Origin: Noviherbaspirillum denitrificans
Lineage (GTDB): Bacteria > Pseudomonadota > Gammaproteobacteria > Burkholderiales > Burkholderiaceae_D
NCBI RefSeq assembly: GCF_002211445.1
Contig: NZ_LSTO01000005.1
Span: forward strand, 1-55,206
DNA: 55,206 nucleotides
Reading direction: 5' to 3'
Under the pieces are notes generated by a model. That model was not told the DNA's origin and searched no databases. It saw only the letters and a list, made by a program, of their open reading frames with translations. This document shows, in pieces, positions 1 through 55,206 of the stretch; positions within the stretch are counted from its first letter, which is position 1, and the number at the start of each line of letters is the position of its first letter. The translations under genes were made by a program, and so were the position numbers.

Positions 1-43
1 CGGCAATCCCGAATTGGGCGTTGATGCTGGCATCCGTGCTCAT
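1..43 (-). CDS. 5' end of an unidentified gene, cut by the window edge
   Basis: An ATG at 43 on the minus strand overlaps the TGA of the upstream gene (ATGA overlap), so translation of the two is probably coupled. Only the first 14 residues are visible, beginning MSTDASINAQFG. The short peptide SINAQFG is encoded again in the intergenic DNA at 800-820, which suggests an old partial duplication. No function can be assigned from so short a piece. Confidence 0.5.
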   Translation of the reverse strand, partial: MSTDASINAQFGIA

Positions 44-639
44 ACCGCCGGCCAGAAATCGAACACGCCGGCATCGAAATCATCCTGCAGCTGGGTCTCG
101 TCGCGGTATGCATAATGTTCGGCGCCGGCGGAAGTCAGGCCGGCGGTTGCGAGGTACTGGTCCACGTGTTCCGGCTTGAACCAGTCCCACATCCCGCTTT
201 CGAAGATTACGCCGTAGGTCTGCCCTGCCCCGTCGTCGATGACCTGGAAGACCACCCCGCGCATCCCCTCTTCCGCCATGCTGCCGACATCGGCGCTGGC
301 GGTGAGGATCGCGCCGGGGTACAGGTACCCCGCATAGCGGTAACCGGGTGCCGGTCGTGCGGGAACAGGACGGTCTGGTTTCGCGCCGAGTTTCGCGAGT
401 GCGGCGTCGATCTGGCGGCCGCGTGCCTTTAGATCACGACCGAGACGGTTCAGGTTGGGCAAGCCAATCAGCGCATCGTCGTACCGCAAGTCGCGCTCGG
501 GGTTGCGGCTGATCTCGCTGATCCATTCCGGCGTCACCCCCCAGCGGGCGGCAAGCATGGTGAATTTCCAGCCTTTGTAGCGGGCCAGGGCCTTGAATTG
601 TTCCGGGGTCAGACGGCTGACTTCGGCGGCGTGCGACAT
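40..639 (-). CDS. Hypothetical protein with predicted N-terminal helix-turn-helix
   Basis: Product of 199 residues if it starts at the ATG at 639. A longer frame reaching a TTG at 696 exists, but neither start has a clear Shine-Dalgarno sequence. Residues about 10-55 look like a helix-turn-helix (LAARWGVTPEWISEISRNP), followed by a conserved-looking basic stretch and a C-terminal domain with many aromatic residues (YRYAGYLYPG, WDWFKPEHVD). I do not recognise the family. It overlaps the next minus-strand gene by ATGA, so both belong to one operon. It sits at the outer edge of the parS belt and could be a replicon accessory regulator, which is inference only. Confidence 0.65.
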   Translation of the reverse strand: MSHAAEVSRLTPEQFKALARYKGWKFTMLAARWGVTPEWISEISRNPERDLRYDDALIGLPNLNRLGRDLKARGRQIDAALAKLGAKPDRPVPARPAPGYRYAGYLYPGAILTASADVGSMAEEGMRGVVFQVIDDGAGQTYGVIFESGMWDWFKPEHVDQYLATAGLTSAGAEHYAYRDETQLQDDFDAGVFDFWPAV

Positions 640-712
640 AAAAAAGATAAACTGGGGTTTATGTTTTTTGGATGTCTGATGATAACCGAAAATCAATGTT
701 AATTGTTTCAGT

Positions 713-898
713 TCAATAACTTAGGCTCAACACTTGGTTTACTTTCACCGCTCCAGTTTCTTTGGTGTAGCTCACAAGACTGGTAGAGGAAGAAAGGTAC
801 CCGAATTGTGCATTAATGCTCGTGGGGCGGGATCGATGCTCAAGCGAGGTAGCGCAATGGAAGTGGTGGTCGCTAGGTGGCGTTGGTAGCCCGCTATC
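713..898 (-). pseudogene. Open frame repeating a peptide of the neighbouring gene; possible relic
   Basis: On the minus strand a frame without a recognisable start codon is open from 898 to a TGA at 713-715. It contains SINAQFG at 800-820, the same peptide as codons 6-12 of the gene starting at 43, and the DNA is similar as well. The rest (for example VSYTKETGAVKVNQVLSLSY) is not recognisable. Most simply this is the remains of a duplicated gene next to the partition sites. Confidence 0.3.
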
Positions 899-982
899 GT
901 GCCCGCTCGTTGGCCTTTAACTCCTTCACCGGATTCACGTCGGACAAGGACCGTCGGCTCGGCGGGTGGGACGGCGAGGTTA

Positions 983-1321
983 GGTGAGAAGATTTGGGTG
1001 ATCGAGTGGCCGTTGCAAGTGGGCGATGCCTCACTTCATGCACCGACCCACTCTATTCTCTTTAGTGTTGTACCGTACAACAACAGGATTGCCGGTAGAG
1101 CACGGCCTCCAGTACTTGTGCCATGGCCTGTCGTCCTGGGGATTCCCTCCCATGGCTTCCCTTTCACGCTGCCCGCCTCTAGTGGATAGCTTGATCGGCC
1201 GGCGCAAAATTCACACCGGAAGGATGGTGAGAACTTTTGGGACAGCCTAAAGGATGTCCAAGTAACGGGCATCTGCGTTGGACGAGGGCGCACCCGCGCA
1301 CAAGGGTGAGAAGGTTTGGGA
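983..1321 (+). repeat. Three outlying Rep iterons
   Basis: Three 17-bp direct repeats lie at 983-999 (GGTGAGAAGATTTGGGT), 1226-1242 (GGTGAGAACTTTTGGGA) and 1305-1321 (GGTGAGAAGGTTTGGGA). They match the origin iterons upstream of rep (consensus GGTGAGAANNTTTGGGA) in sequence and orientation but lie about 3.2 kb away, beyond parA and parB. In iteron replicons such extra copies usually bind Rep and lower copy number by titration or handcuffing; that role here is inferred. Confidence 0.85.
1067..1081. promoter_or_regulatory. parS-like ParB site 1
   Basis: GTTGTACCGTACAAC: perfect 7-bp arms around one central base, extended to 8-bp arms by the flanking T and A. The outermost of six copies. Confidence 0.85.
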
Positions 1322-1410
1322 GGACCTTTGCTGATTCCGGAAAGTCCAGCCTGGCTACCGTGCGGAGACAAAGCACGTCTTCGGACTGGTCGGTCTAGGT
1401 CAGAGCGGGT

Positions 1411-1425
1411 GTTGTACGGTACAAC
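1411..1425. promoter_or_regulatory. parS-like ParB site 2
   Basis: GTTGTACGGTACAAC, with palindromy extended to 9-bp arms at 1409-1427. Lies between the outlying iterons and the inner parS group. Confidence 0.85.
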
Positions 1426-1807
1426 ACCTAAACTCATTAGCCAATGATCATGCCCCGCGTGTGCCTTAACTTTTGCCTCAACCACATAATCAATTCTGAT
1501 GGTCGCACTCAAAGGCGCGCAGCAAAGGATGCGTGGAAAGGTCTTGTGCCGTACGCCCCTTCCCCGTTGTGTGAAGTGACGCAATTGCGACTATCGCTTC
1601 TCCAGTCCATCTCAACGCAGTTCATCCGACGGCGCAGCAGATTCATGCAGGCGGCGCCTACTTGACGCGGTGTTGTACTCAGCCAAACATTAATCAGCAG
1701 TGTGAATCGCCCTGCGGGAAGGCGTCGTTCCGTTCAAGACATCTTCTCATGCCATCCGCAAGGTACGTGCAAAGGGAAACCAGGCACAGCCAGAATCACC
1801 GCCCACC

Positions 1808-1822
1808 GTTGTACGGTACAAC
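1808..1822. promoter_or_regulatory. parS-like ParB site 3
   Basis: GTTGTACGGTACAAC, a perfect copy, 35 bp before site 4. Confidence 0.85.
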
Positions 1823-1849
1823 ACCACACTAGGCCATACCTTATGGATA

Positions 1850-1935
1850 AAGAGGTGTTGTACCGTACAATACCCTTTTCACCCGCCCGTCAGCTATTCA
1901 AGCTTGTAATAGGCCGGTCCGAAGAAGCGGTCCCG
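1850..1935 (-). repeat. Partial duplicate of the parB 3' end and terminator
   Basis: This segment aligns with 2013-2098: a parS palindrome, then CCCTTTTCAC, then GTCAGC, then TCAA-CTTGTAATAG against TCAACTTTGCAATAG, then GG and AAGAAG. In the second copy this is the parB stop and last codons. The homology is interrupted by many substitutions, so this is an old, decayed tandem duplication. Confidence 0.55.
1857..1871. promoter_or_regulatory. parS-like ParB site 4, in a decayed copy of the parB terminator
   Basis: GTTGTACCGTACAAT, one mismatch in the last base. Its flanks (AAGAGGT before, ACCCTTTTCAC after) resemble those of site 6, so it appears to be a duplicate of the terminator-embedded site. 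Confidence 0.8.
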
Positions 1936-1962
1936 CGGAGCATTTCCGGCGCATCCTTGTCT

Positions 1963-1977
1963 GTTGTACTGTACAAC
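1963..1977. promoter_or_regulatory. parS-like ParB site 5
   Basis: GTTGTACTGTACAAC, perfect arms with T as the central base, showing that the centre is free to vary. Confidence 0.85.
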
Positions 1978-2011
1978 GCCAGCAATACAGGCATAAATCG
2001 TTGGACGAAAA

Positions 2012-2042
2012 AAAAGGGCGTTGTACCGTACAACGCCCTTTT
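2012..2042 (-). terminator. parB terminator containing parS-like site 6
   Basis: The 15-bp palindrome GTTGTACCGTACAAC (2020-2034) is the core of a perfect 31-bp palindrome with 15-bp arms running from AAAAGGGC to GCCCTTTT. Read on the minus strand it begins 19 bp after the parB stop, and the distal arm runs into eight T residues (A run at 2008-2015 on the plus strand). That is a textbook intrinsic terminator. One sequence therefore appears to be both the ParB binding site and the end of the parAB transcript. Confidence 0.85.
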
Positions 2043-2060
2043 CACTAGCAAGTCAGCCGA

Positions 2061-3041
2061 TCAACTTTGCAATAGCTCGGCAAGAAGGAGCCGCAGTTTC
2101 TCCAGCTTCCCTTCACTCAATGCGCCACGCGCAAACTTCACTTTCACTCGTCCGCCATCTGCGTGGATCTCCGCCATTGCCTTGCCCCCCACAGTCAGCT
2201 GTTCAATCTTGCCCGGCGCAGCGCCGATCCCGAGGAGAATTTCCAGCACTTCCTTGCTGGTCGGCTTGCCTTCCGGCATAGACGCCAATTCACGCGCCCG
2301 CTCGATAACGCCTTCTGGATCATTCTGGATCGCATCGCTCAATAACTTCGCCCAGCGATACTGCAGTTCGCGCGCAGAAGGAAAAGCAGCCACCACTTCC
2401 TTCGGCAGGTCCGCCAGCTTCAGCGCCTTGCTGATATTTCCTTTGTCCACCCCGAGTTCGGCGGCGAGTTCGCCCAGTGACGCAAACAAGCCTTCGCCCA
2501 GTGCCCGGCGATACATCAATCCTTGCTCCCACGGCGACAGGTCCAACCGCGCCCGGTTTTCACGGTCCATTTCCTTGAACAAGTCTTGCTCGCTCAATTC
2601 CTCGACCAGCGCCAGTACCGGCAGACCGAGTTCGAGGCACGCGCGGTGGCGGCGATGGCCGAACACGATTTCATACGTGCCCGCCTCCCCTGCCCGCGGT
2701 CGCACCTTGATCGGCTGCACATTGCCGCCGGCTGACTTGATCTCTTCCTTCAGCGCTTCGAATTCCGGCGTGCCGAACCCCTCTTCCAGCCGGTTTGCCC
2801 ATTTCGAGCGCACCACCTTGGCTGGATCGAGGAGCCGTGCCACAGTCGCGCCGTCATACTGTTTCAGGCGTTCTTCCAGTTCGGCGAGGCGCTCGTTGTT
2901 TTCCTTCATCAGCGCGTTCACCATCAGCATCTGGCCAGGTCCGGTCTTGAGCGGACCTGCGGGAGCAGTCGCGGACGGCGCCTTCGCCGGCGGCACCAGC
3001 AAGTCAGCGGTTTTCTTGGCGAGACGATCCTTGATTGACAT
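2061..3041 (-). CDS. parB: ParB/RepB-family partition protein
   Basis: ParB binds centromere sites and loads as a clamp that ParA moves, segregating sister replicons. The 326-residue product has a coiled N-terminus (about 45-62), the ParB N-terminal CTPase-type domain with the arginine motif GHRRHRA at 128-134 and ENRARLDLSPWE at 161-172, and a helix-turn-helix at about 188-213 (LAAELGVDKGNISKAL). The ATG at 3041 has a good ribosome site (GAAGGAG) inside the end of parA, with 1 bp between the genes. The six GTTGTACNGTACAAC palindromes downstream are the likely binding sites. The transcript ends in a hairpin that contains one of them. Confidence 0.95.
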   Translation of the reverse strand: MSIKDRLAKKTADLLVPPAKAPSATAPAGPLKTGPGQMLMVNALMKENNERLAELEERLKQYDGATVARLLDPAKVVRSKWANRLEEGFGTPEFEALKEEIKSAGGNVQPIKVRPRAGEAGTYEIVFGHRRHRACLELGLPVLALVEELSEQDLFKEMDRENRARLDLSPWEQGLMYRRALGEGLFASLGELAAELGVDKGNISKALKLADLPKEVVAAFPSARELQYRWAKLLSDAIQNDPEGVIERARELASMPEGKPTSKEVLEILLGIGAAPGKIEQLTVGGKAMAEIHADGGRVKVKFARGALSEGKLEKLRLLLAELLQS

Positions 3042-3042
3042 C

Positions 3043-4218
3043 TCAAACTCCTTCGCTCAGTTGGGCCGCCCAGGCGTTGCGGATCGACACTTCCACCAGG
3101 TCGTTGACCCGATCGTACGCGTCACGCGCGCGGCTGTAAGTCTTCAGGCTACCATCGTACTTGCTGATGTCATACACCGTGCCGAACTCGGCGGAGCTGG
3201 ACGAGGTCACTGCCGTCTTCGGAATCTCGACCGGCAGCACCTTTTCCGCATACGTTGCGGAAATCCACGAACGCACGACGTCGCTGGCGACATCCGCCGA
3301 ATCAACGCGCGCCAGCAGCACATGGATGAAATCAAAGGTTTTCGCAATACCGGCGCTTTCTACCAGGTTGGATGCGAGGTCGCTGAACAAGCTCCAGAAC
3401 TGCGCCGAACTGGCAAAGTCCAGCGCGTTCGGCGGCAACGGCACCATCAGCGCGTCAGCCGCCATGAAGGCATTGATGGTGACGTAGGAGAGGGAAGGGG
3501 GCGTGTCGATGATGATCACATCGTAGTCGTCGCGCACATCTTCCAGTCCAAGGTTGAGCACATCCCAGAACTGGAATTCCGGATCCTTCATCTGGCGGGA
3601 AGGCAGCACGAATTCCGCGGAGAACAAGCTGGATGCAGCGGCGACCAGGTCGACGCCATTCCAGTAGGTTTGCTGGATCGCCGGACGAATCGTCGTCGTT
3701 TCTCCGTACACCAGCGGCGCGATGGTTTGATCTTCGGCGACCTCGGTATCAGGCATAATGCCAAACAGGGTCGTGAGCGAACCTTGCGGGTCAGCATCCA
3801 CCACCAGCACCCGGTGGCCACGCAGGCTCAAGCCTTGTGCCAGCACCATCGCCGTCGTGGTCTTGCTGACACCACCCTTGAAATTACCGATCGCGATCGT
3901 GATCGCCCGCGCGCCCTCCGGCCGCAGTGATGCCGCACGGTAATGACGTACCCAGGTCCGCGCTTCTTCAAGCGTGAATTCACGGCGCGAGCCTTTGTCA
4001 TTGAGTTGTCCCGCAGGCAGATCCCCTTTGCCAATGCGGTAAGACACCTGGCCCTTGTCGATGCCGCACAACGTGGCGAGCTGCGTCAGGGAAAACACCG
4101 GCGGCGCCTTGACGGCACTCGGTGCGAGCATGCGGGAGCGGATCTGGTTCACCATTTGCGCCGCGCGCTCTGCCTGCTCAACGATGTCACTGATGTGAAT
4201 CTTCTGGAAGTCGTTCAT
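3043..4218 (-). CDS. parA: ParA-family partition ATPase with N-terminal DNA-binding domain
   Basis: ParA is the Walker-type ATPase that moves ParB-parS complexes over the nucleoid. The 391-residue product has the deviant Walker A motif KGGVSKTT at 114-121, DADPQGS at 141-147 and the Walker B region DVIIIDTPP ending near 241. The first 100 residues carry a MerR-like helix-turn-helix (LATLCGIDKGQVSYRIGKGDLP), as in type Ia plasmid ParA proteins that repress their own operon. The ATG at 4218 lacks an obvious Shine-Dalgarno sequence, so the message may be nearly leaderless. It is transcribed away from the origin and followed 1 bp later by parB. Confidence 0.95.
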   Translation of the reverse strand: MNDFQKIHISDIVEQAERAAQMVNQIRSRMLAPSAVKAPPVFSLTQLATLCGIDKGQVSYRIGKGDLPAGQLNDKGSRREFTLEEARTWVRHYRAASLRPEGARAITIAIGNFKGGVSKTTTAMVLAQGLSLRGHRVLVVDADPQGSLTTLFGIMPDTEVAEDQTIAPLVYGETTTIRPAIQQTYWNGVDLVAAASSLFSAEFVLPSRQMKDPEFQFWDVLNLGLEDVRDDYDVIIIDTPPSLSYVTINAFMAADALMVPLPPNALDFASSAQFWSLFSDLASNLVESAGIAKTFDFIHVLLARVDSADVASDVVRSWISATYAEKVLPVEIPKTAVTSSSSAEFGTVYDISKYDGSLKTYSRARDAYDRVNDLVEVSIRNAWAAQLSEGV

Positions 4219-4239
4219 GTTTTGATTTTTTGCCGTTAC

Positions 4240-4400
4240 GAATGAGGTTTTCTTTCCGATTCACATTCTACGACATAAAGCAATTTCTCCCTATTTAAAA
4301 ATTCGCCGCTTTCCGCTAAAACCTGCGTTTTCCGTAAAATTTCCGATGCTTTGAAGTTGAAATCCGCCACCGGTCCACCGGCAGGGCTATAAAAAGTAAA
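4240..4400. other. AT-rich segment, candidate DNA-unwinding element
   Basis: The stretch between the parA start and the inverted repeat is clearly richer in A+T than its surroundings and repeats the motif TTTCCG four times, twice followed by TAAAA (at about 4310-4345). AT-rich repeats beside iterons commonly form the melting region of plasmid origins. No consensus DnaA box was found by eye. The parA promoter should also lie here. Confidence 0.5.
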
Positions 4401-4417
4401 ACTGAACTTCAAGATCT

Positions 4418-4472
4418 ATAACATCTTTAACAGGCCTTTTTCCCTTTGAATACAAAGGGTTGCAGATGTTAT
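4418..4472. repeat. Nested inverted repeat at the edge of the iteron array
   Basis: An outer repeat, ATAACATCT (4418-4426) and AGATGTTAT (4464-4472), encloses an inner hairpin, CCCTTTG (4442-4448) and CAAAGGG (4453-4459). The first iteron begins exactly where the outer arm ends. It could form a cruciform, bind a host factor, or stop transcription entering the origin. It is not repeated elsewhere in the window. Confidence 0.6.
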
Positions 4473-4664
4473 GGTGAGAAGCTTTGGGACCAAGGGTGAG
4501 AGCTTTTGGGGGCTTGGGTGAGTGCTTATAGGAAATTCGGTGAGAACATTTGGGGTGCGCGGTGAGGGGATATGGGAACGCTGCGACAGGTGCAGCCAGC
4601 AGGGGCAGTCGCTGTCCAAAGTGAGAATTTTTGGGATGCTTTGGTGAGGTGAGAAGAACTGGGA
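4473..4664 (+). repeat. oriV: Origin iteron array, seven 17-bp repeats
   Basis: Iterons at 4473, 4495, 4517, 4539 and 4561 have an exact 22-bp pitch, about two helical turns, so Rep would bind on one face of the DNA. Two more lie at 4620-4636 and 4648-4664. Consensus GGTGAGAANNTTTGGGA; best copies GGTGAGAAGCTTTGGGA (4473) and GGTGAGAACATTTGGGG (4539). The array sits directly upstream of the initiator gene, as in Rep_3 iteron replicons, and marks the replication origin. Confidence 0.93.
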
Positions 4665-4679
4665 ACAACGTCGCGTCAA

Positions 4680-4731
4680 GGTGAGTTTGCACTTGACGTC
4701 GACTCACTATAGACTGTTGCCTTAACTCACC
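4680..4731. promoter_or_regulatory. rep promoter with inverted half-iteron operator
   Basis: A half-iteron GGTGAGTT (4680-4687) faces its complement AACTCACC (4724-4731), and another ACTCAC lies at 4702-4707. Between the arms is a plausible promoter: TTTGCA (4686-4691), 16 bp, TATAGA (4708-4713). Iteron-type Rep proteins typically repress their own genes as dimers on such inverted half-sites. Transcription would start only about 20 nt before the ATG at 4741, and no Shine-Dalgarno sequence is seen. Confidence 0.7.
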
Positions 4732-4740
4732 TGGCCAACC

Positions 4741-6159
4741 ATGTCCGAACAGCCGAACGCCACGAAGCGCGCGTCGGAGGGCGAGCGGAAACTCACTCTC
4801 GTCGACCACGACCACCTGCTACGCAAGCCGGTGAATACGCTCGCCATCGTGCCGAAGTCGGAAAAGATCACGGTCACGGCGCGCAAGATCTATAACGTGA
4901 TGCTGCAGTTCGCGCAGCGCCAGGGCGCCGACAAGGACCGCTACCGCGCGCGGCTGGCCGAGATCACGGTCGGTATCGACTTCAATTCCAACAACACCGA
5001 GATCATCAAGCAGTATTTCCGGCAGATGGCGACCACCGGCGTCGAATGGCAGTCGCCGACGACAGGGGAGGGCGCGCGCTGGAGCATCTCGGCGCTGATC
5101 GCACATGCCGACCTGATCCAGAAGGGCAACGAGCTGGTGCTGGAATGGAGCTATGCGCCCAACATCAAGCACGAGTTGCTGGATCCGCAGCGCTTCGCGA
5201 AGATGTCGCTGCAGGTGCTGGCCATGCTCAACACGATGGCGTCACTCGTGCTGTATGAAATCTGCTGCCGCTATGCGGACAACCCGAGCGGCCTGACCGC
5301 GCGCCAGCCATGGTCCTGGTGGCGGCCGGTATTGACCGGCGCGCCCGACAGCCCGACCAGCGCCTACCAGGAATACAAGATCTTCAACCGCGACGTGGTG
5401 AAGAAGGCGCTCAAGAAGGTCAATGAAGTCACCGACCTCGAGGTCGAGCTGATCGAGCACAAGGCCGGCCGTTCGGTACAGGACTTGCAGTTCAAGGTGC
5501 GGCGCAAGGCGCAGAAGGAAGAAGCGCCGGAGCGGGAGATCGAGCCGGTCGACCTGAAAACCATCGGCGCCGCGATCCGTCTCGGCATCGCGCAGGACAA
5601 GGCAGAAAAGCTGCTGCTCAAATACGGCGCGCCGGCGATGGACGAAGCGCTGGGCGTGCTCGACGAACGCCAGCGGCGCGCCGACATGGAGCCGGTGCGC
5701 ACACCGGAGAAATACCTGCGTTCCATCCTGCAGTCCGGCCAGTTCGGCTTGCCGAAGGAAGAGCAGGCCGCGCCGCCGCCGGTGGTGTACGACAAGAAGG
5801 CCGAACGCCTGAAACTGATCGAACGCTTCATGGCGCAGAAGCGCCAGCAACTGAGCGAAATGTTCCAGGAAATGCCGGTCGAAGATCAGGACGAATGGAT
5901 CGCGCGCTTCGACCGCGAGGCGCTGGCCGCGACTGGCGCGGTGCGCAAGGCATTCCAGACCAAGGGGCTGGCCAGCCCGATCGTCAGGCCGGCCTTCTTC
6001 AAGTTCCTCGGCAATGCGGTGTGGCCGGAAGGCTGGGACAAGCCGACCGACAGCGACCTGGTCGATCTTGCGCTGCAGGCCAAGGCCGAAAGCGAACGCG
6101 CGGTGGAAGCCAAGGCGCCGGCGCGCACCCGCGTCGGCTTGGCAATGCGCAAGACCTGA
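4741..6159 (+). CDS. rep: Replication initiator protein, Rep_3 (RepB/WH1) family
   Basis: Initiates replication by binding the iterons upstream. The 472-residue protein begins, after a short polar leader, with the WH1 winged-helix dimerisation region (about 20-150, including NTLAIVPKSEKITVTARKIYNVML) and a second winged helix (about 150-260, with SLVLYEICCRYADNPSG and EYKIFNRDVVKKALKKVNE). These are typical of RepA, RepE and TrfA-like initiators. About 190 residues follow beyond the usual length of small-plasmid Rep_3 proteins, rich in charged helices. A long initiator is common on megaplasmids and chromids of Burkholderiales. The upstream operator suggests autoregulation. The tRNA-Leu gene begins 51 bp after the stop. 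Confidence 0.93.
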   Translation: MSEQPNATKRASEGERKLTLVDHDHLLRKPVNTLAIVPKSEKITVTARKIYNVMLQFAQRQGADKDRYRARLAEITVGIDFNSNNTEIIKQYFRQMATTGVEWQSPTTGEGARWSISALIAHADLIQKGNELVLEWSYAPNIKHELLDPQRFAKMSLQVLAMLNTMASLVLYEICCRYADNPSGLTARQPWSWWRPVLTGAPDSPTSAYQEYKIFNRDVVKKALKKVNEVTDLEVELIEHKAGRSVQDLQFKVRRKAQKEEAPEREIEPVDLKTIGAAIRLGIAQDKAEKLLLKYGAPAMDEALGVLDERQRRADMEPVRTPEKYLRSILQSGQFGLPKEEQAAPPPVVYDKKAERLKLIERFMAQKRQQLSEMFQEMPVEDQDEWIARFDREALAATGAVRKAFQTKGLASPIVRPAFFKFLGNAVWPEGWDKPTDSDLVDLALQAKAESERAVEAKAPARTRVGLAMRKT

Positions 6160-6192
6160 AATCTCCGCTAGCGTTCTTCCCCCACATTTCGC

Positions 6193-6198
6193 TATAAT
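6193..6198 (+). promoter_or_regulatory. -10 element of the tRNA-Leu promoter
   Basis: A perfect TATAAT lies 12 bp before the mature 5' end of the tRNA. No good -35 box is visible, so only the -10 is called. Confidence 0.6.
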
Positions 6199-6210
6199 CG
6201 CGTTCCCGCT

Positions 6211-6295
6211 GCCCAGATGGCGGAATTGGTAGACGCGCAACGTTGAGGTCGTTGTGTCTTAGGATGTGGAGGTTCGAGTCCTCTTCTGGGCACCA
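6211..6295 (+). tRNA. tRNA-Leu, anticodon GAG
   Basis: The 85-nt gene folds as a class II tRNA: acceptor arms GCCCAGA (6211-6217) and TCTGGGC (6285-6291), a D-arm with AATTGGTAGACGC, anticodon loop TTGAGGT with GAG at 6245-6247, a long variable arm, T-loop GGTTCGAGTCC, discriminator A and an encoded CCA (6293-6295). It reads CUC and CUU codons. Whether this is the only such gene in the cell cannot be seen here. Confidence 0.97.
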
Positions 6296-6304
6296 AAGCT
6301 TTAG

Positions 6305-6339
6305 ACGACAATGCCCGCGCAAGCGGGCATTGTCGTTTC
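6305..6339 (+). terminator. Intrinsic terminator after tRNA-Leu
   Basis: A perfect 14-bp stem (6305-6318 with 6323-6336) with a GCAA loop is followed by TTT. It starts 9 bp after the tRNA and probably also ends transcripts of the convergent EAL gene. Confidence 0.9.
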
Positions 6340-6354
6340 TGCCGTTCGTCAGCG

Positions 6355-8643
6355 TCAGTTGACGCGCATGCCGTTCGTTTCCTGCAGCTGCGCCTGCAGC
6401 CGCAGCGTCGCCGCATTTGCTTCATAGCGGCGGAACGCATCGCTGATGTGGTCGTGCAGCACATTGCCATCGGCCGGCTTGTCGAGCACCCGGTACAGTT
6501 CGCCGCGGTTGACCGCATCGATCACGGTGGCGGCTTCCGGGTCGGCGGTGATCAGGAGCCGCACCGTGTCCGGGTACATTTCCCGCACGCGCCGCAGGAA
6601 GTCGGCGCCCGCGATGCCGGCGATGACGACACCGATATTATCCGCTGCGAGCAGTTCGAGTCCTCCGCTGCCATGCGGCGCGGTCAGCAGCTTCCATCCG
6701 GCGCGGCGCGCCACCGATTGCAACAGTTGCAGCACGGCAGGTTTGGCATCGACCACGAGCACGGTCGATGACGCCGCTTCCAGCGGGTCGGGCGATGCCC
6801 AGCGCCGCACGTCGCGCAGCAGTTGCGTGATTTCTTCCACCGGCAGCGGCCGGCTGAACAGGAAGCCCTGGATTTCCTGGCAATCGAGCTTGCGCAGGTA
6901 GCCGAGCTGGGTATCGTTTTCGACGCCTTCGGCGATCGTCCCGAGACCGAGGTTGTGCGCCATCGCCAGGATGCTGCGCACCAGCGCCGCGCTGCTGCGG
7001 TGCTCCGTCATGTCGCGCACGAAGGACTGGTCGATCTTGATGCGGTCCACCGGATAGCGGCGCAGGTAGCTGAGCGAGGAATACCCGGTGCCGAAATCAT
7101 CCAGCGACAGGCTCACGCCCAGCTTCTTTAGCTGGTGCATCGCCTGGATGGTCTGCTCCGCATTTTCGAGGATCAGGCTTTCAGTCAGTTCCAGTTCCAG
7201 GTGTTCAGCCGCCAGCCCCGCATCGTCCAGCGCCTGCTGCACACATTCGACCAGGTTGGACATGCGGAATTGCTGCGCCGAGAGGTTGACCGCAACGCGC
7301 AGCGGCGGCAAGCCTTGCCGCTGCCATTCGCTGGCTTGCAGGCAGGCGGTTCTCAGGACCCAGGTACCGACGCGCGGCATCAGTCCGCACTCTTCCAGCA
7401 GCGGGATGAATTCGCCGGGCGAGATCAGCCCGCGCTGCGGATGCCGCCAGCGCAGCAATGCCTCGACGCCCGCCAGCACGCCGGTGCGCGCATTGACCTG
7501 CGGCTGGTAGTACAGCTCGAACTCGTCGCGCTCCAGCGCCCGGTACAGTTCAGCCTCCATCTCCACATGCCGTTCGAGGTCGCGGTCCAGTTCGGGACTG
7601 TAGACGCGGAACCCGCTGTCGTCGTCGCTCAGGCGTGAGGCGGCGCGCACGCGCCGCAACAGGTAACCGATTTCTTCCTCGTGCAGGCCATGTACCACGC
7701 AGCCCATCGACACGCGCAGGAAGATTTCCTTGCCATGCACCTGCAGCGGCTGTTCGGCCGCCTGTTTCACGGCACGCGCAAAGGCATCGATATCGGCGTC
7801 GTCGCCGAGGTCCGCAGCGGCAAAGGCAAATTCTTCATGGCCGAGCTGCGCCAGCATGCCGTCCGGCGTGCGACAGTCTTCCAGCCGCAACGCGGTAATG
7901 CGCATGACTTCATCCATCCCTGCCGGTCCGAGCAGCGCGGCGATCTTGTCGAGCCGCAGCAGGCGCACGTTCAGCACGGTCAGCCGGTTGCCGTTGCGCG
8001 CGGCGCGCGCGGCCAGCTGCGGCAGGCGCTCTTCGAGCAGCGCGCGGTTGGGCATGCCGGTCTGGGCATCGTAGGACGCCATGTAGTGCAGGCGCGATTC
8101 GGCGGCCAGGCGGCGTTGTTCGTTGAGCTGGTGATCGAGGGAAAAGGAAATGTCGTCGGCCACTTCAGCCAGCAGGTCCACTACCGACTGGTCGAAGCAG
8201 CTGGCCGACGTCGCATAGACCACCAGCACCGCCACCACATGGGTGCCTTCTCGCAGCGGCAGTCCCGCTGCGGCGTGCAGGCCGCGCTGTTCCAGTACGT
8301 CGCAGCGCATCGCCGCGGGCAGGGCGGCCAGGTCTTCGTGGATGGCGAGCGTGCCGCTCGAGCGCACCGCATCCGCCAGGCCACCCGCCGCGGCCAGCTG
8401 CTCTTCCAGCGACGCAATGCCGCCAGCACTGGCCAGCGCGCGCAGCCTTCCGGTCGCAGGCTTGACCAGGCCTACCCATGCCGCGTCAAACAGGCCGCAA
8501 TGCACCGCAATGTCACAGGCCGCGCGGTACAGCTCGTCCGGCGACTCGGCACGCACGATGGTGCGGTTGATGCGGCTCAGCATCGCGAGCACGCTGTTGG
8601 TCTTTTTCAGCGTACTGCGCGGCTTACGCATGATTGCCGCCAT
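6355..8643 (-). CDS. GAF-GGDEF(degenerate)-EAL-pseudoreceiver protein, likely c-di-GMP phosphodiesterase
   Basis: Probable cytosolic enzyme degrading cyclic di-GMP. Domains of the 762-residue product: GAF sensor (about 30-175), GGDEF (185-350) whose signature is changed to GHEEF (268-272), EAL (370-612) with EAL at 394-396, NLS, ELTES, DDFGTGYSS and AEGVE all present, and a receiver-like C-terminus (627-745) in which the phosphoacceptor aspartate position reads VVIAGIAG, so it cannot be phosphorylated normally. The cyclase half is therefore probably inactive or regulatory. The reading frame overlaps the upstream receiver gene by 20 bp; an ATG at 8631 is an alternative start. Coupling suggests that the lone receiver acts on this enzyme. 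Confidence 0.9.
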   Translation of the reverse strand: MAAIMRKPRSTLKKTNSVLAMLSRINRTIVRAESPDELYRAACDIAVHCGLFDAAWVGLVKPATGRLRALASAGGIASLEEQLAAAGGLADAVRSSGTLAIHEDLAALPAAMRCDVLEQRGLHAAAGLPLREGTHVVAVLVVYATSASCFDQSVVDLLAEVADDISFSLDHQLNEQRRLAAESRLHYMASYDAQTGMPNRALLEERLPQLAARAARNGNRLTVLNVRLLRLDKIAALLGPAGMDEVMRITALRLEDCRTPDGMLAQLGHEEFAFAAADLGDDADIDAFARAVKQAAEQPLQVHGKEIFLRVSMGCVVHGLHEEEIGYLLRRVRAASRLSDDDSGFRVYSPELDRDLERHVEMEAELYRALERDEFELYYQPQVNARTGVLAGVEALLRWRHPQRGLISPGEFIPLLEECGLMPRVGTWVLRTACLQASEWQRQGLPPLRVAVNLSAQQFRMSNLVECVQQALDDAGLAAEHLELELTESLILENAEQTIQAMHQLKKLGVSLSLDDFGTGYSSLSYLRRYPVDRIKIDQSFVRDMTEHRSSAALVRSILAMAHNLGLGTIAEGVENDTQLGYLRKLDCQEIQGFLFSRPLPVEEITQLLRDVRRWASPDPLEAASSTVLVVDAKPAVLQLLQSVARRAGWKLLTAPHGSGGLELLAADNIGVVIAGIAGADFLRRVREMYPDTVRLLITADPEAATVIDAVNRGELYRVLDKPADGNVLHDHISDAFRRYEANAATLRLQAQLQETNGMRVN

Positions 8644-9055
8644 CGGGAGGGGGGCTGCCGCGATGCAGTTGGCGGTTGATGCGCAGCGCGAGTTCCCAGC
8701 GGTCTACCGGCTTGTTGATGAATTCGTCCGCGCCCGACGCCAGCAGGCGTCCATGCGCGGCGACGTCGCTGAGCGCGGAAACGATGATGAGCGGAATCGT
8801 TGCGGTGGCCGGATTTTTCTTGAGCGCCGTGGCGACCTCGAAGCCGTCCATGCCGGGCATCATGATGTCCAGCAGGATCAGGTCCGGGCTCCGGGACGCG
8901 GCCAGGTCGAGGGCTTCCTGGCCGTTGCTTGCGCAGATCGTTTGATAGCCCTCGGTCTTTACCAGGACATCAAGCAGGCGGCGGTTGCGCGCTTCATCGT
9001 CCACGATCAGGATCAGTGGAGCTGAATCAGGGGTGTGCGGCACATTGTTACTCAC
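8624..9055 (-). CDS. Single-domain response regulator (CheY-like receiver)
   Basis: A 143-residue receiver with no output domain. It shows the acidic pair in ILIVDDEARNRRLL, the phosphoacceptor aspartate in LILLDIMMPGMDG, and the conserved lysine in ADEFINKPVDRWEL. Start is a GTG at 9055; the only nearby ATG (9057) is out of frame. Its end overlaps the GAF-GGDEF-EAL gene, so the two products are probably made together and may interact. No kinase lies next to it; a receiver-kinase hybrid is encoded at 14836-15930. Confidence 0.88.
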   Translation of the reverse strand: MSNNVPHTPDSAPLILIVDDEARNRRLLDVLVKTEGYQTICASNGQEALDLAASRSPDLILLDIMMPGMDGFEVATALKKNPATATIPLIIVSALSDVAAHGRLLASGADEFINKPVDRWELALRINRQLHRGSPPPDGGNHA

Positions 9056-9208
9056 ATTGAGGGATCGACCGTAGCCTAAGCATACGTTCGCGCCCGTGGT
9101 TACCGCATCCCATATCCATGAGAACGGGAGCGTGTTTCACAAAATATTGCCCAATGGAACTATTTTAGACTTGATATTTCTCAATGCTAGTGCCGGCCTG
9201 CGAATTGT

Positions 9209-11443
9209 TCAGCCGGACGGCATGGACAATTTGTCAAGCAATTGGTCCAGCGGCGCAGGCCGGCCGAACAGGTAGCCCTGGAAGTGCGAGCAGCCGAACT
9301 GCAGCAGGTAAAGCGCCTGCCGCTCGTTCTCGACGCCTTCGGCCACCACCGGCAGCTGGCTGTGCTTGCCCAGTCCAAGGATGGTGCGCACGATGGCACC
9401 GCTCTTGGTGTCGTCCGGCAGGCCGCGGACGAACATGCGATCCATCTTGATGGATGTCACCGGCAGCGACATGATGCGCGACAGCGACGAGTAGCCGGTG
9501 CCGAAATCGTCGATGCTGATCTTGAAGCCGAGTGCGCGCAGCCGGGTCATCACCGCCTGCACCCGCTGCGGATCGGTCATCATCGAGCGTTCTGTCAGTT
9601 CCAGGCAGATGCGCTCGCAATCCACCTGATGCTCCAACGCGAGGCTGGTCAGGCGACCGGACAGGCCAGGATCGAGCAGCTCGTCGGCCGTGATATTGAT
9701 GTTGACCTGCACCGACGCCAGCGGCGTGCCCCGCAGGCTGCCGACATCGCGTATCGCATGCGCCATCACCCAGCGATCGAGCTGGGCGATCAGGCCCGAC
9801 GATTCGGCTACCGGGATGAATACATCCGGGCTCACGATCTCGCCCGACGGCCGGCGCCAGCGCACCAGCGCCTCGATCGCGGCGACGCCGTGGTCGGCGT
9901 CGAAGATCGGCTGGTATTCGAGCGTGAGCTGGTCCTGTTCGAGCGCGGCGCGCAGCCCGGTTTCGATGGCCATCTGCTCTATCAGCGGCAGTCCCGAAGG
10001 CATCGCGCCGCCGCCACCCACGCGCGCATTGGCAATCTTCAGCAATTCATCCGCGCCGAGCGCATCGCGCGGGAACTGCGCGGAGCTCACGCTGGCAGAG
10101 GTGGTCAGCACGTGGTCGCCGACATCGATCGGGCTCGACGCCAGGTCATAGATGGTGCTGGCCAGCTCCGGCAGCGGGGGCAGGGCGGCATTGGCCGGCA
10201 CCAGGACGGTGAAATCGCCGGCCAGCACGCGCCCGACCACCAGTTGGCCGGGCAGGGCCATGCGCAGGCGCTTGCCGAATTCTCCCAGCAGCCTTTCGCT
10301 CGCTTGCGGGCCGAACACTTCGCCGATCTTGCGCACCCGGTGCAGGCGTACGTACAGCAGGGACAGCTCGGAGCCGTGTGCGCGCGCCTCGCCGCAGGCA
10401 GCTTCCATCAGCTTCATGAAATGCGGGCGCCGGATCACGCCGGACAGGTCATCCACCTCCACGAATTCGCGGATCTGGCGGTTCTGCAGATGGCGGTGCG
10501 CGGATTGCGCGATGAAGGCGCCGATGGCCGCCGACAGGTGCGGCAACTGGCACTCGCGCTTGCCGGTCATGCTGCTGTAGAACTCCAGCACGCCCGGGCT
10601 GTGGCGCACGCCGTTTTCATCGACAAACGCGACCGCGAACGCGAATCCGCCATGCAAGCCGCAGGAGCGCGCCGCATGACGGCGCAGGAAGCCGGCATCA
10701 TCGGCAATATCGTCGATCCAGGCGGCGCCGCCTTGCTTCCAGGTCTTGCCGACCAGGCCTTCGCCCGGACGCATCTGCAGCTGCAGGCTGTCGCGGGAAA
10801 AGCCTTCCAGCTGCTCTGAATCCACATGCCAGTAATAGGTGCAGGACAGTGCATCGCTGCGCGAGCGGTCGCTGCCGAAGGACCAGTATGCGCCCCATTC
10901 CCAGCCCAGGTTTTCGCACACCACCCTGATCACTGAGCGCACCGCGCTTTCCAGCGAACTGAATCCGATCAGGTACTGCGTGGATTCGAACAGGATCTGT
11001 TCCCGCAGCTGGCCATGCTTGACGTCAGTGATGTCGAGCAGGGCGCCGACCAGCGTCGTGCCGGTGCTGTCCGCGCCGGACGACACCATGCGGTACCAGC
11101 GCACGCCGGCCTCGCGCGTCACCAGGCGGAAGCTGCGGTCGAGCTGCCCGCTGCGCGTCGCGTCGTGCAGCGCCGACAGCAGCTCCGGAACATCGTCCGG
11201 GACCACATGCGTGCAAAACGCATCGAGGCCAGGCCCGGCATCGTCGCCCAGCTGCATGAATTCACGCGCGACGTGGTTGAGCGCGAAGACTTGCGACCGG
11301 ATCTCGAATGACCAGCGCGCGAATGCCGCCAGCCGCGCCATCTCCGCGCTGACCAGGCAACCCGGCCCGCCGCTGAGCGCGGCACCGGGCATCTGCAAGT
11401 CGGCGCTGCTTGCGGAACGTGTTGTGATCGCACTGTCAGTCAT
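9209..11443 (-). CDS. PAS-GAF-GGDEF(degenerate)-EAL protein, likely c-di-GMP phosphodiesterase
   Basis: The 744-residue product has an N-terminal PAS-like sensor (about 35-145), a GAF domain (145-320), a GGDEF domain whose signature is reduced to LAGDFTVLV (near 408-415), and an EAL domain (495-740) with EAL at 524-526, ELTERS, DDFGTGYSSLS and VVAEGVE intact. It should hydrolyse c-di-GMP but not make it. No membrane segment is evident. Its ATG at 11443 has a strong GGGAGG ribosome site and overlaps the mini-MCP-like gene by 8 bp, suggesting that the two work as sensor and effector. Confidence 0.9.
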   Translation of the reverse strand: MTDSAITTRSASSADLQMPGAALSGGPGCLVSAEMARLAAFARWSFEIRSQVFALNHVAREFMQLGDDAGPGLDAFCTHVVPDDVPELLSALHDATRSGQLDRSFRLVTREAGVRWYRMVSSGADSTGTTLVGALLDITDVKHGQLREQILFESTQYLIGFSSLESAVRSVIRVVCENLGWEWGAYWSFGSDRSRSDALSCTYYWHVDSEQLEGFSRDSLQLQMRPGEGLVGKTWKQGGAAWIDDIADDAGFLRRHAARSCGLHGGFAFAVAFVDENGVRHSPGVLEFYSSMTGKRECQLPHLSAAIGAFIAQSAHRHLQNRQIREFVEVDDLSGVIRRPHFMKLMEAACGEARAHGSELSLLYVRLHRVRKIGEVFGPQASERLLGEFGKRLRMALPGQLVVGRVLAGDFTVLVPANAALPPLPELASTIYDLASSPIDVGDHVLTTSASVSSAQFPRDALGADELLKIANARVGGGGAMPSGLPLIEQMAIETGLRAALEQDQLTLEYQPIFDADHGVAAIEALVRWRRPSGEIVSPDVFIPVAESSGLIAQLDRWVMAHAIRDVGSLRGTPLASVQVNINITADELLDPGLSGRLTSLALEHQVDCERICLELTERSMMTDPQRVQAVMTRLRALGFKISIDDFGTGYSSLSRIMSLPVTSIKMDRMFVRGLPDDTKSGAIVRTILGLGKHSQLPVVAEGVENERQALYLLQFGCSHFQGYLFGRPAPLDQLLDKLSMPSG

Positions 11444-12122
11444 CGATACCTCCCAGTGCCTGCCTCACCAGCTCGTCGATTTCACCGGTAATGTCGGTGA
11501 GGGCGCTCGCCACCACGGAAAATTCACGACCATCCGAACCAGCGCGCACCGCGACGACCTTCGCATTGAAGGCCACCATGCGCGCCTGCTTGGCGATCGT
11601 CTCGATCCGGTGCATCACGGCTGCCCGCTTCTGCTGCGCCTGCTCCGCGTGGCGGCGCGCCAGTGCCTCATAGAGTTGGGTGACTTCGTTCAGCAGCGGC
11701 AACAGGCGTGCCGCGCTATCGATCAAATCGGTAACAAGGCCGTCGGCGGCAGGCGCGCGCCGTTCGACGGCGGCCAGTGCATCATGGCCGAGCGAAATGA
11801 ATGCGCTGATGGCGGCATCGGCCTGCAGCGGGCCGAAGTAGGCATTGTGCAGTTCGTCGCAGAAAATGCCCGGCGTATCGCGGTTGCCCTGCACCAGCGC
11901 ACGATGCGCGTCGGTCAGCAGCTTCAGCGCATCACGTGCGATGGTCATGTGGCCGGCACCCGGATTTTGTTCCGCCAGCACCGCATACAGCGCGAGCCGT
12001 TGCGATGTGAAGCGGCGGCGGCCGGACAGGTTGATCAGGTTACCGAATGCCGCTCCTGATACGTGGCGGGAAATTGCATGTGCATTCAGGGCTTTGGCGG
12101 GCACCGCATCGAAGGGGGGCAT
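11436..12122 (-). CDS. Soluble methyl-accepting-chemotaxis-like signalling protein, truncated
   Basis: A 228-residue protein without membrane segments. Residues about 25-60 (NLINLSGRRRFTSQRLALYA) resemble the sensor helix motif of PilJ/NarX-type domains. The C-terminus (IETIAKQARMVAFNAKVVAV and RAGSDGREFSVVASALTDIT) matches the MCP signalling tip, but the usual long coiled coil is missing on both sides. It may relay a signal to the overlapping GGDEF-EAL protein instead of to CheA/CheW, which is inference. ATG at 12122 has an appropriate GAGGA site. Confidence 0.75.
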   Translation of the reverse strand: MPPFDAVPAKALNAHAISRHVSGAAFGNLINLSGRRRFTSQRLALYAVLAEQNPGAGHMTIARDALKLLTDAHRALVQGNRDTPGIFCDELHNAYFGPLQADAAISAFISLGHDALAAVERRAPAADGLVTDLIDSAARLLPLLNEVTQLYEALARRHAEQAQQKRAAVMHRIETIAKQARMVAFNAKVVAVRAGSDGREFSVVASALTDITGEIDELVRQALGGIDD

Positions 12123-12356
12123 GATGTCCTCGCAAATTATTCCTTAACGGAAATGCAGGAACCGTGCCATTTCGACAGGTCGCAGGTGGTCTGCGAGAGT
12201 GCATCATTGTCGGGCGTATACGCCCGGTTACGGAATAGTAATGGTTGGTTTCAGTGCAGCGGTGCCCGATTTAATTCCATGATCAAAACAGGGGTTACAG
12301 CCCAGCGGGCGGAACGGGCAGTCAATACCGCAGCCGCCGCCCGTTCCGCAATCACA

Positions 12357-12611
12357 TCATCTGCGCCATCGCGCGCTGTTGAACAGGCGCAGGATCAGCA
12401 ACAGCACAATCGCCCCCACTGTCGCCGTGATGATCGTGCCCAGCGTCCCGCCCCCGGCACTCCACCCCATGCGGCCGAACAGCCAGCCGCCGATGTAGGA
12501 TCCGATGATCCCCACCACGATATCGCCGATCAGACCAAAAGGTCCGCCGACGATCATGCTCGCCAGCCAGCCGGCGATCAGACCTATCAGCAACAACCAC
12601 AGCAAGTCCAT
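12357..12611 (-). CDS. GlsB/YeaQ/YmgE-family stress-response membrane protein
   Basis: Small inner-membrane protein of 84 residues with three glycine-rich hydrophobic helices (LLIGLIAGWLASMIVGG, GDIVVGIIGSYIGGWLFGR and ATVGAIVLLLILRLF), the typical pattern of this family formerly called transglycosylase-associated. The start at 12611 is chosen for its ribosome site AAGGAGCTGTC. Family members are commonly stress-induced, but the biochemical role is unknown. It stands alone. Confidence 0.9.
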   Translation of the reverse strand: MDLLWLLLIGLIAGWLASMIVGGPFGLIGDIVVGIIGSYIGGWLFGRMGWSAGGGTLGTIITATVGAIVLLLILRLFNSARWRR

Positions 12612-13131
12612 GACAGCTCCTTGTCGAGTCGAACATGGCAATTCGACAATGCGACGCGGCGTTGGTTCTGGCTGCGGTGCAATATGGCTTTCCGGGTTCC
12701 GGGCTGCATTGGAGTGCCCCGTTTTTCATTAACTTAACCGTCACGGATTCCTCTCCGGATTGATTGAAGCGTGGCGGACCGCGCTCTTACACTGGGGCTC
12801 GATTTTTCCAGGCGGAGAGTTGAATGCCAACCACAATGCGGAGGAGAACGAGATGGTCAACACAGCAAGAAGTCGGTAAACGTCAGCAGCAACTACCAGT
12901 CGTCGGCAGTAACGCGCTTGCTGCCTTGCCAGCCGACAGGCAACCGGGCGATTACCTTCCCGCCCAAACTCATGGATGAACGCAGGATAAAAAGTGGAGT
13001 CTCAACAACATTCGACTTCGCATCAGTCCAAATAATGCCGCTTTCGCTTTAGCGGAAACAACTCTGCGGTAAATCAAAAAACAGGCGCTAAAGCAAGCTT
13101 ACTTTTCCTGAAGCAACGAGGAGACGATCAC
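12612..13131. other. Intergenic region without a convincing gene
   Basis: About 520 bp between the divergent GlsB-type gene and the PHB depolymerase. Short frames here have no recognisable protein features. It should contain the promoters of both neighbours; no clear consensus box was picked out. The depolymerase ribosome site GAGGAG lies at its right end. Confidence 0.5.
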
Positions 13132-14217
13132 ATGAAGAAGCTTAACTTGCGATTGGCATGGCCTGCCATATTCGTCATTGGATTTGTCGCGGCCACCGGT
13201 GCCGGTGCACAGACGACAGCGGCCGCGCCATCCGTCGAAAAACTCCAACGTTATCAGATCGACCCGGCGAAGGTCTTTGTCGCAGGTATTTCCTCCGGCG
13301 GCTTTACCGCGGTGCAGATGCACGTGGCCCATTCCGCGACCTTCAAGGGAGCCGCCATCTATGCGGGCGGCGTCTACTGGTGCGCGGGCGCTGGCGGCGC
13401 CGCGGCTGCTCTTGCCAACTGTGGCGGCCAGACCTTGCCGACCAATGAAGCGTCCTACAACAGCATGCTTGCCCAGTCGATCGCTTATCTGGACACCCAG
13501 TCTGCCTCAGGCACGATCGACACATCGGTGAACCTCAGCGGCCAGCCGGTTTATCTGTGGTCCGGCACCAAGGACGCCACCGTCAATCCACGCCAGGTGG
13601 CCGACCTCAATGCGGAGTACCTTCACTATGGAGCCAAGGTGGTGTTCGATAATGGCTTTCCAGCCGCGCACGGCTGGGAATCGCCGAATGGTGAACTTGA
13701 CTGTGGCACCGGCGGCAGTCCCTTCATGGTGAAATGCTTCCTCAATGGCGCCCCCTACGATTCCGTGCAAACCTGGCTGAAGCTCTTCCTGGGACGACTG
13801 AATCCACGCAACAATGGAAAGCTGCAAGGCACGCTGTCGACCTTCGACCAGACCGAATTCGGCGCAGCGCCCAACGTGTCGTTGAATTCCGCCGGTACTG
13901 TCTTCGTGCCGAAAGCCTGCGCGCAAGGAAAAACATGCGGCATGGTGCTCGCACTGCATGGCTGCAAGCAGTACTCGGCACTCATTGGCAATCGCTGGGT
14001 GACGCAGGCGGGCATCAATGAATGGGCCGACACCAACAACCTCGTGGTTGTCTATCCCGACACCATCGCGTCGTCCGCACCAGGACCGACCAACCCGAAT
14101 GGCTGTTATGACTGGTGGGGCTACTCAAACCAGGCCGACCCCAACTATGCGCTCAAGAGCGGCGCGCAGATGTCGGTACTCTACAGGATGGTGCAGCGCG
14201 TGACGGGACGGCAGTAG
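13132..14217 (+). CDS. Secreted short-chain PHA (PHB) depolymerase, catalytic domain type 2
   Basis: Extracellular serine esterase that hydrolyses poly(3-hydroxybutyrate) or related esters. The 361-residue product has a signal peptide (cleavage probably after GAGA, residue 26), lipase box GISSG with Ser54, catalytic Asp148 (GTKDATVN) and His180 (AAHGW), then the oxyanion-hole motif LALHGCKQ at 273-280. The oxyanion motif lying after the triad defines type 2 domains, as in Acidovorax and Penicillium enzymes. No linker or substrate-binding domain follows, unlike many secreted depolymerases, so it may act on soluble oligomers or amorphous polymer. Even-numbered cysteines suggest disulfides. ATG has a GAGGAG site. 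Confidence 0.88.
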   Translation: MKKLNLRLAWPAIFVIGFVAATGAGAQTTAAAPSVEKLQRYQIDPAKVFVAGISSGGFTAVQMHVAHSATFKGAAIYAGGVYWCAGAGGAAAALANCGGQTLPTNEASYNSMLAQSIAYLDTQSASGTIDTSVNLSGQPVYLWSGTKDATVNPRQVADLNAEYLHYGAKVVFDNGFPAAHGWESPNGELDCGTGGSPFMVKCFLNGAPYDSVQTWLKLFLGRLNPRNNGKLQGTLSTFDQTEFGAAPNVSLNSAGTVFVPKACAQGKTCGMVLALHGCKQYSALIGNRWVTQAGINEWADTNNLVVVYPDTIASSAPGPTNPNGCYDWWGYSNQADPNYALKSGAQMSVLYRMVQRVTGRQ

Positions 14218-14310
14218 CGTACGTTGGCGTAGTTACCTCACACCCCGTCGCTTATGAGTCAGTTGATTTCCTCGAAAGGGGAGATAGCCGTGTCGTTTTT
14301 CAACGATTAA

Positions 14311-14376
14311 GCGGTCACCTGCAGAGCGGACTGATTGACCGCCTGCTTCCACGCCGCAGGCGGCATCTTCCATTCT
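14311..14376. terminator. Possible terminator structure between convergent genes
   Basis: Two overlapping hairpins, GCGGTCA with TGACCGC (14311-14342) and CCGCCTGC with GCAGGCGG (14339-14363), lie between the depolymerase and the convergent DUF3297 gene; the second is followed by a pyrimidine-rich stretch ending in TTTT. Confidence 0.4.
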
Positions 14377-14402
14377 TTTATGTTGCGCAAGACATAAAGG
14401 CG

Positions 14403-14651
14403 TTATCGGTAAAAAGGCTCGACCTTGCCTTTTACCTTGATCATCATCGGGTTGCCCTTGCGGTCACGCGCCTTGCCGGCCGCAACCTTGATCCAGCCTT
14501 CGCTGATGCAATATTCCTCGACATTGGTGCGTTCCTTGTCATCGAGCTTGATGCCGACATCGTGCTCGAGGACAGCCGCATTGTAGTAAGGGCTGCGCGG
14601 ATCGACCGAGAGACGGTCAGGAAATGGGGGGAGTTGTGTCATGTCGTTCAT
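14403..14651 (-). CDS. DUF3297 family protein
   Basis: An 82-residue soluble protein with the family signature LSVDPRSPYYNAAVLEHDVG, ERTNVEEYCISEGWIKVAAG and DRKGNPMMIKVKGKVEPFYR. The family is widespread in Proteobacteria and has no known function. Its start region overlaps the leader of the divergent receiver-kinase gene. Confidence 0.9.
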   Translation of the reverse strand: MNDMTQLPPFPDRLSVDPRSPYYNAAVLEHDVGIKLDDKERTNVEEYCISEGWIKVAAGKARDRKGNPMMIKVKGKVEPFYR

Positions 14652-14835
14652 GGGAGGGAATTATCTACCATCCTCTCGCACAAAACAATTTTCCAGCACT
14701 CACTTGCTGCCTGCATTTCCATTTTCTGCCGCCACCCGACAGGGCATTTCAGCAGTTGTCGTCTCCGCCATAAGGCTTATTGCAATCTGGACATTTTCTA
14801 CTGTAGGATCAGTCGCGGCACCTAGGCCCGTTCTT

Positions 14836-15930
14836 ATGCATTCAACTACTGAATCTCGCCCTAAGATTCTGATTGTCGACGACAACCCACAAAACCGGAG
14901 GTTGCTCGAAGCGCTGCTGCGCGCAGAGGGCTATATCACGGAGACCGCAGAAGACGGCATGGAAGCAATGAAAACCGTTGCCCGCCATGCCCCCGACCTG
15001 GTTCTGCTAGACATCAATATGCCGGGAATGGACGGCTATGAAGTCGCGCGGTCTTTAAAGGGGGCCAGTGAAACTGCCGAAATCCCGATCATCATGATCA
15101 CTGCTGATCTGGATCATGGTGCTCGCCTGGCTGCGCTTGATGTCGGCGTCGAGGATTTTCTGACGAAACCGTTCGACCGGATCGAACTCGGCCTGCGAGT
15201 ACGCAATCTCTTGCGATTGAAGGCTGCGCTACAGGAATCGCGCCGTCGCTTGAGCCAACTGCTCATTCACCGCGAGCGTGCCAAGGAAGAGGAACGCAAG
15301 AGCATTGCGCTAGAGGTGCACGACGCCCTTGGCCAGAATCTGCTGGCACTGCGCATGGACATTACGCGCCTGCACGAGTGGGCTAAAGAGCATGAGCCGC
15401 GTATCCATGGAGAAGCGAAAACGATGCTTGAGAATGTCGATGCTTCGCTTCATTCAGTCAAATCCATTATCAACGACCTCCGGCCTTTCCAGCTCGAACT
15501 CGGACTACATGCTGCAGTCGAGTGGCAATTGAAAGCGTTCGAAAGAATTACCCCAGTGAAGTGCCAGCTGGAGGTCCGCCCAGGAGTATCGGATAACGAT
15601 CTTGACGACGGCCAGGTGCTGCTCCTGTTCCGCATTCTGCAGGAATCACTAAGCAACATCGCCCGCCATGCAAATGCGTCGCGTGTGGACGTTGAAATGG
15701 TCAAGGAAAACGGGACATACGTCATGTGCATAAGGGATAACGGCGTGGGTTTCCAAAGGAACGCCATTAAGGCGAATAGCTTCGGCATCCTGGGGATGGT
15801 GGAACGCGTAGGTGCGCTGAAAGGCGTGTTTGCGATCGAACCCGGGGAAAGCGTAGGGACGGTTGTAACAGTATCGATTCCCATCTCGGAGTCGATACAG
15901 GTTGCGTCATCAAGAATGCTGACTCCCTGA
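14836..15930 (+). CDS. Hybrid receiver-histidine kinase, HisKA_3 (NarX/UhpB type)
   Basis: The 364-residue protein joins an N-terminal receiver (about 9-125; Asp59 in LLDINMPGMDG, Lys111 in LTKPFD) to a HisKA_3 dimerisation domain with His162 (ALEVHDALGQNL) and an HATPase_c domain (N-box LQESLSNIARHANASRV, G1 DNGVGF, G2 FGILGMVERVGAL). There is no membrane or extracellular sensor, so the receiver is probably the input. The ATG at 14836 is preferred because the receiver begins right after it; the open frame upstream is not domain-like. No partner regulator with a LuxR-type output lies nearby. Confidence 0.9.
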   Translation: MHSTTESRPKILIVDDNPQNRRLLEALLRAEGYITETAEDGMEAMKTVARHAPDLVLLDINMPGMDGYEVARSLKGASETAEIPIIMITADLDHGARLAALDVGVEDFLTKPFDRIELGLRVRNLLRLKAALQESRRRLSQLLIHRERAKEEERKSIALEVHDALGQNLLALRMDITRLHEWAKEHEPRIHGEAKTMLENVDASLHSVKSIINDLRPFQLELGLHAAVEWQLKAFERITPVKCQLEVRPGVSDNDLDDGQVLLLFRILQESLSNIARHANASRVDVEMVKENGTYVMCIRDNGVGFQRNAIKANSFGILGMVERVGALKGVFAIEPGESVGTVVTVSIPISESIQVASSRMLTP

Positions 15931-15965
15931 TCCTTCCCGAGCGCGGTAGATCGCTGCGGCAAAAA

Positions 15966-16265
15966 TCAAAACGCAAATGAACGGCGCTCGGTGCATGGCG
16001 GAATATTGCTGCCTAACGCCTGGTTATGCATTTTCGGTTCGCTGCGTAATGCAAATGTAGAGAGGTAAAGGTTCTCCACTTGTTCTCTAGCCCAAGGCGT
16101 TTTTCGAAGAAATTTCAGGCTGGATTTCACTGACGGATCATTCTTGAAACAATTGATACTGATTCTATTGGCGAGCTCATCCCAGCCGTAGTGATCAACA
16201 AGCCTGACGACGGCACTCTCAAGGGTGACGCCGTGCAATGGGTTATTCGGTTGCTTGCCACTCAT
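15966..16265 (-). CDS. VF530 family (DUF2132) DNA-binding protein
   Basis: A 99-residue protein whose first 70 residues carry the family pattern [40 protein letters not shown] and [20 protein letters not shown]. The solved Vibrio member is a small helical protein with DNA-binding features. The C-terminal 28 residues are an unusual tail. Convergent with the receiver-kinase gene. Confidence 0.88.
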
Positions 16266-16439
16266 ACCTGAAGTACGTCCTTATAATCGACGTTCATTGA
16301 ACGCATAACGCCGCGTTAGAAAGCATTTTTCCCAGCTTCGTCCTGCAATCGTTGCATGACGGCGCGCGCGGGGAAGGTTTTCGATCTTTCCCGCCACAAA
16401 GCAAATCGGACAAGCCGCGCCGGCATTCCCTGTTGCCGC

Positions 16440-16685
16440 TTATTTCTTGCGCGGGCCCGTCCGCTTGGGTGGCGTATGGGGACGCGACTTGTTTTTTTGC
16501 TCGAAAATGGTTTTTGCGTCCTTCTTTGCACGTTCCAGTGTGCGCATCTCCGGAAGATCATCGTGCAACGTGAAAAAATCCGCAGCTTGCGCGCGCATCA
16601 CATGTTTGATCGCATCTTCATCGCTCATGTTGAACATTTCCGTCATGAGCGTCGTTACTTCATCCAGGTATTCTTCGTAGGTCAT
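16440..16685 (-). CDS. Small hypothetical protein
   Basis: An 81-residue frame starting with ATG at 16685. The N-terminal two thirds are acidic and helical (MTYEEYLDEVTTLMTEMFNM, DEDAIKHVMRAQAADFF) and the tail is very basic (RPHTPPKRTGPRKK). This charge pattern looks like a real protein, but I do not recognise the family. Confidence 0.6.
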   Translation of the reverse strand: MTYEEYLDEVTTLMTEMFNMSDEDAIKHVMRAQAADFFTLHDDLPEMRTLERAKKDAKTIFEQKNKSRPHTPPKRTGPRKK

Positions 16686-16864
16686 TGGCGAGATGGGTGC
16701 GTGCGCACCAGTTCGGAGGGAATGGTTTGCGCAGTATAAAATAACGCTTTGTCGATTGGTGCGGCTTTTTGAAAGCTGAAAAAAGTCGCCCTAATAGTGC
16801 AGGATTATCATTGCCTTACGCCATAGAGCAGACAGCATCGCTGCCTTATCGGCTAAAGCCCTTG

Positions 16865-16999
16865 TCAGCCCAATGCTCGTGCTGGCGCGCTCAAGCTTGA
16901 AATTTGTTCCACCCGCTTGCTTGCTATCTCACGGCCCTGTTCATCGATTGCCTTGAGCACGCCGTGCGGCTCGTAGCCATCATTGAACGTGATAGTCAC
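16865..16999 (-). CDS. Possible 44-residue small protein
   Basis: A GTG at 16999 preceded by AAGGGGG starts a frame ending at 16865. The product reads like a folded peptide with alternating beta residues (TITFNDGYEPHGVLKAIDEQ, GREIASKRVEQ) and sits in an otherwise empty 426-bp gap. It has no recognised family and could be the remains of a longer gene. Confidence 0.35.
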   Translation of the reverse strand: MTITFNDGYEPHGVLKAIDEQGREIASKRVEQISSLSAPARALG

Positions 17000-17111
17000 A
17001 TCCCCCCTTCATGCACCGGCAATAGCGTGGGGGCATACTGTATCCGGGATTTCAGGAAATATTTCCGCATAACCCGTGACTATCTTAAAGTTGAGTAATA
17101 ACAAGCCCGCA

Positions 17112-19976
17112 ATGCCATTTCATCAAAACCGTTCCCATCCTGTTCCAGAACTCCATGCAGTGATTGAAGAGTATGAGGATCCCAAGTCGGGTGCCCGCCA
17201 TATCCATGTGCGAACCGATGATCCCGAGATGGCGTTTCTCGTTGCCTTCCCCACAATTCCACAGTCAAGCGACGGTCGCGCCCATATTCTCGAACACATG
17301 ACGCTGTGCGGGTCAGCACGCTACCCGGTCAGAGACCCGTTTTTCATGATGGCCAGGCGCTCAATGGCCACCTTCATGAATGCCTTCACCTATCCTGATC
17401 GCACCGTGTATCCCTTCGCAAGCCAGGACAAGACGGATTTCTATAACTTGCTTGGCGTGTATCTGGATGCCACGTTCTTCCCGACGCTGGATTATTGCGA
17501 TTTTCAGCAAGAAGGCTGGCGCCTGGTGTGGGCACAAAATAAGTTGTCGTTGCAGGGCGTCGTGTTTAACGAAATGAAAGATGCCTTTACAGATCCTCTC
17601 CGCGCACTCGATCACGGCATCAGCCAGCATCTCTTCCAGGGCACCACGTATGCGGTGGAATCGGGAGGGGATCCGCTGGAAATCCCCGAACTGACGTATG
17701 CTGATCTGAAAGCCTTTCACGCGACGCATTATCATCCGTCACAAGCGCTATTCATGACCTCCGGGCGTGTCGACGTAGCAGCAGTACAAGACATGATTGA
17801 GGACCAGGTGCTGTCGCACTTCTCGGGCCGCGCCCCTAGAATGCTGCCGGCTCTCGCAACACCATGGAGTGCGCCACGCACCGCCCGCATTGTCACGCCC
17901 GCCCAGGAAGGGAAGGAAAACGAATACGGGTACCAGTTTTCCTGGTTGCTGGGCCAGGCGGTCGATCCGTCGTCCTTTTTCCGCGCCAGTCTGCTCGAAG
18001 CCGGGCTGCTGGGCGACAGTTCGTCACCCCTGATGCGCGCCATGGAGTCGGCCGGCTTCGGTTATCCGTCCTCGTTTAATCATCTGGAATCCGGCGCACG
18101 ACAAATGGTCCTGCACGTGGGCATGGAGGGATTGAAAAAAAGCGCACTTGCCAAAGCGCGAGCACACATCTGGTCCGCGCTGGAGCAAGCGGCGATCACC
18201 GGCGTTCCGAGCGCCATGCTGAAGGCCGCACTGCGCAATATCCGTTTTGATCAGCGGGAGATTAATGGCGACGATGTTCCGTATGGACTGCACCTTCTGC
18301 TGTCGGCGTTACCGGCAGCCATGTTGGGCGGCGATATTGTCGATGCGTTCGACGTCGAGCCGTACCTGCGGACACTGGATGCGGAGGTCGAGGATCCGCA
18401 GTTTTTCAAGGACATGGTCAAAACCTTGATCGACTCTCCAGCCCGTCTCGAATCGACCGTCTATGCCGATGCAGCATTTGCTTCCCGACGTGCGGCGCTT
18501 GAAGAGCGCCGGTTGGCGGCGATCGCTGCAAGCCTGACAGAGGCGGAGCGTACGCGTATCGTGCAGGAGTCGGCCGACCTGCTGGAGCAACAAAGAAAAG
18601 TCGTCAACAAGGATGTGCTCCCGCGCATTTTGCCGTCTGCAATATCGCCCATGGCACCCCCAAGCCTGCCGGTGCCGGACCCAAATGAACAAGTCGTCGT
18701 GCTTGAGGTCGAGACCAATGGCATAGCCTATGCGACCATCCTGTATGACATTTCTGATTTCAGCGCAGAAGAATGGCCCTGGTTGAATCTCTATGCGGGG
18801 CTGGTGCCGCAACTCGGTATGGCCGAAAGGGGATATGAAGAAAGCAGCGCATGGCGTCAGGAGATGGTGCCGGACTTCAGCATTGATGTCGCCGCCAGCC
18901 AGCCGATCGCTGCGGGCGCGCCATTGCAGATCTTCGTGGAATTCTCCGCAAAGGGACTGCACGACGAGCTGCAGAATATCGCGACCGTGCTCCTGCAATC
19001 GATTGCGGCTCCCCGCTTCGACGAAGTCGAACGCATGGCATTCCTGATCGATAGTCACGTACAGGATGTGCATGACGACCTCGCGGTCAAAGGAGAAACC
19101 TATGCCTCGTTATGCGCAACAGCGCCGCTGTCGATACATGAACACTTCAAAAATGTGATGGAAGGCGTGGCAGGCCTCCCCTTTTATGGCTTGCTGCGGC
19201 GGCAAATACAGGATGAGAGCGGCATACGGGAAATCGCCGAAAAACTGGCGGCAATGCATGCGAAAATTACCGCCAGCCCCGCCTACATCATTGTCACGGC
19301 AGAAGCGCCATCGGCCTTATCGACATTGCTGGCACCCGCCGTCAGCCGGCCGACGCGGCCCCTGGCAGAGCCGGAAACCCTTCCCCTGGATCCTCCTGCC
19401 AATACCGTCTTGCACGCAGCGGCCCAGGTCAACCACTGTTATGCAGCATGGCCCGCGCCTAAACTCGGGCATCCTGACGCACCCGCCTGTGCTGTGCTGG
19501 CGGAGTGGCTCACCAATGAAGTTTTGCACCGGGCCATACGCGAAGAAGGCGGCGCTTATGGCGCAGGCGCGGCATACGATGCCATGACTGGCGTGTTTCG
19601 GATGATATCCACGCGCGATCCGCGCCTGCTCGGCACCTATGCCGATTTTGACGCCGCGATCGCGTCGGTGCTCAGCGCGGAGTTGACGCAGGAAAGTATC
19701 GAAGAGGCGATTATCTGCGTCATACAGAACCTGGACAAACCACTTCCTCCATACAGGCACGCCATGCGCTCCTGGTCACGCAAGCGCATGGGCATCACTG
19801 ATCAGATGCGCAATCAATTTCGTGCAGGCGTATTGGCATGCACCGCAATTGATGTGCGCTTGGCGGCGAAAGCGTGGCTTCATGGGCACACACCAAGCCG
19901 TTGTGCCTTTGCCGGAGACACTTCCACCGAGCGAGGCGACATGCGCGTGTTGCATCTGGCGCAGTTATTGGAATAA
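17112..19976 (+). CDS. Presequence-protease-like M16C metallopeptidase (PreP family)
   Basis: Zinc peptidase of the insulysin/PreP class, which closes around and degrades peptides. With the ATG at 17112 the product has 954 residues, matching the family; a GTG at 17076 would add 12. The inverted zinc motif HILEH lies at 58-62 (His58, Glu61 catalytic, His62) and the distal ligand is probably Glu154 (VFNEMKDAF). The C-terminal half contains the second M16C repeat and the active-site loop near REEGGAYGAGAAYDAMTGVF. No signal peptide is evident, so it is probably cytosolic. Monocistronic; the DUF5710 gene follows after 38 bp. Confidence 0.93.
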   Translation: MPFHQNRSHPVPELHAVIEEYEDPKSGARHIHVRTDDPEMAFLVAFPTIPQSSDGRAHILEHMTLCGSARYPVRDPFFMMARRSMATFMNAFTYPDRTVYPFASQDKTDFYNLLGVYLDATFFPTLDYCDFQQEGWRLVWAQNKLSLQGVVFNEMKDAFTDPLRALDHGISQHLFQGTTYAVESGGDPLEIPELTYADLKAFHATHYHPSQALFMTSGRVDVAAVQDMIEDQVLSHFSGRAPRMLPALATPWSAPRTARIVTPAQEGKENEYGYQFSWLLGQAVDPSSFFRASLLEAGLLGDSSSPLMRAMESAGFGYPSSFNHLESGARQMVLHVGMEGLKKSALAKARAHIWSALEQAAITGVPSAMLKAALRNIRFDQREINGDDVPYGLHLLLSALPAAMLGGDIVDAFDVEPYLRTLDAEVEDPQFFKDMVKTLIDSPARLESTVYADAAFASRRAALEERRLAAIAASLTEAERTRIVQESADLLEQQRKVVNKDVLPRILPSAISPMAPPSLPVPDPNEQVVVLEVETNGIAYATILYDISDFSAEEWPWLNLYAGLVPQLGMAERGYEESSAWRQEMVPDFSIDVAASQPIAAGAPLQIFVEFSAKGLHDELQNIATVLLQSIAAPRFDEVERMAFLIDSHVQDVHDDLAVKGETYASLCATAPLSIHEHFKNVMEGVAGLPFYGLLRRQIQDESGIREIAEKLAAMHAKITASPAYIIVTAEAPSALSTLLAPAVSRPTRPLAEPETLPLDPPANTVLHAAAQVNHCYAAWPAPKLGHPDAPACAVLAEWLTNEVLHRAIREEGGAYGAGAAYDAMTGVFRMISTRDPRLLGTYADFDAAIASVLSAELTQESIEEAIICVIQNLDKPLPPYRHAMRSWSRKRMGITDQMRNQFRAGVLACTAIDVRLAAKAWLHGHTPSRCAFAGDTSTERGDMRVLHLAQLLE

Positions 19977-20014
19977 CCTCGCTTAATGCCGATCCACTTA
20001 CCACCTGAGCTGCC

Positions 20015-20395
20015 ATGACTGACGCCCCGCCATTCGATCCCCCTTATTTTTCGGTTGAGAGGACTGCGCAAGGTGTGCGGGTCATGGAGACCCGCGCCGA
20101 CGGCAGCCGTCAGGAGCGGACGGTCCCGATTGGGGAAGCGGCTGGACTGCTGATCGAGGCTTCGAATAGCCCGCCGGCGGCATCCTTAGCCACGCGTAGT
20201 GTCCCGAAAAAGAGCGCGCGATCGCCTTCTGGCATGCCGCCAGGCTCTACTCCGATCTCGGTCCCCTTCGCCGAGAAGGATGGAGCCAAGAAACTTGGTG
20301 CGCGCTGGGATGCCGAGCGTCGGTCATGGTATGTCCCACCTGGAATCGACGTTTCCTTGTTCAGCCGCTGGCGCATCGACGAAGCCGATTTGTAA
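20015..20395 (+). CDS. DUF5710 domain protein
   Basis: A 126-residue protein. The C-terminal 45 residues carry the DUF5710 signature VPFAEKDGAKKLGARWDAER followed by RSWYVPPGIDVSLFSRW, a small module often appended to DNA primases and other DNA-processing proteins. The N-terminal part (YFSVERTAQGVRVMETRADG) is beta-rich and the middle is a Pro/Ser-rich linker. Function unknown. Confidence 0.75.
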   Translation: MTDAPPFDPPYFSVERTAQGVRVMETRADGSRQERTVPIGEAAGLLIEASNSPPAASLATRSVPKKSARSPSGMPPGSTPISVPFAEKDGAKKLGARWDAERRSWYVPPGIDVSLFSRWRIDEADL

Positions 20396-20450
20396 ACTCC
20401 CAGTGACCAGGCACGGCTGAAATCCCAGGATCAAAACGCCGTCGGGAAAA

Positions 20451-20840
20451 CTACAGCAGCACATCCTTCAGCAATTCCCTTGCCACCGCATCGTCATCCG
20501 TACTCAAGGCCACAAAACAATAGCCGTCCTGCCTTTGCAAGGTGCTGATGCCCCTGAGCGACAGCTTTGCATCCTTCAGTTCCCGGGTCACGCGTGCCAG
20601 CGCGCCGGGCTGGTCGGGAATGCGGATGGTGATCAGGTCGTCGGATACTGCCCGCATGCCGTGCTGATGAAACAGGTGCATCGCATCGTCGAGCCGGTCA
20701 ACGACCAGCTCGAAGACGGCGAAGCGGTCCACCACCTCGCCTTCGATCTTCTGGATGTTGATGTTCTGTCCGGCCAGCAGATCGACGATGTCAGCCATCG
20801 CGCCGGGCTTGTCTTCGGTGATCAGCTTGATTGATTTCAT
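20451..20840 (-). CDS. Tandem ACT-domain amino-acid-binding protein
   Basis: A 129-residue protein made of two ACT repeats, MKSIKLITEDKPGAMADIVD at 1-20 and ITIRIPDQPGALARVTRELK in the second half, with no catalytic domain. ACT pairs bind amino acids and regulate metabolic enzymes. The ATG at 20840 overlaps the stop of the histidine decarboxylase gene (ATGA), so the two are translationally coupled. It may sense histidine or another amino acid and control the decarboxylase; that is inference. Confidence 0.88.
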   Translation of the reverse strand: MKSIKLITEDKPGAMADIVDLLAGQNINIQKIEGEVVDRFAVFELVVDRLDDAMHLFHQHGMRAVSDDLITIRIPDQPGALARVTRELKDAKLSLRGISTLQRQDGYCFVALSTDDDAVARELLKDVLL

Positions 20841-21946
20841 GCCTGTTCCTCCACGATGTCTGCGATCAGCGCGTCGATGAGCGCCTTGCTCGTGCCCGGC
20901 GCGACAATCAGGTGGCTCACGTCCTGGGTCGCAAGCTGCCATTTGTTCTTGACGGTGTCGCTCACTCGCGGAAACACCACGGTCAGCGCGTTCTCGTTGC
21001 GCCATGCGGCGATGCCCCGCGCGTTCATGGCCGCGACTGCATAGCCTGCCAGTTCCTGGCAGCGTGCGAGGCGCTTGCGCAGGCCTTCCTCTCCCATGGA
21101 CTTGACCGCGTACCACAGGATCAGCGGCGTGAAAGCATTGCGCGAGCCGGTGATGGTGGTGTCCATGCTGCCGATGTAGCCGATGCTGCGGCCGATACGC
21201 TCGACGTTGCGTTTTCTGGCGATCACGACGCCGCATGGCATGGGGGCACCGATGAACTTGTGGCCGCTGAGCGCGATGGAATCGGCTCCGTCGGCGAAGT
21301 CGAAGGCGGGCTTGGGCTCGAGGAACTGCGCGAACGGGCCGCAGAACGCGGCATCGCTGTGGATGTAATGATCGCGCATCACCAGTTCGCGCAGGATCTC
21401 CTGGATGCGCCGGATGTCGTCGCGGCCCTCTTTCATCGTGGTACCGATGTTGGCGAAGATGATGGCCGGCACGTCGCGGTGCAGGCGGATGCTTTCCTTC
21501 AGGTCCTCGTAGTCGATCTCGCCGTTCTTCTGCGCCCGGATCATGATGTGGCGCAGGCCGAGGAAATGCACGTTCTTGGCCACGCTGTAATGCGTCTCCT
21601 CGGAGAAGTACACGATGCCGTTGGGGTACAGCTCGCGCGCGAGGTAGAGCCCGTACAGGTTGCCCTCGGTGCCGCCATTGGTCACATAGCCCCAGTAATC
21701 GTTCGCGGGTGCCTTGAACATGGCGGCGAAGAAGTCGATGACCTCGCGTTCCATTTCACGGCTGCCGACGCGATAGGTGCTGGCCTGGAAGGGGTCGCCG
21801 ATGTTATTGGCGGGGAACTGGAGGAATCGATACAGCGGCGCGTAGTCGAAGTCGCGCGCGACGGGATAGCCGAGGGCGCCCTCGGTGGCCTCCTTCATCG
21901 ATGCGTACAGGGCATCCAGGCGGGTCTGATCTTGGGGGGTTAGCAT
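20837..21946 (-). CDS. hdc: PLP-dependent histidine decarboxylase
   Basis: Group II decarboxylase predicted to convert histidine to histamine and CO2. The 369-residue product closely resembles the Morganella-type enzyme in length and motifs: GYVTNGGTEGNLYGLYLARE, THYSVAKN with the PLP-stacking His119, IIFANIGTTMKEG, HSDAAFCGPF, and SGHKFIGAPMPCG with the Schiff-base Lys230. The ATG at 21946 is chosen for its AAGAGGACC ribosome site and match to family length. The closest alternatives are other PLP amino-acid decarboxylases with the same fold. In some bacteria the enzyme serves siderophore synthesis or acid tolerance; no such genes adjoin it here. Confidence 0.85.
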   Translation of the reverse strand: MLTPQDQTRLDALYASMKEATEGALGYPVARDFDYAPLYRFLQFPANNIGDPFQASTYRVGSREMEREVIDFFAAMFKAPANDYWGYVTNGGTEGNLYGLYLARELYPNGIVYFSEETHYSVAKNVHFLGLRHIMIRAQKNGEIDYEDLKESIRLHRDVPAIIFANIGTTMKEGRDDIRRIQEILRELVMRDHYIHSDAAFCGPFAQFLEPKPAFDFADGADSIALSGHKFIGAPMPCGVVIARKRNVERIGRSIGYIGSMDTTITGSRNAFTPLILWYAVKSMGEEGLRKRLARCQELAGYAVAAMNARGIAAWRNENALTVVFPRVSDTVKNKWQLATQDVSHLIVAPGTSKALIDALIADIVEEQA

Positions 21947-22490
21947 GGTGGTCCTCTTGTCTTGTGGACAGGATTGCAGGCGGCACGGGCCGTTTTGCAA
22001 CGACAGGGTATGTCGTGCAGGCCGTATCATAATCGTTTGCGCGGAATTTTTCGATGGGACGGCGCTGAATGTGCTGGCCGCGCGGCCTTCTGGTGTCGAC
22101 GCCCGCCGTCTGCCCTTGCGTCCGTAGATCGGCGCGCTTGCGACCTTGATCAGCTTGCCGCGCACGTATGAATAAGGCTATATAACGGCCCTGATCAAGA
22201 CAACCGTGAGGGGCTAATGTCGGCTTTTGTCTGACGAGATATTGCATTGGCCGGCCGGTTCTGGCCGCGTGCTGCGTATCGTTGCCACTTCTCATTCAGC
22301 CGCCTGGGGGCTCATAGCAGCCTCAAATGAAGCCGGAAGACCCGTACCGCTTCTATCTACATAGCGTAAGTGCCAAATTATCAATGTCCCGGCACCAATC
22401 GTTGAATCTTCCTTCGATAGACAACGATTCGCGTCTTACTTAAGCTAAGGCACCACAGAGGACAATTTTCCCGCACGTTCTTAGCCTGTC
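21947..22490. other. Intergenic region, no gene seen
   Basis: 544 bp between the divergent decarboxylase and membrane-protein genes. Short frames lack protein features. It must hold both promoters; I could not identify a riboswitch or a clear operator. Confidence 0.5.
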
Positions 22491-22877
22491 ATGAAACCTG
22501 AAGATCAAATAGATTATTCGACCTTGGTGCCATCGAAGCGGCGGATGGCATTTGCCGCAATGTTCATCACGGTGCCGATGCTGATTATCGGACTGTTACT
22601 GGGACTGATCGTGTATAACGCACCCCAAGGTGCGCTTGCAGTCGTACTGGGCGATGCGTTCCTTACTGGCGGGGCGAGTGCCTTCAGCGCTCCCGGCAAC
22701 GAGTTGCTTGCACTAAAGGCCGGCATCGTGTGGGGTGCATGTCTTGCATTTCTTATCGGCCCGTTCATCTTCGTGGCTTGGCTGATGTACCACGCCAGGA
22801 AGGAATACAACCGATTGCAGGCTGAGAACAGAAAGAAAGAGTATCGCCGCATCTATGCGGGAAAATCTCACGAATAA
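22491..22877 (+). CDS. Hypothetical two-helix membrane protein
   Basis: A 128-residue protein with two membrane helices (AAMFITVPMLIIGLLLGLIV at about 22-41 and AGIVWGACLAFLIGPFIFVA at about 77-96), a periplasmic loop between, and a basic cytoplasmic tail (RKEYNRLQAENRKKEYRRIY). No family recognised. Confidence 0.7.
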   Translation: MKPEDQIDYSTLVPSKRRMAFAAMFITVPMLIIGLLLGLIVYNAPQGALAVVLGDAFLTGGASAFSAPGNELLALKAGIVWGACLAFLIGPFIFVAWLMYHARKEYNRLQAENRKKEYRRIYAGKSHE

Positions 22878-23181
22878 GCAATCGAATTTAAGTTCGCCCG
22901 GTTGGACGCCCTGAACGGCGATCGGTTGTCGCGTGCTGTTTTTGCATGCGGGCGACGAGACTTTTGATGTTGACTGGCAAGTAGTGCCAATCCGGGAGGC
23001 ACGTTAACTTTGGGCATCGCGCCGTAGATATTCCCAAAGCCAAAGAGGTAGATCAAGGCTTGGTCTCACCGTCTGAATAGTATTTGTATTGAGCGGTGAG
23101 GGGGGGCAATTGCCTTAGCTCGGTGATTGGATCCCATTCTGGTTGCTGATGCCCATGTTTTCTATTCCAGGTTGAACCAAC

Positions 23182-23928
23182 GTGCCAGTCCCTACTAAAG
23201 TGACGCCACGGTATCTTGCTCTCGTCATTGCTGTCCAGCTGTTGGCTTCGGGCGGTCTGGCAAAGGCAGAGAGTCTTGTCTCGGCGTACACCGGATCATC
23301 GTTCACGCGGCAGAGCGATTTGCATATTGTTCAAGGGGGAATCAGTCGCGATGTGACATTTCGAGATGTCGATTGGAGTGCGCGTCCGCTGCACCCCGCG
23401 CCGTACTACGGGCTGCGCTACACCCACTTCTTCACGACTTCACCCGCATGGGCGGTGGCTGTCGACTACACCCACTACAAAGTTTATGCAAAGACCGACA
23501 GGACGGTGCTCGTCCAGGGCCTGTGGAATGGTTCGACAGTGAATACCACGGCTCCGCTGGCAAACTATGTACAGCAGTTCGAGATTTCCCACGGGGTCAA
23601 CATGTTGAGCATCAACGGCATCTATCGATGGCAGAACCTGGCGATCGCAACGGGCAAGCTTCAACCGTACGCAGGTATCGGACTGGTCTACTATTGGATG
23701 CATTCGGAGAGCACGGTCGGCGGTGTCTTTCACGAAACCAGCTATCAGTCTTCCGGCAACGGGCTCCAGGTGTTGGCGGGAGCGCAGTACAAAATCACGC
23801 CGCAGGTGTATGCCTTTGCCGAAGCAAAATTCAATCGGGCCAGGGCAGACGTCAACATCACAGATGGGCAGGCAGATACCCGGCTCAGGACGCTTCATGC
23901 ATTGGTCGGCTTGAGCTACGCATTCTAG
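23182..23928 (+). CDS. Outer-membrane beta-barrel protein
   Basis: A 248-residue protein starting at a GTG (23182). A signal peptide ends near GGLAKA (about residue 30). The mature part alternates hydrophobic and polar residues in repeated strands (PYYGLRYTHFFTTSPAWAVA, LQPYAGIGLVYYWMHSEST, VYAFAEAKFNRARADVNI) and ends in phenylalanine, the C-terminal signature of barrels inserted by BamA. It resembles the OmpA/OmpW-like small barrels. The PAP2 phosphatase gene follows after 88 bp and also encodes an exported protein ending in SF. Confidence 0.8.
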   Translation: MPVPTKVTPRYLALVIAVQLLASGGLAKAESLVSAYTGSSFTRQSDLHIVQGGISRDVTFRDVDWSARPLHPAPYYGLRYTHFFTTSPAWAVAVDYTHYKVYAKTDRTVLVQGLWNGSTVNTTAPLANYVQQFEISHGVNMLSINGIYRWQNLAIATGKLQPYAGIGLVYYWMHSESTVGGVFHETSYQSSGNGLQVLAGAQYKITPQVYAFAEAKFNRARADVNITDGQADTRLRTLHALVGLSYAF

Positions 23929-24016
23929 AAAGTAGAGCTGCTTCATATCTTCAACACGGACGACGCTGCCTTTCGTGCAGGAGTTGACAGACGAATGGTG
24001 GCCAGGGAGAGACGTG

Positions 24017-24928
24017 ATGTTAATGCCGCGAATTTTCAGGGGATCATTGGTCGCTATCTGGCTGGCATGTGCTGTCCCGGCCGGAGGTGCGGAACTCACA
24101 GGCGGATCGGAAGCCGCCGATATGCCAATCAATACGCTGGCTGCAACCGGCGAAACCGGTTCATCACAGCAGCAGCGAAGCTTTCCTTCCGGTGTCTTTT
24201 CACCCAGCTATGGAACGCTTGTGCTGGACGATTTCGTCCATGTCATACGCTCTCCTTCGCAATGGACGGATGAAGAGTGGCGGCATGCGGGCATTGCTGC
24301 TGCCAGCGTGGTCGCAGTGGGCGCACTTCTGGATCGTAGAGCCTATGACCGGTCAGTCCGCATGCGCGCGCGCGAAAACGAACAGCGGGCCAAGAACTTC
24401 GAGCGCATCGGCACCAACGGCACCGTGCTGACAGTGCTTGGCGGCTTTTATATTGCCGGGCGTATGGGCAATGCCGAAAGCATGTACGTGGCGCAAGACG
24501 GATTGGCATCGTCCCTCATTGCGTCCGCAGTGATCACGCCGGCGCTCAAGCTGATCGTTGGCCGGAAGCGTCCCCGGGAGAACGAAGGCACGCTGACCCT
24601 GAGCCCTTTCAGCGACAAGAATTCTTCTTTCCCGTCCGGTCATACCACCCAGGCGTTTGTGCTCGCCTCGACGATTGCCAGCCATTATGACGAGTTGTGG
24701 GTCAAGAGCCTGGTGTATGGATTGGCCACCATGACGGGAGTGGCACGGGCATACCACGGCGCACATTTCACCTCTGACGTGGTGGCCGGGGCTCTGGTCG
24801 GAACCTACGTTGGAAAGTCGGTTGCGGCCTATAACTCTGCACGTCGCACGAACGTCAACTCAACGTTTTCCATCATGCCGACGATCACGTCGGGCACCTT
24901 TGGCATTGCGATGCAAGTGTCGTTCTAA
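24017..24928 (+). CDS. Exported PAP2-family phosphatase
   Basis: Membrane-associated acid phosphatase of the PAP2 superfamily, acting on lipid phosphates or similar substrates in the periplasm. The 303-residue product starts at the ATG at 24017 (site GGGAGAGACG) with a signal peptide ending near PAGGA. Catalytic motifs: KLIVGRKRP, SSFPSGHTT and ARAYHGAHFTSDVVAG, in which the first residue of the third motif is Ala where Ser is usual. The last residues (GIAMQVSF) look like a closing beta strand, so it may be an outer-membrane-linked fusion, as in some large PAP2 proteins. Confidence 0.87.
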   Translation: MLMPRIFRGSLVAIWLACAVPAGGAELTGGSEAADMPINTLAATGETGSSQQQRSFPSGVFSPSYGTLVLDDFVHVIRSPSQWTDEEWRHAGIAAASVVAVGALLDRRAYDRSVRMRARENEQRAKNFERIGTNGTVLTVLGGFYIAGRMGNAESMYVAQDGLASSLIASAVITPALKLIVGRKRPRENEGTLTLSPFSDKNSSFPSGHTTQAFVLASTIASHYDELWVKSLVYGLATMTGVARAYHGAHFTSDVVAGALVGTYVGKSVAAYNSARRTNVNSTFSIMPTITSGTFGIAMQVSF

Positions 24929-25198
24929 CTATCCGAAGTCAACGATGTGATCCACACGTTCACGCAAGATATGCGCTGGCTCATTAGCGTTTGCAAGTTG
25001 AGTCCGACGACCTGTATGGCTGCGCTTGCTACGAAATCATCAGGCAGCGATCCAGACAGTCATGCCCACCATCCGACGGGGGCGGCCGTCGCTACCAGCC
25101 TCCACACGCCGAGCAGCACAAAGACAGCGGCCATCAACTTGCCGAAGGCGATCAGCGCGAGCGGCATCAGGCACAGGAAGGCACTGCGCCGATGATCC
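24929..25198. other. Intergenic region with a hydrophobic minus-strand frame
   Basis: On the minus strand at about 25060-25198 a frame reads into a hydrophobic peptide (FLCLMPLALIAFGKLMAAVF) that ends with a stop at 25060. It has no separate start with a ribosome site. It is probably the broken end of a membrane-protein gene interrupted by the transposase relic beside it. Confidence 0.35.
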
Positions 25199-25434
25199 CG
25201 CCGAGGCATCTTTCCGCGTCGCGTAGCGCGTGCCATGCACGCGTTCGTTCTTGAGGCTGTTGAAGAAGCTTTCCGACGATCTCGCGATTGGACAAGTCCA
25301 GCACGACTGCCAGATACAGCCAGCCCTCGTCGGTCCAGATTTAGGTCATGTCCGCAGTACATGCCGGGTTCGGCGCCGCCGGCAAATGGTGCCTGCTGTC
25401 GGTCGTCGCCTTGAAGCGTCGTACGTGGAATCTT
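25199..25434 (-). pseudogene. IS3-family transposase relic with internal deletion
   Basis: Minus-strand translation gives RRFKATTDSRHHLPAAPN, then ADMT, a stop codon, and IWTDEGWLYLAVVLDL, the start of an IS3 OrfB integrase core. At about 25270 it jumps, in another frame, to ESFFNSLKNERVHGTRYATR, which belongs some 80-100 residues later in the intact protein. The piece therefore has lost the middle of the catalytic core, has a nonsense codon, and has no ends with terminal repeats that I could find. Confidence 0.85.
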
Positions 25435-25522
25435 TTTTCCTGCAGGTACTCAAATAAAGTCAATTAGCAGGTGAGACACGTGCTATTTACGTGAGTATCA
25501 TCATGAATCCGCACGAGGATAA

Positions 25523-28500
25523 ATGACTCCTTCCCCAGCAAATCGGCCTGTGCGGACATTCCTGAACTGGTTAGTTATCGCCTGCCTGCTGCCTGGTGTG
25601 ATTGGCGCTGCGGGTCTATTCATTTACCAATACCAGCAAAGTCGCGCCGAACAGAAAAACAGTATGGTTCTGACGGCACGTGCCCTGGCGCAAGCCGTCG
25701 ACAACGAGTTGCTGAAGGTCCAGGCGATAGCGGAAACCCTTGCCCGTTCTGAATTACTTGCCAAGCGCGAATTCGCTGCGTTTCACGAGCATGCCAGCGA
25801 TGTCTTGGCGGGAGTCGGTGCCGGAAACAATCTGCTTCTTAGTGACGAAGAAAACCATCAGATCCTGAATACTGCCGTCGAATACGGCACACCCTTGCCA
25901 CCTCGTAAAAGCACTGAACAGGTCCGTCGCGTCTTTACTACGGGAAAGCCGGCAATCTCAAACCTGTTCATTGGTTCCGTACTCAAGCGCCCGCTCATCA
26001 GTATTGATGTACCTGTCGTCGTGAATGGCAGGGTTGCGTATGTCTTGGGAATTGCCATGGTGCCGGAGAACTTCAACGCCATCCTGCAAGCGCAAAAGTT
26101 ACCGTCCAACTGGATTTCCGCCGTATTTGACACCAGTGGCACCGTTGCGGCGCGCACGCTTTCGCCAGAGAAGTTCGTTGGCAAAAAGGCAAATGCCACT
26201 TTGTTGAAATCCATGATGGAGTCCGGCGAGGGATCCATCGAATCCACAACATTGGAGGGCATTCCGGTAGTGTCCTTCTATAGTCGAGCGCCCGCCACCA
26301 ATTGGCGGGTCGCCATTGGTATTTCTCGCCAATCCCTTTGGACAGCCCTCGCACATGACCTGACCATGCTGGCGACAGGGGTGATTGCTCTTTTCGCGAT
26401 TGGTGCCGCTTTGGCATGGTTGATGGGCCGGCGTATTGCCCACTCCATCACGGCACTTACCATCCCTGCCAGAGCACTAGGTGAAGGCAATGCGGCTCCG
26501 ATTCCCTCCGTCGAAATCAAGGAAGCGGCTGAAGTGGCCTCGGCAATCCGGCGCGCCGCTGATTTGCTAAAGGCGAAAGATGTGCAGTTAACCGAAGCGC
26601 ATCTCCTTGCAGGTTTCGGCACATGGACATGGGACCTCAGGACCAATGAAGTTGCTTCCTCAGAATCGATGCCCATTATTTGCGGACGCGACATTCCGGC
26701 CTTTCCCGAACAGCGAGGGACGCTGCTGACCGTTGAATCATGGGAACGCATCAATGCTGCCATGCAAGAGGCATTGAAGACCGGACAAGGCTATGACCTG
26801 GAAATACAGGTCAATCATGGTAGCGGTGTTGTCCGCTGGATGAATGCCAAATGTGAGGTGGTCCTCAATGAGCAAAATGAGGTCGTCGCTCTGCGTGGCA
26901 TGCTTCAGGATATCCACGAGCGCAAGCACGCCAACGAACTGCTGCGTCAATCCGAGCAGGAACTTCGGAAATTCAAGTTTTTCAGCGATCACGCCAACGA
27001 TTCGCATCTCCTTCTTGATACCGCCGGACGGGTGCGGTACGCCAATCAGCTGGCATCCGAGCGACTTGGATACAGCGAAGCAGAGTTGCTTCAGATGCAC
27101 ATTTCGGATATCGAGTCCCTGTATGCCGAAGACCGCTTTAAGGAAATATTTGCCCAAAGCAGACAAGGCCGCATTCAGCCTTTCGAAACAACGCACCGGC
27201 GCAAAGATGAATCGGTGTTCCCGGTCGAGGTCACCGCAACAGTCCTGGAACTCCATGGGGAATGGCTGATGTTTGCCACTTCCCGCGACATCACCGAGCG
27301 CAAGCAGGTTGAACAGCGCGTGCGCGACGCCGCGCTTCACGATACCTTGACCGGGCTGCCGAATCGCGCGCTCGTAATGGACTATTGTGAGCGAATGCTT
27401 GCGGCGGCCCAGCGTAATCACGGCCGGGGCGCATTACTGTTTATCGATCTGGACCGGTTTAAGCCGATCAATGACACATACGGGCATGAAACCGGAGACC
27501 GGGTGCTGCAGGAGGTCGGCAAGCGGCTGCGCGACTGCACGCGGCATGAGGACCTGGTTGGGCGCCTTGGCGGGGACGAGTTTGTCATTGTGCTGCCTCA
27601 CATCGACGGTGACCACCGGCGCGCCAGGATCGTTGCTCAGCACGTCGTTGACAGTATTAGCCAGCCATTCCGAATCAATACGCTGGAATTGTCGATATCT
27701 CCTTCCATCGGCATCAGCTACTTCACCGAGCATGCGTCCGATGTCAATACCTTGATTCATACCGCCGATCTGGCCATGTATCAGGCAAAGCAATCCGGGC
27801 GAGCCAATTTTCACATCTATACGCCCGAGCTCGAGCAGCAAGCCAACCAGGCGCATCAACTGGAACTCAGGATGAGAAGGGCGCTTAAGAATGGCGGATT
27901 CAAACTTCTTTACCAGCCGGTCATCGATATCAAGAGTGGAAGACTGGCCGGGGCGGAAGCCTTACTGCGCCTGGAGGACAACGACGATGAACCCATAGGC
28001 CCCAACAGTTTCATTCCCATCGCGGAATCGGCCGGCTTAATCGGGCAACTTGGCGAGTGGGTGGCAGTCGAGGCATGCCGACAGCAAGAGGAATGGATGC
28101 GTCAAGGGCTAAAGGTGACGATGGCAATCAATGTCTCGCCACTGCAGTTACGGCAGCCCGCGTTCGCGGAGAAGCTAGGACGCATCATTACAGACTTGGG
28201 GGCCGATCCATCTTATCTTGAGCTCGAAGTGACCGAGAGTGCGATCATGGAAAACCTCAACGAGGCGATAGAGATTCTGAAAAAAATAAAGTCACTCGGA
28301 GTCAAGGTCGCTCTTGATGATTTCGGTGTCGGCTATTCGAGTTTGAGTAGCCTGACCAACCTGCCGCTAGACAAGCTGAAGGTAGACCAGTCGTTTGTTC
28401 AGCACATTGAGCGTGACCAGGCGAGCCGGGCTGTGACCGAAGCGATTCTTGCGCTCGGCCACAGCCTGAAACTGGATGTGCATGGCGAGGGCATTGAGTC

Positions 28501-28675
28501 GGAAAATGCCCTGCTTTACCTGGAAGAACACGGCTGTAATCAGGCACAGGGATATTGGTTCAGCCGTCCGTTACCACCAAATGAGTTTGTGCGCTGGTAC
28601 CACGAGCAATGGGAGGCCGGAGCAAGTTCCAGCGGCTGGGATCGACTGAAGCGCATGTGGTCCCCAAGAGAATAG
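25523..28675 (+). CDS. Membrane Cache-HAMP-PAS-PAS-GGDEF-EAL protein (c-di-GMP turnover)
   Basis: Bifunctional-looking c-di-GMP enzyme of 1050 residues. Order: membrane helix (14-36), periplasmic Cache-type sensor (about 40-275), second helix (about 281-302), HAMP (302-355), PAS (360-470), PAS (480-600), GGDEF (600-770) with intact GGDEF at 683-687 and an inhibitory RHED site at 674-677, and EAL (785-1030) with EAL at 812-814, VTESAIM, DDFGVGYSS and GEGIES. It is paralogous to the protein at 31584-34337, which lacks the second PAS. The IS relic lies just upstream, so its promoter context may be altered. ATG has a GAGGAT site. Confidence 0.93.
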   Translation: MTPSPANRPVRTFLNWLVIACLLPGVIGAAGLFIYQYQQSRAEQKNSMVLTARALAQAVDNELLKVQAIAETLARSELLAKREFAAFHEHASDVLAGVGAGNNLLLSDEENHQILNTAVEYGTPLPPRKSTEQVRRVFTTGKPAISNLFIGSVLKRPLISIDVPVVVNGRVAYVLGIAMVPENFNAILQAQKLPSNWISAVFDTSGTVAARTLSPEKFVGKKANATLLKSMMESGEGSIESTTLEGIPVVSFYSRAPATNWRVAIGISRQSLWTALAHDLTMLATGVIALFAIGAALAWLMGRRIAHSITALTIPARALGEGNAAPIPSVEIKEAAEVASAIRRAADLLKAKDVQLTEAHLLAGFGTWTWDLRTNEVASSESMPIICGRDIPAFPEQRGTLLTVESWERINAAMQEALKTGQGYDLEIQVNHGSGVVRWMNAKCEVVLNEQNEVVALRGMLQDIHERKHANELLRQSEQELRKFKFFSDHANDSHLLLDTAGRVRYANQLASERLGYSEAELLQMHISDIESLYAEDRFKEIFAQSRQGRIQPFETTHRRKDESVFPVEVTATVLELHGEWLMFATSRDITERKQVEQRVRDAALHDTLTGLPNRALVMDYCERMLAAAQRNHGRGALLFIDLDRFKPINDTYGHETGDRVLQEVGKRLRDCTRHEDLVGRLGGDEFVIVLPHIDGDHRRARIVAQHVVDSISQPFRINTLELSISPSIGISYFTEHASDVNTLIHTADLAMYQAKQSGRANFHIYTPELEQQANQAHQLELRMRRALKNGGFKLLYQPVIDIKSGRLAGAEALLRLEDNDDEPIGPNSFIPIAESAGLIGQLGEWVAVEACRQQEEWMRQGLKVTMAINVSPLQLRQPAFAEKLGRIITDLGADPSYLELEVTESAIMENLNEAIEILKKIKSLGVKVALDDFGVGYSSLSSLTNLPLDKLKVDQSFVQHIERDQASRAVTEAILALGHSLKLDVHGEGIESENALLYLEEHGCNQAQGYWFSRPLPPNEFVRWYHEQWEAGASSSGWDRLKRMWSPRE

Positions 28676-28686
28676 TTACTCAATTC

Positions 28687-28995
28687 CTATCCGCCAGGAT
28701 TCAGTATCACACTGCGCCGCAAAAGCTCGATGAAGCGGTTATGCTGAACCAGGTCACCAGCCACTGCGCCTTGCCAGTGCCTTAAGCCGCTTGCGACCTG
28801 ATCGATCTTTGTGAGCAGCCGGGCGCGCTCTTCCTCGAAAATGTCCTGCAGGTCGTTCACCGTTATGTCTGGTGATACCAGCTGATTCTGTCTACGCTCC
28901 AGTTCGGCAAGAACTGCTTCTGTCCGGCCGAGTTCAAAAAGTAGTGTCTGCTTTAACGATAGCAAACCAGATACATCTCGCCAATTGATAATCAT
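28687..28995 (-). CDS. Hypothetical helical protein
   Basis: A 102-residue, mostly alpha-helical protein (LKQTLLFELGRTEAVLAELE, DIFEEERARLLTKIDQVASG), with an ATG at 28995 preceded by GAGGTGCGAA. It lies antiparallel between two GGDEF-EAL genes. The pattern could be a coiled coil or a small flagellar-chaperone-like protein, but I do not recognise it. Confidence 0.65.
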   Translation of the reverse strand: MIINWRDVSGLLSLKQTLLFELGRTEAVLAELERRQNQLVSPDITVNDLQDIFEEERARLLTKIDQVASGLRHWQGAVAGDLVQHNRFIELLRRSVILNPGG

Positions 28996-29160
28996 TTCGC
29001 ACCTCTTGTGCTATGCAAGGGATGATTGACAACGCCGACGAAAGTTCACGCAGACAGAGTCGTCAAGCCTGAACCGCGATCGATCGAAGTTGTCAAAAAA
29101 ACTTATGGCCTTGTACATTTCTTCCAGTGCACAAGACAGGCTAATAAAGAAAGTGTGGAG

Positions 29161-31263
29161 ATGCCTGCGAATACTGTTCTCGTCATTACTGGTGAAGCCG
29201 CAGATGCAAACTTGATTCGGGCCTCGTTGGCAGCGGCGCGCGACGGCCCGTTTGCTACGGAATGGACACCTGATTTGTCGACAGGACTTTCACGACTGCG
29301 CACGGGAGGTGTCGACATCGTACTGGTCAACCTGTTTCTCCCGGATAGTAGCGGCGCCGAGACCTTCGACGCGTTGTTCAGCTTGGTGCCGTCAACGCCG
29401 ATAATGGTACTGTGCGACGAGGAAAACGAGCCAGCGGCGATCGAAACTGTGCAGCGTGGGGCACAAGGATATCTTTCCAAAGGCTTTTTCCCCAATGCGC
29501 TGATTCCTCAGGCGTTAAGGAGCATCATCCAACGCAAGAAGGTCGAGGAAGCGTTGTACCTCGAAAAGGAGCGCGCGCGCGTGACGCTTGAGTGCATCGG
29601 CGACGGCGTGCTCAGTACCGATGTCTCATGCAAGGTGACCTATCTCAACATGCAGGCGGAACGGATGACGGGATGGGCGCGCGAGGAAGCGCGCGGCCGA
29701 CCGATTGCCGAAGTTCTTAAACTCATCGATGGCGAAACCCGAGAACCGGCGAGAAACCCGGTAGAGTTGGTTATTGCAAACGGGAAAAATATGGCCTTGT
29801 ACGCCAGGTCGGTGCTGGTCCGGCGAGACGGACTAGAAATCCCGGTGGAGGACTCGGCGGCACCGATTTTCGACATGGCCGGTGCAATCACGGGCGCTGT
29901 CGTCACGTTCCGGGACGTATCCGAGACCCGGGCAATGGCCGATAGAATGGCGCACCTTGCGGAACACGATTACCTCACCGGTTTGCCAAACCGTCTCTTG
30001 TTCAACGACCGCCTCGCGCAGGCGACGGCTTATGCAAAGCGCCACCAGACCAAAGTCGCAGTTTTGTTTTTGGACCTCGACAACTTCAAGCATATCAATG
30101 ATTCATTGGGGCATACGATCGGCGACAGGCTGCTCGAATCCGTGTCGAAGCGCCTGGTGGCACAGGTGCGCCAGTCAGATACTGTCAGCCGCTTGGGCGG
30201 AGACGAATTCGTCATCATGATCCTGGAAGAATCGCATACCGAGCATGCGAACATTGCCGCAGAAAAGGTTCTCAGGGCGCTGGCAGAGCCGCATGTTATT
30301 TCGGGGCATGAACTTCATATAACGACAAGTATCGGCATCAGTGTCTATCCCTCCGACGGAGAGGATGTCGAAACACTGATCAAGAATGCCGATACCGCGA
30401 TGTATCACGCGAAAAGGAACGGACGCAACGACTTCCAATTCTTCAACAACGAGATGAATGTCTGGGCAGTTGAGAGGCAAGCAACCGAGGCCGACCTGCG
30501 GAAAGCCATTGATCGGAACGAATTTGTTCTGCATTACCAGCCCAAGATCGACCTTGCGTCGGGACAAGTGACTGGTGCCGAGGCGCTGGTACGGTGGCTC
30601 CACCCACGGCGAGGCGTCGTCTTTCCGGATTCATTTATCCCCGTAGCAGAGGACTCCGGCCTCATCGTGGCGATAGGGCGAATCGTTCTTCGAGGCGCTT
30701 GTCAGCAGGCTAAGACATGGCTGGACCAGGGACTCGGCTCCTTTGTTGTTTCCGTGAACGTCTCGGCATTGGAATTTCGGGACAAGAACTTTATCCGGAG
30801 CACGCGCGAAGCGCTTCAGGAGACCGCGCTGGACCCGTGTTTTCTCCAAATCGAATTGACCGAATCCGTATTAATGCGAAACGTCGATTCCAGCATCCCG
30901 ATTCTTCACGAACTGAAGCAGCTCGGCGTACAGCTCGCCGTCGACGATTTCGGGACCGGCTATTCAAGCCTGAGCTATTTAAGCCGGCTGCCGATTGATG
31001 TCCTGAAGATCGACCAGTCGTTCGTGCAACGGATTTCCTCGAAGAGCGATGACTGCATCATTGCAAGTGCCGTCATCAGCATGGGTGCAAGCCTCAGGCA
31101 AAGGGTCATTGCCGAGGGAGTGGAGACGCAGGAGCAATTAAATTTTCTGAATACGCACCGGTGCAATGAAGGACAGGGTTTCCTCTTCAGCGCCCCGGTG
31201 CCAGCGGAAGAGTTTGGAAGGCTCATCAGGGAATGTGTCGTCACGCCAGCTCGCCCGCAGTAG
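29161..31263 (+). CDS. REC(degenerate)-PAS-GGDEF-EAL protein
   Basis: Soluble c-di-GMP enzyme of 700 residues when started at the ATG at 29161, directly before the receiver. The receiver (5-125) has Asn57 (VLVNLFLPDSSG) where the phosphoacceptor Asp should be. PAS follows (about 135-255), then GGDEF (260-430) with intact GGDEF at 346-350 and RxxD site RQSD at 337-340, and EAL (440-690) with EAL at 474-476, ELTESV, DDFGTGYSS and AEGVE. Both activities may be retained. A longer frame to 29026 exists but adds no domain. It lies between the two paralogous membrane GGDEF-EAL genes. Confidence 0.9.
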   Translation: MPANTVLVITGEAADANLIRASLAAARDGPFATEWTPDLSTGLSRLRTGGVDIVLVNLFLPDSSGAETFDALFSLVPSTPIMVLCDEENEPAAIETVQRGAQGYLSKGFFPNALIPQALRSIIQRKKVEEALYLEKERARVTLECIGDGVLSTDVSCKVTYLNMQAERMTGWAREEARGRPIAEVLKLIDGETREPARNPVELVIANGKNMALYARSVLVRRDGLEIPVEDSAAPIFDMAGAITGAVVTFRDVSETRAMADRMAHLAEHDYLTGLPNRLLFNDRLAQATAYAKRHQTKVAVLFLDLDNFKHINDSLGHTIGDRLLESVSKRLVAQVRQSDTVSRLGGDEFVIMILEESHTEHANIAAEKVLRALAEPHVISGHELHITTSIGISVYPSDGEDVETLIKNADTAMYHAKRNGRNDFQFFNNEMNVWAVERQATEADLRKAIDRNEFVLHYQPKIDLASGQVTGAEALVRWLHPRRGVVFPDSFIPVAEDSGLIVAIGRIVLRGACQQAKTWLDQGLGSFVVSVNVSALEFRDKNFIRSTREALQETALDPCFLQIELTESVLMRNVDSSIPILHELKQLGVQLAVDDFGTGYSSLSYLSRLPIDVLKIDQSFVQRISSKSDDCIIASAVISMGASLRQRVIAEGVETQEQLNFLNTHRCNEGQGFLFSAPVPAEEFGRLIRECVVTPARPQ

Positions 31264-31348
31264 CCGCGCCACTGCATGATGGGACGACTGGAGTGCCAGA
31301 AAGTGTCGTAGCCGCGAAGGCGATAGCAAGATAGCGTGTTACGTTCAT
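31241..31348 (-). CDS. Possible 35-residue exported peptide
   Basis: An ATG at 31348 opens a short frame coding for a signal-peptide-like sequence (MNVTRYLAIAFAATTLSGTP) and ending at 31241, overlapping the 3' end of the opposite GGDEF-EAL gene. It may be the stump of a lost secreted protein. Confidence 0.25.
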   Translation of the reverse strand: MNVTRYLAIAFAATTLSGTPVVPSCSGAATAGELA

Positions 31349-31583
31349 CCGGCCTTTATTGGGTGACATGTGTGAACATTCAGTGTGCCTCGATTGCCGT
31401 AATGAAGCCCGCCTCAATACAGCGAGCAATTAAATGCAAACAGACAAACGAGCCGCTACCGTAGCTTCTATTTGTCGACGGCCTTGGCGGCGGAGCCTGG
31501 GATCCGCATTGGTTACGGCGGCCTGGACGCCGGCCGGCGTTGGCGACAGCGCGCCTGAGGAGCGCGCATAGCAAGTCGCATCA

Positions 31584-34337
31584 TCACGTCGGTACCGGGT
31601 TCTGACGTCGTTGCTGGTACCAGCGCATGAATTCGAGTGCCGGCATCGGCCGGCTGAACCAGTATCCCTGTGCCTGATCGCATCCATGCTCCTGTAGATA
31701 GCGTAGCGCGTTTTCCGACTCGATTCCCTCGCCATGGACTTCGAGATTAAGGCTTCGGCCCAGCGCAATAATGGCGTCCGTCACAGACCGGCTCGCCGCG
31801 TCGTTTTCCAGGCTGCGAATAAACGATTGATCGACCTTGAGCTTGTCAATGGGCAAGTGCGTGAGGCTGCTCAGGCTGGAATAGCCGGTGCCAAAATCAT
31901 CGAGGGCAACACGCATCCCGAGCGATTTGATCCTGTTCAGGATCGCGACGGCCTCATCGAGATTATCCATGATCGCGCTCTCGGTCACCTCGATCTCCAG
32001 GCGTTCGGCGTCAACGCCGACGTCAGAAATAATGTCGCGCAAGGTATCCGCAAAGTTTTGATGGCGGAACTGCAGCGGCGACACGTTGATCGCGATCGTC
32101 AGGTCCAGCCCTTGCTCCGCCCACTGTTTATGCTGGCGGCACGCCTCGCGGGCGACCCACTTGCCGAGTTCCGCAATCAACCCGGACGATTCAGCAATGG
32201 GAATAAACTTGTCTGGTGAAATGTCTGTCCCGGACGGGAACGACATGCGGACAAGCGCTTCCGCGCCAATCAGTTCGCCGCTTTTGACGTCCACCACTGG
32301 CTGGTAATGTAACTGCAGGCCGCCATCGCGCAACGAGTTGCGCAGCCGCGCTTCAATCAGAAACGCGCCTTCGGTCTCTCGCTCAAGGGCGGCGGTATAG
32401 CACTGGTAGTTCGCCCTACCAGAGCGCTTGGCGTGGTACATCGCACGATCCGCGGTGTTAAACAACTCTTCGACATCCAGCGCATCGTCAGGAAAGAAGC
32501 TGACGCCAATCGACGCGCAAATGCCCAACTCAATCCCGTTGAATCGAACCGGGGGTTCAAGGCGCTGGATAATGTGCTCAGCGACGCTTCGTGCACGCGA
32601 ATGGATTTCCTTGAAATTGGGCACGACAATGACAAACTCGTCGCCGCCCAAGCGGCCGACCATGTCTTCTTTTCTTGTACAGCCCAGGAGTCTGATAGCC
32701 ACCTCACGTAAAACGCGGTCACCTGCTTCGTGCCCGTACAGGTCATTAATCGTCTTGAACCTGTCCAGGTCGATATAGAGCAAGGCCGCGCTACCGTGGC
32801 CGCGCTTGGCCGCCGCCAGGACGCGTGCACAGTATTCGAGAACGAGGGTCCGGTTAGGCAAGCCCGTCAGGACGTCGTGGAGCGCGGCATCCCGCACGCG
32901 TTGCTCGGTGCGCTTTTGTTCGTTTATATCCTGCATCATTCCGTGCAGGTAGGTGACTTCCCCGGCTTCGTTGCGCACCGCCTCGCACCGCGACTTCATC
33001 CATAGCACTTCACCGTTGCCGTGAATAACCTGAATCTCAAGGTCATATCCCTTGCCGGTTTTCATTGTCTCTTCCGTGGCAAGGCGAATGCGTTCCCAGG
33101 ACTCTTTCGTCAACAGCGTGCCACGTTGCTGGGCGAATGGCGGGAATTGGCGACCACAGATTTCGATAAGTGAATCGGACGCGCTGATCTCGTCCGCTGC
33201 AAGGTTCCATGACCAGGTGCCAAGCTTTGCCAGCCGATGGGCCTCTTTGAGCTCGGCATCCCTCTTTTGCAGGATGACGGCCGCCTTCGTAATTGCGGCA
33301 GCAATATCGGCCGATTCTTTAATATCCGGCTCGGGGACCTTGCTTGGCGTCCCTGTCCCAAGCGCTTCGGCGGGCGCGACGAGGGCTTCCAATGCGCGGG
33401 TGACTCTCTTGCCCATTAATGACGCAACGATCAGGCCAAAAACAAAGACCGCCGCAACACCGATTGCGACAAGGGTCAGCCCGCGTACCAGCGGGCTGAC
33501 GATATCGGCGCGCGGAACGCCGATAGCCACCCGCCAACCGGTACGTGACGACAAACTATAGAAATACCTCGCCTCGCGCCCTTCAAGCGTCGTCGCGTCG
33601 ATCGAGCCCTCACCGGTGTTGGCGATGGCGGCCAGCAATTGCGCTGACGGTTTCGCGGCCACCCATCGGTCAGGATCATGTGAACGAGCAACGATGGAGC
33701 CGCTCGAATCCAGTATTGCCACAATCCAGCCGTCGGGCAGGCGTTGTGCACGCAGCAGCTCGTTGAACTCTTGGGGAAGGATGCCGATACCAAGCGCATA
33801 TGCAACTTGCCCGTCGTGGATGACCGGCACATAGACACTCATGATCGGGCGCTTCAGGACCGATCCCACAAATATATTGGAAATCGCCGGTTTTCCTGTG
33901 ACAAACACTGACTTCAGCTGAGCTGTTGCAGATTCCGCCGGCAGCGCGTTCCCGAAATCGACTGCCGTATTGAGAAGCAACCTGCCGTCCCGGTCCCGCA
34001 AAACAACGTTAACGGCATGGCCGGATTGGGCGAGCACCTCGCGCGCCAACGCATGGAATCGGGAAAGATCGGCCTGTTTAAGCGGTACGGCGGCGGCAAG
34101 CGCATGCGCCATGGATTGTGTACGCGCGAGAAGGTTATCGGATGCCTCGGCCAGGGCGCGCGCGGTCTGAATCGTATCTCTTTCGCGCTGCCTGTACTCA
34201 TTGCGGTATTCGTATCCCATTAAGAAAACCGCGCCAATGATGCCGGGAAGCACGCATGCAAGTACCAGACGGTTGAGCACTGCGTGAACCGATAAGGTCG
34301 AGGCCCGTGGCTGGTCGGTGCGTCTGGATCTCATCAT
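31584..34337 (-). CDS. Membrane Cache-HAMP-PAS-GGDEF-EAL protein (c-di-GMP turnover)
   Basis: 917-residue paralogue of the protein at 25523-28675, convergent with the gene at 29161. Order: helix (about 21-43), periplasmic Cache sensor (45-280), helix (about 286-308), HAMP, PAS (360-475), GGDEF (480-650) with intact GGDEF at 564-568 and I-site RKED at 555-558, EAL (665-905) with EAL at 693-695, VTESAIM, DDFGTGYSS and GEGIES. The Cache domains of the two share long identical stretches (VFVTGKPAISN against VFTTGKPAISN; IGSVLKRP against VGSVLKRP), so they arose by duplication, and the second PAS was gained or lost later. Confidence 0.93.
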   Translation of the reverse strand: MMRSRRTDQPRASTLSVHAVLNRLVLACVLPGIIGAVFLMGYEYRNEYRQRERDTIQTARALAEASDNLLARTQSMAHALAAAVPLKQADLSRFHALAREVLAQSGHAVNVVLRDRDGRLLLNTAVDFGNALPAESATAQLKSVFVTGKPAISNIFVGSVLKRPIMSVYVPVIHDGQVAYALGIGILPQEFNELLRAQRLPDGWIVAILDSSGSIVARSHDPDRWVAAKPSAQLLAAIANTGEGSIDATTLEGREARYFYSLSSRTGWRVAIGVPRADIVSPLVRGLTLVAIGVAAVFVFGLIVASLMGKRVTRALEALVAPAEALGTGTPSKVPEPDIKESADIAAAITKAAVILQKRDAELKEAHRLAKLGTWSWNLAADEISASDSLIEICGRQFPPFAQQRGTLLTKESWERIRLATEETMKTGKGYDLEIQVIHGNGEVLWMKSRCEAVRNEAGEVTYLHGMMQDINEQKRTEQRVRDAALHDVLTGLPNRTLVLEYCARVLAAAKRGHGSAALLYIDLDRFKTINDLYGHEAGDRVLREVAIRLLGCTRKEDMVGRLGGDEFVIVVPNFKEIHSRARSVAEHIIQRLEPPVRFNGIELGICASIGVSFFPDDALDVEELFNTADRAMYHAKRSGRANYQCYTAALERETEGAFLIEARLRNSLRDGGLQLHYQPVVDVKSGELIGAEALVRMSFPSGTDISPDKFIPIAESSGLIAELGKWVAREACRQHKQWAEQGLDLTIAINVSPLQFRHQNFADTLRDIISDVGVDAERLEIEVTESAIMDNLDEAVAILNRIKSLGMRVALDDFGTGYSSLSSLTHLPIDKLKVDQSFIRSLENDAASRSVTDAIIALGRSLNLEVHGEGIESENALRYLQEHGCDQAQGYWFSRPMPALEFMRWYQQRRQNPVPT

Positions 34338-34509
34338 AGGGCCATGCCTGTCTCCACCGGGGAGGCAGTTTGACCGTGATTCATATCTAAAATTTCACCA
34401 GCGACAATTTTTCGCGGTTCGCCGTCGCAGGCGTGCGGTTGAGGCGAAAAGACCACCGAGAAAGGGAAGAGCAAGACCGCAATTAGTCAAAGAAACGCGG
34501 GGCATAGGT

Positions 34510-34650
34510 CTACGTTCTGAGGTTCGAAGCGGTGATGATCGCCGCATCAGGAAGATTCAGATTGATCAGGATATTCGATTCGTCCGGGACGATCCCCGAG
34601 GGGACGACCAACAAGATGGATGCCCGGCTGTTGACCCAACGCCGATCCTA
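34510..34650 (-). pseudogene. C-terminal relic of a RES-domain toxin
   Basis: Minus-strand translation from 34647 reads DRRWVNSRASILLVVPSGIV then PDESNILINLNLPDAA and stops at 34510. This matches the C-terminal end of RES-domain proteins (usual form: W...S...LLVPS.IVPEE.N.LINP.HPD), NAD-degrading toxins of Xre-RES pairs. A TAG directly precedes it (34648-34650), no start is visible, and the Arg-Glu-Ser catalytic part is absent. It is a dead fragment of a former toxin-antitoxin module. Confidence 0.5.
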
Positions 34651-34717
34651 CAATTGACGGTTTTCCTTCGGTCCATTATCCGGGTTGCTGCTTGGTTGCC
34701 TCAGGGCATGTTGGTTT

Positions 34718-35236
34718 TCATTGCGCCCGCTTGAGCATAACCTCGGCCGAACCGCCGCTTGAAGCAGAAGGGGTTACCCATTTCAGCTCATCTCTGGAAA
34801 TGCTGAATGGTCTCTTCTGATCAATGCCGTTCCAGTTGGGGAACGTGCTGGCTTCTATATGAAAGGTAATACTCTTATCGGCTTCATTAACTTCGTATTT
34901 ACCGAAGTGCGCGATGGACCCTTGCACGACAGCCTTATACTCGTCATTCGTGCCTTCATTGCGGTTGCCGGAAGCGAACTTTGGTTGGTCCGCGCGGCTG
35001 GTCATCAATACATAATTTCCCTGGTTGTCGAACGTTACACGGCCTTGTGGATTAGGGCCGAACAAGGGCACTCTGCTCCCATCCGGCCGGATGTTATCCA
35101 CGGATATGTATTTCCATGTTCCGACAATCTGTTCCTTGAGAGATTTCTGCTGCCCGATCGCTTCGTGAGAGAGGGCTCCAATGCCGAGAAATAAAAGTGT
35201 TGGCGCAGAAACAGAGAGGGCGTTAGACAAGTTCAT
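34718..35236 (-). CDS. Exported lipocalin-like domain protein
   Basis: A 172-residue protein with a signal peptide (MNLSNALSVSAPTLLFLGIG, cleavage near the GQQ at about 30) and a lipocalin-like domain typical of the family that starts with a GTWKYISVDNIRPDG motif and continues with GRVTFDNQGNYVLMTSRADQ. Such proteins bind or shield small ligands; the ligand is unknown. Confidence 0.78.
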   Translation of the reverse strand: MNLSNALSVSAPTLLFLGIGALSHEAIGQQKSLKEQIVGTWKYISVDNIRPDGSRVPLFGPNPQGRVTFDNQGNYVLMTSRADQPKFASGNRNEGTNDEYKAVVQGSIAHFGKYEVNEADKSITFHIEASTFPNWNGIDQKRPFSISRDELKWVTPSASSGGSAEVMLKRAQ

Positions 35237-35629
35237 GGCTGGCTCGCTCGAATTAAGTCAATGTTTCATCGTTCCTGCAGTCCCGCATGTCACAGTGTTT
35301 GCAGATCGAGTGCTTGTTCGCGGTATTTTCACGATAGGCTGACGCAAGACGATGCCTTTAACCTAGCGCAAGCCGGCAACTTAGCCATGCGGGTTACTTC
35401 AGGCTTCGACGCAGCCGGATGACCGCTTCTGGCCGCTTTGAGCTGCATTCCAGCCGGTTCAGACTTGGCTGCATATCGCGGGACGCGACCCAATGCAACC
35501 GAGTCGTTTCCGCTGACGAGCATCGATAATGCGGTGATCGTCTATAAGCAACCGTCAAAGGCGAGATAAATTGATAACACACCGTACCGGGACGCAGCCA
35601 AACCTGCGACAAACCCCAGTATTGCATTA
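35237..35629. other. Intergenic region, no gene seen
   Basis: 393 bp. Short frames here have no protein features. Minus-strand sequence around 35420-35510 resembles the degenerate extragenic repeats (a GGGTCGCGT core) also present near 39250. Confidence 0.4.
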
Positions 35630-37222
35630 TCAACGCGGTCCGTTCGCCTGCGCCGTGTTACGGCCGATCAGCAGCCATGCGCTGATCGAACTCGCCAGCG
35701 CGAGACACGCAGAAAGCAGCATCACCCAACGGAATCCGTGCACAAAGGAATTCGCGACCGCCGCTCTAATCGCTTCTTTCTCGGCAGCGGCCGTCGTTTC
35801 AGGGAGCTCGATCGCAGCCAGTCTGTTTTCTTGCGCCATCGCTTGCTGCACAACCGATGGCGTCACCTGCATCTCGGCGACGGCTTTGGCAAACGCGTGG
35901 CGGAATGCAATGCTCATGACCACGCCGAATACGGCAATCGACAACACCGCCGCAATGCGCGATACCGCATTGTTGATGCCTGAAGCCACTCCCGCGAGAT
36001 CAGTGTCGAATGCATTCATCACTGTTGTGGTCAGCGGTGCAACACAGACCGTCATGCCAAAACCCAATACCAGCACGGCAGGAAAGAATGTGAGCCAATA
36101 GCTGCCGCCGACGCCAGGAACAGCCAGCAATGAAAAACCGATCGAGGCGACTGCGGGACCAACCACCAGCGGCCTTTTTGCGCCGTAGCGGTCAACCAGT
36201 CCGCCGGCCCAGCGTGACAGGGCGAACATGGTCAGGATGAACGGCAGCAACGCCGATCCGGCCGCGACTGCGGAGTAGCCTTGTACCTGGATGAGGTTAA
36301 GAGGCAGAAAGTACAGACTTCCACCCAGCGCCGCATAGAGAAGCAACGTAAGCAGATTGGCCCCACTGAAATCCGGAGAGCGAAACAGGTGCAACGGCAG
36401 CATTGGTGAAGGGTGCCGACTCTCGACGACGATAAAACCCGTCAGCATGATGACGGCAAGCAGCAGCGTACCAATGACATGCCGGTCATTCCACCCGGAC
36501 GACGACGTTTCGATCAGCCCGAACACGAGTGCGCCCAATCCGCCACTCGCCAATCCGGCGCCGGCCCAATCCGTTCTAGCTGCCGTACGGTTTCTTTCTC
36601 CCGCGGGGATGAACCTGAACGAGAGTACGAGCACGATCGCGGCAAACGGAATATTGAGGAGGAATGCATAGCGCCACGACCAATGCTCGATAAGAATGCC
36701 CCCGATGACCGGACCAAGCGCCGCGGTGATCGCCGTCCAGCCGGACCAGGTGCCGATGGCTTTGCCACGCACATCCTCCGGAAATGAAGCGCTGATCAGC
36801 GCAAGGCTTCCCGGTACCAGAAGTGCGCCGCCGATGCCTTGCATCGCCCTGGCCGCCAGCAATTGCCCAATGCTGTCGACGCTCGCGCACCACACCGATG
36901 CGGAACCAAACAGCGTCACGCCAAGAGTGAAAATCCGTCGTCGTCCGAACCGGTCGCCCGCGCTTCCGCCAACGAGCAGCAGCGACGCCAGAAACAGGGC
37001 ATACGATTCAACAATCCATTGAACCTGTGCCGCCGTTGCGCCGAACTCCCGCTGCAGCGCAGGAAGCGCCACATTCACAACGGTGCCGTCGATGAACACC
37101 ATGCTTGATGCCAGGATCGTCGTTGCCAGAACCCAAGGACGTGCCGACACGCTACAAGGCGTTTCCGCCGCAGCGCTCGCGATCAAGGCCTCGTCACAGG
37201 CGGAAGAAGTTGCCACACTCAT
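35630..37222 (-). CDS. MFS drug exporter, DHA2 family (14 helices)
   Basis: Proton-driven multidrug antiporter of the EmrB/QacA class. The 530-residue product has about fourteen hydrophobic helices, motif A GSAGDRFGRRR after helix 2, and antiporter motif C ALGPVIGGI in helix 5. The ATG at 37222 is preferred over the GTG at 37231 because AGCAGGTG lies at a suitable distance. No membrane-fusion partner adjoins it, so it probably works alone in the inner membrane. It is divergent from the ABC fusion gene. Confidence 0.92.
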   Translation of the reverse strand: MSVATSSACDEALIASAAAETPCSVSARPWVLATTILASSMVFIDGTVVNVALPALQREFGATAAQVQWIVESYALFLASLLLVGGSAGDRFGRRRIFTLGVTLFGSASVWCASVDSIGQLLAARAMQGIGGALLVPGSLALISASFPEDVRGKAIGTWSGWTAITAALGPVIGGILIEHWSWRYAFLLNIPFAAIVLVLSFRFIPAGERNRTAARTDWAGAGLASGGLGALVFGLIETSSSGWNDRHVIGTLLLAVIMLTGFIVVESRHPSPMLPLHLFRSPDFSGANLLTLLLYAALGGSLYFLPLNLIQVQGYSAVAAGSALLPFILTMFALSRWAGGLVDRYGAKRPLVVGPAVASIGFSLLAVPGVGGSYWLTFFPAVLVLGFGMTVCVAPLTTTVMNAFDTDLAGVASGINNAVSRIAAVLSIAVFGVVMSIAFRHAFAKAVAEMQVTPSVVQQAMAQENRLAAIELPETTAAAEKEAIRAAVANSFVHGFRWVMLLSACLALASSISAWLLIGRNTAQANGPR

Positions 37223-37470
37223 CTTTTGCACCTGCTGCTCAGTCTATACGTTGGCGGATGCCTATGAAGCGCCGGTGCCCCTGCCGGCTGACGCAATTGA
37301 CTGACATCAAACCTTGTGATGTTTGCGGCACCGTCATCGGCCAATCGCTGCTCGCAATGCTACAAGTAGCATGAAAGCACTTCACGGGTATTCGTGATGA
37401 CGCTTGGACATAGAACCGACCGCAGGCGTCGCAGCCGATTGCGCTCCGGAGCTGATGATCTTTTGCGCCG

Positions 37471-38970
37471 ATGAACACAGGACCATTGACATTGCCGGGG
37501 AAAATTGCAGTCGTCGCATTCTGCATGCAGCTTGCGGCGGACGTTGTTCTGGCCGATGACGTACTTCGCATCGGGTCGAAGCGCTTCACGGAGTCGTACA
37601 TCCTCGGCGAAATCCTTACCCAATCCGTGCAAGCCACCACGCGCGCCGAGCACCGCCTCGGATTGGGCAATACCGCGATCGTGTTCGAAGCGCTCAAGAC
37701 AGGCGCAATCGACGCTTACCCTGAATATACGGGAACCATTTCCCATGAAATCCTCAAGCGCAAGGACATCGACTCGCTGGAGGACATGAGCAAGGCGCTT
37801 GCTCCCTTGGGAATCGGCGTCGGCATCCCGCTCGGCTTTTCGAATGGCTACGCGCTGGCGACTCGCCGGGATGCGCAGGTCAGCCGGGTGAGCGGGCTTG
37901 AACATGCGCCGGGCATGACGATCGGCCTGTCGCACGAGTTCATCGGCCGCATCGATGGCTGGCCCGGCCTTGCGAAGCGATACGGCCTGCAGCAGAAGCC
38001 GATCGGACTCGACCACGGACTTGCTTATGAAGCCCTGACAGCGCGTCAGGTCGATGTGATCGACATCTATACGACAGATGCAAAACTCAGACAATATCCT
38101 TTACGCATTCTCGATGACGATGCTGGCTATTTTCCGCGATACGATGCCGTGCTCCTGTTTCGCCTCGATCTTGCGGAGCGCTTTCCACGCGCATGGAAAG
38201 CGTTGCAGGGACTGGAAGGCAAGATCAGCCAGGACCGCATGGTTTCCATGAATGCCGCGGCGGAAATCGATGGCAAGTCCTTCAAGGACATTGCCCGATC
38301 CTTCCTTCATGCGGCATCTGCCCGAACAGATAACACAGATGCCACTCCAGGCTTTGCCGACAAGCTGTTCGACGAAAGCTTCTGGCGCCTCATGCGCGAC
38401 CACATCACCCTGGTTCTGCTGTCGGTGAGCATGGCTGCATTGGCCGGAATTCCGCTCGGGGTGCTGGCTGCTTTCCAGCCGCGCCTGCGGCAAGCGGTCA
38501 TGGCGATCGTCGGGGTTTTGCAGACGGTACCTTCGCTGGCTCTGCTCGCGATGCTCATTCCCTTGCTGGGCACCATTGGTACGGTCCCGGCTCTCGTCGC
38601 GCTCTTTCTGTACGCACTGCTGCCTGTGGTGCGCAACACGTGCACTGGCATCGAGCAGATCAGTCCCGGACTGCGCATGGCGGCGCTTGCCTTGGGAATG
38701 CGCACCTGGCACCGTCTCCTGCATATCGAGCTGCCGCTGGCGCTGCCCGTCATTCTTGCAGGCCTCAAGACCGCCGCGGTCATGAGCGTAGGCACCGCGA
38801 CCATTGCCGCCTTCATCGGCGCCGGCGGTTTCGGCGAACGTATTGCAACCGGGCTCGCAGTGAACGACAACGACATGCTGCTCGCCGGCGCATTACCTGC
38901 GGCGTTTCTGGCCCTTGTCATTCAAGGACTGTTCGAATTGGGAGAGTGGACGCTGCGGCGGCGTCCATGA
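37471..38970 (+). CDS. Osmoprotectant-type ABC transporter fusion: substrate-binding protein plus permease
   Basis: The 499-residue protein joins an N-terminal periplasmic OpuAC-like binding domain (about 30-290; RIGSKRFTESYILGEILTQS, GAIDAYPEYTGTI) to a C-terminal BPD-type permease (about 315-490; TLVLLSVSMAALAGIPLGVL, GLRMAALALGMRTWHRLLHI as the EAA-like loop). It should import betaine, choline or a similar compound. A signal-like hydrophobic segment starts the protein. The ATP-binding subunit expected for such systems is not within the window on either side, so it must come from elsewhere or be lost. Confidence 0.88.
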   Translation: MNTGPLTLPGKIAVVAFCMQLAADVVLADDVLRIGSKRFTESYILGEILTQSVQATTRAEHRLGLGNTAIVFEALKTGAIDAYPEYTGTISHEILKRKDIDSLEDMSKALAPLGIGVGIPLGFSNGYALATRRDAQVSRVSGLEHAPGMTIGLSHEFIGRIDGWPGLAKRYGLQQKPIGLDHGLAYEALTARQVDVIDIYTTDAKLRQYPLRILDDDAGYFPRYDAVLLFRLDLAERFPRAWKALQGLEGKISQDRMVSMNAAAEIDGKSFKDIARSFLHAASARTDNTDATPGFADKLFDESFWRLMRDHITLVLLSVSMAALAGIPLGVLAAFQPRLRQAVMAIVGVLQTVPSLALLAMLIPLLGTIGTVPALVALFLYALLPVVRNTCTGIEQISPGLRMAALALGMRTWHRLLHIELPLALPVILAGLKTAAVMSVGTATIAAFIGAGGFGERIATGLAVNDNDMLLAGALPAAFLALVIQGLFELGEWTLRRRP

Positions 38971-39557
38971 ATCTGAGCAAATTGTCAAAGAGCCCATTTC
39001 GGCTGGGCGCGAGGCGCAAGAGCTCTCTGCAGAATGGGTGCCTGGCAAGTCCTTGCCATCGCAGGCACTGACCTGGAAGGCGAAGCCCTAATTCACCGTT
39101 CGATCCAGGCGACCGAGTTATTAGCGTTACAAAGGTGTGAAAGTAATGGCACCGTGCCAAAGGTTATTGGCCGCGCCGAGCCTGTCCATCTCCAGCCGAG
39201 GTCGGCTGCTCTAGGCCGGGTTTCAGACCTTCAGTTTTCAGCCTTGAACTGGGGCACGCGACCCGAAGCAGACGTAGTCTAGCCCCAATAGCTGCCGTTC
39301 GAGTGTTTACTTCGGGAGAATCGGAAATGTTAAGGGAAGCCATGGTTTATTCACTGGAACGCTCTCACACCCCTTGTAACCATACTGCTGCGTGTGACGG
39401 ACTTATAAAAACTGTCGTGAACTCCCAGAATAAGCAGAGAGGGATGAGCCAATACTTCACGGGAGCCCGCTGCACCGGGCGAGAATGCGGACGTTGAATC
39501 AATGGCAGGCAGGGCACTCTCGCCAGCCTCGTCGAGGCCAAGGGCAATCCGCGCTTG
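38971..39557. other. Intergenic region, no convincing gene
   Basis: Short frames around 39034 and 39328 lack recognisable features. The minus strand near 39230-39310 carries a sequence like known degenerate extragenic repeats of Betaproteobacteria (GTCTGCTTCGGGTCGCGT). No tRNA or clear hairpin terminator was found. Confidence 0.4.
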
Positions 39558-39701
39558 ATGGACATGCACCGCATTCGAAAGTGGTCCGTTCAAGCGATGC
39601 GGATCGTAGGGTTCGATACGGCGGCCGCGCGGGCCCGGGCTGCCAGAAAATATGAAGAGCGTGAAGCTATGGAAGCTTACCGTATTAACGCGCAAGCATG
39701 A
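39558..39701 (+). CDS. Possible 47-residue small protein or gene fragment
   Basis: An ATG at 39558 opens a frame ending at 39701. Its product is amphipathic and charged (FDTAAARARAARKYEEREAM) with good coding character, and the same frame stays open upstream to 39497 (TLASLVEAKGNPRL). No ribosome site is clear. It may be a short real protein or a remnant. Confidence 0.35.
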   Translation: MDMHRIRKWSVQAMRIVGFDTAAARARAARKYEEREAMEAYRINAQA

Positions 39702-40035
39702 GCAGGCAGCCGAGGATTTCGGCGGAGTGTGACCGCCCGTTTCGCAATCCTGTGCCGGGGCCCGTCGTCCAGTCGTATTCAATCCACGGCTGCGGATAAT
39801 AACGGGCATCGCCGATTAGAGACAGGACGGTTTATTCCAGCGGCGAAGAGACCGAGCCGTGGGAAATCGTGACCTGCATCTTGCTTGCCTTTTCTGGACG
39901 GATGTAGCCACTCGTTTCTTTAGGCAGAACGGCAAACATGGCCAACGGAAAGAGACAGTGATGTCGGCTGAAATTCCTCCCGCAAATGGGAAGGCTGACA
40001 CAGCGATGAAGTGCATCGAAAGAAGGAGAAGCGAA

Positions 40036-40524
40036 ATGAAAACAGATCAGGAGCAATCACATTGCCTGCAAAAAGAGACGCGTCAGAACTGGCCATTCAT
40101 GACGCTGCACCAGCGCTTCGAACAAGTCGTGGTGCTCGTATTGAGCGTGATCATCGCCCTGGTCATCGCCATCGCATTGCTGCAGCTGGTGACCCGCCTC
40201 ATACCGCTGTTGCTTGGCGGAGCGCTTGATCCGCTGGACCACGAGGTGTTCCAGGCAATGTTCGGCATGATCATGACGCTGCTGATCGCATTGGAGTTCA
40301 AGCACTCGATCATTCGCGTCGCTTTGCGCGCCGAAGGAATCGTTCAGGTCAAGACCGTTATTTTGATCGCGCTTCTGGCCTTGATCCGCAAGTTCATCAT
40401 CCTGGACATTCATACCACCGACGCGGCGACCATCGCGGCGCTGGCGAGCGCCACGCTGGCGCTCGGGATTGTCTATTGGCTGTTCAGGGAAAGGGAAGAC
40501 AGGCAATCGAAGCCGCTGGAATGA
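40036..40524 (+). CDS. psiE: PsiE-family membrane protein
   Basis: The 162-residue protein has four membrane helices (VVVLVLSVIIALVIAIALLQ, QAMFGMIMTLLIALEF, VKTVILIALLALIRKFIIL, AALASATLALGIVYWLF) and the PsiE signature LEFKHSIIRV. PsiE is named for phosphate-starvation induction; homologues also occur in transmissible heat-resistance loci. The ATG at 40036 has a GGAGAAGCGAA site and gives a normal length. It opens the stress-gene region. Confidence 0.87.
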   Translation: MKTDQEQSHCLQKETRQNWPFMTLHQRFEQVVVLVLSVIIALVIAIALLQLVTRLIPLLLGGALDPLDHEVFQAMFGMIMTLLIALEFKHSIIRVALRAEGIVQVKTVILIALLALIRKFIILDIHTTDAATIAALASATLALGIVYWLFREREDRQSKPLE

Positions 40525-40579
40525 ACGACAGGAGCGACTCATCCGGCGTTTCGCGGCGACGCACTTGCGGCTTGCATGC

Positions 40580-40915
40580 TCAGCCCGGATTCGGCATGCC
40601 ATGACCGAGCCGTGCGCGCATCGCGTTCAATTCCATTTCCAGTTCTTCGATGCGCTGTATCAGGGCCATCGCCAGGGTCATGCCATGCCGGTCAAGCTCG
40701 AAGTCGTCGCGCAGCCTGCGCGCCGTGCTTGCGACAACGATGTACCGGAGCGGGAACGACATCGGCCGCGCGCTGGCGTCGACCGGTGTGATGACGCCGT
40801 TCTCTATCAGGTCATCCAGCTCTTCGTTCGACAAGCCGGACACTTCGACCAGATTCCGGGCCGAGCAGATGGCCTGCTCATTGAGCCAGACCCATTCAGT
40901 GGAATTGACTTTCAT
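40580..40915 (-). CDS. cbpM: CbpM-like chaperone-modulator protein
   Basis: The 111-residue MerR-like protein ([20 protein letters not shown], then [13 protein letters not shown]) modulates the J-domain protein CbpA; E. coli CbpM blocks its co-chaperone and DNA-binding activity. The start overlaps the cbpA stop as ATGA, the usual cbpA-cbpM arrangement. The C-terminal helix ([18 protein letters not shown]) probably dimerises. Confidence 0.9.
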
Positions 40916-41862
40916 TTCAGCCCTTCCCTGAAGTGTTTGCGCGGGTTGAAGTCCGAAGCGGCGGCAAGCTGCTCATAGAGTTCCTGTTCGCGTTTGCCGG
41001 CCTTCCTGGGCACCTCTATCCGTGCCACCGCGTACAGATCGCCGGCGCCGCCGCCCGGCGTCGGCAGCCCGCGCCGGGCCAGGCGCAGGCGCTGGCCGGA
41101 CGACGTGCCCGGCTTGATGTTGAGTTCGACGGGGCCGCCCGGGGTCGGAATCTCGACCGCGCCGCCCAGCACGCCTTCCCATGGCGTGAGAGGGAGATCG
41201 AGATACAGGTCGCGCCCGCTCACCCGGTACAGCGGGTGCGGCGCGATGTGCAGGACGATGTACAGGTCGCCGGGTCTGCCACCGTCGCGGCCCGGTCCGC
41301 CCTTGCCCGCCAGCCGCAGCCGCTGTCCCTCCGTCGCGCCTTTGGGAATGGTGACGCGGAAAGTACGCGGCACCCGGTGCGGCAGGCCATGCTCGTCGTA
41401 TTCAGGCAGTTCGACCGTGACATCGGTGTCGCCGCCGCTGTAGATTTTTTCCAGCGGGACCGCGACGGTCACTTCATAGTCCTCGCCGGATATCGGGAAA
41501 CCTGCCCGCCTGCGGCCGCGCGCGTCACCATGGCCGCCCGCCCTGAACGCATTCAGGATGTCGGCCAGATCCACATCGTCAAAGGTCGAAGCGCCAGCGC
41601 CGTAGCGTTGCTGCCATTCGGGCGGCGCGTTGAACTCCTCTCCGGCCGGATGCCTGCCCAGATTGTCATATTCCCGCCGCTTTTCGGGATCCTTCAGCGT
41701 GGCGTAGGCTTCCGCGACTTCCTTGAATTTCTCTTCGGCCTTGGGCTCCTTGGAAACATCCGGATGATAGCGGTGCGCAAGCTTGCGGTACGCCTTCTTG
41801 ATATCGTCATCGGATGCAGTCCGATCGACACCCAACGCCTGGTAATAGTCTTTGTATTTCAT
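40912..41862 (-). CDS. cbpA: CbpA-type DnaJ co-chaperone
   Basis: J-domain protein of 316 residues that hands clients to DnaK. The J-domain (1-70) has the HPD motif at 33-35 ([10 protein letters not shown]). A short linker with little Gly/Phe follows, then the two C-terminal client domains ([20 protein letters not shown] and [19 protein letters not shown]). There is no zinc finger, so it is class B. The ATG at 41862 places the J-domain at the N-terminus. It is 10 kb from a grpE-dnaK pair that could be its partner. Confidence 0.93.
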
Positions 41863-42036
41863 TGAATACCAGCATGGAAGCACAAGAAGACACGTTAAAC
41901 GTTAGGCCGGACTTCCGTGTATGAGTTCGCTGAAAACAAGCCTTTCGGAGGACGGCGGAGATGCGGCACGCCACGCCGGACCGGCATGATTTTCGCGTCA
42001 GATTCAGCCACCATCTACATGAAAGGAAGCAGCATC

Positions 42037-42486
42037 ATGGCACTGATGAGCATACCCAAGTTCGAACGCCTTTTTCGTGAAGCCGGGAGCCTCGATGTCG
42101 ACAAGGAAGACTTGCGGCGCTACGAAGAATTCATCGCCCACAAGACGCATGACCTGCTGTTGCTGGGCCAGGCCCATGCCAGGGCAAACGGCCGCGACGT
42201 CATTGAACCGTTCGACCTGCCGGTCACGAAAGGATTGCAGGAGAACATGCACGCCTTCCGCGACATCAACGAGGACATCGACCTGGAGGGGATTCTCGAC
42301 CAGATGACGCCGCTGCCGCCGCTCGACCTCGAGTACAGTGACGACATGCGCGCCAAACTGCCGGAGGTCGCCGGCGGCCTCAGCGTCGCGCTCGCGCATA
42401 GCCTGAAGATTGTCGAGCCGAAGTTGAAAAATCCGGCGCCGGAGCATTGGGACCGCGCGTTTCGCCTGTTCGACGAACTGATGTGA
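42037..42486 (+). CDS. DUF1931 protein with predicted double histone fold
   Basis: The 149-residue protein belongs to the DUF1931 family; the solved Aquifex member forms two histone folds in one chain. Here the first unit contains IPKFERLFREAG, VDKEDLRRYEEFIAHKTHDL and ARANGRDVIEPFDLPVTKGL, which matches the helix-loop-helix with the R-D pair of histone folds. The second covers about 95-149. The ATG at 42037 is chosen for its AAAGGAAG site; the frame upstream is not conserved in character. It probably binds DNA or compacts chromatin, or mediates protein contacts; its target is unknown. Divergent from cbpA. Confidence 0.85.
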   Translation: MALMSIPKFERLFREAGSLDVDKEDLRRYEEFIAHKTHDLLLLGQAHARANGRDVIEPFDLPVTKGLQENMHAFRDINEDIDLEGILDQMTPLPPLDLEYSDDMRAKLPEVAGGLSVALAHSLKIVEPKLKNPAPEHWDRAFRLFDELM

Positions 42487-42539
42487 GTGCAGTGAGCACA
42501 ATCCGGACGCCGCTATCCGGCGTCCGGACCCAAAAGCCA

Positions 42540-42812
42540 TTACTCCGCCAATTCTCCGGCCACGACTCTATCCACGTAACACCAGACCCAGGATTCACCC
42601 GCCTCGATGGACCGCACCAGCGGATGGCCCGAGGTGATGAAATGTTTGCTGGCATGCCTGTTAGGCGATGAATCGCAGCATCCTACATGTCCGCATGAAA
42701 GGCACAGCCGCAAATGCACCCAGCTGCTGCCAGTCTTGACGCAGTCTTCGCAGACATGCTTGTCGGTATCGGTGATCCTGATCTGGTCGAGATGAGCGCA
42801 TTCCTGTGCCAT
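42540..42812 (-). CDS. UBP-type zinc-finger protein
   Basis: The 90-residue protein has the zinc pattern CAHLDQI, CEDCVKTGSSWVHLRLCLSC, GHVGCCDSS, RHASKHFITSGHPL, as in ubiquitin-specific protease zinc fingers. In bacteria this stand-alone domain is usually found beside or fused to thioredoxin-reductase-like flavoproteins, as here: it follows one after 35 bp on the same strand. The ATG at 42812 has a GGAG site. Its bacterial ligand is not known. Confidence 0.9.
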   Translation of the reverse strand: MAQECAHLDQIRITDTDKHVCEDCVKTGSSWVHLRLCLSCGHVGCCDSSPNRHASKHFITSGHPLVRSIEAGESWVWCYVDRVVAGELAE

Positions 42813-42847
42813 TGCAATCTCCGGGAGTGGCGGCCAACGGGGGCCGT

Positions 42848-44119
42848 TCAGCAATTCGACAAATATCGATGCACCAGTGCTACCGCCATGGCTCCTTCGC
42901 CTACGGCGGATGCACACCGTTTCACCGATCCGTGGCGCACGTCCCCGGCGGCAAACACCCCCGGGACATTGGTTTCCAGGTGATACGGTTCGCGGTCCAG
43001 CTGCCAGTTGGCCGGCCGCTCACCACCGTGCAGCAGATCCGGCCCGGTGAGGAGATAGCCTGCGCTGTCACGTTTGATGCCGACTTCGGTCGCCCACTCC
43101 GTCTGCGGCACGCCGCCGATGCACACGAACAGCCAACGGGTTGGAACCTTGTATTCGCGGTTGTCCTTGCGGTCGGCTAACGTAATTTCCTCCAGCACCT
43201 CCCCGCCGTGCAAGGCAACCACCTCGGTGCGCGGCAGCACGAAGATATTCGGTGTGGAACAAATGCGGTCGATCAGGTATTGCGACAGCGTGCTCTTGAG
43301 CGAATCGCCTCGGATTGCGATGCAGATGCGCCGGGCGAATTGCGCGAAGTACATCGCGGCTTGGCCTGCCGAATTGCCGCCGCCCACGATATAGATGTCC
43401 TCGTCCCTGGTCAGCGTCGCTTCGCTGGCACCGGCGCCGTAGTACACGCCCGCCCCGAGAAACCTGTCTTCATCGGGCACGCCGAGCCGGCGATATTCGA
43501 CGCCGGTGGCGCAGATCGAGGCATGGGCCACGATCCGGGTGCCGTCCTCCAGATAGCCGATTCCTTTCCCGGGATGGAATTCGGCGCGCACACCCTTGCG
43601 CGCCAGCAGGATTTCGACGCCGAACTTGACCGCCTGGTCGCGTGCACGCGCGAACAGTTCCGCGCCGCTGATCCCCTCGGGAAATCCCAGATAATTTTCG
43701 ATCCTGGAGCTGCTGCCTGCCTGTCCTCCGAGCGCCCAGCGCTCCACGAGCACAGTCTTGAGACCGTCCGCGGCGCCGTAGACCGCCGCGCTAAGCCCGG
43801 CCGGTCCGGCGCCATAGATGGCGACATCGTACTCGGAGCGTGAGGGGCTGGCGAACCATCCCAGTTTCTCGATGATCTGCCGGATGGTCGGACATTCCAG
43901 GCGGCTGCCGTCCGGGAAGACGCAAACCGGCAACCGCGAATCCTTCAGGCTCTGGACCTTCGCCACAGAGCGCGCCGTCTCATCGCTATCGAGCTCGATC
44001 CACTCGAACGAAATACCGCAACGATAAAGAAAATCGCGGATGGCATATCCTTCGGCCGCGCCGCGCCGGCCGCAGACCTTCACGAGCGGAGGTCGATCTG
44101 CTGTGGGTTGTTCCTGCAT
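42848..44119 (-). CDS. Thioredoxin-reductase-like FAD oxidoreductase with N-terminal glutaredoxin-like domain
   Basis: The 423-residue protein has an N-terminal thioredoxin-fold domain (about 10-90; CGRRGAAEGYAIRDFLYRCG) and a TrxR-type flavoprotein part with FAD motif GAGPAG (103-108), NAD(P)H motif YIVGGGNSAG (243-252), and the closing FAAGD motif. Where thioredoxin reductase has the redox CATC, this protein reads VYYGAGASEA, so it cannot pass electrons through a disulfide in the usual way. It probably reduces another acceptor. ATG at 44119 is chosen for AGAGGA; longer frames to 44245 exist. Neighbour of the UBP zinc-finger gene. Confidence 0.85.
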   Translation of the reverse strand: MQEQPTADRPPLVKVCGRRGAAEGYAIRDFLYRCGISFEWIELDSDETARSVAKVQSLKDSRLPVCVFPDGSRLECPTIRQIIEKLGWFASPSRSEYDVAIYGAGPAGLSAAVYGAADGLKTVLVERWALGGQAGSSSRIENYLGFPEGISGAELFARARDQAVKFGVEILLARKGVRAEFHPGKGIGYLEDGTRIVAHASICATGVEYRRLGVPDEDRFLGAGVYYGAGASEATLTRDEDIYIVGGGNSAGQAAMYFAQFARRICIAIRGDSLKSTLSQYLIDRICSTPNIFVLPRTEVVALHGGEVLEEITLADRKDNREYKVPTRWLFVCIGGVPQTEWATEVGIKRDSAGYLLTGPDLLHGGERPANWQLDREPYHLETNVPGVFAAGDVRHGSVKRCASAVGEGAMAVALVHRYLSNC

Positions 44120-44359
44120 ACATTCCTCTGCATATCCGCGTGTAGATACCGCTGGCTTCATCATCCGTATATCCGTGTCTTGCAGGAGCATGGAGCCGCC
44201 GCAAGGCACAAGAAGAATGCAAAATTCGAACCCGGGAGCGGACAAGGTTCGTACAGCACTGCGCCGCGCGTGGGCCGCTCCTGGGTTGGACGCGCCGATG
44301 TTGTCGAGGCACAGTGAAACATCAACGCGCTCAAGCGGACATCGATACCGAATGCCGCC

Positions 44360-45535
44360 TCATATACATCGTTCAAGAATGTCGAGCCCCTGCGCGGCCA
44401 CCGCCCGATCGATGTTCAGCGCCGGCAGCAACAGCAGGCTATCCCCTTCGTTCGCCACCAGCAGTCCTTCGTGCCGGCATTTCGCCTGAACCTCCGCCGC
44501 ATGGCTTTCATCGCCGAAGTCCACGCCGATCGCAAGCCCGGCAATCCTGAAACTTGCCGGTTTCTTGAAAGGCATCGCCATCAATCGCTCCCGGCAATAC
44601 GCGCTTGTCGTGGCGACATCCTTCAGCAAGCGTTGACTATGCCTTGTGATATAACCGAGCGCCGCGATCGCGACGGCGACGCTGCGCGGGTGCCAGCCAT
44701 AAGTGGAATAGAAATGCCCTTTTTCTTCCATGGATTTCGCCACCGGCGCCGTCGCGATCATCGCGCCCATCCCGCCAAGCCCGCCGGTGATCGCTTTGGC
44801 CACGCACATGATGTCCGGTTCGATGTCGAACTGTTCCGACGCGAACAGCGTTCCTGTCCTGCCGAAACCGGTTGCCACTTCGTCCATGATCAGCAGCGTG
44901 CCGGTTCTCCTGCACAGATCCGCGAGGCCGGTCATGAATTCGGGTTCGGGAATGAGCACGCCGAGATTGATGCTGATCGGCTCCATGATGAATGCGGCGA
45001 CATCTCTTTCTTTCAGCAGCGTCTCAACCCGCGCCAGCGATTTCGCATTCAGTGGGGGTTTGATCTTGTAGCAGCGGGTGAGCAGATTCTTGCAGTCTTC
45101 CCGGTATTCCGAGGCGCCGACACTAAGCCCGCCTATGGTATTGCCATGGTAGCTGCCCTCCAATGAGACAAACTTCGACCGGCCGGTGTGCAGCATGGCC
45201 GCCTGCAAGGCAAGGTCGACGGCTTCCGAACCGCCGGTGGCTCGGAAACATTTCTTCAACGAGCCGGGCGACATCGATACCAGAAGCGATGCGAGTTCAT
45301 TCCATGGTGCGTAAGAGTAGCCGGGATACACATAATCGGGGCCTTCAAACAGCGCAGTCGCTTCCAGCAAAACCAGATTGCCCCAGCCAAAATTTCCGAC
45401 ACACCAGCCCATCAGGAAGTCGACATACTGTTTTCCTTCGACGTCGAAAAGATAATTGCCGTCGGTCCTTGCGACCTGAAGGTCCTCAGGACTTTCCCTG
45501 GCGAGAAACTGGCTTTCCTCAGATTTGCTTGCCAT
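44360..45535 (-). CDS. Class III PLP-dependent aminotransferase
   Basis: The 391-residue enzyme has the fold-type I pattern: FRATGGSEAVDLALQAAMLH, SYHGNTIG, LLIMDEVATGFGRTG with Asp218, and CVAKAITGG with the Schiff-base Lys247. It resembles omega-amino-acid or acetylornithine-type transaminases, but the substrate cannot be read from the sequence. ATG at 45535 has a GGAGG site. It stands between signalling and stress genes without other amino-acid genes nearby. Confidence 0.85.
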   Translation of the reverse strand: MASKSEESQFLARESPEDLQVARTDGNYLFDVEGKQYVDFLMGWCVGNFGWGNLVLLEATALFEGPDYVYPGYSYAPWNELASLLVSMSPGSLKKCFRATGGSEAVDLALQAAMLHTGRSKFVSLEGSYHGNTIGGLSVGASEYREDCKNLLTRCYKIKPPLNAKSLARVETLLKERDVAAFIMEPISINLGVLIPEPEFMTGLADLCRRTGTLLIMDEVATGFGRTGTLFASEQFDIEPDIMCVAKAITGGLGGMGAMIATAPVAKSMEEKGHFYSTYGWHPRSVAVAIAALGYITRHSQRLLKDVATTSAYCRERLMAMPFKKPASFRIAGLAIGVDFGDESHAAEVQAKCRHEGLLVANEGDSLLLLPALNIDRAVAAQGLDILERCI

Positions 45536-45578
45536 GCGGTTCCTCCAAAGTGAAATTTCACGGTTGACGAACGGCTAG

Positions 45579-47717
45579 CTACATCTCCGTCTTGCTGCTC
45601 TGGCTGCGGTGCAAAAGGAAATCCGTGGGCGGCTCGCGCAGCAGCGTGGTCAGCTGTTCCGCCGGCAAGGGCCGGCAGAACAAATAACCCTGCACCATGT
45701 CGCAACCGCTGTCGTACAGCCGGGACAGTTGCTCTGCAGTCTCCACGCCTTCAGCAAGAACGCCGAGTTCCAGGCGATGCCCAAGGGTGATGATGCCGTC
45801 TGCAACGGCAAAGCTCCTGGAATCCGTCGAAAGTTCGCGCACGAATGACTTGTCGATCTTCAGCGTATCGATGGGAAACCGCTTCAGGTAGCTCAGGCTT
45901 GAGTAACCCGTGCCGAAGTCGTCCAGTGAAAGATGAATGCCCATCCCTTTAAGGGCGGACATGGTTTCCATTGCCGTCTCAACGTCATCCACGAGCATGG
46001 ATTCGGTCAGCTCCAGTTCCAGCGCATCGGGAGCGAGATCGCAATCATGCAGGATGCGCCCCAGCTGGCCGGTCAGGCTTTTTTGCCGGAACTGCCGTGC
46101 CGACAGATTGATGGCCATGCGCCCGACCGAAATCCCCTCCCGCGACCACACGCCAAACTGGCTGCAGGCCTCGTGCAGCACCCATTCGCTGATCGGGAGG
46201 ATCAAGCCGGTTTCTTCGGCGAGCGGGATGTACCGTGCCGCCGACTTCACCCCTTTTTCCGGATGCCGCCATCGCAGCAATGCCTCCACGCCGCAGATTC
46301 TTCCCGTGGGCAGGCACACTTGCGGCTGATAATAGATGAGCAGTTCCTCGCGCTTTAACGCCCTGCGCAACGCTGTTTCCATCGGCAGGCGGCCGGGGTT
46401 CCTGCTCTCCGAGCTTGAAGAGTAGACGTGCATCGTGTTGCCGCCATGGCGCTTCGACCTGCCGAGCGCGGTGATGGCGCTCTTGAGCAGTTCCTCGGCG
46501 GCATCACCATCCTGCGGATAAGTGGCCATGCCGATACTGCAGCTGATGAAGATCTCCTGCTGCTCGACTGAAATCGCTGCGGCCATCGAGTCGAGTACGC
46601 ATTGGGCCAACGCCGCCGGCACGGCCGCGTCGTCCGGACCGGGCGCGATCACCATCGCAAATTCATCGGCGCTCAGGCGCGCGATCATGTGCACGCCGCG
46701 CGCGCAATCCACGATTCTCCGCGCCGCGTTGCGCAACACCTTGTCGGCGCTGCCATGGCTGAGCGCTTCCTGGACCAGTCTTAACCGGTCCAGGGCGATC
46801 ACCATGACGGTGACGGGCGACCGGGCCGCTTCCGCGCGCACCAGCAACTGCTGCAAATGTTCGCTCAGCAAAGTGCGGTTAGGCAGGCCCGTCAATGCAT
46901 CATAGTGGGTCATGTGATAAATGCGCCTTTCCGCCGCCTTGCGCTCATTGATATCGAGCGCGTGGAAAAAGCAGTATTCTTCGCCGCCGTATTCGATGTA
47001 GCTGGCTGACACGTCGACCGGAATCTCATGCCTGTCCACATGCCTGTACACCGACTCGAACCGCAGCATACCGCGCTGTTTCAGTTCCTCCCAGCGCTCG
47101 GACCACATGGCCGCGGACAACTGGAGGTCGATGTCGGAGATGCGCAGGTTAAGCAAATCATTGCGGTGGTAGCCGAGCAGGCGCGAGCAGGCATTGTTGG
47201 CATACAGGATACGTCCATCGGGAGCCAGCTGAAATATCGCGATTGACGCATTGTCCACGGCGAACTGGGTGACGCACAACGCATGTTCGGCCAGGTTGCG
47301 CTGCGTGATATCGCGCGCCGACGGAATCAGATAGACAACCTCGCCGTGGCGGCCGAATACCGGGTAAAGCGTGAAATCCGCGGTCCGTACCTGCCCCTGC
47401 GCGTTCTGGAAAGGAACTTCGAAGCGGGAAGTCACCCCCTGGGCGCCAGACTGGATCGCGTCGCGCAGCCTTTTCCTCGCTATCTCCGAAAAGCTCCACC
47501 AGGGCGTGGCGTCGAATGGCTTGCCCAGCACGTCTTCCAGTTTGGCTCCCACCGCTTCGAGCGCTGCCCGATTGGCGTAGGTCAGGATGCCGTCAACGGT
47601 CAACAGGCCGACGAACACGGACGGGCCGAGGCTGTCCAGCACATCCCGTAGCTGCTGCTCGTTGCCGAAGCCGGATGCCGGCATTTCCCGCCGGCCTGAG
47701 TCTTCCATGCCGTTCAT
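45579..47717 (-). CDS. PAS-PAS-GGDEF(degenerate)-EAL protein, likely c-di-GMP phosphodiesterase
   Basis: The 712-residue soluble protein has two PAS domains (about 20-140 and 145-260), a GGDEF domain with signature changed to SADEF (349-353), and an EAL domain (445-695) with EAL at 478-480, NLSARQF, ELTESML, DDFGTGYSS and AEGVE. It should degrade c-di-GMP only. The ATG at 47717 directly abuts the stop of trxC (TAAATG), so it is probably translated from the same message and may respond to redox state through PAS; that last point is inference. Confidence 0.92.
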   Translation of the reverse strand: MNGMEDSGRREMPASGFGNEQQLRDVLDSLGPSVFVGLLTVDGILTYANRAALEAVGAKLEDVLGKPFDATPWWSFSEIARKRLRDAIQSGAQGVTSRFEVPFQNAQGQVRTADFTLYPVFGRHGEVVYLIPSARDITQRNLAEHALCVTQFAVDNASIAIFQLAPDGRILYANNACSRLLGYHRNDLLNLRISDIDLQLSAAMWSERWEELKQRGMLRFESVYRHVDRHEIPVDVSASYIEYGGEEYCFFHALDINERKAAERRIYHMTHYDALTGLPNRTLLSEHLQQLLVRAEAARSPVTVMVIALDRLRLVQEALSHGSADKVLRNAARRIVDCARGVHMIARLSADEFAMVIAPGPDDAAVPAALAQCVLDSMAAAISVEQQEIFISCSIGMATYPQDGDAAEELLKSAITALGRSKRHGGNTMHVYSSSSESRNPGRLPMETALRRALKREELLIYYQPQVCLPTGRICGVEALLRWRHPEKGVKSAARYIPLAEETGLILPISEWVLHEACSQFGVWSREGISVGRMAINLSARQFRQKSLTGQLGRILHDCDLAPDALELELTESMLVDDVETAMETMSALKGMGIHLSLDDFGTGYSSLSYLKRFPIDTLKIDKSFVRELSTDSRSFAVADGIITLGHRLELGVLAEGVETAEQLSRLYDSGCDMVQGYLFCRPLPAEQLTTLLREPPTDFLLHRSQSSKTEM

Positions 47718-48167
47718 TTACGCAGGCTGTGTGCGGGCCTGGGACTGCGCCCATGCAATGATGCGCCCGGCATTCATGGCACCGGCCTGGCGCGCGACTT
47801 CACGTCCATTGATGAACAGCGCGAGGGTGGGAATGCTGCGAATGCTGTAACGCGTGGCCAGGTCCTGCGCCTTTTCGGTATCCAGCTTGAGAAGGCGGAA
47901 CCTGGGCTCGAGGCGTTGCGCGGCCTCTTCATACGCAGGCGCCATCGTCAGGCAAGGGCCGCACCACGGCGCCCAGAAATCCACCAGTACCGGGATGTCG
48001 TTGCGCGTGACATGTTTCGTGAAGCCGTCGCGATCGACCTCGACAGGTTTCGCGGTAAAGATGGCGCGCGAACATTTGCCGCAGCTCGGCTGTTCATTCA
48101 GGCGCTCTGCCTGGAGACGGTTCACGGTAGCGCAGTGAGGGCAGACAATGTGTAGAAAGTCGCTCAT
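47718..48167 (-). CDS. trxC: Thioredoxin 2
   Basis: The 149-residue protein has the TrxC layout: an N-terminal zinc site (CPHC at 9-12, CGKC at 29-32) and a thioredoxin domain with WCGPC at 68-72 and the cis-proline motif RSIPTLALFINGREV. It reduces disulfides under oxidative stress. The ATG at 48167 has a GGAGG site. The next gene is a PAS-GGDEF-EAL protein, with its start touching the trxC stop. Confidence 0.93.
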   Translation of the reverse strand: MSDFLHIVCPHCATVNRLQAERLNEQPSCGKCSRAIFTAKPVEVDRDGFTKHVTRNDIPVLVDFWAPWCGPCLTMAPAYEEAAQRLEPRFRLLKLDTEKAQDLATRYSIRSIPTLALFINGREVARQAGAMNAGRIIAWAQSQARTQPA

Positions 48168-48249
48168 TGGAATCCTCCAATAAATTCCTGGCATCCGCTT
48201 CATTGATGCGCCGACAGGTTCGCCGAGGCGGTCGAAGCGCAACAAGCCC

Positions 48250-48315
48250 CGGACCTGAAGGTCCGAAGCTTCGATGCATCTCACCGGCGTGGTCGGCCGA
48301 GTCCACGCCGGTGAG
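48250..48315. other. Two strong hairpins in the gap before trxC
   Basis: CGGACC-TGAA-GGTCCG (48250-48265) and a 13-bp stem CTCACCGGCGTGG with CCACGCCGGTGAG (48280-48292, 48303-48315) lie in the 200-bp gap between the DUF5335 gene and trxC. Neither is followed by a T run in either direction. They might stabilise or process the message, or attenuate read-through. Confidence 0.6.
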
Positions 48316-48367
48316 ACAGGCTGGCGGCCGTTCGCTTGCGCCCCGCAAAGACCCGCATGCCGCGCGA

Positions 48368-48703
48368 TCACGGCGGCGGCAGCATCAACGGATCGCGCAA
48401 TTTGATGATGTGATGGAAGTCGTCGTTATCGATCACCTCCACGCTGCTGAGATCAGCTGCGGTCTGGTCCACGAACACGTCGCGCGGCTTGTGGATCATG
48501 TGATCCAGTCCCTCAAGTACAACTTCGACAATGTCATCTTTCGGATCATAGGTAATGCCCAGCAGAGGCAGCCATTCGGCCTCGATCTGGCTGCCGGTGG
48601 CAAGCGCATCGACTTCGACTTCGGCACGCTTTCCGTCGAGGACTTTCGACATGCTGTCGAAATAGGCATGCCATTTCGGCTTTTCAAGTTTGGATAAGGC
48701 CAT
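48368..48703 (-). CDS. DUF5335 family protein
   Basis: A 111-residue soluble protein with the family features LSKLEKPKWHAYFDSMSKVL, KRAEVEVDALATGSQIEAEW and LGITYDPKDDIVEVVLEGLD. Function unknown; homologues often sit among stress genes. The ATG at 48703 is chosen for its GGAGAG site; the longer frame reaches 48772. Confidence 0.87.
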   Translation of the reverse strand: MALSKLEKPKWHAYFDSMSKVLDGKRAEVEVDALATGSQIEAEWLPLLGITYDPKDDIVEVVLEGLDHMIHKPRDVFVDQTAADLSSVEVIDNDDFHHIIKLRDPLMLPPP

Positions 48704-48781
48704 GAAGTCTCTCCGTTGTCTGAATGACGGGTGGACAGGCATATTAGTCATGCATTGCCGGCGTCCGCCCAAACCTCTAGG

Positions 48782-49384
48782 TCAAGGATGGGCCGCCGCC
48801 ATGCGGCGGTCCGGTATGGTCCGCCTGTCTTTCTCCATCTTCGACGTCCCTTTGGTCTTGGCGCGCAGGCGGAATGCGAACGCAAGAAGCAGGATGCCGC
48901 TGAAGCTCGCATAAAAGCTGATGAGCCAGACGAGCGCCAGCGCCCCCGCATCGGGGAACAGGAAAACCAGAACGCCGAATGCGATCGAAGCGACGCCGTT
49001 CAGGATCAGCAGCCCCTCGTTCCGGATGGTCTTGCGCAAGCGCACTGCCGTAGCGATATCCAGCACACCGGTAATCAATGCATTGGCACCGACCACAAGG
49101 ACCAGGACCATCGCGGTCAGGCCGGGATGGATGGTTGCGACGACACCCGCGCCGATACTGACCAGGCCGACCATCAGCGGCAGCCACCAGTCTTCGTTGC
49201 TTTTCCTGCTTCTTACGGAGCCGACTACGAGTACAGCGCCGGTGAGCAGCGCATAGACGGCAAATATGGTTGCAAATGCCAGCAGCGTCAGGTCGGGCCA
49301 GGCCAGCGCCAGCACGCCGAACAGAATGGCGATCACGCCGCGCAATGCAAGCATGCGCCAGGATCTCGAAAGCATTTCGTTCAT
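48782..49384 (-). CDS. hdeD: HdeD-family acid-resistance membrane protein
   Basis: The 200-residue protein has six membrane helices in three repeated hairpins (ALRGVIAILFGVLALAWPD, MVGLVSIGAGVVATIHPG, LNGVASIAFGVLVFLFPDAG) each ending in a proline-aspartate or similar turn, the HdeD pattern. HdeD contributes to acid resistance at high density in E. coli, and homologues occur in transmissible heat-resistance loci. The ATG at 49384 has a near-perfect AAGGAGGT site. Confidence 0.92.
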   Translation of the reverse strand: MNEMLSRSWRMLALRGVIAILFGVLALAWPDLTLLAFATIFAVYALLTGAVLVVGSVRSRKSNEDWWLPLMVGLVSIGAGVVATIHPGLTAMVLVLVVGANALITGVLDIATAVRLRKTIRNEGLLILNGVASIAFGVLVFLFPDAGALALVWLISFYASFSGILLLAFAFRLRAKTKGTSKMEKDRRTIPDRRMAAAHP

Positions 49385-50173
49385 CCCGATAACCTCCTTC
49401 GTAACAATATTCGCCGACTCGGCTTCCGCCGCGAGGCGGTCCCGGTCAGCCTGCCCTTCGCAATTGATATGCCAACACGGGAAGGCAAGGCACGGCATTT
49501 GCTGGAGTTCTGTACCAGCCGTTTTTCGCCCGCACATGACCACGCGTTTTGATTTGGTGTGAACGCTTCAGTGACCAGTGATGAGGCATGCGACGATCGG
49601 TCACACGGATGCGAAATACTTGGCCACGAGCTTCCGCCGCAGCGGCGAACAACAGTGCTAAGTCGAATCCGCCCTCGTCGGAACACAAGCACACCTGCTC
49701 AAAAATCGCCCCGCTCCGTGTAATGCGTACATTGTTCAGGTACTTTGTTCAAACGGCGATTTGGCGCTTCTCCGCAGGCCGCATGTAGCCTGCAAAAGAT
49801 CGGATCGGTGACACCTGCGCCACGTGTGTTAGTTACAAAGGCGCTGAATATCGTGCGGATTCCTCGACATTTATCGTCGACAGCGAAGGGACGCGATCGG
49901 AACGCCCCGGTCATTGCCAGTTGCGGCACCGCCTTCTGCAAGCGCGGTTTCGTGTCGTCGGCGTCGTCATGCTGTCCCGGTGCCTGTTTTCAAGGCATAC
50001 GAATTGCAGACGCTTGCATGATGCCCTCATACCTGGAATGGCGGCGTGGAGGCCCTTTAGAGGCCAAGCGATAGGAATACGCATCCTGATTTGTCGCCTG
50101 CATGCCTGCACGCATATTCGTGCAAGGGCGTCGTCACTGTCCGAAAGGACAATCCATCGAGAAGGAAATTGCC
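49385..50173. other. Intergenic region, no convincing gene
   Basis: 789 bp between the divergent hdeD and PRC-barrel genes. Open frames in all directions are short and unlike proteins. It probably carries two stress promoters, but I could not assign a sigma-32 type -35/-10 pair. Confidence 0.45.
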
Positions 50174-50626
50174 ATGAACCGTCCAATCATCATTCCCGCA
50201 ACCATCATTCTGTATCTTCTCTCTGGTGTCGCAGCGGCTCAACAGAGTCGGTCCGACAGCTCCGGCGCATCCGGCACCGCGAGTCCGCCGGTTGCAGGCA
50301 AGGCGCCGCTCGGGGTCGCCGTGGTGGAAATGGATGCAGTGGTTCACGGATGGAGCGCAAAAAAGGATTTGCTGGACAAGACCGTGACGAACGATCAAAA
50401 GGAAAAAATCGGGAAAATCGAAGACATGATCGTCACCCGGTCCGCTGATGCGAAACTCCCGGTTGCCTCATTCGCCATTATCGGCGTCGGCGGATTTCTC
50501 GGGATCGCAAAGAACGACGTGGCGATACCGATGGAGCAGATCAAGTTGGAAGGCAGGCAGCTCGTTCTACCGGGAGCCACGAAGGCCGCGCTGAAGGCGC
50601 TGCCGCCCTTTGTGTACGCTCAGTAA
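50174..50626 (+). CDS. Exported PRC-barrel domain protein
   Basis: The 150-residue product has a signal peptide (MNRPIIIPATIILYLLSGVA, cleavage after AAA) and a PRC-barrel region (KEKIGKIEDMIVTRSADAKL, then PVASFAIIGVGGFLGIAKND, VAIPMEQIKLEGRQLVLPGA). Such barrels act as small adaptor domains; exported versions are common in Burkholderiales and of unknown role. The ATG at 50174 has an AAGGAA site. Confidence 0.85.
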   Translation: MNRPIIIPATIILYLLSGVAAAQQSRSDSSGASGTASPPVAGKAPLGVAVVEMDAVVHGWSAKKDLLDKTVTNDQKEKIGKIEDMIVTRSADAKLPVASFAIIGVGGFLGIAKNDVAIPMEQIKLEGRQLVLPGATKAALKALPPFVYAQ

Positions 50627-51053
50627 TGTATGACCTGCCGGTGAATAAGCAAATATCTTGTCGATTCTAGCTGCAGATACTGCGGTGCGCGGTATCGCAC
50701 CGCAGACCTCCTCAGACCTTCTTTCGAACCGCGCAGCAGCTTCTCACCATGTCGCAATGACCTCGCCGTGGCATGTTTCGCATGCCGGGCATGGAGACGC
50801 TCGGTGCAGCACGATTTGTACGCCGACCTGGTGAGTGGATTGCGGCTGGCGACCACGCATCGAACATTCGCCTCCATTCAGGCAGGTACGCATCCTGCAA
50901 TGCGACTTCATTAGTCATTGCATGGGGCGGGTTCGGCCCGTTTCACCAACTTTCGGATGGCGCAGTCGTCATCCCGAAGAACGTGATACGGGAATGCATT
51001 CCCGTTTTCATTTTTTAAAACGGCGATCGCCGATGCATGCCGGAGATGATTTG
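50627..51053. other. Intergenic region before grpE
   Basis: 427 bp without a convincing gene; the plus-strand frames running into grpE lack protein features. A terminator-like palindrome lies near its right end. The heat-shock promoter for grpE-dnaK is expected here, but no clean CTTGAAA/CCCCAT pair was seen. Confidence 0.45.
50988..51016 (+). terminator. Palindromic terminator 38 bp before grpE
   Basis: A perfect 18-bp palindrome, ACGGGAATGCATTCCCGT (50988-51005), is followed by TTTCATTTTTT. It has the form of an intrinsic terminator, yet it lies in the grpE leader. It could end upstream transcripts or act as an attenuator of the grpE-dnaK message. Confidence 0.7.
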
Positions 51054-51632
51054 ATGCAGAACCAAAACGAAGTGAGTAACCGGGAAACCACCGCGGAGAC
51101 ACTTTCGCAGCCTGACGCAGCGCCCCAGGATGGCGAACATGCGCGCACTGGCAAACCGTCGCTGGAGGAGCGGCTTGCGCGGGCAGAATCGAGCCTCGCC
51201 GAAATGCAGGATTCCTTTTTGCGCGCCAAGGCGGAGATTGAAAACATGCGCCGGCGGGCACAGGAAGACCTCGCCAATGCGCATAAATATGCGATCGAGA
51301 ACTTCGCCCAAACGCTGCTGCCCGTAAAGGACAGCCTGGAAATGGCACTCCAGGTCGAAACGCCCTCCGTGGAATCGCTGAGGGAAGGCGTCGACATGAC
51401 GCTCAAGCAATTATCGTCGGCGTTCGAGAGAAACCGCCTGACGGAAGTGAATCCGAAGCCGGGCGACCGGTTCGATCCCGACAGGCATCAGGCAATTTCG
51501 ATGGTGCCTTCGACCCAGCCGTCCAATACCGTCGTCAATGTGTTGCAGAAGGGCTATCTGATCGCGGACAGGTTGCTGCGTCCGGCCCTGGTCACCGTTG
51601 CGCAACCGACTACGGGAGGTAATTCAAGCTAA
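51054..51632 (+). CDS. grpE: GrpE nucleotide-exchange factor
   Basis: The 192-residue co-chaperone releases ADP from DnaK. It has a long N-terminal coiled coil ([40 protein letters not shown]) and the beta domain with [20 protein letters not shown] and [20 protein letters not shown]. The ATG at 51054 has a GGAGATG site; open frame upstream is probably not translated. dnaK follows after 81 bp with its own ribosome site. Confidence 0.95.
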
Positions 51633-51713
51633 GCGACCGCAGCCTGAGCCGCTGCATCACTGTTACTGCTGCCCGCATAGCCGGGCTACTCAACAAACCG
51701 AAGGAGCAAAGCA

Positions 51714-53651
<1,938 letters not shown>

Positions 53652-53719
53652 GCTTCACGGCAAAGCCGCACTGCGCCGATTCGGGTGCAGTGCGGGGTGC
53701 AGTGCGGCGCAGTGACCGT

Positions 53720-53754
53720 CGGCCCGGAACATTCGCCGTCCGGGCCGCGATTTT
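53720..53754 (+). terminator. Terminator of the grpE-dnaK operon
   Basis: Stem CGGCCCGGA (53720-53728) with TCCGGGCCG (53739-53747), then CGA and TTTT. A second stem, CCGCACTGC with GCAGTGCGG (53666-53674, 53687-53695), lies closer to the stop. Confidence 0.75.
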
Positions 53755-53758
53755 CATG

Positions 53759-53992
53759 TCAATCGGCATGCCCTTGCATGGCCACAAGGTTTTCTATTTC
53801 GAGCTTGGCGTGCTCGACACTATCTATCAGCGCTGCATCGCGATAGAAAAATCCCGGCATGATGTTCTTCCGCTCGCTGACGAGCTTGCCGTCTTTCGAG
53901 ATTTCATATCCCCCGAAGTACATGTCTTCACCTTCGGGGATGGCGATCGGACGGATGGCATACCCCTTGTATTCGATTTGCTGATGGTCCAT
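53759..53992 (-). CDS. Small hypothetical protein between dnaK and hsp20
   Basis: A 77-residue soluble protein (MDHQQIEYKGYAIRPIAIPE, then MYFGGYEISKDGKLVSERKN). The start at 53992 is preferred to the ATG at 53998 because the GGGAGG site then has a proper spacing. Beta-rich with a family-like YKGY opening seen in uncharacterised Burkholderiales proteins. It lies just downstream of hsp20 and is probably co-transcribed with it. Confidence 0.7.
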   Translation of the reverse strand: MDHQQIEYKGYAIRPIAIPEGEDMYFGGYEISKDGKLVSERKNIMPGFFYRDAALIDSVEHAKLEIENLVAMQGHAD

Positions 53993-54042
53993 GATCATCC
54001 TCCCTGTCCCCGGGGGGACGCGAACTGCCGGTTAATGGACGG

Positions 54043-54609
54043 TTAATGGACGGTAAGCCGCTTGGCCTGCGCCGCCTGTTTTTTCGGGAGCGTCAGCCGT
54101 AATACCCCGTTCTCCAGTTTCGCCTCCGCGCCGCTGTCATCCACCTCCGCAGGCAGCATGAAACTGACGGCATATCTTCTGTAGTAACGTTCCATTCGGG
54201 ACTGCTGCCCCTGCGGTCCTGATTGCCCCGGTTGCGCGGACTGCCCTGATTGCGCAGACTGCCCCGATTGAGAGGGTTGTCCCGATTGCGCAGACTGTCC
54301 CTGTGGCGCCGTCGCTTCCATTCTTTCTTCCGCATCGATCGTCACGCGCCGGTTCTCGATCGAAATTCTGACGTCGTCTTTTTCGATGCCAGGGATATCC
54401 GCTTCGACTTCATATGCCTGGTCCGTTTCTCTCAGGCCCACGCGCGGAGTGATCACATCCTGATTGGTTCTTGACACGGGAGAATAGGGCGTGAGCGCGG
54501 AAGAAAACAGGTCTTCAAACATATCCTCGACCAACCGCCCCACCTGTTCATCGAGCGATCTGGGCCGGTATGCCAAACCATGCGAACCTTCACGTCTGAC
54601 TAAGTTCAT
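54043..54609 (-). CDS. Small heat-shock protein (Hsp20) with Gln/Ser/Gly repeat insert
   Basis: ATP-independent holdase of 188 residues. The alpha-crystallin domain runs from about 52 to 175 with PRVGLRETDQAYEVEADIPG, IENRRVTIDAEERM, RYYRRYAVSFMLPAEVD and the closing ENGVLRLTLPKK. Between the strands ending ERM and starting RYY, where other Hsp20 proteins have a short beta-6 loop, residues 102-137 are almost only Q, S, G, A and P in an SGQ-like repeat. The ATG at 54609 has an AGGAGG site. The N-terminal arm is typical; the usual C-terminal I-x-I tail reads RLTVH and is weak. Confidence 0.92.
   Translation of the reverse strand: MNLVRREGSHGLAYRPRSLDEQVGRLVEDMFEDLFSSALTPYSPVSRTNQDVITPRVGLRETDQAYEVEADIPGIEKDDVRISIENRRVTIDAEERMEATAPQGQSAQSGQPSQSGQSAQSGQSAQPGQSGPQGQQSRMERYYRRYAVSFMLPAEVDDSGAEAKLENGVLRLTLPKKQAAQAKRLTVH
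54199..54306 (-). repeat. Tandem repeat coding for the Hsp20 insert
   Basis: Imperfect tandem units around CCCGATTGCGCAGACTG on the plus strand, in multiples of three bases, encode the SGQSAQ-like peptide. Such repeats can change length by slippage without shifting the frame. Confidence 0.8.
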
Positions 54610-54776
54610 GACTGCCTCCTGGGAAAAATGGAGCGGAGCTCCGGTTGAACAGTACAAATCCGTCCACGAACCCTGTTTGCAAAATTCGGACCGGCCCTTG
54701 ACCGCCGCATGTCGCCTGCGGCATGCGAATTGCTACATCCACCGAAACCGAATCATCACTCTGAGTGGAGAAAGAG

Positions 54777-55206
54777 ATGGCGACCGCCAACATGCTGAGC
54801 ACGAACAGGAATGCCAGGCTCGGCGACATGAAGGGGTTCCGGCGCATGTTCTCGCCGGACCGGCTTACGCTGGGCGTTTTCTTTCCGATCGAGTCCTTCG
54901 AGCGCGACCAGCCATCGATGCAGCACCAGGAATACCTTGCCCGCCGTGCCGAGGAACTGGGTTTCGCCGCGCTGTGGTTCCGCGATGTGCCGCTGCGCGA
55001 CCCGAGCTTCGGCGATATCGGACAGGTGTTCGATCCCTGGGTCTATCTCGGCTGGATCGCGGCGCAGACACGCGAGATTGCGCTGGCCACCGGTTCCATC
55101 GTTCTGCCGCTGCGCCATCCGTTGCACACCGCAAAAGCCGCGGCATCGGTCGACCAGCTGTCCGGCGGGCGCCTGGTCCTCGGCCTCGCGTCAGGCGACC
55201 GGCCGG
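54777..55206 (+). CDS. Luciferase-like (LLM) flavin-dependent oxidoreductase, 3' end outside the window
   Basis: ATG at 54777 with a GGAG site, divergent from hsp20. The 143 visible residues begin the LLM TIM barrel (LTLGVFFPIESFERDQPSMQ, YLARRAEELGFAALWFRDVP, LATGSIVLPLRHPLHTAKAA, DQLSGGRLVLGLASGDRP). Such enzymes use reduced flavin to oxidise small organic substrates. The substrate is unknown. Confidence 0.88.
   Translation, partial: MATANMLSTNRNARLGDMKGFRRMFSPDRLTLGVFFPIESFERDQPSMQHQEYLARRAEELGFAALWFRDVPLRDPSFGDIGQVFDPWVYLGWIAAQTREIALATGSIVLPLRHPLHTAKAAASVDQLSGGRLVLGLASGDRP

Follow-up and report, generated by a model that had tools for sequence, protein, structure and literature searches.

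The window analysed here is the whole of a 55,206-bp contig of Noviherbaspirillum denitrificans (assembly of 5.8 Mb in 49 contigs, 97.9% complete), and it is probably a plasmid or other secondary replicon. Close to one end it carries a partition operon, a divergent replication initiator gene and a cluster of short palindromes past the 3' end of parB (Table 1). The two partition genes are separated by 1 bp, and a Walker-type ParA with an N-terminal extension stands beside a helix-turn-helix (HTH) ParB in one operon, an arrangement that we take to be that of a Type Ia ParABS system. In profile comparisons with solved chains, the ParB of the window matched ParB/Noc, SopB and KorB, with best E-values of 5.8e-18, 1.8e-11 and 2.1e-6, respectively.

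Table 1. Features of the partition locus, with positions in the window.
Feature	Position	Strand	Basis or remark
parS site (putative), arm 8, unfused	1067-1081	n/a	Motif search and hairpin scoring
parS site (putative), arm 10, good fold, without T tract	1411-1425	n/a	Motif search, scoring and RNA fold
parS site (putative), arm 7, unfused	1808-1822	n/a	Motif search and hairpin scoring
parS site (putative), one mismatch in the 15-mer	1857-1871	n/a	Inside decayed duplicate at about 1849-1928
parS site (putative), arm 7, unfused	1963-1977	n/a	Motif search and hairpin scoring
A8 on the + strand	2008-2015	T8 tract on the parB strand (-)	Direct sequence reading
parS-centred hairpin, perfect 31-bp palindrome	2012-2042	-	Part of the probable parAB intrinsic terminator
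parB-proximal parS core (putative), 15-mer GTTGTACCGTACAAC	2020-2034	n/a	Palindrome and specificity code
parB, 326 aa, ParB_N and SoPB_HTH domains	2061-3041	-	ORF and domain/profile match
parA, 391 aa, AAA_31 from residue 107, hence N-terminal extension	3043-4218	-	ORF and domain match
Rep_3-type replication initiator, divergent from parAB	4741-6159	+	ORF and domain match

The site cluster and the element past parB

The 15-mer GTTGTACNGTACAAC occurs in six copies, all between 1067 and 2034. The initial annotation had listed six palindromes; the six sites are there, five of them perfect, but the one at 1857-1871 carries a mismatch. At up to one mismatch these six copies, in a single cluster of about 1 kb, are the only ones in the genome, where the reversed pattern, used as a control, had no match. 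Relaxing the search of the window to three mismatches yielded seven matches, the seventh at 54644 with two mismatches, and none of 100 shuffles reached seven. Iteron-like repeats GGTGAGAANNTTTGGG, a pattern picked by eye, were also seen at 983-1320 and 4473-4663. They have nine matches in the window at up to three mismatches against 3.8 expected, a number reached in 2 of 100 shuffles. Three of the matches lie within the parS cluster or next to it, and the other six separate parA from the Rep_3 gene.

The copy nearest to parB is flanked by GGGC (2016-2019) on one side and by GCCC (2035-2038) and TTTT (2039-2042) on the other, and is the core of an odd, perfect palindrome of 31 bp centred at 2027. 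Eight Ts come after the hairpin on the parB strand, and four or five of them are able to pair with the opposite flank. This anatomy, proposed in the initial annotation, was borne out by the sequence and by folding: RNA of the minus strand from 2004-2046 reaches -21.3 kcal/mol, compared to -7.7 +/- 2.5 kcal/mol for shuffles (z -5.4; 0 of 200 as good). Only the spacing needed correction, as 18 bp rather than 19 bp separate the parB stop (2063-2061, minus strand) from the palindrome. With a stable, G/C-rich hairpin and a T tract just past the gene, 2008-2042 has the features expected of an intrinsic terminator and is predicted to act as one. Folds at the other sites gave z of -4.1 at 1411, -2.0 at 1857 and -0.2 to -1.5 at the remaining three.

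A generic terminator scan of the window did not return the element at 2008-2042 and found four terminators against a shuffle mean of 6.5; the scan may have missed it by extending the stem through the T tract. Two scorers were used in its place, one for a hairpin with a T tract after it and one for a hairpin centred on parS, and the element is recovered with them. The fused site of the window also passes terminator scoring on the opposite strand.

The segment at approximately 1849-1928 is a decayed copy of the parB 3' end and its fused element (blastn 60/80 identical, E 3e-12, palindrome included); when the two aligned palindromes are taken out, 16 of 2000 simple shuffles score as well as the alignment. 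This duplicate retains the inner 13 bp of the site unchanged, but its stem has deteriorated (-13.5 kcal/mol) and its row of Ts is interrupted. The survival of the core alongside decay of the stem and T run fits two separable selections, as far as a single case goes.

ParB specificity and the identity of the palindrome

The set of 84 related parB loci comprises the window, three loci from a first family search (hits in 12 of 294 genomes, counting that of the window) and the best 80 of 230 relatives. Nine duplicate loci (L003, L005-L010, L012 and L013), taken from the length and match of their contigs to be on the same contigs as L015 and L017-L024, were dropped, and a genus-level search gave no additional loci. 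A palindrome of the form NNNNAC-N-GTNNNN is recurrent, or lies just past parB, in 71 of the 84 loci, the window among them; the other 13, which have neither a recurrent AC-N-GT motif nor a single one next to the parB end, stand outside the site counts. The inner AC of the half-site is fixed by the search pattern, and the remaining four letters vary among groups.

Across the 71 loci this variation follows the ParB recognition domain. Half-site position 4 tracks ParB residue 202: T goes with N (36 loci), A with L, Q or A (27 loci), G with D (five loci) and C with Q or V (three loci). Position 3 tracks residue 199: G goes with D at 51 of 52 loci, and the 19 loci with T, C or A have other residues. 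Both residues lie within the SopB-type HTH, and they are the top ParB columns for positions 4 and 3 (normalised mutual information of 0.83 and 0.85, calculated with kinship ignored). For positions 1 and 2 the fit to ParB columns is poorer, at best 0.60 and 0.51. A tree-based version of the test, with just three usable pairs per position, gave no contrary pair and a median p of 0.25. Because the half-site follows HTH residues 199 and 202 over so many loci, the 15-mer is very probably parS. Six sites confined to the side of parAB, with half-sites that appear to follow the HTH, would also suit the cis-acting site of a Type Ia system.

The ParB of the window is assigned by homology only, and the palindromes might instead be operator-like sites of another DNA-binding protein next to an ordinary terminator. 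Against this, the sites are confined to the side of parAB in this genome, and residues 199 and 202 of the HTH are the ParB columns that best fit half-site positions 3 and 4; we give this alternative almost no credence.

Recurrence of the fused element in related loci

According to the initial annotation, a lack of the fusion in relatives would speak against it. Each site was scored on each strand for a hairpin centred on it, with at least 8 pairs, at most one mismatch and a folding energy no weaker than -10 kcal/mol, and for a T tract after the hairpin. Forty-seven of the 84 parB loci have a putative parS within 100 bp downstream of parB, and at 26 of these 47 proximal sites (24 of 41 when ParBs are clustered at 90% identity) the site is the centre of a terminator in the parB direction, such that about one third of the related loci examined are fused. 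The same score was not reached at any of 161 other sites (0/97 further downstream, 0/64 upstream or intragenic; Fisher p 1.4e-20, uncorrected for relatedness). On the opposite strand, 12 of the 47 proximal sites passed, and four of the 161 others, all in one locus (L084). In 32 loci a proximal parS is accompanied by a scored terminator that begins within 110 bp, and in 26 of these the two are one element. The proposal of a probable ParB site fused to a probable parAB terminator thus gains support from the relatives as well as from the specificity code, without being universal: 21 of the 47 proximal sites are unfused, 15 with no scored terminator at all and six with a separate one. Within the window's own clade the fusion is missing in four of 13 loci (L016, L018, L022 and L023), and in L018 a separate, standard terminator hairpin comes directly after parS.

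The fused loci use nine half-sites (TTGTAC, ATGTAC, TTGAAC, TAGAAC, TTATAC, TTGGAC, ATTCAC, TGGAAC and TAGGAC), which means that the element is retained or arises again as specificity shifts; the stem bases vary too. On a ParB tree, at least 14 changes of the fused state and at least 17 of the motif were counted, although these are rough counts from a quick LG+G4 tree with long branches, in which gain and loss look alike. As judged from sequence, the fusion is labile, yet kept or re-made across ParB specificities.

A long palindrome could also simply be a longer ParB site, of higher affinity or able to form a cruciform, with the Ts incidental. Outside the window's clade, many unfused or distal sites do have arms of 9-13 or more, and seven unfused proximal sites (L027, L047, L065, L068, L077, L080 and L088) have arms of 10-15 with no T tract that passes. 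The window's clade presents a different picture. Its nine fused sites are 100% Watson-Crick paired at arm positions 8-12, with four types of pair at position 8, whereas the 27 distal downstream sites pair at 15-37% there, near background beyond position 7. Since the fused set was chosen by stem and T tract, its own pairing values are partly a matter of construction, and it is the contrast with the distal sites that is informative. Distal sites unpaired beyond the core, next to fused sites that are paired, indicate that the stem extension is not part of parS in this clade. The T tract is also one-sided (T in 75-88% at positions 15-18 of 24 sites, against A in 33-54% on the opposite side), and within the 84-locus set it passes in the parB direction at proximal sites only. 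We therefore rejected a merely extended parS for the window's clade; elsewhere the ParB site may account for some of the extension. As an account of the fused element as a whole, the extended site seems very improbable.

Sites inside parB and possible minimal centromeres

At 30 of the 71 loci there is at least one parS-like site within parB itself. These intragenic sites fall at two recurrent spots, ParB alignment columns 172/183 and 379-384 (for example at -166 from the parB stop in L061, and at -663 and -165 in L041), and occur in all three reading frames, encoding differing peptides (LNGST, GGGTV, VVPYN, GVGPSN). More sites were seen some 1.0-1.1 kb ahead of the parB stop, close to where parA and parB meet, a placement that is approximate.

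Some centromeres may be very small. In eleven of the 26 fused loci, the fetched flank (1.4-3.0 kb) shows no downstream site besides the fused one. For L056 a 3.6-Mb assembly has the fused site as its sole match, although this is a metagenome-assembled genome that may be incomplete and the control pattern also has one match. In L049, L070 and L074 the sole other match near the fused site lies within parB, with one mismatch; L070 has two more one-mismatch matches elsewhere and six control matches, and L074 one control match. It is conceivable, if rather doubtful, that in part of the family the centromere has almost no DNA of its own and consists of the parB terminator and a site in the parB coding sequence. 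ParB would then load both within its own transcription unit and at the 3' end of that unit, so that parAB transcription and the assembly of partition complexes would each act on the other.

Named plasmids and known partition systems

The same score was applied to 21 named plasmids, taken from 40 listed among 2406 matching records; nine of the 21 had no recognised motif. Four of seven proximal sites were fused and none of 24 others (p 0.0011). Three of the plasmids, one of them fused, had been inspected beforehand, and with these excluded the proximal count is three of five. The four fused plasmids are Hydrogenophaga pBPS33-1, a plasmid of "Shinella sp. XGS7" (organism label unverified), a plasmid of Comamonadaceae OTU4NAUVB1 and one of Rhodoferax antarcticus, and their ParBs share at most 73% identity with any ParB of the 84-locus set. 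Apparent other classes of palindrome past parB were noticed by eye, and left uncounted, in L050, L054, L108, L109, L110 and L113; they include GGCAACC-N-GGTTGCC, CAT-N-ATG and, in L108, TTC-G-GAA with a T tract. In a Sphaerotilus plasmid (L112, 2455-3768) the neighbours of parB are annotated as Wadjet JetD and an SbcC/MukB-like protein.

Plasmid F resembles the window in its long ParA, its SopB-type ParB and its repeated sites past parB. Its repeat region is presumably sopC, the centromere of sopABC. It differs in that the first full inverted repeat, TGGGACC-NN-GGTCCCA, lies at +132 from the sopB stop and no terminator was scored within 200 bp. In phage P1, parS is annotated as ending 4 bp from parB and so adjoins the gene as in the window. 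P1 had been considered as a fusion-free model, a use that was dropped once scoring revealed a parS hairpin with four Ts. This hairpin holds the distal ParB boxes at +60 to +92 past the parB stop (L096; -19.7 kcal/mol, RNA fold z -7.7) and ends in TTTTACC. Unlike the window's element it has just four Ts in its tail, and no terminator is among the record's listed features there; it may be a weak case of a parS-terminator. Of four P1 relatives that were scored, Cronobacter phage JK004 and P7 fail, a Pantoea plasmid has a different hairpin at +18 to +38, and a plasmid of Vibrio pelagius passes, by way of a hairpin that need not contain parS.

Three further systems come close in one respect or another. 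The Bsr partition systems are likewise found on Burkholderiales replicons and have a short palindromic parS with replicon-dependent specificity, but their site is an even palindrome of 16 bp with a central CG, whereas that of the window is odd and 15 bp long and those of its family are odd, 13-15 bp, with an AC-N-GT core (PMC5450999). In plasmid RA3 (IncU) the partition operon korA-incC-korB-orf11-parS ends in an experimentally tested rho-independent terminator with parS adjoining; the terminator is described as following orf11 and parS is named separately (PMC7414963). The nearest principle is that of the Neisseria DNA uptake sequences, which as inverted repeats double as rho-independent terminators, but these are spread genome-wide and are not a centromere beside the gene of their own binding protein (PMC2397512). 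Among the listed titles and abstract openings of open-licence papers, none describes a parS-terminator fusion.

A probable shared centromere site and terminator

We consider it likely that the element is put to two uses, with the parB-proximal parS forming the apex of the parAB intrinsic terminator and serving passively as a ParB loading site, and with no need for coupling between the two. The starting points are the sequence itself, its recurrence, its direction, its restriction to the proximal site and the agreement between palindrome and ParB helix. From these we infer that ParB binds the element, that transcription terminates there in the cell and that the one does not affect the other. 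As duplex DNA it would be one of the centromere sites at which ParB dimers load. As RNA, the palindrome with its G/C-rich base and Ts would fold into a terminator and set the end of the transcript, such that parAB transcription would halt at the edge of the site cluster. Such an element could arise where a parS palindrome just past parB gains a G/C base and a T tract and becomes the terminator of the operon. The sequence is probably shared for economy, a ParB palindrome being a ready-made hairpin. A plausible benefit is the insulation of the downstream site cluster from parAB transcription, but the loci with a site inside parB indicate that transcription across a site is tolerable.

In line with the initial annotation, bound ParB might instead alter termination or the 3' ends of the message, as a roadblock or by changing the pausing of RNA polymerase, in which case the level of partition complex would feed back on parAB output and parAB transcripts would clear the site. 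Polymerase must cross the ParB site in order to make the hairpin, the fusion is common and is spread across ParB specificities, and in the 11 fused loci with no other downstream site the terminator is the main non-coding centromere site. However, the six proximal-parS loci with a separate terminator and the 15 with none scored speak against regulation of this kind, and dual use without coupling is simpler and explains the anatomy. We thus regard coupled regulation as unlikely.

For the annotation of Burkholderiales plasmids, the fused element offers a lead, as parS can be sought in the parB terminator, where there is one, and the P1 parS hairpin may extend the principle beyond the window's ParB family. 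A natural element of this kind makes the sharing of DNA between the ParB clamp and RNA polymerase directly testable. What this family appears to hold is a centromere site and a terminator in one sequence, kept or re-made repeatedly as ParB specificity changed.
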